Source: Alicyclobacillus shizuokensis NBRC 103103 (GTDB lineage: Bacteria; Bacillota; Bacilli; Alicyclobacillales; Alicyclobacillaceae). From it: DNA of 50,101 bases. The notes under the pieces are model-generated. The model worked only from the letters and a program-made list of their open reading frames with translations. It was not told where the DNA came from and did not search any database. Of the stretch, positions 1-50,101 are shown piece by piece (position 1 is the stretch's first letter; every line of letters begins with the position of its first letter). A program made the position numbers and the translations under genes. The DNA is taken from the NCBI RefSeq assembly GCF_001552255.1, contig NZ_BCQV01000035.1, forward strand, positions 1 to 50,101. The letters are read 5' to 3'.

Positions 1-45
1 TTAGGATGAGGGATAAGAGCCGGCTCTGGAAATTCTTCAACGTTG

Positions 46-71
46 TTCCAGATGGCCTGGGCCATCTGGAA
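46..71. repeat. Perfect 12-bp inverted repeat
   Basis: The arms TTCCAGATGGCC and GGCCATCTGGAA are separated by only TG. The words CTGGAAATTC and CAACG recur around it (about 26-42 and 66-79), so the site is both an inverted and a direct repeat. No T-run follows, so it is not a classic terminator. It lies about 45 bases upstream of the first gene and could be a regulatory palindrome or a transposon-end relic. Confidence 0.6.
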
Positions 72-116
72 ATTCAACGAAAAAGAACTTCTATGACCAT
101 GATACGAGGAGGATAT

Positions 117-415
117 ATGATGTCCAAAGAGAACCATTGCGTCATGTGTGGACGACCAATTGAGGATAAGAATAATCTCATCGTATCCATGAAACCCTTG
201 CATAATGACTTTTATGCAGCGGCTGCACGAGGAAAAGAAGTTTTTTTGATGGGCAGGATGTGGTCAACAGCCTCGGATTCAATGTGCTCTGCATAGTGAT
301 CATAATGATCTGGCTTTTGTTTGAGTCTTTCTACATTTTATCGTCAATTATGTTAATCCCGATTATTTTACGCATAGTCTCATGGTTTCTGTATGAGAAA
401 CAATACCGCGTATGA
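117..415 (+). pseudogene. Small CxxC plus two-membrane-segment protein, split by a frame change in a T-run
   Basis: The start is the first of two tandem ATGs (117 and 120), 4 bases after AGGAGG. Read straight, the frame stops at 296 after about 60 residues. It carries a zinc-ribbon-like CVMCGRPI near the N-terminus. At a run of seven T (about 241-247) a -1 shift, equivalent to one extra T, continues into a frame running to the TGA at 413-415. That frame encodes about 50 very hydrophobic residues forming two likely membrane segments with a basic end. The combined product would be about 98 residues: a cytosolic Cys motif followed by a membrane hairpin. The T-run fits a slippery site, so programmed frameshifting, slippage or a plain indel could all explain it. 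I do not recognise the family. Confidence 0.6.
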
Positions 416-700
416 ATTCTTGAGACACCTTCTGATGGTGATGATAATACCGCCAAGGAAGGCGTAAATGTTGTTTTCACATGTACTGTCATCAAAGCGT
501 TCGAGTAATTAACCGACTCCGCCAACAACATACATGATACTCGAACAAAACTAGTTAACATAATATATATTATCGGACGTTTTGGCGCTGATTGACACCA
601 CCGTGAAGCTTAAACTGGCCTTTACCTAAACCCGGGCGGTCAGGTCAACTAGACGTAATTAACAAAATTTACGCATCCGGTGCCTCTGCTAAAGCGATAC
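416..700. other. Non-coding or decayed stretch
   Basis: I see no supportable gene here. The last part (about 600-700) probably continues the 3' remains of the decayed transporter on the minus strand, but I cannot align it. The first part is AT-rich. Confidence 0.4.
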
Positions 701-1341
701 TCAGCCTACGCCGGCCCGGAAGTCGCCGAGTTGTGGTCCCCCAGATCCGAGCAGAAATTCAACTCCGTTAACCCGGGCACGGTACCGATCTGGCATGTTA
801 GTCTGTACCGGGGCTACACATTAGGATTGCCCAATCCTCACGTGAAATGTGTCTGAGCGGTCCGGATAGAATTCACCCAATTAGGCCTCCAACTGCTGGA
901 GCCCCCATGAGCAAACCTAGTGCCTGCGGGTTCCCCCCGAGGGTGCATCGTGTTGGAACGGGTGCCGTGGGTGTCCCGAGGACAGTGACACTAAAGTCGG
1001 CAGGGAATGCCCCTGTAGCAAACCTGTTGCCGAAAATAAAACGTACTGAATCTCATGAAGGCCATGTTGATCGTTGCGCCGGCTCGCATCTGTTCCCTGG
1101 GTAGCAGTCTGGGCATAAAGGTCCGACGTGCTGAAACGTTAAGCGAGCTGAGCAGGGACTGCACGATGAGGAGGCTGTATAACAGCCAGACCTACCCCAG
1201 ACCACAGAATGCCTGTGCTACGAACGTCCCGGACATTACGGTCTGACCATTAGTGGCCAGCAGAATAATTTTGCGCCGATCAACAGAGTCTCCTATAGTA
1301 GTCCCGCCGATAAGTACAAATCCAATCGACGGTAACAATTG
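701..1341 (-). pseudogene. Decayed MFS transporter (EntS/MFS_3-like)
   Basis: On the minus strand, successive fragments match one major facilitator family in the right order. First comes GDSVDRRKIILLAT (about 1300), the loop-2/3 signature. It is followed by SARRTFMPRLLPREQ (about 1110), DFSVTVLGTPTA (about 990), NPQALGLLMGAPAVGGLIG (about 920) and VEFLLGSGGPQLGDFRAGV (about 740-705). In-frame stops and at least two frame changes separate them. The N-terminus is missing or unrecognisable beyond about 1341. Members are about 400 residues and export siderophores, drugs or metabolites. This copy cannot make a full protein. Family assignment is from remembered motifs. Confidence 0.75.
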
Positions 1342-1486
1342 AGAATAAACTTTGATTTTAGATGGTTTTTCTGACTGAATCAGATTTAGGGCTTTTGTGT
1401 CGTCCGACACCTCATTCAAGATGGACGTATGCATCGATACACCTCTGGCCCCGGACCTGGCTGCTCCGATCTCATCCAATCATATT

Positions 1487-1515
1487 ATCATATCACATCA
1501 TATCATCATATCACA
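1487..1515. repeat. Direct repeat of ATCATATCACA in an AT-rich tract
   Basis: The 11-mer occurs at 1487-1497 and 1505-1515, with partial copies up to about 1527. The wider 1342-1739 stretch upstream of the YtaF-like gene holds no convincing gene. An open frame runs through it into the next gene, but its residues look random and it lacks a ribosome binding site. Confidence 0.5.
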
Positions 1516-1739
1516 AATATATCACAATCGATTGCGAAGCTTGTGCCGACAAAGCGGCAAATGGCTTGGTTACTTTGTCCCGTTCACATACAAGCCCAAC
1601 CCAATACCGTGTACCGAATGGCGGAGGCGCGTTGGGGATTGCTGTCTGGGTGTCACTAGAACGGGATCATGGTGACATGCCCACCGCATGCACGCCCACC
1701 CTCTGCAGTCAAAAACACGATGAAGGGACGGTGGAAACC

Positions 1740-2324
1740 ATGGGGTGGATGCATGCGTTTATCGTAGCGAATCTCATTGGTATCGGGGCCAACTTGGATA
1801 ATTGTGGTGTCGGGATTGCTTACGGAAGCAAGAAGATCAGGTTCCCACACTGGGTCAATGCCATCGTCAATGCGATTGGATTTGTCACGGCCCTTCTTGG
1901 CGCTTACGTCGGAGAAGTGATTTCTTGGTATATCTCTCCGGACGTCGCTGCTTGGGCTGCATGCATCGCTTTGTGTATAATTGGTCTATTCTTCTGGTAT
2001 TCAGCCTATGTACACCCACGTATTTCCACAAACAAGTGGCAAATGAAGATCGAGAGGCCCGGATGGAAACAAGGAGTCATGCTGGGTTGGACTTTGTCCC
2101 TCACAAACGTTGCCAGTGGATTTGGTGTAACGATATCCAATACAAATAGCACTATGCTGTGGATAGCGGCCCTGACCATTGCTCTCTGGGGATACATTGC
2201 GATTTGGATTGGAAATATTGTTGGGATTGGCGTTCTGTCCAAAATTCTAGGCAAATACTCTTCCCTGATAGCGGGGCTCTTGCTCATCGTGGTCGGCATT
2301 CATCAAGTCTTGTCCTCATGGTGA
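1740..2324 (+). CDS. ytaF: YtaF/MntP-family membrane protein
   Basis: This is a 194-residue integral membrane protein with about six membrane segments in two halves. The first half carries NLDNCGVGIAYG and the second GNIVGIGVLSKI followed by GLLLIVVGIHQ. This is the pattern of the MntP (manganese efflux) superfamily and in particular the sporulation membrane protein YtaF. I chose ATG 1740 because GGTGG lies just upstream and the family homology starts here. The open frame extends 126 codons further upstream into unrelated-looking sequence. A tiny membrane ORF follows 3 bases after the stop. The likely role is metal or small-ion handling, possibly during sporulation. The exact substrate cannot be read from sequence. 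Confidence 0.8.
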   Translation: MGWMHAFIVANLIGIGANLDNCGVGIAYGSKKIRFPHWVNAIVNAIGFVTALLGAYVGEVISWYISPDVAAWAACIALCIIGLFFWYSAYVHPRISTNKWQMKIERPGWKQGVMLGWTLSLTNVASGFGVTISNTNSTMLWIAALTIALWGYIAIWIGNIVGIGVLSKILGKYSSLIAGLLLIVVGIHQVLSSW

Positions 2325-2327
2325 TTC

Positions 2328-2426
2328 ATGTTGAAAGACCCACTTCCCCATTGGATTGGATTCATCGTTGGACTCACATTTATTGGTTGGGGCTTAGTCC
2401 TGATTTTTCACTCAATTTTTAACTAG
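2328..2426 (+). CDS. 32-residue single-span membrane peptide
   Basis: This short ORF starts 3 bases after the ytaF stop. It encodes a polar N-terminus (MLKDPLPHW) followed by one hydrophobic helix (IGFIVGLTFIGWGLVLIF) and a short tail. The layout is typical of a bacterial small membrane protein translated by coupling to the gene before it. No strong ribosome binding site of its own is visible. It might modulate the YtaF-like transporter, but that is inference. It could also be chance, though the clean hydrophobic segment and junction position argue for a gene. Confidence 0.45.
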   Translation: MLKDPLPHWIGFIVGLTFIGWGLVLIFHSIFN

Positions 2427-2622
2427 TTGGGGAAAAGACTTGCGAATGCGGAAACAATACCGTTATTCAGGAAGGCAACTTGCGCATGTTATAATCAATT
2501 CCCTTTATCGCTTCTCGGAGGCTGTTCAGGTCATACATGTCCCATCTATCACATAGACATACATTGTCGAAACCAAGATTATAGGCGATGGGGCTCGCCG
2601 GCACTGTTCGATTGGGACTGAT

Positions 2623-2661
2623 GGCTCCTACCGAGCTGACGAAGCCAGCGCGGTAGGAGCC
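2623..2661 (+). promoter_or_regulatory. Long perfect leader hairpin before the TerC-type gene
   Basis: GGCTCCTACCG (2623-2633) pairs perfectly with CGGTAGGAGCC (2651-2661). The loop holds a second short stem (GCTG/CAGC). The ribosome binding site GGAGGGG follows at 2673-2679. TerC genes are often under the yybP-ykoY manganese riboswitch, but the conserved core of that element (GGGGAGUAGC) is not evident here. I therefore call it only a structured leader or attenuator. Confidence 0.5.
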
Positions 2662-2684
2662 CTCTGATGTTTGGAGGGGAACCG

Positions 2685-3335
2685 ATGTCAAATCAACTTG
2701 CATTAGGGCTCATCAGTCTTATCGTTGCCATCGACAATGCATTGTTTGCAGGCATGGTTCTATCCTGGACCTCTGGGAAGCATAAGAAAGAAACCATGAT
2801 CGTGGTCGGCAGTGCCCTCAGTATTTATCAGATTTTGGCAACCATTGGAGTGGGCCAACTTCTCTCGAACGTGACCTTTCGCATCCTTGTCATCTTGGTG
2901 CTGATATGGATGTCCATCCGTGCACTGATGATACCGTCGACAAGTCGTTCCAACAGCAACATCAGCGTGATATGGAAGGTGTTCATGTATACAGCACTTG
3001 GAAACTTAGACAATGTGATCTGGCTAGGTTCGGAACTAAAAGGACAATACTTTTGGTTTATTTCTTTTTCACTGATAACCATTCCCCTCTTCATCATTAC
3101 CTCTCTCTTCCTGTCGGACCAATTTGAAAGACATCATTGGATACGCATACTTGGTTCGGGAATGATGGCATGGGCGGCCGGCGGATTGATTCTTGAGACA
3201 CCTGGATGGAAAATCACGAGTAACAATACCATCTTTCCATTTCCGCAGCTCATAATCACCCTATTCATAGTCATGATGGCATTCTTTGTAAACCTGCTCG
3301 TGATCCGACGCCAGTCTCATCAACGACACCTGTAA
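2685..3335 (+). CDS. TerC-family integral membrane protein (YjbE/YkoY type)
   Basis: This is a 216-residue protein with about seven membrane helices. The first helix has the family signature LIVAIDNALFAGMVL and the middle has YTALGNLDNVIWLG, the paired Asp/Asn motifs of TerC proteins. The family exports Mn2+ or loads metals onto secreted enzymes and is linked to tellurite resistance. The start ATG 2685 has GGAGGGG five bases upstream. Together with the upstream YtaF/MntP-type gene it makes a small metal-homeostasis neighbourhood. Substrate is inferred from the family. Confidence 0.75.
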   Translation: MSNQLALGLISLIVAIDNALFAGMVLSWTSGKHKKETMIVVGSALSIYQILATIGVGQLLSNVTFRILVILVLIWMSIRALMIPSTSRSNSNISVIWKVFMYTALGNLDNVIWLGSELKGQYFWFISFSLITIPLFIITSLFLSDQFERHHWIRILGSGMMAWAAGGLILETPGWKITSNNTIFPFPQLIITLFIVMMAFFVNLLVIRRQSHQRHL

Positions 3336-3407
3336 ATGTCTGCCTCAGACAAAATTCATGAGATAGAATTCATGAAATGTCCTCATACAATCATGCCATA
3401 TTCCATC

Positions 3408-3427
3408 ATACGTGCTCATACGTGCTC
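3408..3427. repeat. Two tandem copies of ATACGTGCTC
   Basis: The 10-mer occurs at 3408-3417 and 3418-3427 in the gap between the TerC-type gene and the convergent DUF190 gene. A looser AATTCATGA repeat precedes it (about 3354-3376). No terminator-like stem was seen. Confidence 0.6.
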
Positions 3428-3435
3428 ACGGGGTC

Positions 3436-4125
3436 TCATCCCTTGCCCGCTGGGGACGCAACGAGGTTGCCACTCAACAAGATCGCCGGACCGGACGCTG
3501 CCTGGATGAAAGGCTTTAGTGTCTCCAATGTCTGGTGAACCTTGGATGCGGAAAGAACTGCCTCTAGAACGACCGGTGAATGGTTCGCAAACTGAAACAT
3601 TTTGGTCTTACGAATCACGTGATCTTGGCCAAACCCTTCTAGAGCACGAATCACATTCACCCACTGGATATCAAGCTTCTGTAATTCCCGCACAAATGCG
3701 TGGTACAACGGAGTGCCGTTGTATTCGTCCTCCTCTTTCATAAAAACCTTGAGAAGGGAATCATTCTGCATTTCGGGGTTCTCTCCTCTCCAGTCCTCTT
3801 GTTTGACATTCCACGCTTCCGGCACCATGAAGGCTTGTCCACGAGCGTCCTGAATTTCTTTATGAAGGTGTTCCATGATATCTTGAAGCTCCTCTTGGTT
3901 AGCAAAGACTTCGACCTTAATGGGGAGTTGCTCCGACATGTATTCGGAATGCATATTCTGAATGTGACCCTGCTTGTCCAGGCCTTCTTCACTACGGTAA
4001 ACGGTAACGCCTGGAGCTCCAGACCGCCAGAGGTATCGAACTACATCTTCAAATATCAGTCGGCCAAATAATCCCTTTCTGTCACTCTCATGAAGTAGAA
4101 TCTGCAACAATCCCTCTCGCTTCAA
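3436..4125 (-). CDS. Tandem DUF190 (PII-like) protein
   Basis: This is a 229-residue soluble protein with two DUF190 domains. Copy 1 (about residues 3-90) starts LLQILLHESDR. Copy 2 (about 130-225) has KVFMKEEDEYNGTPLYHAFV and the RALEGFG and SPVVLEAV blocks. Family members are about 110 residues and fold like PII signalling proteins, often next to fluoride or potassium channels. I chose TTG 4125 because GAGGTG sits six bases upstream. GTG 4134 is an alternative. The open frame continues upstream into the IS256-type relic, so the promoter region has been altered by that insertion. The ligand is unknown. Copy 1 is more diverged than copy 2. Confidence 0.65.
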   Translation of the reverse strand: MKREGLLQILLHESDRKGLFGRLIFEDVVRYLWRSGAPGVTVYRSEEGLDKQGHIQNMHSEYMSEQLPIKVEVFANQEELQDIMEHLHKEIQDARGQAFMVPEAWNVKQEDWRGENPEMQNDSLLKVFMKEEDEYNGTPLYHAFVRELQKLDIQWVNVIRALEGFGQDHVIRKTKMFQFANHSPVVLEAVLSASKVHQTLETLKPFIQAASGPAILLSGNLVASPAGKG

Positions 4126-4195
4126 CGCATTCACCTCACATGTTGAATCTGTTGAATCGACCAAACGAGCAACAATCCACCCAAGAAAAAGCTGC

Positions 4196-4430
4196 CTAAT
4201 TCGATTTACTGCGCTCTTTGTGCACCTGACAGTGTTGGACAATCGCCGTGTCATCAGGAACATCTCGTACCGCTGCCCGCAGTGCCTTGTTCCCGTCAAT
4301 CACGACCAGGATTCCGTCGTTGGTCTTCAGGCCACGTTCCACGAGGTCGGACAGGAATACCTTGCACACCGCGGCGTTCTCGGTGGCTCCGCGCCACACG
4401 CCTCGTACCTGCTTCTTGCCCTAACCCGTT
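4196..4430 (-). mobile_element. IS256/mutator-family transposase fragment
   Basis: The minus strand encodes GKKQVRGVWRGATENAAVC, then a run with LSDLVERGL and VVIDGNKALRAAVRDV, ending HCQVHKER. This is the central part of an IS256-type DDE transposase, including one catalytic-Asp segment. Only about 75 of roughly 400 residues remain, with a stop just upstream of GKKQ. It abuts the DUF190 gene's 5' end, so it is a scar of an old insertion. Confidence 0.75.
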
Positions 4431-4664
4431 ATACCAAACAGGGTCAGGAGACCGCCACTTTCAAATTTCCACGAAATTCGGGATCACGCCCGGAAATGTT
4501 GCCATGATACCACTCCAAAATATCTTTGCCATCTGTACGTGAAGTGAATGCAGCCGCTACAGACATGGCCCTTCATTGCTCCGCTCTGGATTCGGTTCAG
4601 CGCCGTCTCTCCCCCACCATTGTTCGCAGGTATCCGCCGGCATCGTCCAGCAGGGCGTTTTCGG
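4431..4664. other. Gap with one possible 40-residue minus-strand ORF
   Basis: Between the transposase scar and the lactonase gene a minus-strand frame from an ATG near 4566 reads about 40 residues (including DGKDILEWYHG) and stops near 4434. It has only a weak ribosome binding site and I do not recognise it. Nothing else is visible. Confidence 0.25.
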
Positions 4665-5738
4665 CTATTCTGGCCAGAACCGTATACACACAGGGCTGTG
4701 CACTGTCAGGATGTCCCCGGTGGGCCGTGGAATCCCTCGCTCATCAAGCGCAAACACCCTCAGGTCATCACTGTCCTGGTTCGCGACCATCAAATAATCG
4801 CCTCTCGGTGAGATCGCAAAGTGGCGTGGCGTACGACCGTGCGTGGGGACGTGGCAGAGGTATTGGAGATGACCGGCCGCATCAACCCCGTAACATGCCA
4901 ACGTGTCGTGCCCGCGATTGGAGGCGTAAAGAAACCGCCCGTCGGGCGTAATGTGCACGTCGGCAGCCGTGCTGGGGGCTGAGAAGTTCCGCGGCAGCAG
5001 CGGGTATGTCGCGTGGGTCGACAAGCGACCGCTGCTTGGGTCCCAATCGTAGGCCACCAGCGTCGAGTCAAGTTCACAACACACATAGACCATCGGCAAG
5101 AACGGGTGAAACACGAGGTGCCGCGGACCTGTGCCAGCGGGTGTGGAGGCTGTGCTGTGCGCACACAGTTGGCCAGTCGATGCATCCAGATGGTACACCA
5201 CAACCGTATCCAACCCCAAATCCGGCACCAACACCCAGTTTGAGGCCGCATCCGGCACCGCGCTGTGCGGATGCGGGCCTGCCTGTCGATCCGACCGCGT
5301 CCCGTGTCCTTGATGGCGCACGAACGCGCTTCGCTCACCGATGGCTCTTCTGTCTTGCAACGGAAATATGCAGATGCTGCCTCCTTCGTAATTGGCTACC
5401 GTCATAAAGCGAGCGTCTGCGGTCAACTGGATGTAACAAGGGGCCGCCCCACCGGTGGACACGCGCCCCAGCTGGCACAGCCGGCGATGGGAGCGGTCCA
5501 CCTGCACGACGACAGCTTGGCCGTGTTGGGTTTCGCTCACGCAGTACAGCGTACCTCCGCTCGGGTGCACAGCCAAGAAGGACGGATTCTCAATGCCCGC
5601 GAGCGAATCCACGATGGTGAGTTCTCCTGTCGCAAGATTCCACTCGATCCAGTGCACGCCCGGATCGTCAGCGGCCGAATAGGACCCAACGAACACGTCC
5701 AGTCGCTGAGCCGAATGCTTGGAACCCATCACGCGCAA
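4665..5738 (-). CDS. pgl: Lactonase-fold 6-phosphogluconolactonase (seven-bladed propeller)
   Basis: This is a 357-residue cytosolic protein of the YkgB/YbhE lactonase family. Repeated propeller blades are visible: VFVGSY at the start, ENPSFLAVHPSGGTLY, GTGPRHLVFHPFLP, VHITPDGRFLYASNRGHDT and TPRHFAISPRGDYLMVANQ. The enzyme hydrolyses 6-phosphogluconolactone in the oxidative pentose phosphate pathway. Length fits the family (about 330-360). I keep the TTG start because AGGGG lies seven bases upstream. GTG and ATG 2-3 codons inside are alternatives. It stands alone, with no zwf or gnd in the window. Some family members act on other lactones. Confidence 0.8.
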   Translation of the reverse strand: MRVMGSKHSAQRLDVFVGSYSAADDPGVHWIEWNLATGELTIVDSLAGIENPSFLAVHPSGGTLYCVSETQHGQAVVVQVDRSHRRLCQLGRVSTGGAAPCYIQLTADARFMTVANYEGGSICIFPLQDRRAIGERSAFVRHQGHGTRSDRQAGPHPHSAVPDAASNWVLVPDLGLDTVVVYHLDASTGQLCAHSTASTPAGTGPRHLVFHPFLPMVYVCCELDSTLVAYDWDPSSGRLSTHATYPLLPRNFSAPSTAADVHITPDGRFLYASNRGHDTLACYGVDAAGHLQYLCHVPTHGRTPRHFAISPRGDYLMVANQDSDDLRVFALDERGIPRPTGDILTVHSPVCIRFWPE

Positions 5739-5868
5739 AATCTAACCCCTCTCTCTTTTGGAATTTCCCAATCCGAGTATGTATCCATTCCATAGCGGGC
5801 CATGATGTAGATGGGCGCGCATCCAGATGTGAAATCCTATCAGACCGCGCGTCCATGGGAGGACCGGC

Positions 5869-6090
5869 ATGGACATGGAGAAAGCCGTGCTGCTGACCAC
5901 TATCATGCCTGCGACGGATCGGATTTGCGACCACGGTTGTCGCGATGTGGTGGAAGTGACCAACGTATGCGACGGAACGACATGGCGCTGTTGCCTGCTC
6001 TCGTTCGAACGGTTTCTGGAGCGCAGCTTGGCCACTATTGACGACTATTCGCGCGGGCACTCACCAGACTCAACAGCAGATACAGGATGA
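5869..6090 (+). CDS. Small Cys-rich hypothetical protein
   Basis: A 73-residue ORF with a very good ribosome binding site (GGGAGG, six-base spacer). The product has a CDHGC motif near residue 20 and further Cys at about 33 and 40-41 (RCC), followed by a charged region. This could bind a metal or form disulfides. It lies alone between two minus-strand genes, and its last 56 bases overlap the end of the convergent membrane protein gene. I do not recognise it. The ribosome binding site and Cys spacing are the main support. Confidence 0.4.
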   Translation: MDMEKAVLLTTIMPATDRICDHGCRDVVEVTNVCDGTTWRCCLLSFERFLERSLATIDDYSRGHSPDSTADTG

Positions 6091-7318
6091 AGGCGTAGGC
6101 GCCCGAGGCCGCCAAAATGCCACCCAAAGCAGACAAGAGCGTTGAGGCCGCAGGAGACGACAGGGCCGATGCCACGTTTGGAGACAGGGAGAAAACCAGC
6201 AACAAGGTGCCGACGAGGGAGGCCATGACCTGCGCGTACGCCCATCCTCGGTTGGCCTGGCAAATCCCCAACAGCAGCGGAAACAGGGTATATCCCACCG
6301 CGTACACCAAGGTCGTCGCCCAGCCGAGAAACAACAGATGCATGGCGGCCGCCGAGTCCACGTCTTGCCCGAAGAGCAGCCACAATCCCAAGGCGAGCGC
6401 GTACAGTGCCGCCCCCCACCACGCCCAGCGCGCCGCACCGGTGAGGCGATTGCCAGCGTCCGCCGCCCGCCACAGCCCTCCGACCTGCAGTAGGGACTGA
6501 ATCGCCACCGCCGCGCCAAAGAACGCGCTGGCCGCCCGGAGCGCCTGCGTGCCCCACACGACCCCGGCCACAGCCGCCAGCAGCGACAGGCCCCAGAGCA
6601 CCTGCACGGTTTTTGCAACCGCGACCGGAGCCGCCCTTGCGGTCAGGCGCGGGAATAAATGCAAAGACACCGCCATGAGTGTTCCTCCCACCCATCCCTG
6701 CACCAACAAATGAGCCGGGATTGGCCACTCGAGCCACACGCGATGCCCATGGCGCAGGCTTTGCGCAGCTATCCATACGGTGGCCGCGATGAGCGCCATC
6801 AGCGCGAGATCTGTACCTCGCTGGGCGACGCCATCAGACTGGCGCCAACGCGGGGAGCGGCCGAGAAACTGTACGGTTGTGGGCAGAACGTCCGCACCGG
6901 GCCTGTTCGCCGGACCGCGGCGGGCGGCCATCACCGCGCTGAGGATGTTCAGCAGAAAAACCACTGGAGCGGCTGCTTGCAACACATCACCGAAGACGGA
7001 AAGCGCATTTTGATGGCCAAGACTGCCGAACAGTATTGCGAGAACGCCGGCTTCGGCGACAACCAGGTGTATCCACCCCAGCACCCGCCACGGTGGCTGC
7101 AGGCCGGCGGACACGCGGAGCACCGCGTAGGTCATGCCATACATCATCATGGTCAACCAGCCAAAAGGGTTGATCTCCGCATGCACCGCCAGAACATCCG
7201 CCGCCTCGGCATGGGCGGCCATCACCGCCCCCAGAACTGAACCCACCAAAAAATGCACCCCGGCCAAGGCGATGAACGCCTTCGCCACGGGTGGAACCAC
7301 CACCGTCTTCACCTGCAT
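6035..7318 (-). CDS. Twelve-span membrane protein, distantly like heme-copper oxidase subunit I
   Basis: A 427-residue protein with about twelve hydrophobic helices and almost no soluble part. Helix 2 carries HAEINPFGWLTMMMYGMTY. A late helix carries MHLLFLGWATTLVYAVGY. Both resemble the His-bearing helices of cbb3-oxidase, NorB and NnrS-type proteins, so heme or quinone binding is plausible. It lacks the full set of six His ligands of a true oxidase. The gene lies directly downstream of a broken cupredoxin gene and opposite a second such protein at 7797. Start ATG 7318 has GGGAG close by. A GTG two codons in has better spacing. Confidence 0.55.
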   Translation of the reverse strand: MQVKTVVVPPVAKAFIALAGVHFLVGSVLGAVMAAHAEAADVLAVHAEINPFGWLTMMMYGMTYAVLRVSAGLQPPWRVLGWIHLVVAEAGVLAILFGSLGHQNALSVFGDVLQAAAPVVFLLNILSAVMAARRGPANRPGADVLPTTVQFLGRSPRWRQSDGVAQRGTDLALMALIAATVWIAAQSLRHGHRVWLEWPIPAHLLVQGWVGGTLMAVSLHLFPRLTARAAPVAVAKTVQVLWGLSLLAAVAGVVWGTQALRAASAFFGAAVAIQSLLQVGGLWRAADAGNRLTGAARWAWWGAALYALALGLWLLFGQDVDSAAAMHLLFLGWATTLVYAVGYTLFPLLLGICQANRGWAYAQVMASLVGTLLLVFSLSPNVASALSSPAASTLLSALGGILAASGAYAFILYLLLSLVSARANSRQ

Positions 7319-7319
7319 C

Positions 7320-7584
7320 CGCTCCCATCATGCCGCCATGCCGCCCGGTCCGCCACGTCCACCGTGCCAGCTCGTTGTGTGTCACAGGCAGCCGAATAGG
7401 CACGCCACCTTCCGCTGCTTGGCCGTGTTCTTCGGCAAAGTGACGAATCCACATGAAACGCCGCGATCTCGTGGGGACCCGCGTTGACAAACGTGATGGT
7501 CAAAGGCTCCCCGACCTTGCCGTATAAAGGATGGCTGACGCTGGAACGCCCGCCCATGGAACGTAACGCAAGACGGTTATCCAT
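7320..7584 (-). pseudogene. Cupredoxin / NirK-like copper protein fragment, frame-disrupted
   Basis: From an ATG at 7584 the minus strand reads HPLYGKVGEPLTITFVNAG followed by PHEIAAFHV. That is a cupredoxin-fold segment of the kind found in copper nitrite reductases and multicopper oxidases, where the His of FHV is a type-1 copper ligand. After this the reading degenerates into Arg-rich, low-quality sequence in every frame, and no CxxxH-type ligand block can be read. Only about 40 residues are convincing. It is probably a decayed gene belonging with the two large membrane proteins on either side. Confidence 0.5.
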
Positions 7585-7796
7585 TTTTCATCTTATCGTA
7601 ACGGCGAAACTCGCGCAGAGGCCAGTACGGATGCGCGCAATCGAGCGTAGTTCTTTTAGACCATATCGACCCGTCCACAAGGGCTGGTTGTCCGTGGTCG
7701 ATGGCGCGCATGCAAACCTACCCGTTTTCGTCTCCACTTGTCTCTGCGTTCGGGTAGACTGTAGACAGATGCAGAACCGGACTGGGGGCAGTATCT

Positions 7797-9110
7797 GTGC
7801 AAACATCGACAAAAAAGCACCTTTCCGCCACCGTCACCTACCTTCTCGCCGGGCTGTTTATCGCCGTTACCTGCCTGGCCGCGACCGGGTGGGCCATGCC
7901 GGAGTGGGTCGGCGGCCAGTGGTGGGGATGGGCAACGGTAAGTGTGCTGCACGGCGTCTTGCTCGGATTCATGCTCACGGTGGCTTATGGGGTGTTGTAT
8001 CAGGTCGTTCCCATCGCGTTTCAGGCACCGCCGATGCCGCGCCATATTCTCTACTGGCACCTCCCCCTGCACCTTGCCTCCACGGCCGGATTGTTGCTGG
8101 GCTTTGTCGCGCACTGGAGGTGGCTGACCACCTTGGGTGGCCTTGGGGTGTTGGCTGGTTTGCTCGCGTTTCTCCATTTTCTGTATCACAGAAGCTACAA
8201 ACACGCACGCAACCGTACGCCGGTTCACCGTATGTTGGGCATTCCCATTCTCGGGCTTGTCTTCACCATCCTTTTTGGACTGGACCAGGCGGCCCGGCCT
8301 ACGGGCGTCGACAGCCACCTCCTGCTCACCCATGCGGTTCTGGGCGGGCTTGTGTTTTGGGGCGGACTGGTCATGGTCATCTCCTACAAGTTTGTCCCGA
8401 TGTTCGTACTCAGTCACGGCTACCGCGCATCGCTGACCCGGGCCGGGGTGTTCTATTTCGTAGGCTGTGGCCTTCTGGCCGGATGCCATTTTTTCCAGCA
8501 CCTGCAGCCTACCTTGTCCGCATCCGGCGCCTTCTGGATGCGAGCCGTGGAGTTCCTTTGCGCGCTGGCCGTTGTCGTCGGCTTGGGCCTGTTCAGCCTG
8601 GATATGGGACGCATCGTGACGGCCCGCAAACGAAAGCGCATAGTGTTTCCGTTGCGGGTAGCGTTGGCAGCCCTTTGTGTGACGCTTGTCAGCGAAGCCC
8701 TGCTGGCGGTCTGTGCGGCTGCCCCCAACCTGCGCTTGCTGGTGCTGGCGGCGTACCTATTTTTGTTTGCCGGTCTGGTCCCACTGGTCTTCGCCTATGC
8801 GCAAAAAATCGTACCCTTTCTTTGGTTTGAGTACCGCTTCAGCAAGCGGCCCGAGCGCAAGTCCGCTCCGCTCATCGACGACATGGTGCCGCCGGGCCGC
8901 GCACGCGCCGCTCTGACTCTGTACGCCCTGGGTACACTATGCGGTGGCATGCTAGTCTGCGGATTTGTGCCCCTTCCATGGCTGCAGGCCGGAGCCTGCG
9001 TCAGCGCGACACTGACCACCGCGGGCGCACTCATCCTGTTCACGGCGCTGTGCCACGTACTGACCATCGGCGGCCCAAGACCGGTTGAAGACCCGACCGC
9101 TGATCGATGA
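7797..9110 (+). CDS. Second twelve-span membrane protein with conserved His helices
   Basis: A 437-residue polytopic protein. Helix 2 has LHGVLLGFMLTVAYGVLYQV and a middle helix has LLTHAVLGGLVFWGGLVMVI, again a His-plus-small-residue pattern like cbb3/NorB/NnrS proteins. The C-terminus is short and soluble. It is divergent from the similar 427-residue gene, with the broken cupredoxin gene between them, so the three once formed a likely redox or nitrogen-oxide module. The start is a GTG preceded by GGGGG. Exact start and function are uncertain. Confidence 0.55.
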   Translation: MQTSTKKHLSATVTYLLAGLFIAVTCLAATGWAMPEWVGGQWWGWATVSVLHGVLLGFMLTVAYGVLYQVVPIAFQAPPMPRHILYWHLPLHLASTAGLLLGFVAHWRWLTTLGGLGVLAGLLAFLHFLYHRSYKHARNRTPVHRMLGIPILGLVFTILFGLDQAARPTGVDSHLLLTHAVLGGLVFWGGLVMVISYKFVPMFVLSHGYRASLTRAGVFYFVGCGLLAGCHFFQHLQPTLSASGAFWMRAVEFLCALAVVVGLGLFSLDMGRIVTARKRKRIVFPLRVALAALCVTLVSEALLAVCAAAPNLRLLVLAAYLFLFAGLVPLVFAYAQKIVPFLWFEYRFSKRPERKSAPLIDDMVPPGRARAALTLYALGTLCGGMLVCGFVPLPWLQAGACVSATLTTAGALILFTALCHVLTIGGPRPVEDPTADR

Positions 9111-9259
9111 AAACGGGCGCTATGGTCCGTTCGGACTAGGCAATGACTAGTTCCCATGGAACTGGAGTGAAAGTTTTGAAAGCTGTACAATACTGTAGAA
9201 TGAGGTGGGTTTCCGCCCAACACGCTTGGTCCACCATCTGGTGGCGCCGCAACAACCTC

Positions 9260-9874
9260 ATGGAAAGCCCGGTGATTTCCGTCGTGAAATGGTCCGATAG
9301 GTGGCATCGACCCCGCCACGCGTTCGCACGCATGGACGCCTGGCTGATTGATTTCCTGCAGAGACGCTTCAACCTGTTGATGGCTCTCGTCCTCGTCGGT
9401 CTGTGCGTGTGGGGATTGGTGTCCGGGTTCGCGTGGTTTGTCCTGGGCATGGCGGCCGTCGGTGCTCTGAGTTATTTCATGGGTCTGACCGTTTCTCTGC
9501 TCTGCGGCATCGCGTGTACCGGCGCGGACATCGGACTCGGCGTGGGATTGGGGACGAATTGGAGTGTGTCGCCGGTTTTGCTGCAATGCGTGGGGTACGG
9601 CTGCAGCGCATGGCTCGGCTTTCGCCACAAGCAACAGCAGGAACAGGCGAAACAACGGTTGTTAACCAGCTACGACGGCCATGAACCCCAGATTCTGCCC
9701 TGGGCCGTTGTCAACGAAATCCGCACATCTCTGGCCGCTGTGCGCTTCCTGCTCTTTCCACTGCACGAGGAACACACCAGTCAGGAACTCAAGAAAGCCA
9801 CGGACGAACTGTCCCGCTTGGAGGCGCTCTTTACAGAAATTGAACAAGAAGAGATGCAGAGAAAGCGGCGCTAG
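9260..9874 (+). CDS. Four-span membrane protein with cytosolic helical tail
   Basis: About 204 residues. Residues 25-120 form about four hydrophobic helices (for example LLMALVLVGLCVWGLVSGF). The tail contains VVNEIRTSLAAVRFLLFPL and a charged coiled coil (LKKATDELSRLEALFTEIEQ). The tail layout resembles a histidine-kinase dimerisation helix pair without its phospho-accepting His, and no ATPase domain follows. The start is uncertain: 9143 and 9332 are also possible, and none has a clear ribosome binding site. It ends 4 bases into the convergent response regulator gene. It might be a membrane sensor for the input-less kinase nearby. Confidence 0.5.
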   Translation: MESPVISVVKWSDRWHRPRHAFARMDAWLIDFLQRRFNLLMALVLVGLCVWGLVSGFAWFVLGMAAVGALSYFMGLTVSLLCGIACTGADIGLGVGLGTNWSVSPVLLQCVGYGCSAWLGFRHKQQQEQAKQRLLTSYDGHEPQILPWAVVNEIRTSLAAVRFLLFPLHEEHTSQELKKATDELSRLEALFTEIEQEEMQRKRR

Positions 9875-10566
9875 CTCTGCGATGCGTCATCCCCTTGACC
9901 GGGAATCGTATATCCCTCCCGAACCGCATAGGCGGCCGCCTGTGCCCGGTTGTTCAAGTGCAGCTTGTCCAGGATATTGCGTACATGGTTGCGCACCGTG
10001 TTTTCGCTGATGAACAGAGCGCGAGCGATGTCGCGGTTGCTGGCCCCGACGCTCAAGTGCCGCAACACTTCGACCTCACGGTCGGTCAGCTTTTCGACTC
10101 CTTCGGCTTGACTGGCGGGCTGTGGGTTGTTGAGCTCGGTAATGATGCGCATGGCCAAGTTACCAGGGATGACAGGTTCCCCGGCGTGCACCCGACGGAC
10201 GGCTTCCATCACTTCGGTGGGCCCCGCGTTTTTCAAAATGTATCCGGCAGCACCGTTCTTCACGGCTTCGAACAGCGTCTCTTCGGCATCCGACACGGTA
10301 AGAATAAGTATGGAAACATCCGGGAACTGCCGCTTGATCAGCAGTGTGGCTTCCAACCCGTTGCACACCGGCATGTTGATGTCCATCAAGACGACATCCG
10401 GACGGAGTTCAGCACATTGTCGCAGAGCTTCCTGGCCGTTTGCCGCCTCCCCCACCACCGCGATGTCCTCCGCGCGTTCCAGAATCGCCCGCACGCCTTG
10501 CCGAAACAGCTCGTGGTCATCGACCACCAACACGCCAATGGCGGCTTTTGATTCGCCAAGATCCAT
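9871..10566 (-). CDS. NarL/LiaR-family response regulator
   Basis: A 231-residue two-domain regulator. The receiver domain (about 10-125) has the acidic pair in VLVVDDHELFRQG, the phospho-Asp in VVLMDINMP and the conserved Lys in GYILKNAG. The LuxR-type HTH (about 165-225) has LTDREVEVLRHL and the recognition helix SENTVRNHVRNIL. ATG 10566 is supported by GGAGG eight bases upstream. Upstream in-frame ATGs lack one. It is divergent from the partner kinase at 10791 and is probably phosphorylated by it. Targets are unknown. The neighbouring oxidase and redox genes make a respiratory role plausible. Confidence 0.85.
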   Translation of the reverse strand: MDLGESKAAIGVLVVDDHELFRQGVRAILERAEDIAVVGEAANGQEALRQCAELRPDVVLMDINMPVCNGLEATLLIKRQFPDVSILILTVSDAEETLFEAVKNGAAGYILKNAGPTEVMEAVRRVHAGEPVIPGNLAMRIITELNNPQPASQAEGVEKLTDREVEVLRHLSVGASNRDIARALFISENTVRNHVRNILDKLHLNNRAQAAAYAVREGYTIPGQGDDASQS

Positions 10567-10748
10567 ACCTACCGCCTCCACTTCAAACCTCTCGGCAAGA
10601 TCCATGATAGCGCTTCGGCGCTTCCGGTGCACGCCCGCCGCGCGTGTCGGACTGTGTCGGAACCGTGACAACGTATGGGAGCCCCTGGCTACCGCCGTGC
10701 ACGATTCATTACAATGGAATTACGGGAATTACGAGAAGGGAATTCGCT

Positions 10749-10765
10749 GGTGTGTCTTGCACACC
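10749..10765. promoter_or_regulatory. Inverted repeat GGTGTG-N5-CACACC
   Basis: Perfect six-base arms lie in the divergent gap between the response regulator and the kinase, 25 bases before the kinase start. A partial direct repeat GGAATTACG precedes it (about 10714-10730). It could be an operator or a small hairpin. This is low-confidence inference. Confidence 0.3.
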
Positions 10766-10790
10766 CATCGGGGAACGGAGTGGATATGGG

Positions 10791-11540
10791 GTGGAAGAGG
10801 TCGTCCGAGCCGGAAAGTCACAAACGGCCCGTCGAAACAAGCTGAGTGAATCGGCCCGGCGGAGGCTGGAGCTTCATTATACACTACAGGAACGTCATCG
10901 CTTGGCGCGTGATTTGCACGATGGTATCTCACAGGATCTCGCCTACGCTAGTTCGTTGGCCAAGCGCTTGGTGGCGGACAGCGAGTCGGGCCGTCCCATC
11001 CCAGTGGAGGATGTGAGAGCCATCAGCCGTATTCTGGATCAAAGCCTGGTGGAACTGCGTCAGGCCATCTACGACCTCGCGGTCGATCCGGACGAAGACC
11101 TGCTGCGTCACATTCGGCGCTATGCAGCCGACTTTCAGTCGCGCTACGGCATTACGATAGAAGTTGACGTTGAGGGTTCCATCCCAATGTTGGACGCGTA
11201 CATCACCAGCCAAATTCTGCGTGTCGTGCAAGAAGCCCTGGCCAACGTATGCAAACACGCTCATGCCCAACGCGTGCAGATCCGGGTCCGGCGAACGGGT
11301 ACCTCGACCACTTCGGACTTGGCCGGACATGAAGGAGTCGATTGGGATGGGATTGCAGTCAGCATAAGCGACGATGGACGGGGGTTCACCCCGTCCATCC
11401 CCGCCTCCCCCGGACACTATGGGCTTCAGACCATGCGTGAACGCTGTCAACTGATTGGCGGCAAGTGCCAGGTCAACTCCGAGATCGGCCGGGGAACAGT
11501 GGTAACACTTGAGGTTCCCCTCCGTGGGCCGGAACCATAA
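10791..11540 (+). CDS. Soluble NarL-family sensor histidine kinase
   Basis: About 249 residues with no membrane segment or recognisable sensor domain. The HisKA_3 dimerisation domain carries the phospho-His in LARDLHDGISQDL (about residue 44). The ATPase part has VVQEALANVCKHAHA (N box), SDDGRGF (G1) and GHYGLQTMRERC (G2). I chose GTG 10791 because GGAG is ten bases upstream and the domain begins soon after. It pairs with the divergent response regulator. Lacking its own input domain, it probably senses through a partner, perhaps the membrane protein at 9260. Its last 68 bases overlap the convergent ctaA gene. Confidence 0.85.
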   Translation: MEEVVRAGKSQTARRNKLSESARRRLELHYTLQERHRLARDLHDGISQDLAYASSLAKRLVADSESGRPIPVEDVRAISRILDQSLVELRQAIYDLAVDPDEDLLRHIRRYAADFQSRYGITIEVDVEGSIPMLDAYITSQILRVVQEALANVCKHAHAQRVQIRVRRTGTSTTSDLAGHEGVDWDGIAVSISDDGRGFTPSIPASPGHYGLQTMRERCQLIGGKCQVNSEIGRGTVVTLEVPLRGPEP

Positions 11541-12513
11541 TCCGATAGTTTGCGCCCAGAGCGGTCAGGGCGCACAGGTCCGCGAACAACAGCGAAGAGA
11601 AGGAGACGTGCGTGAGAAAAGCGGGTAAGCTCAGATGGGAAAAAATCAGCCAAGCCCCGCTGAATGCCTGTAGACAAATCAGAGCGACCGAAAGAACGGT
11701 GAAGCAGCAAATCCCCCGACTGACCGTGCGGAATCGATACCCCAGGATGGCCAGTCGGATGGTGACCAGGAGCAGACCCAGGGCGAGACCGCGATGCATC
11801 ACGTCGATGACAAATACATGGGGCATCGTGTGGTACGACTCCATAGGCAACGGCCAGCCCCGAAAACTCGCTCCGTCGCCCGTGCTGGCGACATAGGATC
11901 CGACGTAAATCGCGACGTAGGAGAACGCAAGCGCAAACCATGACCAAAGATACAGCGTTCTCCCCAAGCTCGCGTCGTCACGGCCATGTGCAACCTTGTG
12001 CGCTAGCTCAGGGCGCCACCCCTGTCCCCGCTCGGTTCGCCAGCTTCCCACTGTCATAACCGTTACACCACCCAGCGCCAAAAGGGCGATTCCCATATGC
12101 GTAGCCATCAGCGCAGGTGGATTGATGGCGAACACGGCCAGCGCCCCGAGTATGGACTCCAAAACCACGCCCAGCACCATCCAGGCAATCGAGATGCGCA
12201 CCCAACGATGTCTGCCGTACCAGCGCCAGGCGCAGATGATGGTCACCAGCAGCAAGATCTCCATCGTGAACACACTAACGCGATGGGCATACTCGATGGC
12301 AGTGTGTTCCGACCAAACGGACGGGATGAGTTGTCCCTTGCAGAGTGGCCAATCGTGTCCACACCCATAGACCGATCCGGTCGCTGTATCGGTAAACCCA
12401 ATCACATTAGCGACAAACAGGACAATCAGGGTGGTCAGCGACAACCCGAACAGCCGACCCTGCCGCGGCTTAGCTGCCCCGTCCGACGTGGGTTTAATGG
12501 CCTGCATACTCAT
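11473..12513 (-). CDS. ctaA: Heme A synthase
   Basis: A 346-residue eight-helix membrane enzyme that oxidises the C8 methyl of heme O to give heme A for aa3-type oxidases. Visible marks are the extracellular Cys pair in YGCGHDWPLC and His-bearing helices in IEYAHRVSVF, MATHMGIALL, VMHRGLALGL and FLTHVSFSSL. ATG 12513 has GGAGG nine bases upstream. It is last in the minus-strand unit qoxABCD-ctaB-ctaA, which supplies the enzyme and its heme together. No second Cys pair is seen in the C-terminal half. The 3' end overlaps the kinase gene tail to tail. Confidence 0.93.
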   Translation of the reverse strand: MSMQAIKPTSDGAAKPRQGRLFGLSLTTLIVLFVANVIGFTDTATGSVYGCGHDWPLCKGQLIPSVWSEHTAIEYAHRVSVFTMEILLLVTIICAWRWYGRHRWVRISIAWMVLGVVLESILGALAVFAINPPALMATHMGIALLALGGVTVMTVGSWRTERGQGWRPELAHKVAHGRDDASLGRTLYLWSWFALAFSYVAIYVGSYVASTGDGASFRGWPLPMESYHTMPHVFVIDVMHRGLALGLLLVTIRLAILGYRFRTVSRGICCFTVLSVALICLQAFSGAWLIFSHLSLPAFLTHVSFSSLLFADLCALTALGANYRIMVPAHGGEPQVLPLFPGRSRS

Positions 12514-12606
12514 CTGCGGCAACCTCCTGTATTTCGAGCGCTCGTGTCCCCGTGGGCCTTGCGCCGACTGGGCTCCTCATTGCGGACAAGGTCAGCCGCG
12601 TTTCCA

Positions 12607-13536
12607 TCATACCAGGCTCGCCACCACAAGCAGCGTGAACAATGCTGGCAAATCCAGCAGCGACCATAAAAACGTCCGCTTGGCCCAGACGGTGGTCTCG
12701 TCGGCCTCGCGCCACATGCGCAGGTTGGCCAGCAAAAAGACCACGCCCACGGCCGCTGCGGCAACGACGTACCAGGCATGGACAGTACCGGTGAGCCAGG
12801 GTACGAGTGAAACCAGCAACAGGAGCACGGCGTACCCCACGCATTGGCGCTTGGTGGTCCGTGCGCCGCGGACCGCTGGCATCATCGGAATTCCGGCCCG
12901 TACGTAATCGGCATTCTTATACAGCGCCAACGCCCAAAAATGTGGCGGCGTCCAAAAGAACACAATGGCAAACAGCGCCCAAGCAGTCACGCTCAGGTGC
13001 CCGGTGACGGCGGCCCAACCTACCAGTGGCGGAAACGCGCCCGCGCCACCACCAATGACGATGTTTTGCGGTGTGGTACGCTTGAGCCACATGGTATAAA
13101 TCACGGCGTAGTAGACAAATCCGGCTGCGGACAACAGCGCCGACAGCGGATTCGCAAACACCCAGAGGACGACCACCGACAACACGCCCAACGTGATTCC
13201 GTACGCGAGGGTCGCCCGTGAAGACACCCGGCCCATTGGCAAGGGACGCCTTGCCGTCCGCGACATGACCGCATCGATGTCCCGGTCATACCACATGTTC
13301 ACGGCCGCCGCCCCGCCTGTCGACAGAGCCAGACCCAGCAGCAACGCGAGGCTTTGTCCAAGGCTGGGTATGCCCCCTCGCGCGACGATGGCCGCGGCGT
13401 AGGCGGTGAATAACAGCAGCACCATGATTCGCGGCTTTGTCAGCTCAATGAACACCTTGACGGTGTCCAGCCAACCGCGCGGCACTTGCACAACGTCCGC
13501 ATCCGATTTCGCCCGTCCGACTGACATCGTCGCCAT
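12607..13536 (-). CDS. ctaB: Protoheme IX farnesyltransferase (heme O synthase)
   Basis: A 309-residue UbiA-superfamily membrane enzyme that attaches farnesyl to heme B. The first Asp-rich motif is NMWYDRDIDAVMSRTARRPL (about 80-99). FFWTPPHFWALALYKNADYV follows and carries the second conserved region. Length and nine-helix pattern fit CyoE/CtaB. ATG 13536 follows AAAGGAG with an eight-base gap. It lies between qoxD and ctaA, giving heme B to heme O to heme A in order. Confidence 0.94.
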   Translation of the reverse strand: MATMSVGRAKSDADVVQVPRGWLDTVKVFIELTKPRIMVLLLFTAYAAAIVARGGIPSLGQSLALLLGLALSTGGAAAVNMWYDRDIDAVMSRTARRPLPMGRVSSRATLAYGITLGVLSVVVLWVFANPLSALLSAAGFVYYAVIYTMWLKRTTPQNIVIGGGAGAFPPLVGWAAVTGHLSVTAWALFAIVFFWTPPHFWALALYKNADYVRAGIPMMPAVRGARTTKRQCVGYAVLLLLVSLVPWLTGTVHAWYVVAAAAVGVVFLLANLRMWREADETTVWAKRTFLWSLLDLPALFTLLVVASLV

Positions 13537-13640
13537 GGACGATTCTCCTTTCTCATCAAGGGGCTTGGTCAGAGACTGGGTGAGTTACCCAGCCTCTTCC
13601 CAGTGTGCGACCCTTGGGACGGTAAAATGCACCAGACCCG

Positions 13641-13961
13641 TCAATACGACTGATAATGGAAGGTCATAATCCAGATGGACATCAGACAGATGGCAAACGT
13701 GAAGATCAGACCTATCAACAACGTCACCGAGTGGTACGGAGGACCGTCACCTTCCGTAACGTGCATGAAGAAGAACAGCTGTACCAAGATCTGCAATCCG
13801 GCCAGAATCATCAAGATCCACATCGTCGGCCCGAGGGACATGGCGTGCGTCAGCGCCAACACGAAAGAGATGGCGGTCAGCACCAAGGACAACACGTAAC
13901 CCACAATGTATAGGGTCGGCGAATGGTGGCCGTGCTGAGTTGTTTGCGCTCCCCGCTCCAT
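13641..13961 (-). CDS. qoxD: Quinol oxidase subunit IV
   Basis: A 106-residue protein with three membrane helices. The second contains LQILVQLFFFMHVTEGDGP, the hallmark of CyoD/QoxD subunits. It helps assemble the oxidase and stabilise the catalytic core. It follows qoxC by one base, consistent with coupled translation. Confidence 0.88.
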   Translation of the reverse strand: MERGAQTTQHGHHSPTLYIVGYVLSLVLTAISFVLALTHAMSLGPTMWILMILAGLQILVQLFFFMHVTEGDGPPYHSVTLLIGLIFTFAICLMSIWIMTFHYQSY

Positions 13962-13962
13962 T

Positions 13963-14592
13963 TTACATCACCACCCCGGACAAGTAGACAACCGTGAAGA
14001 TGAACACCCACACGACATCGAGGAAGTGCCAGTACAGGTTGACGATAAACACCTTGCGCGCGGTGACCGCGGTGATGCCGCGCCGCGCCACCTGCAGCAA
14101 CGTGATGAACATCCAGCCAATGCCGAGCGACACGTGACTGCCGTGCGTGCCCACCAGAGTGAAAAACGCCGACAGGAACGCGCTCCTCTGCATCGTCGCC
14201 CCTTCCGCCACGTCTGCCACGAACTCTTGGATTTCCAGGCCCACGAATCCGAGTCCGAGCAGCATGGTGACGATAAGCCACGCCATCAGCTGCTTCTTAT
14301 GCCCGTTGCGCATGGCCAAGGTCGCCAATCCGCCGGTAAAACTGCTGGTCAACAGCAAGAACGTCTCGATGGTGAAGCCAGGCACGTCAAAAATTTCGTG
14401 CGGCGTCGGACCGCCATCCGTATGCGTCCGCACCACCAGATAGGTGGCAAACAGACACGCGAACAGCAGCATGTCCGTCGAGAGAAATAACCAGAACCCC
14501 ATAATGCGGACGGACTGGTGCGGGTCTCGGTACTCTATGGACGAGGCCCGCGCAGATCCGCCGGGTGTGACGTGTTTTTCTGCGAGCGCCAT
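13963..14592 (-). CDS. qoxC: Quinol oxidase subunit III
   Basis: A 209-residue protein with five membrane helices, the short form typical of quinol oxidases. Conserved segments include GFWLFLSTDMLLFACLFATY, HEIFDVPGFTIETFLLLTSS, LVGTHGSHVSLGIGWM and YWHFLDVVWVFIFTVVYL. It lies 2 bases after qoxB and 1 base before qoxD. The ribosome binding site is GGGGAGG. Confidence 0.93.
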   Translation of the reverse strand: MALAEKHVTPGGSARASSIEYRDPHQSVRIMGFWLFLSTDMLLFACLFATYLVVRTHTDGGPTPHEIFDVPGFTIETFLLLTSSFTGGLATLAMRNGHKKQLMAWLIVTMLLGLGFVGLEIQEFVADVAEGATMQRSAFLSAFFTLVGTHGSHVSLGIGWMFITLLQVARRGITAVTARKVFIVNLYWHFLDVVWVFIFTVVYLSGVVM

Positions 14593-14594
14593 GC

Positions 14595-16565
14595 TTACAA
14601 CCTCCCCAGCGCCGACTCGGTCTCAACGACCTCGTGGGGCGGAATGTGATACTCGTCGTCGTACTCAAACGCACGCAGGATGAGACAGATGACCACACCG
14701 AGCAATCCCAGCGCCGCCAACCAGAACCATTCGAACACGAAACCAAATCCAGCCACGAAGAAGCAGGCACTGAGAATGAAGGGACGCCCCGAATTCTTCG
14801 GCATGTGAATCGGCGCAATCTCATCGGCGGACGGTCGCAACGCCTGGATTTGACCCGTTTGCTTCATCTCCCACCAAGCGTCACGCGAGGTGACCGTGGG
14901 AATGACCGCAAAGTTATAATGCGGGACCGGCGACGGCAACGACCATTCCAGCGTGCGTCCATCCCAGATGTCGCCCGTCACGTCGCGCTCACCGTACTTG
15001 ATGCTGTACAGGACCTGCGCCACGATGAACAAGAAGCCGATGCCCATCAGATACGCGCCGATGGTCGAGACCAGGTTCAGCGTGTTCCAACCCATGTCGG
15101 CCGGGTAGACGTACATACGCCGCTGCATGCCCATAAAGCCCAGTGCATACTGCGGCATGAAGCACACATAGAAACCGATGTTAAAGAACCAGAAGGCGTA
15201 GCGGCCCAGCCTATCGTCCAGCTTGAAGCCGAACATTTTCGGCCACCAATAGTACATCCCAGCCAGCATGCCAAAGACCACGCCGCCAATCAGCACCTGG
15301 TGGAAGTGAGCAATCAAGAAGTAGCTGTTGTGGTACTGATAATCAGCCGGCGCAGCCGCCAGCATGACGCCGGTGGCGCCACCGATGGCGAAGCACGGTA
15401 CAAACGCGATGGTCCACAACATCGGCAGCTCCAGACGGATGCGGCCGCGAAACATCGTGAACAACCAGTTGAAGATCTTCACACCGGTCGGGATGGCCAC
15501 AGCCATTGACGCCACGGCAAAGAAGGTGTTGACATCGGCGCCCGCGCCCATCGTGAAGAAGTGGTGCGCCCACACAAAGTAGCTGATGACGCTGATGAGC
15601 AGCAAGGACGCAACCATCGAAGTGTATCCGAAGACGCGCTTGCGCGAGAACGTCGCCACAACCTCGGAGAACACCCCGAAAGCCGGCATGATGACGATGT
15701 ACACCTCCGGGTGACCCCAGATCCAGAACAGGTTGATGTACATCATCGGATCGCCGCCGTGCGCCATGGTGAAAAAGTGCGTACCGACTATCCGATCCAG
15801 CAGCAACAGCGCCAGCGCCACCGTCAATGCTGGAAAGGCGAAGATGATGACCAACGACGTCGCCACAACTGACCATGTGAACAACGGCATCCGCATCAGA
15901 GTCATCCCAGGCGCCCGCATTTTCAGGATGGTTGCCAGGAAGTTGATGCCTGTACCGATGCTGCCGATACCCGAAATCTGCAGCGCGAGCAAATAGAAGT
16001 TCTCACCGGGCCCCTTGTCAAACTCCGGTCCGGCCAATGGCGGATAGCTGACCCAGCCCGCGTCCGGGGAACCGCCAAATACGAAGGAGATGTTAAACAA
16101 CAGCGCCCCGAAGAAAAACAGCCAAAAACTGATGGCATTCAAGTACGGGAACGCCACGTCGCGAGCGCCAATCTGCAGCGGCACCGCGATGTTGAACAAG
16201 GCGAAGATGAACGGCATGGCCATGAACAGAATCATGATAGTGCCGTGCGTCGTGAAGATCTGATCATAGTGTTCGGCGTCCAGAAAGTGATTGTTGGGCA
16301 CCGCCAGCTGCGTGCGCAAGAGCAGCGCGTCCACGCCGCCGCGAAACATCATCAGCAGTGACGCTATCAGGTACATGATGCCAATCTTCTTGTGGTCAAC
16401 GGTGGTCAACCACTCGCGCCACAACCATCCCCACTTTTTAAAATAGGTGAGGACGAACACAATCCCAAAACCTGTAAGCAAAATCAGGACGTCCGAAATC
16501 CAAATCAGCGGACCCTCGTTCCACATCAGGTACTGGTCCCCAAACGTATGGAGCCATTGTGGCAT
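14595..16565 (-). CDS. qoxB: Quinol oxidase subunit I (catalytic, heme-copper)
   Basis: A 656-residue membrane protein, the length of CyoB/QoxB with extra helices at both ends. It reduces O2 to water and pumps protons. Quinol-site residues known from E. coli CyoB are present: R75 and D79 in FRGGVDA, H99 and Q102 in HYDQIF. H107 of TTHGTIM is a heme ligand. GHPEVYI carries the CuB His and the proton-channel Glu, and the His pair of VWAHHFFTMG and LIAHFHQVL complete the metal site. D136 (GARDVAFP) marks the D-channel. The operon supplies heme A, so this is probably an aa3-type menaquinol oxidase. ATG 16565 follows AAAGGAGTG. Confidence 0.95.
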   Translation of the reverse strand: MPQWLHTFGDQYLMWNEGPLIWISDVLILLTGFGIVFVLTYFKKWGWLWREWLTTVDHKKIGIMYLIASLLMMFRGGVDALLLRTQLAVPNNHFLDAEHYDQIFTTHGTIMILFMAMPFIFALFNIAVPLQIGARDVAFPYLNAISFWLFFFGALLFNISFVFGGSPDAGWVSYPPLAGPEFDKGPGENFYLLALQISGIGSIGTGINFLATILKMRAPGMTLMRMPLFTWSVVATSLVIIFAFPALTVALALLLLDRIVGTHFFTMAHGGDPMMYINLFWIWGHPEVYIVIMPAFGVFSEVVATFSRKRVFGYTSMVASLLLISVISYFVWAHHFFTMGAGADVNTFFAVASMAVAIPTGVKIFNWLFTMFRGRIRLELPMLWTIAFVPCFAIGGATGVMLAAAPADYQYHNSYFLIAHFHQVLIGGVVFGMLAGMYYWWPKMFGFKLDDRLGRYAFWFFNIGFYVCFMPQYALGFMGMQRRMYVYPADMGWNTLNLVSTIGAYLMGIGFLFIVAQVLYSIKYGERDVTGDIWDGRTLEWSLPSPVPHYNFAVIPTVTSRDAWWEMKQTGQIQALRPSADEIAPIHMPKNSGRPFILSACFFVAGFGFVFEWFWLAALGLLGVVICLILRAFEYDDEYHIPPHEVVETESALGRL

Positions 16566-16595
16566 CGACCGTTCACTCCTTTCGCCAGTACGCCA

Positions 16596-17546
16596 TCAGG
16601 AATGCGTGTTCGAGTCCTTGGAAGTCTGCGAACCCATACCGCTCATGCCGGGCATGTTCGCATCCAAACCTTGGTCCATCATCATGTCGGGCATGTAGCG
16701 GCCGCCGTTCTTCCACACAATCTTGTCAAAGAGGTTCTTTGGATACGACGAGTAGCTCGCCGTGCCCATGGTCCCCGGCTGTTTCAGCTTGTTGTACCCA
16801 GCCATGGTCAGGGCTGGCGAGGACGACTTCACTTGTTGCACCCACTGATTGAATTCGCTGTCCGACTTCGCCACCACTTGGAAGTGCATGTGGGCAAATC
16901 CCTTGCCGGTGAAGTTGGCGCCCGTGCCGAAGTAGCTGCCCGGCTTATCCGCCTGCAACCACAGCCGCATCGCCATACCGGGCATGGTGTATTCCTGCCC
17001 GCCCAGCTGTGGAACCCAGAACGAGTTCATGGGAGCGTCAGAAGTGAGTACAAACTGCACCGGTACCCCCGTGGGAATCTCGCAGTAATTGACCGTGGCC
17101 ACTTTCTGATCGGGATACTGGAATAACCACTTCCAGTCGAGGGACGTGACCTGAATCGTGATGGGTTTCACGTCCTTTTCCGGGGGCTGAACCAGAGAGA
17201 ATGTACTCTTGCCGGTGTAGTACCCGAGCAGCCCCACGATGACAATCGGGATGCCCCACCACACCACCTCCAGCCACTTGCTCTCCGACCACTCCGGTGT
17301 ATACCCAGCCTTGTTTCCGGGACGATCCCGGTAGCGTATGACAATAAATGCCAACAACGCCAATACGGGTACGATGACAATGAGCACAAGAATCGTGGAT
17401 AACTCAATGAGGTGCAACTCCTCGCGACCGACAGGTCCTGCCGGGTTGAGCACTATGTATTCAGGTCCACATCCGGTGGCCAGAAACAGCAGAGCCAACG
17501 CCGTCAGACCCATCGCTCCCATACGTCTTGGTGTCCGACTCCTCAA
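16596..17546 (-). CDS. qoxA: Quinol oxidase subunit II (lipoprotein, no CuA)
   Basis: About 316 residues. Residues 1-25 form a lipoprotein signal ending FLATGC (Cys about 26). Two membrane helices follow, then a cupredoxin-like domain with SLDWKWLFQYPDQ and SFWVPQLGGQEYTMPGM. The CuA ligands of cytochrome c oxidases are absent (AHMHFQVVA lies where the Cys pair would be), so the donor is quinol. TTG 17546 has GGAG ten bases upstream. The longer frame from 17588 has no ribosome binding site. The last 30 residues are Met/Gly/Asp-rich (PDMMMDQG, ANMPGMSGMG), which is unusual and might bind copper. Confidence 0.92.
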   Translation of the reverse strand: MRSRTPRRMGAMGLTALALLFLATGCGPEYIVLNPAGPVGREELHLIELSTILVLIVIVPVLALLAFIVIRYRDRPGNKAGYTPEWSESKWLEVVWWGIPIVIVGLLGYYTGKSTFSLVQPPEKDVKPITIQVTSLDWKWLFQYPDQKVATVNYCEIPTGVPVQFVLTSDAPMNSFWVPQLGGQEYTMPGMAMRLWLQADKPGSYFGTGANFTGKGFAHMHFQVVAKSDSEFNQWVQQVKSSSPALTMAGYNKLKQPGTMGTASYSSYPKNLFDKIVWKNGGRYMPDMMMDQGLDANMPGMSGMGSQTSKDSNTHS

Positions 17547-17811
17547 GGCCCCATCTCTCCTTTCTGTCTTCGATGTTCTGACACTCATGCCAAGGGTAGC
17601 CCGGCGCCCTTCTGCTGCCTGTGCGCCCGATCACACCGGTACGGCGCCTGACAGGTTCGGTCACATTTCGTTCGATCCGACCGTGGATCGCACGGAACCC
17701 ATGTCAACCATACTTCCTTCAAAACACCAGAGTAAGACGCACTCGGCCTGTTTATGAAATAGTCCTTTCGTGCTACAGGCATAGTCCGTATTAGTGCCTG
17801 GACAGCAGAAA
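17547..17811. promoter_or_regulatory. Upstream region of the qox operon
   Basis: A TTGACA element on the minus strand (17702-17707) is followed by the perfect inverted repeat CGATCC-GACCGT-GGATCG (17673-17690), placed where the -10 would be. No good TATAAT is seen at standard spacing, so an activator-dependent or extracytoplasmic promoter is possible. I see no gene in this stretch. Confidence 0.35.
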
Positions 17812-17840
17812 GGGGGCGCCCACTCAAGTAGGGCTCCCCC
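17812..17840 (-). terminator. Terminator after the amino acid ABC operon
   Basis: On the minus strand GGGGGAGCCC pairs with GGGCGCCCCC (one mismatch) around a ten-base loop, followed by TTTCTGCT. It lies about 50 bases after the ATPase gene and separates it from the qox operon. Confidence 0.7.
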
Positions 17841-17892
17841 ATCAGGCTTGCGCCTCATGCAAGGCGGCGGTCTGGCCGAAAACGGTCTTCTT

Positions 17893-18615
17893 TTAGAGAA
17901 CTTTGCTTAAAAAGACACGGGTTCGCTCCTCCTGGGGATGCGCAAACAATGCGTCGGGTTGGCCCTCCTCGACGATGCAGCCGTCATCCATGAACAACAC
18001 CCTATCCGCGACCTCGCGAGCAAATCCCATCTCATGGGTCACGATGACCATCGTCATCCCTTCCCGCGCCAGGTCCTTCATCACCTGCAAGACTTCACCG
18101 ACCATTTCCGGATCCAGCGCGGACGTGGGCTCGTCAAACAGCATGACCTGCGGCCGCATCGCCAACGCCCGCGCAATCGCAACGCGCTGTTGCTGACCGC
18201 CCGACAACTGGTCTGGGTAGCTGTTCTCTTTGCCGCTCAGCCCGACCTTGGCCAGCAGAGAACGCGCCAAGGATTCCGCCTCATCGGCCGGCATGCGGAG
18301 TACCTGGCGTGGGCCAATCGTGATATTGTCGAGCGCGGTGAGGTGATGAAACAGGTTGAACCGCTGAAATACCATGCCCACCTGCTTGCGCACGTTGACG
18401 ATGTTGGTCTTGGGGTTTGTAATCTCCTGCCCGACGACCACAATTCGACCGGAGGTCGGACGTTCCAATCCGTTCAGGCAGCGCAGAAAGGTGCTTTTGC
18501 CACCTCCTGAGGGTCCAATGACCACCACCACTTCCTGCGGCTGCACCCGTGTCGTTATGCCCCGCAACACCTGATGGTCGCCAAACTGTTTGTGCAGGTC
18601 CTCAACGCTGATCAA
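17893..18615 (-). CDS. Polar amino acid ABC transporter, ATP-binding subunit
   Basis: A 240-residue ABC ATPase of the GlnQ/ArtP/HisP class. Walker A is GPSGGGKST, the Q-loop is [12 protein letters not shown], the signature is [15 protein letters not shown], Walker B is [13 protein letters not shown] and the switch is VTHEMGFA. The TTG start at 18615 follows GGAGG by seven to eight bases and gives the normal N-terminus. It overlaps the permease gene by 14 bases, indicating coupled translation. It powers uptake by the permease and binding protein encoded upstream. Confidence 0.92.
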
Positions 18616-19279
18616 TCTGCAGCCTCCTCTCCAAATAGTTGGCCAGACGGCTGACCGCGAAGATGACGATAAAATAGAGGGCCGCCACGACCGTATAGAT
18701 GGAAAATGCTGCATAGGTTTGGGCAACCGTAATCTGTCCCTGATACATCAGGTCCACGACTCCAACGGGAGCCACCAGAGAGGTATCCTTGATGGTTTGC
18801 GCAAACTGATTCACCAACGGCGGAATCATGCGCTTGAACGCCTGCGGCAGGATAATATGGCGCATGGTCTGGTAGCCGGTCATACCGAGGCTTTCCGCGG
18901 CCTCCCGCTGACCGCGGTCCACGCCAAGGATTCCGGCCCGGACAATCTCCGTCACATAGGCCCCCTCGTTCAATGCCAGGGCGGCCGAGACCCCGATGAT
19001 GGGATACAAGTCTTGGCCGAACCACGCGTTCAGCGGCATGATAGAAGGCAGCGCAAACACCATATAAAAGATCTGGACCAAGAGCGGTGTTCCGCGAAAT
19101 ATTTCCACATATACCGTGCTAATGCCGCGCAGCACACCGAATCGGGACAGTTTGCACAGGGCGGCGATGAGCCCCAGAATAACGGAGACAACAGCGGCCA
19201 CCAAAGAAAACTCAATCGTTCTGAGCAGCCCGTGCAGCAGCAGTGGCAGCTGGACAAAGGCTGTGTGCCACGCGTTCAT
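18602..19279 (-). CDS. Polar amino acid ABC transporter permease
   Basis: A 225-residue HisM/GlnP-type permease with about five helices. The early motif [19 protein letters not shown] and the coupling loop [20 protein letters not shown] (the EAA loop that docks the ATPase) are plain. It probably works as a homodimer. It sits between the binding-protein gene, after a strong hairpin, and the ATPase gene. Confidence 0.92.
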
Positions 19280-19304
19280 GCGTTACAATCCCCTTCCTTC
19301 GTAC

Positions 19305-19336
19305 AAAGGCGCAGCCACCGTCCCGGCTGCGCCTTT
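19305..19336 (-). terminator. Intra-operon hairpin between binding protein and permease
   Basis: AAAGGCGCAGCC and GGCTGCGCCTTT form a perfect 12-bp stem with an eight-base loop. It has short T-ends rather than a long T-run. It probably acts as a partial terminator or mRNA stabiliser that keeps the binding protein more abundant than the membrane parts, a usual arrangement in ABC operons. Confidence 0.75.
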
Positions 19337-19411
19337 CCATCCCAACCTGCGTCCTCAGTTTCGATACGCACACGCCCGACTGCCAAAAGGAAACCGAGCC
19401 TTGGGGCTGAT

Positions 19412-20233
19412 TCATTGGACGGCGACAGAAGCGGGACTCACCACGCCTTTCACCATGCCCCGCTCGTCGCCGTTGAAGTACTTGTCAAACAGCTTCTTGT
19501 ACTCCCCGTTCTCTTGGATCTTCTTCAGGCCGTCGTTGATCTCCTTCAACAACTCCGGCTTCTTCTTGCTCACGGCGATGCCATAGTATTCGCCCGTCAA
19601 CAACCCACCCACGATATGGACGTCCGGGTGCGACTTGGCGAACAACACGTTCGAAGGGTTGTCGAATACGACCGCATCGGCGCCGCCGCTCTCCAGGGCA
19701 TTGTAGGCGTCCTGAGTGATCGAAAACTGTTTGATATTCGTGATGCCCGCCTTCTTCAACACGTCGACGGACGAGGTTGCTGTTTCCGTCGCCACCACGT
19801 GGCCTTTTAAATCCGCCAGATTGTGTATCGAGGAGCCCTTCTTCGTCAGCACCGAGACCCCCGAACGATAATAGGCATTGGAAAAGTTGACATTCTGCAT
19901 TCGGTCCTTTTTAATCGTCATGCCGGCCACTGCCGCATCCACCGATCCCGCTTGCAATGCGGGAATGATGCCGTCAAAGGAGACCGACTTGATCTGCACG
20001 TTCAGGTGCTCGGCTTTGCCGATCTCCTTGATCATGTCGATGTCAAACCCGACAATCTTCCCATTCTGCGCATACTCAAACGGAGGAAACGTCGCGTTGC
20101 TCGCCACCACGATGGTGTCTTGCTTCTGTCCACTGCCGGAACTGGTGTTGGAACCACTGTTGGTCTGCGCTCCGCAGCCGGCCAGCGCCACAGCGACAGC
20201 CATAGCCGCGGCGAGTGCACCCGTCTTTTTCAC
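19412..20233 (-). CDS. Amino acid ABC transporter substrate-binding lipoprotein
   Basis: A 273-residue family 3 solute-binding protein. The lipoprotein signal ends LAGCG (Cys about 20) with a Gly/Ser-rich linker. The body has VVASNATFPPFEYAQNGKIVGFDIDMIKEI, split as two binding lobes, and DAAVAGMTIKKDRMQNVNFS. GTG 20233 has GAGGGG upstream. Upstream codons lack a ribosome binding site. The best guess is glutamine, arginine or another polar amino acid. A RocB-like gene divergent from it favours arginine or related compounds, but this is inference. Confidence 0.9.
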   Translation of the reverse strand: MKKTGALAAAMAVAVALAGCGAQTNSGSNTSSGSGQKQDTIVVASNATFPPFEYAQNGKIVGFDIDMIKEIGKAEHLNVQIKSVSFDGIIPALQAGSVDAAVAGMTIKKDRMQNVNFSNAYYRSGVSVLTKKGSSIHNLADLKGHVVATETATSSVDVLKKAGITNIKQFSITQDAYNALESGGADAVVFDNPSNVLFAKSHPDVHIVGGLLTGEYYGIAVSKKKPELLKEINDGLKKIQENGEYKKLFDKYFNGDERGMVKGVVSPASVAVQ

Positions 20234-20493
20234 ATTTGATCCCCTCTCTTGTTGACTTGTCTGACTATTGGTCAAGGCAACGTTCCTCATTTTCGACACG
20301 TCCCTTTGTTTCCCTGCCGAGACGGGCGCGAACCCATGAAGTCGCGGCCTGCCCTGTGTGGATTATAGTGAACCTATTCATTTTGATCAATAGTTATGCA
20401 TGAGTTCTTGTTTCCTGCGGGTCCCATCCGTGGTATCTTGTCAAAGACAGCCTGAACCGTTTCAGATCTGATTGTGGGATGGGATGGGATGAC
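20234..20493. promoter_or_regulatory. Divergent control region, binding protein / RocB-like gene
   Basis: The AT-rich core at about 20365-20405 contains TCAATAGTTATGCA. It matches the ARG-box consensus TGAATAATTATTCA at 10 of 14 bases. TGAACCTATTCA lies beside it. These could be ArgR sites, fitting the genes on both sides, but the matches are imperfect. Confidence 0.3.
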
Positions 20494-22131
20494 ATGACAT
20501 ATTGGCAAGACCAGCAGGCGTGGCAAAAGCTGCTTGGCGATCTGGTGGCAATCCCCAGCGTCACCGGATCGACGGGCGAACGCGAAATGATTCTGTATAT
20601 TCATTTGTTATTGAGCCAGCTTCCCTATTTTCAAGCGCATCCAGAACACCTGCGAACCTGGCCGACTGGAGACGGCCGATACGCCTTGACCGCGTTGGCT
20701 CGGAGTGTCCCTGAATCTCCACAGACCGTGATTCTGTTGAGCCATTTTGACGTCGTACCGGTGGATGAGTTTGGCCCCTGGCAAACGTGCGCCTTCGACA
20801 TTCAGCGGATGACACAGGTCCTGATGCAGGAGGACTGCGCCCCAGCGGACGTGCAGGGCGAGGTCCAGGGCGAGGTCCAGGGCGGGGGCTGGGTCGCTGG
20901 CCGCGGCAGCATGGACATGAAAGGCGGTTTAGCCCTCCACCTGACACTCCTCGAGCGAGCGACCCTCGGCGCATTTCCGGGCAACGTGCTGCTCGTCACC
21001 GTGCCGGATGAGGAAGCCAATTCCCTTGGCATGCGGACGATGGTTCCCGCGTTGCGAAAATTGGCCGACAGCTGCGGGTTAATCTACCGCTGCGTGCTCA
21101 ACTCGGAACCGGTCTTCTCGTCGCCCGTCGGCAGCCATGACCACGTGGTGTATTCGGGATCCGTCGGCAAGGTCCTGCCGGGCATTCTCTGTTGCGGAAA
21201 GGAGGCGCACGTCGGCGAGCCCTGTTCCGGAATCAACGCCACCTTGCTGGCCTCCACCGTGGCCACAAAACTGGAGGTGAATCCCGAACTGTGCGACCAG
21301 CATGGGATGGAAGCTTCGCCTCCGCCCACCGTGCTGTGGCAGGCGGATCTAAAGCAGCAATACTCAGTCAAAATCCCTCACCGCGCCATCGTTTTTGCCA
21401 ACCTGTTCATCCTGCGCCGTTCGGGCTTGGAAGTGGAAAGACAGCTCTTGGCCCTGCTGCGGCAGGCGGCCAGGAACGCGGAATCTATCTATCGGGATCG
21501 TCTGGCCTCTTCACCTGCGGCCCCAGCGCGACGTGCAGAGGTTCACATCCGCACCCTGAGCTATCGAGAGTTGTGCCAGTACGCGTTGGCGAAGCATGGG
21601 CGGACCGCGCTCACAGACGCGACAGAACAAGCCTTGGCCTCGCAGCCGGCATCGCTCGATGCACGCACCCAGAGCGTCCTGTGCGCAGAGGCCGTCGCCA
21701 ATCTCTGTCCGGAACTGGCGCCGATGTTGGTACTGTTTTTTGCGCCTCCGTTCTATCCGGCTGTGTCTTCATCCGGACATCCGCGGGTGGAGCGAGTACT
21801 GGAAGCCCTCACCCAATACGCCCAGTCCCGCCACGGGGTGAGTCTCCAACGAAAGCATTACTTTCCGGGCATTTCCGACCTCAGCTATATCGGACTGCAG
21901 CAGTCTGAACAGGAGATGGAGGCTATTGTCGCCAACATGCCTATCTGGAACCGGGGCTACGACCTGCCGTTATCGGACATGTCGCGGGTGGTGGCGCCCG
22001 TTCTCAACCTGGGGCCACTCGGGCGGGACGCCCACCAGGTCGGGGAGCGGCTGCATGCGGACAGCGCCTGGCACATCACGCTGGATCTCCTGCACTGCAC
22101 AATCACAGAGCTGCTGAGTTCCCCTGATTGA
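20494..22131 (+). CDS. rocB: M20-family peptidase, RocB-like
   Basis: A 545-residue zinc metallopeptidase-like protein matching the long RocB type of arginine-degradation clusters. Metal-binding landmarks are LLSHFDVVPV (His/Asp), GRGSMDMKGGLALHL (bridging Asp) and VTVPDEEANS (Glu pair). The C-terminal part has HYFPGISDLSYIG and GPLGRDAHQVGERLH. An unusual insertion at about residues 120-131 is built of three 12-base repeats (20851-20886) encoding VQGE units just before the bridging-Asp motif. The biochemical role of RocB is not settled. Start ATG 20494 or 20479 cannot be separated by ribosome binding site. Confidence 0.8.
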   Translation: MTYWQDQQAWQKLLGDLVAIPSVTGSTGEREMILYIHLLLSQLPYFQAHPEHLRTWPTGDGRYALTALARSVPESPQTVILLSHFDVVPVDEFGPWQTCAFDIQRMTQVLMQEDCAPADVQGEVQGEVQGGGWVAGRGSMDMKGGLALHLTLLERATLGAFPGNVLLVTVPDEEANSLGMRTMVPALRKLADSCGLIYRCVLNSEPVFSSPVGSHDHVVYSGSVGKVLPGILCCGKEAHVGEPCSGINATLLASTVATKLEVNPELCDQHGMEASPPPTVLWQADLKQQYSVKIPHRAIVFANLFILRRSGLEVERQLLALLRQAARNAESIYRDRLASSPAAPARRAEVHIRTLSYRELCQYALAKHGRTALTDATEQALASQPASLDARTQSVLCAEAVANLCPELAPMLVLFFAPPFYPAVSSSGHPRVERVLEALTQYAQSRHGVSLQRKHYFPGISDLSYIGLQQSEQEMEAIVANMPIWNRGYDLPLSDMSRVVAPVLNLGPLGRDAHQVGERLHADSAWHITLDLLHCTITELLSSPD

Positions 22132-22143
22132 ACCATGTTGAAA

Positions 22144-22177
22144 GCGCCGCATAGGTCCTGCTCAGACCATGCGGCGC
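22144..22177 (+). terminator. Terminator after the RocB-like gene
   Basis: GCGCCGCAT (22144-22152) pairs with ATGCGGCGC (22169-22177). GGTC/GACC extends the stem across one bulged A. The stem is followed by a T-richer stretch (TTCCTTTT). It ends 12 bases after the stop and faces the convergent sdpR-like gene. Confidence 0.7.
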
Positions 22178-22243
22178 GAGTTCCTTTTCGCCGCAAATCC
22201 CAGAACAACGGCGACAAGCATAGATTCCCACCACGGAATTGCA

Positions 22244-22525
22244 TTACTCTTTCTCATCGTTGTTCTCACCTCCAAAGTGCTTCATAAGCCATGCAAGCCA
22301 GTCTTGCAGAACTGTAGTGTTGAGCCTGTAAATAATAAAAGTGCCTTCCCGTTGATCAACAACTACATGCGCATTCTTGAGCACATTCAAATGACGACTA
22401 ATCGTTGGCTGAGCATGTGAAAAGTGGCTTGCTATCTCGCCGGCCGTTTTTGGTCCATCCTTCAACAATTCGATGATCTTCCTGCGTGTCGGATCGGACA
22501 TCGCCTTAAAAATCCCCTCATTCAT
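22244..22525 (-). CDS. sdpR: ArsR-family repressor, SdpR-like
   Basis: A 93-residue winged-helix regulator. The sequence IFKAMSDPTRRKIIELLKDG and the helix AQPTISRHLNVLKNAHVVV are those of SdpR-type autorepressors. No metal-binding Cys cluster is present. The ATG overlaps the stop of a six-codon leader ORF. It faces the DUF6323/DUF6179-type pair across a 300-base control region, so it may repress both itself and that pair. SdpR partners elsewhere include the SdpI immunity membrane protein, which is absent here. Confidence 0.8.
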   Translation of the reverse strand: MNEGIFKAMSDPTRRKIIELLKDGPKTAGEIASHFSHAQPTISRHLNVLKNAHVVVDQREGTFIIYRLNTTVLQDWLAWLMKHFGGENNDEKE

Positions 22526-22542
22526 CGGACTTCATCGTCCAT
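22522..22542 (-). CDS. Six-residue leader peptide coupled to sdpR
   Basis: GGAAGG lies six bases before an ATG that reads MDDEVR and stops. The TGA overlaps the repressor's ATG (ATGA). The repressor itself has a poor ribosome binding site, so its translation probably depends on ribosomes finishing this leader. Confidence 0.5.
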   Translation of the reverse strand: MDDEVR

Positions 22543-22592
22543 CACAGACCTTCCTTCCCCCGATGTGCGGGCACCTTCAATTTCCATACTTG

Positions 22593-22612
22593 ATTATATA
22601 GCTAAATGGCTA
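22593..22612 (-). promoter_or_regulatory. Probable sdpR promoter and operator
   Basis: On the minus strand TATAAT (plus positions 22593-22598) forms a consensus -10. The inverted repeat TAGC-N6-GCTA (22599-22612) lies in the spacer just upstream, where a bound repressor would block polymerase. The -35 (TTCAAT) is weak. Confidence 0.5.
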
Positions 22613-22707
22613 AACATTGAATGGGCGAATGTCGCGGAATCCACGCATCCATACCGTCAAAGCGCATATGCGAGTTACAAACGCACACGATAAAACTCCG
22701 AAATCCA

Positions 22708-22736
22708 TTGACACTGCCATGAACGTGCGGTAAAAT
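22708..22736 (+). promoter_or_regulatory. Sigma-A promoter of the unknown two-gene operon
   Basis: TTGACA (22708-22713), a 17-base spacer and TAAAAT (22731-22736) make a near-consensus promoter. The roughly 110-base leader contains AATTTATAT twice (22748-22756 and 22778-22786). It also has a hairpin CTTCAC-GGGA-GTGAAG (22832-22847) whose loop exposes the ribosome binding site of the first gene. Confidence 0.7.
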
Positions 22737-22851
22737 ACACACCACAAAATTTATATATCAATTTTTTATTGTATCACAATTTATATCCGATGTCAATGGA
22801 TATTTGAACGCTTGTGTGCCAAGAATTTGATCTTCACGGGAGTGAAGCCAC

Positions 22852-23325
22852 ATGTTACTGTCCCGCTTCCTCAACTCCATGAGCATTGCAACTCAAATGC
22901 CGTATGTAACAGAACTGCTCTCCCTAAACGAAAGGACCATGGCGTACAACCTGCAGCTAACCCCTCGTGACATTCAGGACTTGATGACGGCCAGAACTCA
23001 AGTTCTGTACAGTTACGGGCGAGTGGAATTGGGAATTGAAGCCACGAAAGAACTCATTGAAGTTTTTTCCACGTCCCCGTATATCTGTCAAGAGAACTAC
23101 CTCTCGACACTGAATGAACTTCACGAGATTTTCTATTACTTAAAAAACGAGACTGAAGACAAGATCGGCGATTTCAAGTTGATCGCGATGATGAAAGAAT
23201 ACTTTGACGACGAATGCGCGGGTTCCCTGAAACTGTTACGAAACAACCTTGAAGAGTTCGCTGAGAATTTCAGAATCCAGACCATGCGTCAAGAGTATCT
23301 GAAGGAAGGAGACGATGAATCGTGA
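22852..23325 (+). CDS. DUF6323-type protein of unknown function
   Basis: A 157-residue, mostly helical, acidic soluble protein without signal or membrane segments. Landmarks are LTPRDIQDLMTARTQVLYSY in the middle and YLSTLNELHEIFYYLKNETE. I recognise it as the small protein that accompanies DUF6179 proteins in spore-forming Bacillota. No function is known to me. Its stop overlaps the start of the next gene (GTGA), so both are made together, probably as a complex. Base composition is clearly more AT-rich than the metabolic genes around it, suggesting transfer. Confidence 0.7.
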   Translation: MLLSRFLNSMSIATQMPYVTELLSLNERTMAYNLQLTPRDIQDLMTARTQVLYSYGRVELGIEATKELIEVFSTSPYICQENYLSTLNELHEIFYYLKNETEDKIGDFKLIAMMKEYFDDECAGSLKLLRNNLEEFAENFRIQTMRQEYLKEGDDES

Positions 23326-24773
23326 TACCTGGCGACGCGGGCTATGCCGCAAGTGATAACCAGTCACTAACGTCCTCGAACGATATCAATCCATCACGGC
23401 TGAACAAGCATCAGTATACGCTCTCCCTCTTGAACGAAGCACAGCGCATTGGCCTGTTAAGCCATCAGGAAGTTTATAGCATCCAATATAAGTTGATGGT
23501 TATCTTGCAGGACCTGATTCGGCGGTACACACAGGGAAAAAGCTCGTCCGTTGCGACTGACACAGCGGAAAGCATCCTAACGTCCATCCTGTATGCCGTG
23601 GACGCTGATTTATTGAATTTTGAGCATCCCAATCAAGCAATCACCTACTTGAAAACAAGCGACGTTGTGAAACTCTATGAAAGAGGGGTGGAGCGAGTCA
23701 GTCAATGCCTCGAAGAGGTAAAGTCACTTTATAAAGAAGTCAAGCAACATAAGCTAGACGTTCCGGTCGCTGCCTACAACACGACGATTGATGAATCGTT
23801 ACCCCTATTTATAAAGAAATACAACATCCTATTCGAAGCCCATAACACAATGGCGAGCATTGATTATCCCTTGGCGATGGATAACATGCGCTTGCAGGGT
23901 GTCTTCTACATGAAGCACTATTTGGAGCGTCTGCAACTTGAGAATGAATTTTGCTCGAGATTTAACCCAAAAGCTCTGATTCATATCATGGAGAGTTTCG
24001 GACGGTTGCATAGATTTGATTACCGGATCGAGTTATTCAACATTTTTGAACTGTGTCTTCACAACTCCTTGTTCTCCATCCTATCAGGGGGTGACGCCGA
24101 CCAAGTTCAAATTTCAGCGCATCAATTCGAACGGTTGGAACGGATGCTCAGCCAATCGGATGCGCGCGGGATCGAAAAAATGATTCATACGTCTCTGAAG
24201 CGTCTCCAATACGCATTGCAAATCCATGACCCTCAGACGGTCGATTATATGAATCAATGTAGCAGGGAACTGATAGGACGTATTCTCAACGCAGCTAAAC
24301 ACGACAACCTACAATCCGTGATCATTACGGATAGACCAGAGAAAATCAAACCCGTTGTCATGTCCATCCATACAAGCAACAGAATGAGCGATGTCCGGTT
24401 GAGACAACTGCTCGACGAAGTGATTCGCAGCGAAACGAAGGAGGAGAAAATCCGACTTATCAAATCGAATTTCTCCTCCCTACACGATTACTTAGATCTG
24501 TTGGAAAGTGACTGCCTTTATGGAGATGAGTACGAAGCGCTATATGCCTCTTTTGGCGACGTGGAGCTTGCAATCCTGTCGAAAATCGTCTTTTACGAAG
24601 AGTTGCGGGGTGGAGACACCGAACTGCGAACCATCGTGTTCCAGAAGAAACGGGCCGAATTCGATTGGCAAGTACATCTCATTGAGTTCATGAAGCGTTT
24701 GAGTCCTTCCCGGGTCCATACGATTGAGCAACTGATCGATTCCATCTGCTATGAAGACATCAAGTTCAATTGA
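23322..24773 (+). CDS. DUF6179-type protein of unknown function
   Basis: A 483-residue soluble, almost all-helical protein. The N-terminal block LLNEAQRIGLLSHQEVYSIQ with LMVILQDLIRRYTQGKSSS is typical of this family and resembles a scaffold rather than an enzyme. No catalytic motif, nucleotide-binding loop or membrane segment is visible. The GTG start overlaps the upstream stop and GGAG lies about ten bases before it. With its partner and the facing repressor it forms a compact regulated unit. Family naming is from memory. Confidence 0.7.
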   Translation: MIPGDAGYAASDNQSLTSSNDINPSRLNKHQYTLSLLNEAQRIGLLSHQEVYSIQYKLMVILQDLIRRYTQGKSSSVATDTAESILTSILYAVDADLLNFEHPNQAITYLKTSDVVKLYERGVERVSQCLEEVKSLYKEVKQHKLDVPVAAYNTTIDESLPLFIKKYNILFEAHNTMASIDYPLAMDNMRLQGVFYMKHYLERLQLENEFCSRFNPKALIHIMESFGRLHRFDYRIELFNIFELCLHNSLFSILSGGDADQVQISAHQFERLERMLSQSDARGIEKMIHTSLKRLQYALQIHDPQTVDYMNQCSRELIGRILNAAKHDNLQSVIITDRPEKIKPVVMSIHTSNRMSDVRLRQLLDEVIRSETKEEKIRLIKSNFSSLHDYLDLLESDCLYGDEYEALYASFGDVELAILSKIVFYEELRGGDTELRTIVFQKKRAEFDWQVHLIEFMKRLSPSRVHTIEQLIDSICYEDIKFN

Positions 24774-24789
24774 TACGGGACGGGAAAGC

Positions 24790-24876
24790 ATGAAACAACC
24801 GCATCCGAAGCTGGAATGGGCACCCATTTTACTCCAATCACTCCATTGCCTCTTTGCACGTTACAGTCTTAGGTGA
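24790..24876 (+). CDS. Possible 28-residue ORF, perhaps the start of a truncated third gene
   Basis: ATG 24790 follows GGGAAAGC, 16 bases after the DUF6179-type stop. It encodes 28 residues (MKQPHPKLEWAPILL...) and then stops close to the IS1182-type relic. It could be the 5' remnant of a third operon gene cut by that element, or chance. Confidence 0.25.
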   Translation: MKQPHPKLEWAPILLQSLHCLFARYSLR

Positions 24877-24917
24877 TGGTGTAAATTCAGTGGTTTCTTC
24901 TTGACGAGAAAGCCACC

Positions 24918-25034
24918 GAGTGCAATGAACAAGCAGTGTACGAAAGGCGAGTAACCCTATTCAAGACGCCCATCGAAATCGGACTCGCAAGTTTAGCTCA
25001 CAATCTGATGAAGAAGGCGGCCTTATTAGGGTAG
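24918..25034 (+). mobile_element. IS1182-type transposase C-terminal remnant
   Basis: The plus strand reads VYERRVTLFKTPIEIGLASL followed by AHNLMKKAALLG and stop. This is the usual C-terminus of IS1182-like transposases. Only about 38 residues remain. A terminal-repeat-like hairpin follows at 25088-25133. Confidence 0.65.
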
Positions 25035-25087
25035 GAAGGACTGCCTTTTCGCACAAAATGCTGAAAAACAAATCACCAAACACAACT

Positions 25088-25133
25088 GGGGCTGTCCCCT
25101 CCCCCATCTTACGATGGGTTTAGGGACAGCCCC
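25088..25133. repeat. GGGGCTGTCCC inverted repeat (IS end / bidirectional terminator)
   Basis: GGGGCTGTCCC (25088-25098) and GGGACAGCCCC (25123-25133) are perfect complements around a smaller stem (CCCATC/GATGGG). The sequence looks like an insertion-sequence terminal repeat and probably now serves as terminator for the glycine operon, whose glyA gene ends at 25159. Confidence 0.65.
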
Positions 25134-25158
25134 CCTCTGTCATGCCAAGTTTTACGGC

Positions 25159-26406
25159 TTAAACATAGGCCAGCCCGTCGTACAATGGGAAACGCGCGCA
25201 CAACGCCCCCACCTTCTGCCGCGCGGCGGCGAATGCCGATTCGCTCCCGTCCTTCAGTGTGAGGGCCAGAATGTCGGCTATCTCCGCCATGGCCTGCTGG
25301 TCCATGCCGCGCGTGGTGACGGCGGGAGTGCCCAGGCGAATGCCACTGGTCGTGTTCGGCTTTTCCGGGTCAAACGGTATGGCGTTCTTGTTTACGGTCA
25401 CGCCCACCTCGTCGAGCCGTCGTTCTGCTTCCTTGCCCGTCAAGCCCACGTTGCGCAAATCAATCAACATCAAGTGATTGTCCGTTCCCCCGGATACCAA
25501 CGTAAATCCCCGCGTGGACAGCGCGTCAGCGAGAGCCTGGGCGTTATCCACCACCGCTTGTGAATACTGGCGAAACTCGGGGCGCAGCGCCTCGCCAAAC
25601 GCCACCGCCTTGGCGGCAATGATGTGCATCAGCGGCCCACCTTGAATGCCTGGGAACACCGCCTTGTCAATGGCTTTCGCGTGCTCTGCCTTGCACAAGA
25701 TCATTCCGCCTCGCGGCCCGCGCAGCGTTTTGTGCGTGGTGGTAGTCACAAAGTCTGCGTACGGCACCGGCGACGGATGATGGCCCGTGGCCACCAGACC
25801 GGCGATGTGGGCCATATCCACCATCAACAACGCCCCCACCTTGTCGGCGATGGCCCGCAGCCGCGCAAAGTCGATGACCCGCGGATAGGCGCTGGCGCCC
25901 GCGACCAACAACCGCGGCCGGTGCTCCTCGGCCAGCCGCTCCACCTCATCATAATCAATCCGCTGGCTGGCGGCATCGACTCCATACGGCACAAACCGGT
26001 AGGTCTTGCCCGAAAAATTGACTGGGCTCCCATGCGTTAGATGGCCGCCGTGCGCCAAGTTCATCCCCAACACGGTGTCCCCCGGGTTGAGAACCGCAAA
26101 GTAAACGGCCGCATTGGCCTGGGCTCCCGAATGCGGCTGCACGTTGGCATGGTCGGCGCCGAACAATTCCTTCGCCCGCTCGATGGCAATCCGCTCGATC
26201 ACGTCCACATGTTCGCAGCCGCCGTAGTAACGACGCCCGGGATATCCTTCAGCGTATTTGTTGGTCAGAACGGTTCCCATGGCCGCCAACACGGCCCGAC
26301 TGACGAAGTTCTCCGAAGCGATGAGTTCGATCTTTTGCCGCTGCCGTTCCAACTCGGCCTGCATAGCCGCGGCCACGTCCGCATCCATCTGGTTCAAAAA
26401 CGTCAC
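25159..26406 (-). CDS. glyA: Serine hydroxymethyltransferase
   Basis: A 415-residue PLP enzyme interconverting glycine plus methylene-tetrahydrofolate and serine. Landmarks are [36 protein letters not shown], and the PLP Lys in [19 protein letters not shown] 26406 has GGGGG nearby and gives the normal length. It is the last gene of the riboswitch-controlled operon. With the glycine cleavage genes it makes serine from two glycines, which SdaA then consumes. Confidence 0.95.
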
Positions 26407-26450
26407 ATGCCTTCCCCCTCGTGATCGGGCCATCGCCGCACACGCACGCA

Positions 26451-27119
26451 TTAGAGCACCGAGACGACGCGGATATCGCGCACCCCCCTGATGCCGGCCC
26501 GCAAGTCCGCCAGCACCGAAGCTGGGACAGGCTGATCCACCTCACACACTGTGACCGCGTCGCCACCTTTTGTCCACCGCTCCAAACTCAGGCGCGCAAT
26601 GTTGGAGCCACGCTCGTCCAACAGGCGCGATACGCGAGCGAGAAACCCCTGTTCATCCACATGATACAAGATTAGCGTGAAACGTTCACCTGTGAACCTG
26701 ACGTGCAGGCCGTCCAGTTCTATCACCTCGACCTTTCCCCCGCCGATGGAACTGGCCACCAGAGCGGTCGCTCTGGTGGCGCCCGCCAGCACCACGCGCA
26801 CGGTGTTCGGGTGATGGTGCTCCGCTCGGCCCGCGGCGAACTCGTAAGCAAGCCCCGCCTCATGGGCGAGATCCCGGGCCCTTCTGACATCCGCATCCGC
26901 CGTGTCCAGCCCGAGCACCCCGGCCAGCAGCGCGACATCGGTCCCGTGACCGCGATAGGTGGCCAGAAAGGAGCCCATCAATTCAAACCGGACCTGGGTC
27001 GGGCGCTCTCCCAGCACCTCCCGCGCCAAACGGCCAATGCGCACCGCACCCGCCGTATGCGAACTGGAAGGACCCACCATCACCGGACCGATGATTTCAA
27101 AGGCGCTGTTGTATTTCAC
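26451..27119 (-). CDS. sdaAB: L-serine dehydratase, beta subunit
   Basis: A 222-residue subunit of the two-part iron-sulfur serine dehydratase. [20 protein letters not shown] is the family signature. The C-terminal 70 residues ([20 protein letters not shown]) form an ACT domain, a likely serine-sensing site. Its start overlaps the end of sdaAA by 23 bases. Confidence 0.93.
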
Positions 27120-28104
27120 CGGTCACCCTCCCGTCGCGGGCCGAGCTTTGTTCCTCCGAGGCGGCGTCACAGGGACGCGCCAGACCCGACTGTGGTCGCC
27201 CCGACGAAGCCCCGCTATCAAGCAGTTCGTCCTCGCCAAACACCTTGACCCGATACGCTCGCCCCGTCGGCGTCCCCGCCAGGCCGCCCAGTCCAGTCTC
27301 ACGCAATGACACGGGCATCTCCTGGCCAATCTGACGCATGGCGTCCACCACTTCATCGGGCGGGATGACACTGCGGACGCCCGCCAACGCCATGTCGGCC
27401 GCTGCCAGCGCGGTGATGGCGTGTAAACCGTTGCGCGTGACGCAAGGGACCTCGACCAGTCCCGCCATCGGATCGCACACAAGCCCGAGTGAGTTTTGCA
27501 ACGCCAAAGCCGCCGCATGCACCGCCGCTTGCGGCGATCCGCCCGCCAGTTCGACCAACGCCCCGGCGGCCATGGCGGTGGCAGACCCCACCTCCGCCTG
27601 GCAGCCGCCGGCCGCGCCGGAAATGCAGGCCGCGTTGGCGATGGCGAGCCCCAGCGCTGCGGCCGTAAACAGACTCCACACCAGCTGGTCTCGCGTATAC
27701 CGACCGGAGTCCAGGAGGCTTACCAGAACCCCCGGCAAGATTCCCGCAGCGCCCGCTGTCGGCGTAGCCACGATGCGCCCCATCGCCGCATTGACTTCCG
27801 ACACCGCCAACGCGTACGCCATCGCCCGCAGGGGCTCCGGGGGCACAAAACTGGCGCCGCGTTCAAGGTAGGTGTGCACGCGCGCCGCATCCTGTCCAGT
27901 CAGCCCCGTGCGCGAGCGCTCCGGTTCCAGGATACCTTTGCGCACCGCCTGTTCCATCACCGCAAACTGGCTCGCCATCTTGGCCATCAGCTGGTCTTCG
28001 TCGAGCCCCGATTGTTGCTCTTCGACGGACATCATCAGACGAGCAATCGACAGGCCCCTGTCTTCCGCCTGCCGCGCCAGTTGAGAAAGGCTGGTAAAGG
28101 ACAC
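27097..28104 (-). CDS. sdaAA: L-serine dehydratase, alpha subunit
   Basis: About 335 residues. It holds the oxygen-sensitive 4Fe-4S cluster that removes water and ammonia from serine to give pyruvate. Cluster Cys are visible in SGAAGGCQAEVG, LGLVCDPMAG and VEVPCVTRNG. The TPTAGAAGILPGVL loop is conserved. GTG 28104 is preceded by GAGGTG at seven bases. The C-terminal 45 residues after GEDELLDSG are poorly conserved and overlap sdaAB. Its place inside a glycine cleavage operon points to glycine and serine catabolism rather than one-carbon supply alone. Confidence 0.92.
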   Translation of the reverse strand: MSFTSLSQLARQAEDRGLSIARLMMSVEEQQSGLDEDQLMAKMASQFAVMEQAVRKGILEPERSRTGLTGQDAARVHTYLERGASFVPPEPLRAMAYALAVSEVNAAMGRIVATPTAGAAGILPGVLVSLLDSGRYTRDQLVWSLFTAAALGLAIANAACISGAAGGCQAEVGSATAMAAGALVELAGGSPQAAVHAAALALQNSLGLVCDPMAGLVEVPCVTRNGLHAITALAAADMALAGVRSVIPPDEVVDAMRQIGQEMPVSLRETGLGGLAGTPTGRAYRVKVFGEDELLDSGASSGRPQSGLARPCDAASEEQSSARDGRVTGEIQQRL

Positions 28105-28121
28105 TCTCCAACACCTCGATT

Positions 28122-29588
28122 TCACTCAAATCGATGGCGGAGCACCGGCTGCCTGGCCGCCTGCACCTCGTCCAACCGACCCACAACCGTCGTGTGCGGC
28201 GCCGATCTGACGACCTCCGGGTGTTCCTGAGCCTCGTCGGCAATCTGCAGCATGACCGCGATAAACTCCTCCAGTGTCTCCAGGCTCTCCGTGTCCGTCG
28301 GCTCAATCATCATGCATTCGTCCACGATGAGCGGAAAGTAGACGGTTGGTGGGTGCATACCGAAATCCAGTACGCGTTTGGCGATATCCAGCGTCTTCAC
28401 CCCGTTTTTCTTTTGGCGTACGGCAGAGAGGACAAACTCGTGCTTGCACACCCGATCAAACGGTAGGTGGTAGGCATTCTCCAGTCGCCGCATCACGTAA
28501 TTGGCCGCCAACACCGCGGATTCGGACGCCTGTTTGAGTCCTTCAGCCCCCATCGTGCGGATATACGCGTAGGCGCGCACCAAGACGCCGAAGTTGCCGT
28601 AGAAGCCCTTGACCTTGCCAATCGAGCGGGGTACATCCCAATTCCATCGATACCGCCCATCGGCGTCCTGTTCTACGGTGGGTATTGGCAGATACGGCGC
28701 CAGGAACTGCTTCACACCCACCGGACCGGCCCCTGGGCCACCGCCCCCGTGGGGCGTCGAGAAGGTTTTGTGCAGGTTCAGGTGCACGACGTCGAATCCC
28801 ATGTCGCCGGGGCGGGTGTAACCCAAGATGGCGTTGGCGTTGGCCCCATCGTAGTACAGTAGGCCACCCGCCTCGTGGACAATGCGGGCAATCTCTTCAA
28901 TCTGGGTCTCAAACAAGCCGAGTGTGCTCGGGTTGGTCAACATCAGCGCCGCCGTGTCCGGACCGACCGCAGTGCGCAGGGCTGCCAGATCCACATTTCC
29001 ATCTGCGTCCGAGGGAATCGTCACAGCCTTCAACCCCGCCATCGTCACACTGGCCGGATTGGTTCCGTGGGAGGAGTCGGGAACGATGACCTTGTCCCGT
29101 TTTTCCCCGCGATCCCGATGGTACGCGGCAATCATCAACAGGCCGGTCCATTCCCCCTGGGCGCCAGCCGCCGGCTGCAGGCTGACCGCATCCATACCGG
29201 TGATCTCCATCAGGTCCCGCTGCAAGCGGTGCATCAATGCCAACGCCCCTTGCACCGTCTCCTCAGGCTGATAGGGATGGATGTGGGCAAATCCAGGCAA
29301 ACCGGCCGCCTTTTCGTTACGCTTTGGGTTGTACTTCATCGTACACGAGCCGAGCGGATAAAAGCCCGAATCGACGCCGTGGTTGCGCGTGGACAGGGCC
29401 GTAAAGTGGCGAACCACATCCAATTCGCTCAACTCGGGTAGACGAGGCGCATCCTGGCGGTAGTAGCTGCCCAATTCGCTCGCCGCGTCAAACTCCGGTA
29501 CGTCCAAGGCCGGCAGCGTGTAAGCGGTGCGTCCCGGCCGGCTGCGCTCAAACACGAGGGGAACCGTCTGCTTGGTCACGTCGGTCAT
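28122..29588 (-). CDS. gcvPB: Glycine dehydrogenase (decarboxylating) subunit 2
   Basis: A 488-residue half of the split P-protein, which decarboxylates glycine and passes the aminomethyl group to lipoyl-GcvH. The PLP Lys is in [30 protein letters not shown] and [11 protein letters not shown] are further marks. Its start overlaps the gcvPA stop (ATGA), so the two subunits are made in equal amounts. Confidence 0.95.
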
Positions 29589-30937
29589 ACAAGCGCCTCC
29601 TTCACCCGCTGCACCAAGCTATCGATTTCGGCGCGCGTGCGCACTTCGGTTACCGTCAGCAGCACACAGTCTTGCAACTCCGGATAGAACCGGCCCAGGT
29701 CCAGCCCGAACAAGAAACCTTCGGCCAGCAGGCGCTTCTGTACGGGTGCGACCGGGCGCGGCAGCCGCACGACGAACTCGTTGAAAAAGGGACCGGAAAA
29801 GACGCCCTGCACACCATCAACCTGTTCCAGACAGTGCCTCAGGTAGTGCGCCTTATGGTAGTTCTGGAGCGCCAACTCACGCATGCCCTGTGGTCCCATG
29901 TACGTCAGATAGACCGTTGCCGCCAGGGCGTTCAAGGCCTGGTTTGAGCAGATGTTGGAAGACGCCTTTTCGCGGCGGATGTGCTGTTCCCGCGCTTGCA
30001 GCGTGAGGACGTATCCCCGCCGCCCGTCTGCGTCCACCGTCTCGCCCACGATGCGTCCCGGCAGGCGCCGCATCAGGTCGCGGTGCGCGGCCATCATGCC
30101 CAAGTATGGCCCGCCAAAGCTCAACCGGTTGCCGAGCGATTGCCCTTCCGCAACCACCACGTCCGCGCCCAGCCGCCCCGGCGGCTCCAGCAATCCCAAG
30201 GCAACAGGGTACGCGCTGACGACCAACAGCGCCCCTGCTCTATGTGCGATGTCCGCGATGCGGGCCAGGTCTTCCAACTGGCCGAAGAAATTCGGGTATT
30301 GCACCAACACACCCGCTGTCGTCTCATCGCACAGCGATTGCAGCTGCTCAAGGTCGATACGCCCATCCTGATGCGGAATCTCCACCAGCTCCACCGACTG
30401 GCCGCCGGCGTAGGTCGCCACCACCTGGCGATACTCGGGATGAAGCGTGCCGGCCAGCAGCAACCGGTTGCGACGCGTGTGGGTACAAGCCACCATGCCG
30501 GCTTCGCCCAGCGCCGTCGGCCCGTCGTACATCGACGCATTGGCCAAATCCATGCCCGTGAGTTCCGCCACCAGGGTCTGATACTCAAAGATGGCCTGCA
30601 GCATCCCTTGGCTGACCTCTGGCTGGTATTGCGTGTAGGACGTGTAAAATTCGGATCGGCCGAGTATCGCCTCCACAACGCTCGGCTGATAATGCTCGTA
30701 GGCGCCGGCTCCCAGAAAGCTCACCAGCTGATCAAGGTCCTGATTTTGTTGGGCCAGTCCCTGCATGTGACGAAACAGTTCCAACTCGGACATGGCATCG
30801 GGCAGTTGAAGCGGCCGCTTCAGACGCACCGACTCGGGGATGTCGGCGAACAACTCCCCGATATCCGAAATACCGAGAAAGTCCATCATCGTTTGCCTGT
30901 CTTCATCGGTGTGCGGAAGATAGCTGAAGTTTGCCAA
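29585..30937 (-). CDS. gcvPA: Glycine dehydrogenase (decarboxylating) subunit 1
   Basis: A 450-residue half of the P-protein. It starts [17 protein letters not shown] as in the family and contains YTPYQ-like [28 protein letters not shown] and [14 protein letters not shown] chose TTG 30937 because AGGGGTG/GAAGG sits just upstream and the length matches homologues (about 448). ATG 30955 would add six residues but lacks a ribosome binding site. Confidence 0.94.
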
Positions 30938-30972
30938 GCGTCCTTCACCCCTCATACTCGTTCTATCCACGC

Positions 30973-32094
30973 CTAGCGCGCTCGCCGATAGAAGGGGATT
31001 TTCACCACCTCGGCGACGGTCGCGCGCCCCCGGATGTCGATGCCGACTTGGCTGCCAATCTTTACGCATCCGGCATCCACGAGCGCCAAGGCAATCCCCT
31101 GGTGCAGGGTCGGCGAATGCGTTCCCGAGGTCACCCTGCCGATACACGTGCCCTCGCGTGCGGTGCAACCGTGGGACAGCGCCACAATCGCCTGACCCGC
31201 CCGCGGCACGCCTCGGTGCAGCAGTCTCAGCCCCACCAGTTCCCGAGCCGGTCCCGTCTCCTGCTGGGTGATCAGGGACGCGCGCCCGATGAAATCACCC
31301 TTGTCGAACTTGACGAAGCGGTGGAGACCGGCTTCGAGTGGTGTGATATCCGTGTCCAACTCATGCCCATACAACGGCAGAGCGGCTTCCAGCCGCAGCG
31401 TGTCACGCGCCCCCAATCCACAGGGAAGCAGCCCGTCCGCCTCACCCACGGCCAGCAGCCTCCGCCACAAAGTAGGCGCCGATTCCGGTGGGACGTAGAT
31501 TTCAAAACCGTCCTCGCCCGTGTACCCGGTGCGGGAGACAAGAGCCTGCACCCCGTCCACTTCGCCCATGACAAAGCGGTACGGCCGTACGGCGGCCAAG
31601 GACACGGAGGTCAGTCGCTGCAGAATCGATGCAGCTCGCGGACCTTGCAACGCCAACAATGCACACTCATCCGACCGATTCCTGACAGACACCGCATACC
31701 CGGTTGCATGTTCTGACAACCAGGCATAGTCCTTGTCGATATTGGCTGCGTTCACGACAAGCAGGTACCGCTCGTCCGTCAGACAGTAGACCAACAGGTC
31801 GTCCACGGTACCCCCGTGTTCATACAGCATCGGCGAATAGACCGCACGCCCGGGAACGAGTCTGGACAGGTCGTTGGTCACCATCGACTGCAAGAATGAC
31901 CGCGCCTCGCGCCCGACGACCTCGAATTCCCCCATGTGTGACACATCAAACAAACCGGCCGCGCCACGCACGGCCTCATGTTCCTTGAGGATGCTGTCAA
32001 ACTGAACGGGCATCTCCCATCCGCCAAAATCCACCAGTTTTGCGCCGTATTCCACATATAATGGATGCAGAACGGTCCGTTTCAGGCTAGACAC
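30973..32094 (-). CDS. gcvT: Aminomethyltransferase (glycine cleavage T-protein)
   Basis: A 373-residue folate enzyme that releases ammonia and makes methylene-tetrahydrofolate. Marks are LVDFGGWEMPVQF, GLFDVSHMGE, SRTGYTGEDGFEIY, LGARDTLRLEAALPLYGHEL and GRVTSGTHSP. GTG 32094 follows GGAGG by seven bases. It is the first gene after the glycine riboswitch and terminator. Confidence 0.95.
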   Translation of the reverse strand: MSSLKRTVLHPLYVEYGAKLVDFGGWEMPVQFDSILKEHEAVRGAAGLFDVSHMGEFEVVGREARSFLQSMVTNDLSRLVPGRAVYSPMLYEHGGTVDDLLVYCLTDERYLLVVNAANIDKDYAWLSEHATGYAVSVRNRSDECALLALQGPRAASILQRLTSVSLAAVRPYRFVMGEVDGVQALVSRTGYTGEDGFEIYVPPESAPTLWRRLLAVGEADGLLPCGLGARDTLRLEAALPLYGHELDTDITPLEAGLHRFVKFDKGDFIGRASLITQQETGPARELVGLRLLHRGVPRAGQAIVALSHGCTAREGTCIGRVTSGTHSPTLHQGIALALVDAGCVKIGSQVGIDIRGRATVAEVVKIPFYRRAR

Positions 32095-32169
32095 GCCACT
32101 CCCTCCTGTTCGCATGGCGGCCTTCCCCGCCTTTCGCGCATCATTAGGTACACAAACAAGAAAGGCACA

Positions 32170-32214
32170 TAAAAAAACAGAGACACACGAAGACCACGTC
32201 CTCGTCGTCTCTGT
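32170..32214 (-). terminator. Expression-platform terminator of the glycine riboswitch
   Basis: On the minus strand ACAGAGAC pairs with GTCTCTGT, with an inner ACGAGGACGTGGTCTTCGT stem, followed by seven T. It lies between the second aptamer and gcvT. Glycine binding should favour read-through, as in other gcvT riboswitches. Confidence 0.85.
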
Positions 32215-32390
32215 CTCACAACCTGAGAGTTCCCCACAACCAAGTGGTTACCCCATCGGTAGCCGTCCCCAAGCGGCTTCTCCAGAGCTGCATCCTGTGG
32301 CGTTATTACGACCTGAGAGATTTTGTGCGGGCCGAGGCTGCAGCCGCACATTGCCCCATCGGTGGTATCACTACACTCTCACGCCAGCAG
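32215..32390 (-). promoter_or_regulatory. Tandem glycine riboswitch
   Basis: Two aptamers in series on the minus strand. Each has the core ACCGATGGGG (plus about 32357 and 32253) and ends with TCTCTCAGGT (32311-32320) or ACTCTCAGGT (32221-32230). A GAGAGT or GGAGAA closing strand lies upstream of each. The order promoter, aptamer I, aptamer II, terminator, gcvT matches the classical cooperative glycine riboswitch. Confidence 0.93.
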
Positions 32391-32427
32391 TCATCTGCGC
32401 ACTATGTATTTTTCGGATTCCCACCTC

Positions 32428-32456
32428 ACTATAATAGGGAACGAGACGCGTTGCAA
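32428..32456 (-). promoter_or_regulatory. Sigma-A promoter of the glycine operon
   Basis: On the minus strand TTGCAA (32451-32456), exactly 17 bases, then TATAGT (32428-32433). Transcription should start near 32421, about 30 bases before aptamer I. Confidence 0.8.
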
Positions 32457-32527
32457 TACCTTTTTCACCGAATAAGTTGGCCCTGTGCAGAACTGACCGC
32501 ACAGGGCTACGCATCCTGAATACCGCC

Positions 32528-32650
32528 TCAGCATACAGGAGTGGTCGTGCAAGTTGTCACGTTGTACGGAATCAGGAGAATGAACAAGACGAAGATGATC
32601 AGGAACACGATTGCCCAGCGGGTATATGCGCCAAGAGCGCCGTCGTACAT
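32528..32650 (-). CDS. YjcZ-type sporulation membrane peptide
   Basis: A 40-residue peptide. A short Gly/Tyr head (MYDGALGAYTRW) leads into one helix (AIVFLIIFVLFILLIPY) and a Cys/Thr tail. This is the layout of the YjcZ family of spore-associated peptides. GAAGGAGG lies about eight bases before ATG. A paralogue follows at 32724-32831. Confidence 0.75.
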   Translation of the reverse strand: MYDGALGAYTRWAIVFLIIFVLFILLIPYNVTTCTTTPVC

Positions 32651-32723
32651 CCCGCAGCCCTCCTTCGTGCACCAAATGTCTCCCAGAAGACCGCCGGGGC
32701 TGCCTCGTAGCCATCACGGGGAC

Positions 32724-32831
32724 TCAATATCCAGCCGCCGCGCCATAACCCGGGACCAACAGGAAGAACAGGACGAAGATGATTAGGAACACGACAGCCC
32801 ACCGGGTATATCCGCCAAAAACTCCGTACAC
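32724..32831 (-). CDS. YjcZ-type sporulation membrane peptide, second copy
   Basis: A 35-residue peptide with the same core (GYTRWAVVFLIIFVLFFLL) as its neighbour but a different tail (VPGYGAAAGY). GTG 32831 follows GAGGAGG by eight bases. The two copies share most of their helix, so they arose by local duplication. Such peptides sit in spore layers. The precise role is unknown. Confidence 0.75.
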   Translation of the reverse strand: MYGVFGGYTRWAVVFLIIFVLFFLLVPGYGAAAGY

Positions 32832-33042
32832 TTTCCACACCTCCTCGCCCGGTCTTGGTTCACCATATGAGGCTGCCAGGTGCTTTCGTCGCGGTATTCG
32901 CCCGGTCCTACCCATGGATTTACAGATTCTCCCATCTCTTGCATGGCAACAACATCCGTGCAAGACCGGCGGCAGAATGCACAAGCTAAGACCGCCAAAG
33001 CAATGGCGCTGAGCAGGCTGTCGTACCGGAGGGGAGAGCAAC

Positions 33043-33180
33043 ATGGATAGCTGTTACTACTGCCAACACCCAATCGAGGGAAAGCCGCATTATGTGACCT
33101 TCTACGAGGTGGACGATGAACACGACGAGCCGCTCTGCGACTCGTGTTATGCAGAGTGGTTGGAGTCGATGAAGGGGTAG
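33043..33180 (+). CDS. Zinc-ribbon microprotein
   Basis: A 45-residue protein with CYYC near the N-terminus and CDSC near the C-terminus, separated by an acidic stretch. This is a plausible single zinc site. GGAGGGGAG lies five bases before ATG. It is read opposite to the YjcZ pair and to acsA. I do not recognise a named family. Confidence 0.65.
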   Translation: MDSCYYCQHPIEGKPHYVTFYEVDDEHDEPLCDSCYAEWLESMKG

Positions 33181-33204
33181 ACCACCTGATGTAGTTGGAA
33201 CCAT

Positions 33205-33242
33205 GCCCCGGGGAAAATGAGTGCTCTGCGGTGCCCCGGGGC
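33205..33242. terminator. GC-rich hairpin between microprotein and acsA
   Basis: GCCCCGGGG (33205-33213) and CCCCGGGGC (33234-33242) form a perfect nine-base stem around a 20-base loop. There is no T-run on either strand, but the position between convergent genes suits a bidirectional stop. Confidence 0.5.
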
Positions 33243-33254
33243 GCCAGGTCACAC

Positions 33255-35213
33255 TTAGCCCTCCAGGCCTCGGTATTGGTCCTGCAGGGATCTGACCACG
33301 GACGGATCGGCTAAAGTGGAGGTGTCGCCAATCACCCGGCCTTCCGCGATGTCGCGCAACAAGCGGCGCATAATCTTGCCGCTGCGAGTCTTGGGCAAGT
33401 CAGCCGTAAAGAGGATCTCCTCGGGACGGGCCATGGCACCGATGGTCGACGCCACATGACGCTTCAGTTCCTGGGCCAGCTGGTCGTCTGGGTCAACGCC
33501 TTCCTTCACCGTCACAAAGGCGGTGATAGCCTGACCTTTTACATCATGGGCGCGTCCAATCACTGCCGCCTCGGCAACAGCCGCGTGCGCCACCAGGGCA
33601 CTTTCGACCTCCATCGTGCCGATGCGATGTCCAGACACGTTAATCACGTCGTCGATTCGACCCAAAATCCACAGGTACCCATCTTCGTCCATGTAGGCCC
33701 CGTCTCCCGACAAATAAAGACCATCGAATTTGCCAAAATACGTGTTGCGGAAACGTTCATCATCGCCCCACACCGTGCGCAGCATGGAGGGCCACGGACG
33801 TTTCACGACCAGGTAGCCACCCTGGCCGCGAGGAACCGGTTGACCCTGCTCGTCCACAATATCGATCTCAATTCCGGGCACAGGACGTGTGGCCGAGCCG
33901 GGTTTCGTGGCAACAAGACCTGGAAGCGGTGCCACCATGGCGCATCCGGTCTCTGTCTGCCACCACGTGTCCACAATAGGGCAACGCCCCTGCCCAACGT
34001 GTTCGTGAAACCACATCCACGCCTCAGGGTTGATGGGTTCACCGACCGTCCCCAACAAGCGCAGGCTGCCCAGGTTATATGCCTTCAGATACTCCTCGCC
34101 CCACTTCATGAACATGCGAATGGACGTAGGAGCTGTGTAGAAAATTGTCACTCCATACCGCTCAATGAGCTGCCAAAACCTGTCGCGCCCTGGATAGTCC
34201 GGAGCCCCTTCATACAGGACAACGGTCGCCCCAGCTGACAAAGGACCATAAACCACATAGGTGTGTCCCGTTACCCAGCCGATGTCCGCCGAACAGAAAT
34301 AGACGTCGCTGTCCTTGATGTCGAAGACGCTGCGCATGGACGTGTTCACGCCCACCATGTATCCGCCTGTGCTATGCACAATCCCCTTGGGTTTGCCTGT
34401 GGTACCCGAGGTATACAGAAGATATAAAATGTCTTCGGCATCCATCGGCTCGGGTGGGAAAGGGGCCGTCGGCGACTTCGCCATTTCTTCCTGCCAGTCC
34501 AGGTCCCGACCGGCTACCATGGTAGCTCCTGATGCGCCGCCGACGCGCCGAACGACCAATACCTGCTCGACCGATGTCCCGAGAACCGCTTCATCCGCGT
34601 TCTGTTTGAGGGGAATGACCTGGCCTCGCCGCCAGCCTCCGTCCGCTGTGATCAGCAACTTGGAACCCGCATCGACCAGGCGATCCCTGAGACTGGCCGC
34701 TGAAAAGCCACCAAAGACCACCGAATGAATGGCACCGATCTTAGCGCAAGCGAGCATGGCTATGGGCAACTCCGGGATCATCGGCAGATAGATGGTGACC
34801 CGGTCCCCTTTCTGTACCCCTAACCGTCGCAGCATGTGGGCAGCACGGTCCACCTCGCGCCCCAGCAGGTCGTACGTGAAGACCCTTTGATCACCGGGCT
34901 CGCCTTCCCAAATGATGGCGGCTTTGTTCTTCCGAGGACCCTCTCGATGCCGATCCACCGTGTTCTGGGCGGCGTTCAGCTTACCATCCGCAAACCAACG
35001 AGCGTGCGGGGGATTCCACTCCAAGACGCGAGTGAACGGCTTCATCCAGGTGATATACGACGCCTGTTCTGCCCAATACCCCTCTGGGTCTTGCTGTGCC
35101 CGCTCGTAGACGGCAGGATCCGCGAAATTGGCTTGCTGCCGGAAAGACTCGGAAGGAGAAAACGTCCGATTTTCATGCATCCAGGTGTCCAACGCTTGGC
35201 TCGGGGTCCCCAT
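33255..35213 (-). CDS. acsA: Acetyl-CoA synthetase
   Basis: A 652-residue AMP-forming enzyme that activates acetate to acetyl-CoA in the cytosol. The nucleotide loop is [20 protein letters not shown]. Other marks are [30 protein letters not shown] and the C-terminal SGKIMRR block whose Lys is the usual acetylation switch. Length is standard. The start ATG follows GGGGGAG by eight bases. It is a monocistronic-looking gene. No acu genes are nearby. Confidence 0.95.
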
Positions 35214-35409
35214 GTGTCAACTCCCCCTCGATGTCCTGATGTATCCGGTTTGCTACGACAATGATGGCGATCACAATCGGCTGTCTCAATCTGCACGCCT
35301 ATGCGAGCGCTTACTTCCTGAAATAGAACAAGCACCCATATGAAACAAAATAATTATACAAGTTGAAGGGCGAACTTTCAAACCCTTCTCTTTCCTGTCG
35401 ATCCGGTGT

Positions 35410-36201
35410 TTATAGACTGCGCACCATACCTCCGTCTACCAAAACAGCCTGTCCCGTCACGTAGCCGTTGGCCGCGGAGCCAAGAAAAAGTGCCATCTGG
35501 GCAAACTCGTCCGGCTGCCCGTAGCGTCCCATCGGGATTTTTTCATACCACCGCCGCTGCACTTCAGCCACTGAGATCCCTTGTTTGTCCGCATCTATGC
35601 GATCGAGCGAGGCCACTCGGTCGGTCGCGATGCGCCCGGGGCCCAGTGTGTTGATCAAAATATTGTACGGAGCCAATTCCGTCGCAAGACTCTTCGCCAG
35701 TCCCAGCACACCCGCGCGAAAGGTATTGGACAGAATCAATCGGTCGACAGGCTGTCGAATGGAAGACGATGCGATGTTGACAATGCGCCCCCAACGCTGC
35801 TCCTGCATGTGCGGGAGCACACGACGAGTAGAGCGGATGAAGCTCATCAGGCATAAATCGAAGGCTTCCTGCCACTGGGCGTCATCAACCTCCACAAAAG
35901 CCCCCACGGGCGGTCCGCCGGTGTTGTTGATGAGCACGTCCACTCCACCCCACCGCCGTTCAATCACTTGAAAGACATGGTCGAGCTGATCCACTCGCGA
36001 CAGGTCACAGATCACCCCCATGACGTTCTGGTTAGTCGCGGAGGATTGAATGTCCGCCACGGCTTCCTCAAGACGGTTCTCATCTCGCCCCGTAATGGCC
36101 ACCAGGGCTCCCTCGGACGCGAACGCTTTTGCCACGGCAAAACCCAGGCCGCGGGTCGCCGCTTGAACCAGCACCGTCTTTCCGGCTACTCCGACGTCCA
36201 T
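35410..36201 (-). CDS. SDR-fold protein with degenerate active site
   Basis: A 263-residue Rossmann protein close to 3-oxoacyl-ACP reductases. The N-terminal motif is VQAATRGLGFAVAKAF where TGxxxGxG is expected. INNTGGPPVG and IVNIASSSIRQP are normal, but the catalytic YxxxK is replaced: the Tyr position is Ser158 and the Lys position is Arg162 (ILSNTFRAGVLGLAK). A natural subgroup of SDRs with such changes is known, so this is probably a conserved non-classical member and not decay. It may bind nucleotide without normal reductase chemistry. The C-terminus GYVTGQAVLVDGGMV is intact. Confidence 0.8.
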   Translation of the reverse strand: MDVGVAGKTVLVQAATRGLGFAVAKAFASEGALVAITGRDENRLEEAVADIQSSATNQNVMGVICDLSRVDQLDHVFQVIERRWGGVDVLINNTGGPPVGAFVEVDDAQWQEAFDLCLMSFIRSTRRVLPHMQEQRWGRIVNIASSSIRQPVDRLILSNTFRAGVLGLAKSLATELAPYNILINTLGPGRIATDRVASLDRIDADKQGISVAEVQRRWYEKIPMGRYGQPDEFAQMALFLGSAANGYVTGQAVLVDGGMVRSL

Positions 36202-36343
36202 ATTGCCAGCCCCCTGTCCTTATGGTGCTTTAAAAAGGAAAACCCAGCCGATACATCACTCTGCGCAAGCCTCCCTGTCCAATGACGGCATGAGGGAGCC
36301 AAAGCTCCCCCGCCGTGTGGGAATGTGGTGGACTTACTTCAAA

Positions 36344-36532
36344 TCAATTCGAACGCCTCGCCAGATGCGGCACGTTGGCGCGGTGAATTTGTTTCCAAGG
36401 AATCGGCGTCAGAGCCGCTTCGTCCATCACCCGAGCACGCCTGTCCACAATGCCTTCGGCGAAGTCATTGCGCCTCAGTGCACCGTGAAACGTGAACGCA
36501 TCATTGTGATTGTCCGTATGTTGATTTGTCAT
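36344..36532 (-). CDS. Small hypothetical protein
   Basis: A 62-residue polar protein (MTNQHTDNHNDAFTFHGALR, then RARVMDEAALTPIPWKQI). It is well expressed on paper: GGGGGTG lies six bases before ATG. It lies downstream of glyQS on the same strand. A short stem GGGAGC-CAAA-GCTCCC (36294-36309) follows it and may terminate transcription. No family recognised. Confidence 0.55.
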   Translation of the reverse strand: MTNQHTDNHNDAFTFHGALRRNDFAEGIVDRRARVMDEAALTPIPWKQIHRANVPHLARRSN

Positions 36533-36601
36533 GCCACACACCCCCTGCCCATAGGACTGCCCGATTGGACCGAGCGCATGCGTTCAAACCATATGTTCAT
36601 A

Positions 36602-37981
36602 TCACAGCCGGGTGTGCTCACGCAGCCAATGGGGAAGCTCGGCCATCGGCACCCGCGTCTGCTGCATGGAATCACGATCGCGGATGGTGACACATTGATC
36701 TTCTTCAGACTGAAAATCGTACGTGATACAATAAGGGGTGCCGATCTCATCGTGGCGTCGATAGCGTTTGCCAATCGATCCGGATTCGTCGTAGTCCACG
36801 CGAAATTCGCGGCATAAATCCTGAAACAGCGCGCGCGCCGGGTCGCCGAGTTTCTTGGACAAAGGAAACACAGCCGCCTTGAAGGGCGCCACCGCCGGAT
36901 GAAAGTGCAAAACCGTGCGCACATCCCCGTCCTCCAGGATTTGCTCTTCGTACGCATCCGCAAACACGGCCAATAGCAGCCTCTCCACACCAATGGAAGG
37001 TTCAATGCAGTAGGGCAAAAACGGCTCTTTTCCTGGCTCGCTCACCATGAAGTCTTCCTGGGAGTGCTTCTGGTGTTGCCCTAAATCGTAGTTTGTACGG
37101 TTTGCCACGCCCAGCAATTCTCCCCAGCCGAAAGGAAACCGATACTCTATATCCGTCGTCGCGGCACTGTAATGGGACAACTGCTCCGGAGCGTGATCCC
37201 GCAGACGCAGATTATCATCGGAAAGACCGAGGGACCGCAGCCAGTCGTGACAAAACTTGCGCCAATACTGAAACCACTCCATGTCGGTGCCGGGTTCGCA
37301 GAAGAATTCCAACTCCATCTGTTCAAACTCCCGGGTGCGGAAGATGAAATTGCCTGGTGTGATTTCGTTACGGAAGCTCTTTCCGATTTGTCCGATGCCA
37401 AACGGCAGCTTCTTGCGCATGGTTCTTTGTACATGGCGGAAATTCACAAAGATACCCTGGGCTGTCTCCGGGCGCAAAAAAATCTCGCTGCTAGTGTCCT
37501 CGGTCACTCCCTGGTGCGTACGGAACATCATGTTGAATTGGCGAATCGAGGTGAAATCCGTAGAGCCACACTCGGGGCAGTGAACATCGTATTCGCGGAG
37601 CAATGATTCCATCTCGGAAAACGGCATGCCGTCCACGGATATATCCACGCCTTGGGCAGACAATGCCTCCTCGAGCAGCTTGTCCGCCCGATATCGAGCC
37701 TTGCATTGACGGCAGTCAACCATTGGATCATGAAAGTTGGTCACATGCCCAGATGCCACCCACACGTCCCGATTCATCAAAATGGCAGCGTCCAGGCCCA
37801 CGTTGTAGGGAGATTCTTGAATAAACTTCTGCCACCACAAACGCTTCAGATTAAGTTTCAACTCGACGCCGAGAGGCCCGTAATCCCAAGCGTTGGCCAA
37901 ACCGCCATAGATATCGGAGCCTGGAAAAATGAAACCCCGGTGTTTCGCCAGAGCCACTAGTTGTTCCATGGTAACTGACAT
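36602..37981 (-). CDS. glyQS: Glycyl-tRNA synthetase (dimeric class II)
   Basis: A 459-residue enzyme charging tRNA-Gly. Class II motif 1 is near [16 protein letters not shown]. Motif 2 is [20 protein letters not shown]. Motif 3 is [15 protein letters not shown] zinc-like Cys set (DCRQCKAR and CPECGS) lies in the insertion. The C-terminal anticodon-binding domain starts about residue 360. No T-box leader fits into the 200-base gap upstream. Its proximity to a glycine-catabolic operon is probably chance. Confidence 0.95.
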
Positions 37982-38185
37982 GTCTCGTCCTCCCGAACCC
38001 TGTCAACCTCGCAAGTGCACATGGCTATCATACTGTAAGGGCTTTGCTCGGTGCAATGAAGAAATGGTTTCCCAGATCCGGAGATACGAAGGACCCGCCT
38101 GCCAAAACTCTCTCCTCCTGTGCATGCGGTCGAGCCCGTGTATAATGAGACACGGTACACCACTCTTTCGAGCGAGGGGAAGCCA

Positions 38186-38962
38186 TTGGAGATTCGCATG
38201 GTACTGTTGGACATCGATGGAACTCTTGTGCATCAGCGCCGTTTGGTTCCAAGCGCCCACCGCGTGATTGCGGGACTTCGGCAGAATGGCCTTGAAGTGG
38301 CTTTATGCACAGGACGCTCTGTCCTTCATGCGCGGCAGGTGCAAGAAGTGCTGGGTGTCGAGCACTGTGTTTATTTCAACGGAGCCCTCGCCAGTTCACG
38401 CGGCCGCATTATCCAGGCAATGCCGCTGCCGAACAATGTGGTGCAACGAATGATTGGATTTACGAGGCAACACAACTTGCCGCTGATTCTGCACACCACG
38501 GACAGGGCTATCTCGCTGTCCCCGATTCCCAAACCGCTGCAACCACTTCTCAATTCCTACGACTTCTCCCCCATCGAAGTGGTTGACGAATATCCGCTGT
38601 CCGACAGACCAACCGTGTTCCAGAGCAATGTCCTGGTGACACCAGATTGGGATGAGGAAATCCAACGGCAACTTCCTGAGTGTCTGCTCTATCGCTGGGA
38701 CTGGAACGCCATCGACTTGCAACAGGGAGCGTGTGACAAGTCCGTAGGCGCCCACGCACTGCTCACCTACCTCGGAATCAAACCGGAACAAGCAGTCCAC
38801 ATCGGCGATGGCGGCAATGACATCCCGCTCTTTCGACAAGTAGGGATCTCGGTCGCCATGGGCAACGCTGCAGCGCCCGTGCGGCAACAAGCCTCGTTTG
38901 TCACCAAGTCGGTGGAAGAAGACGGGGTCCTGCATGCTTGTCTAACCTTGGGACTCCTGTAA
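38186..38962 (+). CDS. HAD-superfamily Cof-type phosphatase
   Basis: A 258-residue haloacid dehalogenase-type hydrolase. Motif I is VLLDIDGTLV (nucleophile and acid Asp), motif II is LCTGRS, and motif IV is HIGDGGNDIPLF. A C2-type cap lies between them, as in Cof/YkrA sugar-phosphate or FMN phosphatases. TTG 38186 follows GAGGGGA. ATG 38198 also has GGAG at six bases. Its end overlaps the convergent LysM gene by 21 bases. The substrate cannot be named. Confidence 0.85.
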   Translation: MEIRMVLLDIDGTLVHQRRLVPSAHRVIAGLRQNGLEVALCTGRSVLHARQVQEVLGVEHCVYFNGALASSRGRIIQAMPLPNNVVQRMIGFTRQHNLPLILHTTDRAISLSPIPKPLQPLLNSYDFSPIEVVDEYPLSDRPTVFQSNVLVTPDWDEEIQRQLPECLLYRWDWNAIDLQQGACDKSVGAHALLTYLGIKPEQAVHIGDGGNDIPLFRQVGISVAMGNAAAPVRQQASFVTKSVEEDGVLHACLTLGLL

Positions 38963-39316
38963 TCCTTGAACTATAGAATGTGGCATAGGGATGAGCAGCG
39001 TCTGCCCGGGCTGGATGTCCTCGGAACTGCGCAGGTGATTCATTTGTACTACCACCTGCACCCAATGCCGCACATCACCCTGCAGTCGCTGCCGCTCGAC
39101 GATGGACCACACGGTGTCCCCCGGCCGAACCTGGTATTTGGCCGTCCTTTCCGTCTGACCATGGCCTGGAAGAAGCATTCCAATCCCCACGAAGCCTCCA
39201 AGCAAACACAAGACAACCGCCAATAGCAGAACACGACGCGGCGCCCGCGGCAGGAATGCCGCCTGCTCGCCCCCAAGGGACCGCCGGATACGCTGTAACT
39301 CAGAATAACTGTACAC
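38942..39316 (-). CDS. yneA: LysM cell division suppressor, YneA-like
   Basis: A 124-residue protein. About 28 cytosolic residues are followed by one membrane helix ([20 protein letters not shown]) and an extracytoplasmic LysM domain ([19 protein letters not shown] ... [11 protein letters not shown]). It is divergent from lexA and carries a LexA box in its promoter, exactly as yneA does in Bacillus, where it stops septation during the SOS response. GTG 39316 has GGAAGGGG at seven bases. The longer frame to 39517 would run past the promoter. Confidence 0.85.
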
Positions 39317-39371
39317 TTCAATTCCCCTTCCCAGGAAGACGTCATCCGCATAAGAACACTTGTTCTCCATG

Positions 39372-39400
39372 AACATACCCAAACATACGTTCGCTGTCAA
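39372..39400 (-). promoter_or_regulatory. yneA promoter with LexA box
   Basis: On the minus strand TTGACA (39395-39400), 17 bases, TATGTT (39372-39377). The LexA site CGAACGTATGTTTG (39380-39393) fills the spacer and matches CGAACRNRYGTTYC except the last base. Confidence 0.85.
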
Positions 39401-39409
39401 GACGAAAAA

Positions 39410-39449
39410 CGAACACCTGTTTGCGTGCCACCTGCCATTGTGGTATGCT
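39410..39449 (+). promoter_or_regulatory. lexA promoter with LexA box
   Basis: TTGCGT (39421-39426), 17 bases, TATGCT (39444-39449). A second LexA site CGAACACCTGTTTG (39410-39423) overlaps the -35, giving autorepression. Confidence 0.8.
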
Positions 39450-39490
39450 GTGGAAAAGCTGAAGGTGGATTCGGAAAGCGAGGATTTCCT

Positions 39491-40117
39491 GTGACAGGCC
39501 TGAGCCCGCGGCAACAAGCGATTCTCGATTTTATCCGCAAAAACATTCGTGAAAAAGGATACCCACCGTCCGTGCGCGAAATCGGCGAAGCTGTGGGATT
39601 AGCATCCAGTTCCACAGTCCACGGGCACCTGGCCCGCTTGCAGGCCAAAGGGTTTCTGCGTAGAGACCCAACCAAGCCCCGTGCCATCGAACTCCTCGAA
39701 GATGAGAGGCAGACAGATAACTCCTTGCCGATGGTCGAGACGGTACTGGCCCCCATTGTGGGCAAGGTGACTGCGGGCATCCCCATCACCGCAGTGGAAA
39801 ACATCGAAGACTACTTTCCGTTGCCAAAAGACATGGTGCGCGATGAGGATGTGTACCTCCTCAGCGTGGAGGGCGATAGCATGGTGGAAGCCGGCATTCT
39901 GGACGGAGACTATGTTATCGTACGCAAGCAAGACACTGCGCGCAATGGGGAAATTGTCGTGGCGCTGACCGAAGACAACGAGGCGACGGTAAAACGGTTC
40001 TACCGCGAACGGGATTGCATTCGCCTGCAGCCCGAGAACTCGACCATGGCACCTCTATTCTACAAGGACGTGCGCATTCTCGGGCGCGTCATCGGTGTGT
40101 TTCGACAACTGACTTAG
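39491..40117 (+). CDS. lexA: LexA repressor
   Basis: A 208-residue SOS repressor. The winged HTH covers residues 1-65 ([20 protein letters not shown]). The self-cleavage bond is A95-G96 in KVTAGIPI. The catalytic dyad is S130 (GDSMVEAG) and K168 (ATVKRFYR). GTG 39491 is preceded by GAGGA. The open frame upstream runs through the promoter and is not coding. Confidence 0.96.
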
Positions 40118-40224
40118 CATTCCACTCGTCCGGGAGGATCTGCGTCAAGGCTTGGCTCCTTTTTAGCTGAATTGATAAAAACGGACGTCACTCCAAAACC
40201 AACAACATCAAGCGGCTGATGAAA

Positions 40225-40260
40225 AAGTGGACGCGAGGAGGTTGTCCCCCACGTCCACTT
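40225..40260 (-). terminator. glnA terminator
   Basis: AAGTGGACG pairs with CGTCCACTT, and on the minus strand the stem is followed by TTTTTC. It lies 30 bases beyond the glnA stop. Confidence 0.85.
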
Positions 40261-40289
40261 CGACCTGCTTTATTGCTTCCCAGCCCCCA

Positions 40290-41627
40290 TCAGTACAGGT
40301 TCAGGTATTGATCCGTCTCCCATTCCGTAACCTGTGTGCGGTACATGTTCCACTCAATCTTCTTTGCCTCTACGAAATGGGTGAGAACATGGTCACCGAG
40401 AGCCGCACACACAACATCATCGTGTGTCAGAGCCTCCAGCGACATGAGCAGATTTTCCGGCAGGTTGCGGATGCCAACCTCCTCTTTCTCCTCGTCGCTC
40501 ATGATGTAGATATTGCGGTCTACAGGATCCGGCAACGGCAGTTGCCTGCGGATGCCGTCCAAACCGGCGGCCAACATGGAAGCAATGGCGAGGTACGGGT
40601 TGCAGGATGGATCTGGGCTGCGCACCTCGATGCGCGTGCTCATGCCCCGAGCGGCCGGAATGCGAACCAGCGGCGATCGATTCTTCGGCGACCACGCCAC
40701 GTAGCAGGGAGCCTCATAGCCTGGCACCAACCGCTTGTACGAGTTGACCGTCGGGTTGCAAATCGCTGTGAACGCCGGCGCGTGCTCCAAAACGCCAGCC
40801 AGAAAATAGCGGGCCGTCTGACTCAATCCCAACTCGTCCGTTTCATCATAAAACGCATTCTGCCCGTCCTTGAACAGGGACAAGTGGCAGTGCATACCAG
40901 AGCCGTTGATGCCGAACACCGGCTTGGGCATAAAGGTAGCGTGCAGCCCATGCTGGCGGGCAATCGTCTTAACCACCATGCGGAAAGTCGCGATGTTGTC
41001 CGCGGCGGCCACGGCGTCCGCATACTTGAAATCAATTTCATGCTGTCCAGGGGCCACCTCGTGGTGAGAGGCCTCGATCTCAAAGCCCATGGCCTCCAGG
41101 GTCAAGACGATTTCACGCCGGCAGTTTTCCCCCAAGTCCAGCGGCGCCCAATCGAAGTATCCGCCGTCGTCATTGACTTCCAGCGTGGAACGGCCGTGAT
41201 CATCCAGCTTGAACAAAAAGAACTCCGGTTCCGGACCAACGTTGAAAGCACTGAAACCCATGTCCCGGGCCTCGCTCAGGACTCGCTTCAAGACAGACCG
41301 CGGATCGCCGGCGAACGGCTCTCCCTCCGGGGTATAAATGTCACAAATCAATCGCGCCACAGAGCCCTGCTCTGAATTCCAAGGAAGCACAAGCCAAGTG
41401 CTCCTGTCCGGCACGAGGTACATATCCGATTCTTCGATGCGGACGAATCCCTCAATGGAAGACCCGTCAAACATGATTTTGTTGTCAAGGGCTTTCGGCA
41501 GTTGGTCCACCGGAATTTCAACATTTTTCACGACACCTAATAAGTCAGTGAATTGCAGGCGTACATACTTGACATTGTGCTCATTGGCAAGTTGAAGAAT
41601 TTGCTCTTTGCTGTACTCTTGTTTCAA
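40290..41627 (-). CDS. glnA: Glutamine synthetase, type I-alpha
   Basis: A 445-residue dodecameric enzyme making glutamine from glutamate and ammonia. Marks are [48 protein letters not shown] and [20 protein letters not shown] 41627 follows GGAGGG by seven bases and gives the Bacillus length (444). It is transcribed after glnR, as in Bacillus, where GS and GlnR control each other. Confidence 0.96.
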
Positions 41628-41702
41628 ATGAACACCCTCCACTCACAACGATCTCCGCCCATCAACTCTCCTGTCGAGGCCATGAGACTCCGACTGCCTC
41701 CT

Positions 41703-42098
41703 TCATGGACGACGGCGGTAAAAACGAGACAAGTCCCCTTGCAGCACTGATTGCGACGGACCTTTGCCTTCTCCGAGCAGTTCCCGCTCGACCCACCGGT
41801 ACACCTGCTGGTCAGTCGCCTCCTCTCGGACCGATTGACCCCTCCGCTTTTGTTTGGCTTCTGCAGCCAGAAAGTTCCGAACGTCAGACAACGTCATGCC
41901 CTCGTCCAGCAAGCTGCGGATGTGCACGAGGCGCTCGACGTCGACAAAGGAGAACAGGCGTCGATTCCCTTCCGTTCGGCCAGGCGAAACCAATCCCTGC
42001 TGTTCATAGTAGCGAATCTGCCGAGCGGTCAACCCGGTCAATTGGTGCACAACCCCTATCGAGAAAAGCGGCTGCCGCATCCGGTCCTTGAGGTCCAT
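41703..42098 (-). CDS. glnR: GlnR, MerR-family nitrogen repressor
   Basis: A 131-residue regulator. The MerR HTH is FSIGVVHQLTGLTARQIRYY with EGNRRLFS as its wing. The C-terminal 30 residues are the GS-responsive tail. ATG 42098 follows GGAGGGG. A GlnR box sits upstream, so it represses its own operon. Confidence 0.93.
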   Translation of the reverse strand: MDLKDRMRQPLFSIGVVHQLTGLTARQIRYYEQQGLVSPGRTEGNRRLFSFVDVERLVHIRSLLDEGMTLSDVRNFLAAEAKQKRRGQSVREEATDQQVYRWVERELLGEGKGPSQSVLQGDLSRFYRRRP

Positions 42099-42165
42099 CG
42101 CCACCCCTCCGTGCCCAGCGGTTAAGGTCATGTTATCATCCCCCCCGATTCGACACAACCTTTTT

Positions 42166-42182
42166 TGTTAGGTTTTTTAACA
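42166..42182 (-). promoter_or_regulatory. GlnR operator
   Basis: TGTTAGGTTTTTTAACA is a perfect match to TGTNA-N7-TNACA. On the minus strand TTGACT (42182-42187) overlaps its edge as a probable -35, so bound GlnR would block the glnRA promoter. The -10 is weak. Confidence 0.85.
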
Positions 42183-42216
42183 GTCAACGTGGCAAAAGAT
42201 GCTCAAATTTCGGCGA

Positions 42217-43449
42217 TTAACTCTGGTACATCGCATCCACAATGCGCTCTAATGCGATATACACGTGCTCCACAGTCAGTCCGCCTTGCATGTAGGCCAC
42301 ATACGGCGAACGAAACGGTGCATCGGCTGTCAACTCCAGAGAAGCGCCCTGAACAAAGGTCCCGGCCGCCATGACGACCGGGGAGTCATATCCCGGCATC
42401 GGAGCGGCCTCCGGCTGTACAAAGGAGTCCACAGGGGCGCTGCTTTGTACAGCACGGCAAAACGCCATCAATGTGTCGGGACGTTCAAACCGAATCGACA
42501 GGATGAGATCTGTGCGTGGATCCTCCCAGCGGGGAGACACCTCGAGCCCCAAGGATTCGAACACAGCCGCGGCCAGGACCGAGCCCTTCACGGCCTGCGA
42601 GACCGCATGCGGCGCCAAAAACAGTCCCTGGTAGAAGGGGCGCAAGAATTCATGGGTCGGCCCCGATTCCCGCCCCAAGCCCGGAGCGTAGAGCTGGTCG
42701 GCGGCAGCCTCGACCAAGTCTCTCCTGCCAACCACGTATCCCCCCGTGGTGGCCAGTCCTCCCCCTGGGTTTTTAATCAGGGATCCCATCACAAGGTCCG
42801 CTCCCACCTCGGTTGGCTCCTGTGTCTCGACAAACTCTCCGTAGCAGTTATCCACGAGCAGGAAAGCCTGCTGGGCGTGTGCCCGTATGGCCTGGATGGC
42901 GCTCGCCAGCTCTCCGACCGACAGCGAGTTGCGCAGGCTGTAACCGCGTGAGCGCTGGAACATCACTGCCTTTGTCGTCGGTCCGACAGCCCGCCTCACC
43001 GCCTCCACGTCGACACTCCCATCATCCCGCAAAGGCACGATGGTGTGCGAAACCCCCCACGCGCCCAAGCTCCCCGGATGCGGGCGGATGCCGACCACTG
43101 TCTCCAGGGTGTCGTACGGCGCACCAGTCGCAAATACGAGGTGATCCCCTGGTCGAAGCGTGGCAAACAACCCCAGACGCAGGGCGTGTGTGCCGGAAAC
43201 CACTTGCGGCCGCACCAGAGCCGCTTCGCTGGCGAAAACGCGCGCCCAGATGGCTTCCAGCTTGTCCCTTCCGGCGTCGTCCAGACCGTAGCCGGTGGAG
43301 CCCAGCAGGTCCTGGGCGGTGACGTGCTCTGCTTGAAAGGCCGCGAGCACCTTTTTCTGGTTGACGATGGACTGGCGATCAATGCGGGCAAATACAGGCT
43401 GTACCTTCTGCCAGGCCGCCTCAAGTATCGACGATGGGGAAGCCTTCAT
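42217..43449 (-). CDS. ynbB: Methionine gamma-lyase-family PLP protein (YnbB, aluminium-resistance type)
   Basis: A 410-residue PLP enzyme of the YnbB family. Marks are STGYGLDDAGRDKLEAIWA, SGTHALRLGLFATLRPGDHL, FVETQEPTEVGADLVMGSLI (ending at the PLP Lys in SLIKNPGGG) and the C-terminal MQGGLTVEHVYIALERI. Position before glnR matches Bacillus. ATG 43449 has GGAAAGGA upstream. The natural substrate is not established. Confidence 0.9.
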   Translation of the reverse strand: MKASPSSILEAAWQKVQPVFARIDRQSIVNQKKVLAAFQAEHVTAQDLLGSTGYGLDDAGRDKLEAIWARVFASEAALVRPQVVSGTHALRLGLFATLRPGDHLVFATGAPYDTLETVVGIRPHPGSLGAWGVSHTIVPLRDDGSVDVEAVRRAVGPTTKAVMFQRSRGYSLRNSLSVGELASAIQAIRAHAQQAFLLVDNCYGEFVETQEPTEVGADLVMGSLIKNPGGGLATTGGYVVGRRDLVEAAADQLYAPGLGRESGPTHEFLRPFYQGLFLAPHAVSQAVKGSVLAAAVFESLGLEVSPRWEDPRTDLILSIRFERPDTLMAFCRAVQSSAPVDSFVQPEAAPMPGYDSPVVMAAGTFVQGASLELTADAPFRSPYVAYMQGGLTVEHVYIALERIVDAMYQS

Positions 43450-43508
43450 GAGCACATCCTTTCCTAATCAAGCACCGAAGCCCATTCCCGTGTAGGACGG
43501 CCTTTCTT

Positions 43509-43706
43509 CTATTCTTCTTTCATTGTATCACAGCGATGGTCACAGACTGGACAGCGCCCACGTGCAAGAGCTGTGTGGCGCAGTACCAACGGAAGCGTCG
43601 TCTCAGCTTCGCGGCGGCCCTCGCGACGGCCGGATCGTCTGGCCGCGGCGAACACCAGCAGGGTCCACAGCACAAGGACAACAAGGCACCAGCCCCACAG
43701 ATTCAT
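43509..43706 (-). CDS. Membrane microprotein with Cys-rich tail
   Basis: A 65-residue protein. One N-terminal helix (LWGWCLVVLVLWTLLVFAA) is followed by a strongly basic stretch (ARRSGRREGRRE) and a tail with CPVC and a further Cys (DHRCD), a possible metal site on the cytosolic side. Its ATG overlaps the UbiA-like stop (ATGA) and GGGGTG precedes it, so it is the last gene of the spoVK unit. No family recognised. Confidence 0.6.
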   Translation of the reverse strand: MNLWGWCLVVLVLWTLLVFAAARRSGRREGRREAETTLPLVLRHTALARGRCPVCDHRCDTMKEE

Positions 43707-44323
43707 CGCAGATGCACCCCATTCCCCTCTGGTGCCTGCCACAGCCGATGGGTCGTCAGTTCGGCCAACACGCTGACCACCGGCATAGCGAGAAACGCCA
43801 GCACGGTCAACCCTGCGTTGGTCAAAACAGAGACACCCAGCGCGGCCAGGACCAGTAGCAAGGTCTCGATGGTGCCGATACGCACAGCCACGTTCCCCTG
43901 TCCGCTGCGCCTGTCGACCCCTCGATCCATGAGGTCATCCAGCCAGTCTATCGCTGCCATCACCGCCAAGCCCCATAAGGCCGTCTGCCATCCCGTAAGC
44001 AGACACGCCAATGCCATCGCGGCGGCAATCTCCACGTACGCAGGGAGACGAGTCGGCATTTTGGCTTTCCAATTGGAAAACATGCCTACCGAATAGCTCC
44101 CGAAGAAAACAGCGATTGCAACGTTTAGATTCAAAAACGCAGCCACGAGGGCAATGACGAGCCCGTACGGCAAGGCCGCCCGTTCCAACCGGGCTGCCAG
44201 TGTTCGTTTCCCACAAGCTAGGTCATAATCGCGATCCAGATAGTCGTCCATCAGCTTCACCGCGGCGGCCATCAGCAACAGACAGGCGAGTGTGCGCACA
44301 ACGTCAAGCCATTCGCCAGACAC
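43703..44323 (-). CDS. UbiA-like integral membrane protein
   Basis: A 206-residue protein with about six to seven helices. Two Asp-rich loops, MDDYLDRDYDLACGKRTLAA (about 25-44) and DWLDDLMDRGVDRRSGQGN (about 145-163), resemble the paired prenyl-diphosphate motifs of UbiA prenyltransferases. It is shorter than typical members (about 280-300). Overlaps of 20 and 4 bases with its neighbours put it in the spoVK-GTPase chain. A minimal membrane prenyl or lipid enzyme with a sporulation role is plausible. Confidence 0.6.
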   Translation of the reverse strand: MSGEWLDVVRTLACLLLMAAAVKLMDDYLDRDYDLACGKRTLAARLERAALPYGLVIALVAAFLNLNVAIAVFFGSYSVGMFSNWKAKMPTRLPAYVEIAAAMALACLLTGWQTALWGLAVMAAIDWLDDLMDRGVDRRSGQGNVAVRIGTIETLLLVLAALGVSVLTNAGLTVLAFLAMPVVSVLAELTTHRLWQAPEGNGVHLR

Positions 44324-44891
44324 ACTGTTTCACCTCGCGAAAGCCGTTTCCGTTCAGAGCGGATACGGGCAGGATGAGCGCTGGTGAGACCCGACGCGCC
44401 AACTGACGGTAGCCCCGTTTTGCGGCCGGCAAGTCAATCTTGTTGGCCAACAGCAGGTAGCCTTTCGACTTTCGGCCGAACGCGTAAATCTGTTCGTCCA
44501 GAGGTGCCCACATGATCTCCGCTGCATCCACCATGTGCAAGATCACATCCGCGTGCAACAGCTGCTCCAGCGTCTGCGCCATCGCGCTGCGAAGGCCGAC
44601 ATCCGAGTGGATGCCGTCGGTCAGCCCTGTGGAATCGGTAAGCATCAATTGGTACCCGAGTTTTCCGCGTGGGACATCGATATCCACCGACTGGAGCGCG
44701 CGCGTGAAGTGCGGAGCAGCGTTGGTCAATTCGGCTTTGGACTGTTGCACGCCCAATCGCAGACTCTCCCGCCGGCCCTCAGGATGTTCCACGCGCCAGC
44801 GCAGCTTAGAGAGCCCCAGATACTCCGCAAAATGAATGCAAAACAAGGTCTTGCCCACATTGCTGCGCCCGACAATTAGGGCCCGTTTCAC
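44304..44891 (-). CDS. Small Era/Obg-like GTPase
   Basis: A 195-residue P-loop GTPase. G1 is GRSNVGKT, G3 is about DSTGLTDG (TDST replacing the usual DTPG) and G4 is NKIDL near residue 150. SALNG is G5. It lacks extra domains. The start overlaps the spoVK stop (ATGA). It may drive an assembly step with the AAA protein and the UbiA-like membrane protein. The family name is uncertain. Confidence 0.75.
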   Translation of the reverse strand: MKRALIVGRSNVGKTLFCIHFAEYLGLSKLRWRVEHPEGRRESLRLGVQQSKAELTNAAPHFTRALQSVDIDVPRGKLGYQLMLTDSTGLTDGIHSDVGLRSAMAQTLEQLLHADVILHMVDAAEIMWAPLDEQIYAFGRKSKGYLLLANKIDLPAAKRGYRQLARRVSPALILPVSALNGNGFREVKQCVWRMA

Positions 44892-45871
44892 AGCACTTCC
44901 CCCTCCCAGACAAAATCGCTCGCCTCCAGGGTCATGGCCGCTTCACGGCTGATACGCGCTTCCCCGAACAGGCGCATCGCATGTCGACGAATGGAGCGTT
45001 CCAAGGCATTGCGGACATAGCGTGCATTGCTGAAGTGACCGCGGCGCGCGCGTGTATACAGAATTTCCTGGAGATGAGCGCGGAGTTTGTGTTCTGCCTC
45101 TCGGCTTAGTCGGTACTGCCGTTCGCTGGCCATTTTCCGCGCGATGGCCATCAGCGCAGAGGCGTCGTAATCGGGAAAGGTGAGGTGAATGGGAAAGCGG
45201 CTTGGCAGGCCCGGATTGGTTGCCAGAAACCAATCCATTTCCTGTTCGTATCCGGCGATGATCACAATCAGTTGGTCGCGATAGTCCTCCATGCTTTTGA
45301 CGAGACAATCAATGGCTTCGCGCCCAAAGTCCTTTTCCCCGCCACGCGCCAGTGAATACGCCTCATCAATAAACAGGACGCCTCCAAGTGCCTTTTTCAC
45401 TTGCTCACGTGTCTTTTGGGCGGTATGCCCAATATACTCGCCGACCAAATCGGCTCGTTCAACCTCCACTAGGTGCCCTTTGCTGAGCCATCCACACTGG
45501 TGAAGCATCTGCGACAGCAGCCGGGCCACCGTGGTTTTCCCGGTACCAGGATTGCCTTTGAACACCATGTGCAAGACGACCGGTTCATCCTGCAGCTGAA
45601 ACTGCCGGCGACGCTGCTGCATGTACAACAGGGCAAAGATCTCGCGCACGGTCGTCTTCACTTGTTCCAACCCAACCATCGTGTCCAGCTCTGCCAGAAG
45701 GTTCAGTAGAGCCGACCGACTCAGGGGCTCCTGTTCAGCCTCCGGCGGATTGTCTCCGGGCCCGGCCAACCACTGCAGGGCTTCAGCCAGCGCGATTTGA
45801 CCGTCCCGGTAACGCTGCAAGATTTCACGGGAATGTTCATGGACTTCGGAAGCGGGAGGTGTTCGGCGCAC
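44888..45871 (-). CDS. spoVK: Stage V sporulation protein K (AAA ATPase)
   Basis: A 327-residue AAA+ protein of the SpoVK/CbbX group. Walker A is FKGNPGTGKTTVARLL, Walker B is GVLFIDEAYSL and sensor regions include SRFPIHLTFPDY. In Bacillus it acts in the mother cell during spore maturation. GTG 45871 has GAGGTG at six bases. ATG 45877 and ATG 45928 are other options. Length fits SpoVK (322). It heads an overlapping four-gene chain. Confidence 0.88.
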   Translation of the reverse strand: MRRTPPASEVHEHSREILQRYRDGQIALAEALQWLAGPGDNPPEAEQEPLSRSALLNLLAELDTMVGLEQVKTTVREIFALLYMQQRRRQFQLQDEPVVLHMVFKGNPGTGKTTVARLLSQMLHQCGWLSKGHLVEVERADLVGEYIGHTAQKTREQVKKALGGVLFIDEAYSLARGGEKDFGREAIDCLVKSMEDYRDQLIVIIAGYEQEMDWFLATNPGLPSRFPIHLTFPDYDASALMAIARKMASERQYRLSREAEHKLRAHLQEILYTRARRGHFSNARYVRNALERSIRRHAMRLFGEARISREAAMTLEASDFVWEGEVL

Positions 45872-45980
45872 GCACATCACCTCGACGGTCAGTTTCCGCG
45901 GCCGCTGCCCGTTTGGGCTAACAACCATGGTAGCCTATGCGTCGAGGCCCGCCTGGGTGATCACCCAGATGAACACACGT

Positions 45981-47555
45981 TCAGCCCTTGCGCTTGGCCG
46001 TGCGCGGCCGCAGGATTTCAGGCCGCCCGGAAATGGTAGACATCGGTTTGCGAAGCAGGATGTCTTGCAGGCCATTTTTCCATCGAAAGGGGATCAAGGG
46101 CCACAGATAGGGCACTCCCAAGGAGCGCGTGGTAGCAAGCAGTAGCACCCACGCGGCGATTCCCACGAGAAACCCCCAAGCGCGAATACCTATGGCAAAT
46201 CCGGCCTGGGTGACGAGGATGAGAAAGAGTCGCGTGAGCGCATTGGCGTTCGCCAGCTCGAACGAGGAAATCGCGAATTGAGCAATCAACACGAATGCCA
46301 TGTAGACCAAGACCTCCGGTTGAAATAACTGGATCTTGCTCGCGAATTCCCCGAAGATGACAGCCGCGACAATACTGACCGACGAGGCGAGCACGCTCGG
46401 GATGTTGACCATCGCCATCCGCAACACGTCCAATCCTAGCTCCACGATCAACAGTTCTACCCATATGGGCAGCGGATACGTGGTGTCGGCGCGAAAAAAT
46501 GAGAATTCCTTCGGAACCGCCTCTGGATGCAGATTGACGACTAAAAAGATGCCCGGCAGCAGGGTGCTGAGCAATACGGACAACAGGACCACCCAGCGCA
46601 TGTACGTACCCACCAGCGGATAGGAATGGTACTCGCCTGGGTTTTGCAACAACTGGAAAAATGTGACCGGCGCGATGATCACCTCTGGGGTGGTGTCCGG
46701 AATAATCAACACATGCCCGTCAACCAACGCTGTCGCCGCCACGTCGGCTCGTTCCGTATAGCGCACAATCGGATACGGATTCCACTTGACACGCATCATC
46801 TGGTCCGTGATCGCTTGTTCCGCCATCGGGATGGCATCCACGTCAATTGAATTGAGGGCGATCCGGACGTGATCCACCAGCTCTGGATTGGTCACGTCCT
46901 GCAGGTACATGATGGTGACGTCCGTCTTCGAACGGTTGCCCACCTGCAGCAGTTCGGTGCGAATGCGCGGGTCCTTCAGGCGTCTGCGAATGAGGGCGAC
47001 GTTGAACAGCATGGTTTCCACAAAACCGTCCCGCGGGCCGCGCACGGTCCGTTCAATCTCGCTCTCGCCGATGCTGCGCATCGGATAAATGCGGGTATCG
47101 ATAAGCAGCGCCACATCAAACCCGTCAATAAAGATGACCATGGGACCAGACAGGATTTGCCGAATCAGTTCGCCCATGTCGGCAAACGGCTGAACCTGCA
47201 CAAACCCTATGTGCGTGTTCAGGTATTGAGCCAACTCCTGGATGCTGAAGCCTTCGCCTTCTCGGCGCGTCACAAACTCACTGATCTGCCGCTCAAAATT
47301 ATCCAGAATCAGCACGAGGTTGGTCGTCGTGAAATACCCGTTCAGAACATACACCATCATGTTCAGATCGCCGTAGCGGAAAGGCTTGGCTATCAGGTCC
47401 CAGGCGTTACCCGGACCGTACCCGATTCCAAGCAGTCGATTGAGATAGTCCACGTTGTCCTGCAGATTACGGGAGATTGGGGGCACGTGTTGCTTATCCA
47501 CGTCCCATTGCCGCGACTGGCGACCAACCTCTTTTTCTTGATTGGTCTCGAACAT
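45981..47555 (-). CDS. spoVAF: SpoVAF/GerA-family spore membrane protein
   Basis: A 524-residue protein of the GerA family. A large N-terminal soluble domain carries LQDNVDYLNRLLGIG, VRGPRDGFVETMLFNVALIR and RADVAATALVDGHVLIIPDT. Five to six C-terminal helices follow. The LQ-NVDYLN start and ATALVDGHVL block fit SpoVAF better than GerAA. SpoVAF homologues act with the dipicolinic acid channel and germinant receptors in the spore inner membrane. ATG 47555 follows GAGGAGG by nine bases. No spoVA or gerB/C genes adjoin, so it is an orphan. Confidence 0.82.
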   Translation of the reverse strand: MFETNQEKEVGRQSRQWDVDKQHVPPISRNLQDNVDYLNRLLGIGYGPGNAWDLIAKPFRYGDLNMMVYVLNGYFTTTNLVLILDNFERQISEFVTRREGEGFSIQELAQYLNTHIGFVQVQPFADMGELIRQILSGPMVIFIDGFDVALLIDTRIYPMRSIGESEIERTVRGPRDGFVETMLFNVALIRRRLKDPRIRTELLQVGNRSKTDVTIMYLQDVTNPELVDHVRIALNSIDVDAIPMAEQAITDQMMRVKWNPYPIVRYTERADVAATALVDGHVLIIPDTTPEVIIAPVTFFQLLQNPGEYHSYPLVGTYMRWVVLLSVLLSTLLPGIFLVVNLHPEAVPKEFSFFRADTTYPLPIWVELLIVELGLDVLRMAMVNIPSVLASSVSIVAAVIFGEFASKIQLFQPEVLVYMAFVLIAQFAISSFELANANALTRLFLILVTQAGFAIGIRAWGFLVGIAAWVLLLATTRSLGVPYLWPLIPFRWKNGLQDILLRKPMSTISGRPEILRPRTAKRKG

Positions 47556-47723
47556 GGTCACGTACCTCCTCGTCTGGGCTGTCTGCTTAGTCTTCCTCCC
47601 AGCATGCGCGACATACCTGCGCCACCTGAAACCGTCTGTTCAGCACCTGCATAACGGGAATTGAAGAAGCGAGAATGTAAATACAGACCTGTATGAGCAA
47701 ATCACAGCAGGGAGGAAAAACCT

Positions 47724-48203
47724 GTGGGTAAATCCCTCGACGTTCGGCGGGAGATGGAACGAATTCGACAAGAGCATGAATCGGCGGTATCCACATACAC
47801 GCAACAACAAGCCCGAGTGCAGGCTATCCAGCGCGACACCCGGGCACAACTGGAGAACACGCTGTCCTGGTGTGCACGACAGTGGGCCGCTGCGGACCCA
47901 CATTTGCAGGTTGGGCCCTCGCCGGACGCCAATCCTGGCTTCATAATCCGTTTTCGGGACTCTGTTCAGCCGCCAGAGTTCATCGTCTCCACCAATTGCC
48001 AAGGAGAGCATGTGCAAGTCATAGTCAAGGATGGCCATTGGCGGCAAACACCCAATGTTTTTGATAAATTTGCTGACTGGATGGATCAACGAGAGGTGTT
48101 TAATGGAAAGTTCGACGCGCAGCAGGTGGAAGCGGCCTTGGCCGAAACGTACTTATCCTGGTACCAAGAGGCGTTACGGCTCCGGGACGGCATGAAGCCC
48201 TAA
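47724..48203 (+). CDS. Hypothetical protein with N-terminal coiled coil
   Basis: A 159-residue soluble protein. Residues 5-45 form a charged helix (REMERIRQEHESAVSTYTQQ). The rest is a compact alpha/beta region with FIIRFRDSVQPPEFIVST and a tail rich in aromatic residues. The start is GTG with GGGAGG at eight bases. It is divergent from spoVAF. I do not recognise it. Confidence 0.6.
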   Translation: MGKSLDVRREMERIRQEHESAVSTYTQQQARVQAIQRDTRAQLENTLSWCARQWAAADPHLQVGPSPDANPGFIIRFRDSVQPPEFIVSTNCQGEHVQVIVKDGHWRQTPNVFDKFADWMDQREVFNGKFDAQQVEAALAETYLSWYQEALRLRDGMKP

Positions 48204-48267
48204 AACCATCACCTTGAAGCATCCACTGGCCCGATGCCCAGTGGTTCAAGTGGCCAGTGAACGAAAA

Positions 48268-48290
48268 AAGCGAGCCCTGTTGGCTCGCTT
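48268..48290 (-). terminator. Terminator after tRNA-Ser
   Basis: On the minus strand AAGCGAGCC and GGCTCGCTT form a nine-base stem with a five-base loop, followed by TTTT. It lies immediately downstream of the tRNA. Confidence 0.85.
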
Positions 48291-48294
48291 AAAC

Positions 48295-48388
48295 TGGCGG
48301 AGTGAGAGGGATTCGAACCCTCGATACGCCTCTACAGCGTATACTCGCTTAGCAGGCGAGCGCCTTCGACCTACTCGGCCATCACTCC
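48295..48388 (-). tRNA. tRNA-Ser (anticodon GCU)
   Basis: A 94-base class II tRNA. The acceptor is GGAGTGA/TCACTCC and CCA is encoded. The anticodon arm CTCGCCTGCTAAGCGAG shows GCT. The long variable arm is TACGCTGTAGAGGCGTA. The T arm is GAGGGTTCGAATCCCTC. It reads AGC and AGU codons. Confidence 0.96.
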
Positions 48389-48609
48389 ACGCAAACCGTC
48401 TCGTAGAAACGGGACGCACTTTATTGTATGAAGTCCGGAACGTATTGTCAAGTTGATTCTCCCGCCTGGAGGCCTCAGCCCCCACTGCGCAAACGACTAA
48501 GGTCTCCCCGACTGGGTTTTTCCCTGACTTGCCGCATCACACACCCGAGCTGCGGGAAACCTACGAGTAGTGGTTGCTCGGTGTGCCCAACAACAGGAGG
48601 TGACAGCCT

Positions 48610-48783
48610 ATGGAACTCACGCGTGCGCGGCAGATCCTCGAATCGCCTCGCATCATCGCAGTGACGTATCGAGGACGCCCGGTTCATATCGACGAGATTT
48701 ACGAATCCAACGGCTATGCCAAGATTCGATATGAGAATGGGGAAACTCTCACGGCGCCAGTCGCCGACCTGCGCGAAGAGTGA
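48610..48783 (+). CDS. sspH: H-type small acid-soluble spore protein
   Basis: A 57-residue protein matching the SspH family: RARQILESPRIIAVTYRGRP followed by VHIDEIYE and a C-terminal TAPVADL. These are minor spore-core proteins made in the forespore. GGAGGTG lies eight bases before ATG. Confidence 0.8.
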   Translation: MELTRARQILESPRIIAVTYRGRPVHIDEIYESNGYAKIRYENGETLTAPVADLREE

Positions 48784-48872
48784 ACACAATCGGCCGGCAG
48801 AATCCAATCGCCATGGGTCCTGCCGACCCTGAACTCCCGCTGCGTCCATCGGCGCACAGGCCGCACCCAGTC

Positions 48873-49418
48873 CTACATCACACGCCGGCCGTATAAATAC
48901 TTGTCCGACCAGTAGGCATCGCTGAGACTCACAACCCGCAGGCCATGGGTGGTCATGGCGGCAAACTGGTTCTGCCCTATATAAACGCCGTCGAACGTTG
49001 CAGAACTCCCGGTGCCCTCCAAGTCAAAAAACACCAAGTCTCCAATCCGCAAATCAGCCGGGTTGTCCACCACACTTCCTGTTTGTGCCTGCTCCTCTAC
49101 CGTCCTCGGCACAGAGATGCCGGCCTCTGCCATTACTGATTGGACAAAACCAGAGGCGTCCAGATTGTTCGGCGGTGCTTGCAGCATCTGTTGCACGGCG
49201 TCATATACTTTGCGTTCCGCTTGGGAATCTTCTCCACTGGGATTGACGGAATTAACCGGTGTGGCAGGTCCTACGTGAATCGTCACCTGCGGTTCTGGGG
49301 TCCCTTCGTCGGTCGTCGATGCTTTCATGCGGTGCGATGCATACCAGACTCCCACCAGCACGATGGCCGCTCCCACAGCTCCACTCAACACCATTTTCAG
49401 CCAAGCCCAAGTTTTCAT
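48873..49418 (-). CDS. NlpC/P60-fold protein without catalytic residues
   Basis: A 181-residue exported or membrane-anchored protein. One N-terminal helix (residues 8-27) is followed by a linker and an NlpC/P60-like domain from about 75. The domain follows the usual order: LDASGFVQSV, LRIGDLVFFDLEG, DGVYIGQNQFAAM, SDAYWSDKYLYGRRVM. The nucleophile Cys is Ala88 (DASG for DCSG). The usual His of HVGIYIG is Phe142 and the third polar residue falls at Ala154. It should fold but not cut peptidoglycan, so binding or regulation is likelier. ATG 49418 follows GGGAGCGAGG. Confidence 0.75.
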   Translation of the reverse strand: MKTWAWLKMVLSGAVGAAIVLVGVWYASHRMKASTTDEGTPEPQVTIHVGPATPVNSVNPSGEDSQAERKVYDAVQQMLQAPPNNLDASGFVQSVMAEAGISVPRTVEEQAQTGSVVDNPADLRIGDLVFFDLEGTGSSATFDGVYIGQNQFAAMTTHGLRVVSLSDAYWSDKYLYGRRVM

Positions 49419-49448
49419 CCTCGCTCCCTCTTCCGAGTATGCGTACGC

Positions 49449-49510
49449 TCACCCGAGCGCAACCGGTGAACCCAGCCGTAAGCTAAGGGATACCTGTGCT
49501 TGCTTACAGG
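49449..49510 (-). promoter_or_regulatory. Structured leader of the NlpC/P60-like gene
   Basis: Three nested or adjacent inverted repeats occur: TCACC/GGTGA (449-453 and 465-469 of the 49 kb block), GTAAGC/GCTTAC (49478-49483 and 49502-49507) and CCTGT/ACAGG (49493-49497 and 49506-49510). The last two exclude each other, as in a switch. Cell-wall hydrolase genes are often under c-di-AMP riboswitches, but I cannot align the full consensus. The rest of 49419-49662 holds no gene that I can see. Confidence 0.35.
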
Positions 49511-49662
49511 CTCCTCCTCGCTTCTTAATAGTAACATGGAATCGGAGCACAGACACCTTGACAAGGGAGAACGCGCGCAAGCTTCTCGTTCAAATATTAT
49601 GGACATGCCCACGATGTTGTTTTATTATTGTCACAAGTCACACGTTGATTGTGAGGGATGTT

Positions 49663-50088
49663 ATGTTGAGAAATGACTTCGTGGCAACAGGTCTCATCAT
49701 AAACGACAGTGGAAACAAAATACTGCTTGTATTCCATAAAAAACTGAAGAAGTGGTTGCCTCCAGGTGGACATCTTGAATCTAACGAACTGCCGCACGAA
49801 GCAGCAATCAGGGAAATATATGAAGAAACTAAACTTATGCCAACGTTAATTGAACAGCCCCCAAGGATATTTAACACCAATGAAAGAGAGCTGCCTCTGC
49901 CTTATATGATATTACACGAGTATATACCCATTCACGGAACAGAGGAAGCACATACGCACGTTGATTTCATCTATATTTTCCGCTCATCGGAGGGGAGTGT
50001 TAGTCTTCAAACCTCGGAAATTGTCGATGCAAAGTGGTTTGAGCTTGATGAAGTGATGGCATGTGATACTCATGTGATACTCATGTGA
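49663..50088 (+). CDS. NUDIX hydrolase, C-terminus set by tandem repeats
   Basis: A 141-residue NUDIX protein. The Nudix box at about residues 35-58 reads GGHLESNELPHEAA then IREIYEETKL, with Lys where the last Gly is usual. WLPPGGH and VDAKWFELDEV are typical. It should hydrolyse a nucleoside diphosphate derivative. The gene is much more AT-rich than its neighbours, suggesting transfer. The stop falls inside three 11-base tandem repeats at the window edge, so its tail depends on repeat number and the native end may differ. Confidence 0.75.
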   Translation: MLRNDFVATGLIINDSGNKILLVFHKKLKKWLPPGGHLESNELPHEAAIREIYEETKLMPTLIEQPPRIFNTNERELPLPYMILHEYIPIHGTEEAHTHVDFIYIFRSSEGSVSLQTSEIVDAKWFELDEVMACDTHVILM

Positions 50089-50093
50089 TACTC
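50061..50093. repeat. Three tandem copies of ATGTGATACTC
   Basis: Units at 50061-50071, 50072-50082 and 50083-50093, followed by ATGGGCC. The unit length is not a multiple of three, so gain or loss of one copy changes the frame of the NUDIX tail. The window ends here, so further copies cannot be excluded. Confidence 0.9.
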
Positions 50094-50101
50094 ATGGGCC
50101 T

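Follow-up and report, generated by a model that had tools for sequence, protein, structure and literature searches.

The genes for a DUF6323 and a DUF6179 protein in Alicyclobacillus shizuokensis NBRC 103103 form a conserved two-gene unit, as judged by comparison of related loci: the two are constantly coupled, and face-to-face promoters are conserved in front of them. We think that the pair may act as an effector of RNA polymerase stress and may be held off by antisense transcription from the opposing promoter in its leader, and we put the probability of this reading at about 0.4. The locus lies in a contig stretch of 50,101 nucleotides (NZ_BCQV01000035.1), referred to here in its entirety as the window; its relevant features are the following.

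22162-22257, minus strand: sdpI remnant of 31 codons behind the repressor gene, compared by eye with intact genes in related loci
22244-22525, minus strand: SdpR-family repressor (NF033789, E 1e-36), judged a bystander
22593-22613, minus strand: operator-like element TTAGCCATTTAGCTATATAAT, overlapping the repressor's own promoter (chance expectation 0.00)
22708-22736, plus strand: sense sigma-A promoter of the pair, TTGACA-N17-TAAAAT (pattern search; placement conserved in relatives)
22737-22851, plus strand: leader from the sense promoter to the pair, containing the antisense promoter
22768-22796, minus strand: antisense sigma-A promoter, TTGACA-N17-TACAAT with extended −10 TG, facing the sense promoter (pattern search)
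22852-23325, plus strand: DUF6323 protein, 157 amino acids (PF19848, E 6.5e-46), predicted to be all-helical
23322-24773, plus strand: DUF6179 protein, 483 amino acids (PF19677, E 3.5e-93), predicted to be all-helical, its start overlapping the DUF6323 stop in GTGA

An earlier, sequence-only reading had bounded a candidate system at 22522-24876, a range that omits nearly the whole repressor gene. It correctly saw in the pair a real candidate system likely to be expressed conditionally, but it misjudged the repressor and overlooked the opposing promoter; the sdpI remnant behind the repressor was likewise absent from it.

The DUF6323-DUF6179 pair

Both window proteins score well above their Pfam cutoffs (DUF6323, 155.7 bits against 30.6; DUF6179, 312.1 bits against 25), so the families named in the sequence-only reading were the correct ones, as were the lengths of the two genes and their GTGA coupling. 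That reading had seen no enzyme, membrane, or nucleotide motif, and our Pfam search of the pair agrees in finding no family besides these two above cutoff, nor any polymerase-binding or drug-modifying domain in either protein. The two families are without an assigned function, and full-text searches by family name found no papers on them; what the present analysis describes is their mutual coupling and the opposing promoters. The block that holds the pair is AT-rich, as had been observed (GC 0.45 to 0.49 versus 0.56 to 0.68 in the adjoining kilobases). Its proposed boundary gene, RocB, is an M20 peptidase by profile search, but the name RocB was not confirmed. Toward the other side, where an IS1182-type scar had been proposed as the boundary, a frame near 24890-25030 looks, by eye, like the end of a transposase.

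Of 398 genomes from the phylum, 26 were found to carry DUF6179 and 24 to carry DUF6323, with both present in 23. Among the three genomes with DUF6179 alone, G134 matches only in part, on a 4-kb contig, G228 has a piece of 46 positions, and G323 has a sub-threshold match, while the single genome with DUF6323 alone (G195) has a sub-threshold match containing stops. A scan of named genomes with the DUF6323 alignment detected at least 396 relatives; the named loci we analyzed are the best 80 of these 396 by similarity to the window, so that distant members are under-sampled. DUF6179 follows DUF6323 in 79 of these best 80 loci, and the exception (L091) is a contig end. Genes in the loci were called mechanically as longest ORFs: the picker missed DUF6323 in L032 and L050, where a profile scan finds it in both genomes, and also in L098, L106, L110, L128, and L132. 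In all 75 loci with both genes called (window included), the pair lies on one strand; the gap between the genes ranges from −110 to +136 bases, with −1 and −4 the commonest values.

Same-strand genes end within 60 bp upstream of the pair at 2 of the 80 loci and start within 60 bp downstream at 13, and no Pfam family is common to more than 3 of 75 upstream or more than 3 of 77 downstream neighbors. The pair is under purifying selection as measured by dN/dS, which was 0.06 to 0.36 in the 9 of 10 gene comparisons that yielded a value. Both genes are broken in Alicyclobacillus kakegawensis (L063), and DUF6179 is split over two frames in L059. The DUF6179 tree spreads the pair over Bacilli and Clostridia; in it, the window falls within a Bacilli group, beside two sequences from Paenibacillus. 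Because DUF6179 and DUF6323 keep together across genomes, their status as a two-protein system is well supported by these sequence comparisons, and they probably form a complex.

AlphaFold models of the single proteins, built on alignments of 73 (DUF6323) and 75 (DUF6179) sequences, are almost entirely helical (mean pLDDT of 90.0 and 90.8, respectively), as predicted from sequence. Neither model has a PDB relative by Foldseek at an E value of ≤0.001, and PDB profile searches gave no convincing relative of either protein. The best VIA-align matches were 7qtt_W for DUF6179 (Z 4.8, rmsd 17.7, 140 aligned) and the designed helical repeat 5cwc for DUF6323 (Z 7.4, rmsd 4.5, 140 aligned); we did not accept these as known folds, since such Z scores are in the range of common helical arrangements, and new folds are not thereby demonstrated. 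A weak resemblance of DUF6179 to Hsp33 (E 0.0062 and 0.022 in two profile searches, both below cutoff) was also rejected. Distances within the two families correlate (r = 0.85 over 2,556 pairs), which is expected for linked genes and is thus no proof of contact between the proteins. The DUF6323 C-terminal tail is acidic, with a mean net acidic surplus of 3.6 in the last 15 residues and a surplus of ≥4 in 35 of 73 sequences, and may hint at contact with polymerase, which we take as suggestive only.

Opposing promoters in the leader

The sequence-only reading had placed a consensus promoter ahead of the pair, and there is indeed one at 22708-22736. Among 75 upstream regions, 91% exceed the promoter threshold on each strand, compared to 12% after resampling. 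Relative to the start codon, most sense −35 boxes are 120 to 145 bases upstream, and most antisense −35 boxes are 28 to 60 bases upstream. The two together, scored as a dual promoter, occur at at least 60 of 72 pairs versus 24 of 1,100 other genes on the same DNA. A stricter control, restricted to genes with ≥150 bp of intergenic DNA and an upstream region not that of the pair, gave 8 of 509 (Fisher P = 3e-60; this value overstates independence, because the sequences are related), and two of those eight (L106_11 and L132_13) are probably divergent neighbors of uncalled pairs. Reversed sequence gave 0 of 72. We consider that the argument is carried by the spread of the arrangement over Bacilli and Clostridia, as read from the DUF6179 tree, together with the control genes.

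The count of 60 of 72 is a lower bound, since three loci scored as lacking the dual promoter (L100, L102, and L130) display both promoters once the start is refined. The arrangement is not clearly seen in L063, L075, L077, L093, L096, L097, L115, L121, and L131. In a second, partly overlapping set of loci it was found in 15 of 22; those without it are five short DUF6179 forms of 236 to 307 residues (L046, L047, L049, L051, and L052), the full-length L048, and the broken L055. Where both promoters are present, an extended −10 is found in 58 of 60 antisense promoters and in 26 of 60 sense promoters. The −10 boxes are 31 bp apart in the window and 20 to 53 bp apart (median, 35) in the family, with ≥45 bp in 9 of 60; Clostridium beijerinckii is an example of a leader with long spacing. 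A terminator-like hairpin lies within 220 nt past the antisense start at 40 of the 60 loci versus 36 of 300 shuffles; none was found behind the antisense promoter of the window, which is among the other 20. L075 and L077 have no antisense promoter; in its stead their leaders carry a strong hairpin (about −16 and −17 kcal/mol) with a run of Ts after it, an indication that what is conserved is some restraint acting between promoter and gene. As for other identities of this DNA, a known leader RNA was rejected (a single Rfam hit of 21.6 bits against a gathering score of 71), as was a promoter element that is repeated or mobile, since the 166 bp of the promoter region are single-copy in the genome.

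An exact pattern of the arrangement (TTGACW-N17-TANNNT-N18..48-ANNNTA-N17-WGTCAA) has one site in the A. shizuokensis genome, at the pair locus, and no site in 60 related genomes. Across the 398 phylum genomes it has 43 sites in 42 genomes, and the same pattern run backward has 1. By coordinate comparison, 11 of the 43 sites lie upstream of the pair, that is, in 11 of the 23 pair genomes; the remaining sites are beside varied genes, several of which we presume, by eye, to encode Y-family DNA polymerases, with some beside what we take to be XRE-like regulators.

Comparison with helD/pps and the proposed control

Facing promoters have been described at helD and pps of Bacillus subtilis (PMC12802891). 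There, a dominant antisense promoter suppresses the convergent sense promoter, which becomes free when low rifampicin causes polymerase to be arrested on the antisense one. The pair resembles this alarm in having, within the 300 bp ahead of the gene, a sense and an antisense sigma-A promoter that face each other, and in the extended −10 on the antisense promoter (TG before TACAAT in the window, and found throughout nearly all of the family). Our scanner recovered the published arrangement at 11 of 30 helD genes (the 30 loci that scored best when 200 genomes were searched, 112 of which were over cutoff), with −10 boxes 48 to 53 bp apart and a placement relative to the start codon similar to that of the pair.

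There are also differences. The downstream genes are others, and the likeness of the pair to helD/pps is one of sequence. The antisense spacer is 17 bp in the window, whereas 19 bp is given for helD/pps in PMC12802891, and the window's 31 bp between −10 boxes, short of the spacing we measured at helD, falls outside the 45 to 55 bp used there for the B. subtilis motif. Removal of 17 bp between the helD promoters abolished induction (PMC12802891); because the 31-bp spacing is within the range that fails at helD, we do not file the window promoters as a helD-type alarm. They are a related arrangement, in which one polymerase probably excludes the other. The actinobacterial rifamycin-associated element (RAE) is, according to PMC12802891, a 19-bp palindrome in the leaders of rifampicin-response genes that is possibly read by an unknown factor; it shares the leader position, but the pair has two full promoters rather than a palindrome.

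Conditional control of the pair is likely, as the sequence-only reading had supposed, but via the opposing promoter instead of a repressor. During growth, RNA polymerase that fires from the antisense promoter, or sits there, would block the sense promoter. When polymerase is arrested or scarce, through rifamycin-type inhibitors and perhaps other transcription stress, the block would be lifted and DUF6323 and DUF6179 would be produced. With less confidence, we suggest that the pair might then protect or recycle RNA polymerase or otherwise counter the inhibitor. This stress-effector reading is supported by the excess of dual promoters at pairs over control genes and by the antisense extended −10, which recalls the antisense helD promoter (PMC12802891); by the hairpins past the antisense start and the recovery of the published arrangement at the best-scoring helD loci; by the share of exact-pattern sites at the pair against the single backward site; and by the constant company and purifying selection of the two genes. 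It is weakened by the short spacing, the missing terminator in the window, and the lack of a polymerase-binding or drug-modifying domain, as well as by the hairpin that replaces the antisense promoter in L075 and L077 and by the short DUF6179 forms that lack the arrangement. HelD-family matches are weak in the A. shizuokensis genome (best E 1.4e-14) and in A. kakegawensis (6.4e-14), and a third member of the genus without DUF6179 (G398) has a full HelD match of 1,039.6 bits; this pattern fits the polymerase reading as a coincidence might, and three genomes prove nothing.

It is a real possibility that the opposing promoters interfere but that the signal is ordinary physiology, such as GTP level, growth phase, supercoiling, or polymerase supply, and that the role of the pair is unrelated to polymerase inhibitors. 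The short spacing of most members, unlike that of helD, would suit such a signal, as would the GTP sensitivity of the helD antisense promoter and induction during sporulation, both remarked on by the authors of PMC12802891; against it, the same architecture at helD/pps has a demonstrated response to inhibitor (PMC12802891). We think it improbable that the minus-strand promoter acts by making a small antisense RNA that pairs with the leader. The terminator-like hairpins would yield short antisense RNAs, and these would overlap the leader transcript over a short complementary stretch, given the start sites predicted near 22743 (plus strand) and 22761 (minus strand). By our estimate, however, this stretch is only about 19 bases in the window, and control at helD is explained by interference (PMC12802891).

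Sporulation, the neighboring repressor, and the meaning of the pair

A sporulation or spore-related role is, in our view, quite improbable. SpoIVA is found in 22 of the 23 pair genomes, but also in 314 of the 375 others (P = 0.23), and the pair is intact in G030, where SpoIVA has no match. Words for sigma E, F, and G are not in excess upstream of pairs; sigma-K-like words are raised (60% versus 28% of shuffles), perhaps because they overlap or resemble the sigma-A −10.

The sequence-only reading had made the pair a regulated operon under the neighboring repressor, whose gene lies upstream on the other strand, 326 bases from the pair. Its identification as SdpR-like was sound (124.7 bits against an NCBIfam cutoff of 100), and so was the placing of an operator at its promoter, since the element at 22593-22613 does overlap the repressor's own promoter. 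Words similar to this element precede related repressors (by eye), and it has no second match with ≤3 mismatches in the window. The closest SdpR genes from a search of 60 related genomes, in 11 loci fetched, are 78 to 85% identical; an SdpI-like protein lies directly behind the repressor in 10 of the 11 (PF13630 at E 2.2e-16 for that of L144), and L152 has none within the fetched DNA. In the window, the 31-codon frame begins like SdpI-like proteins and then stops, and the A. shizuokensis genome has no SdpI match. The window thus retains an SdpR-family repressor and a piece of sdpI, as in an SdpR-SdpI immunity operon, but its sdpI is truncated, and such operons do not include the DUF pair.

In the sister species A. 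kakegawensis NBRC 103104 (G399), pair and promoter DNA align at 92% identity, the pair being broken there, and the repressor stretch has no match at that locus. A neighborhood survey had been proposed to look for constant co-occurrence of DUF6179 with both DUF6323 and such a repressor: the two DUF families do co-occur, the lone ones being partial or sub-threshold, but BLAST clustering of the 80 other loci (best 80 of 396) placed relatives of the repressor only in L057, L068, and L073, none adjoining the pair. Since its kin belong to sdpR-sdpI operons, its operator sits on its own promoter only, and it is absent at the sister-species locus, the repressor is, by this comparison, a bystander with no part in control of the pair, and regulation by it is very improbable.

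Least credible of all is a defense or mobile-element module, for which patchy distribution (26 of 398 genomes), the AT-rich block, and decay in the sister species might speak, because neither protein matched a PADLOC family at an E value of ≤1 (undescribed systems would not be listed), there was one weak PHROG hit (E 0.039) and no relative in 50,697 phage records or one viral-contig scan, and the tree position with Paenibacillus inside a Bacilli group is as for descent with loss.

Returning to the stress-effector reading, its most specific form would be a new RNA polymerase protection or antibiotic tolerance system, in which two helical proteins, neither with a solved relative detected, jointly act on polymerase that rifamycins or comparable natural inhibitors have stalled. 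The switch would be a compact sensor that sets promoter against promoter, in effect a helD alarm made mutually exclusive by its short spacing. We regard this form as doubtful. The authors of PMC12802891 propose that uncharacterized proteins encoded downstream of promoters like these might represent new mechanisms of resistance. Facing promoters are otherwise known from the antibiotic alarm of that paper, which detects blockage of RNA polymerase, and this makes an anonymous but widespread pair testable as a candidate for a new transcription stress response. If the leader responds to polymerase inhibitors, the pair would be a new type of effector for a dual-promoter alarm, found in clades among which are Paenibacillus, Clostridium, and certain lineages of Clostridioides, and sensor spacing could vary far beyond the helD range. 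If the leader does not respond, the conserved short-spacing form would represent promoter interference tuned to another signal.

Variation in the leader of the pair

At two loci (L075 and L077), no antisense promoter was seen in the leader of the DUF6323-DUF6179 pair; the leader instead contains a strong hairpin with a run of T behind it, an arrangement that resembles an attenuator. Five other loci (L046, L047, L049, L051, and L052) encode short forms of DUF6179 (236 to 307 aa) that still lie 3' of DUF6323, and the dual promoter, with its facing sense and antisense elements, was not found at these loci.

Two records call for comment. NZ_CP154629.1 (locus L002) is a 2.63-Mb record that carries a plasmid label; it is probably the Acetoanaerobium chromosome. 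The DUF6179 protein of L100 clusters with Dethiobacter in the tree, though its contig is binned as Desulfuromonadales, and the contig is possibly mis-binned.

Remnants and loss within Alicyclobacillus

Two short frames lie in the window, one on each side of the pair:

22162-22257, sdpI remnant of 31 codons, behind the SdpR repressor gene, which is apparently intact
24890-25030, short frame resembling the end of a DDE transposase, as judged by eye

In the sister species A. kakegawensis (loci L055/L063), the promoter region of the pair is retained, the pair itself is broken, and the adjoining M20 peptidase gene is mostly gone. A stretch similar to the transposase-like frame of the window was also noted, by eye, upstream of the pair in this species.

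HelD and DUF6179 were compared in three genomes of this one genus: HelD is present and DUF6179 absent in G398, and HelD matched only weakly in the window's own genome (G000) and in A. kakegawensis (G399), which carry the pair or once did.

Facing promoters beside other genes

Exact facing-promoter sites also occur away from the pair, at L158, L162, L163, L164, and L175, beside genes that we take to resemble those for Y-family DNA polymerases.
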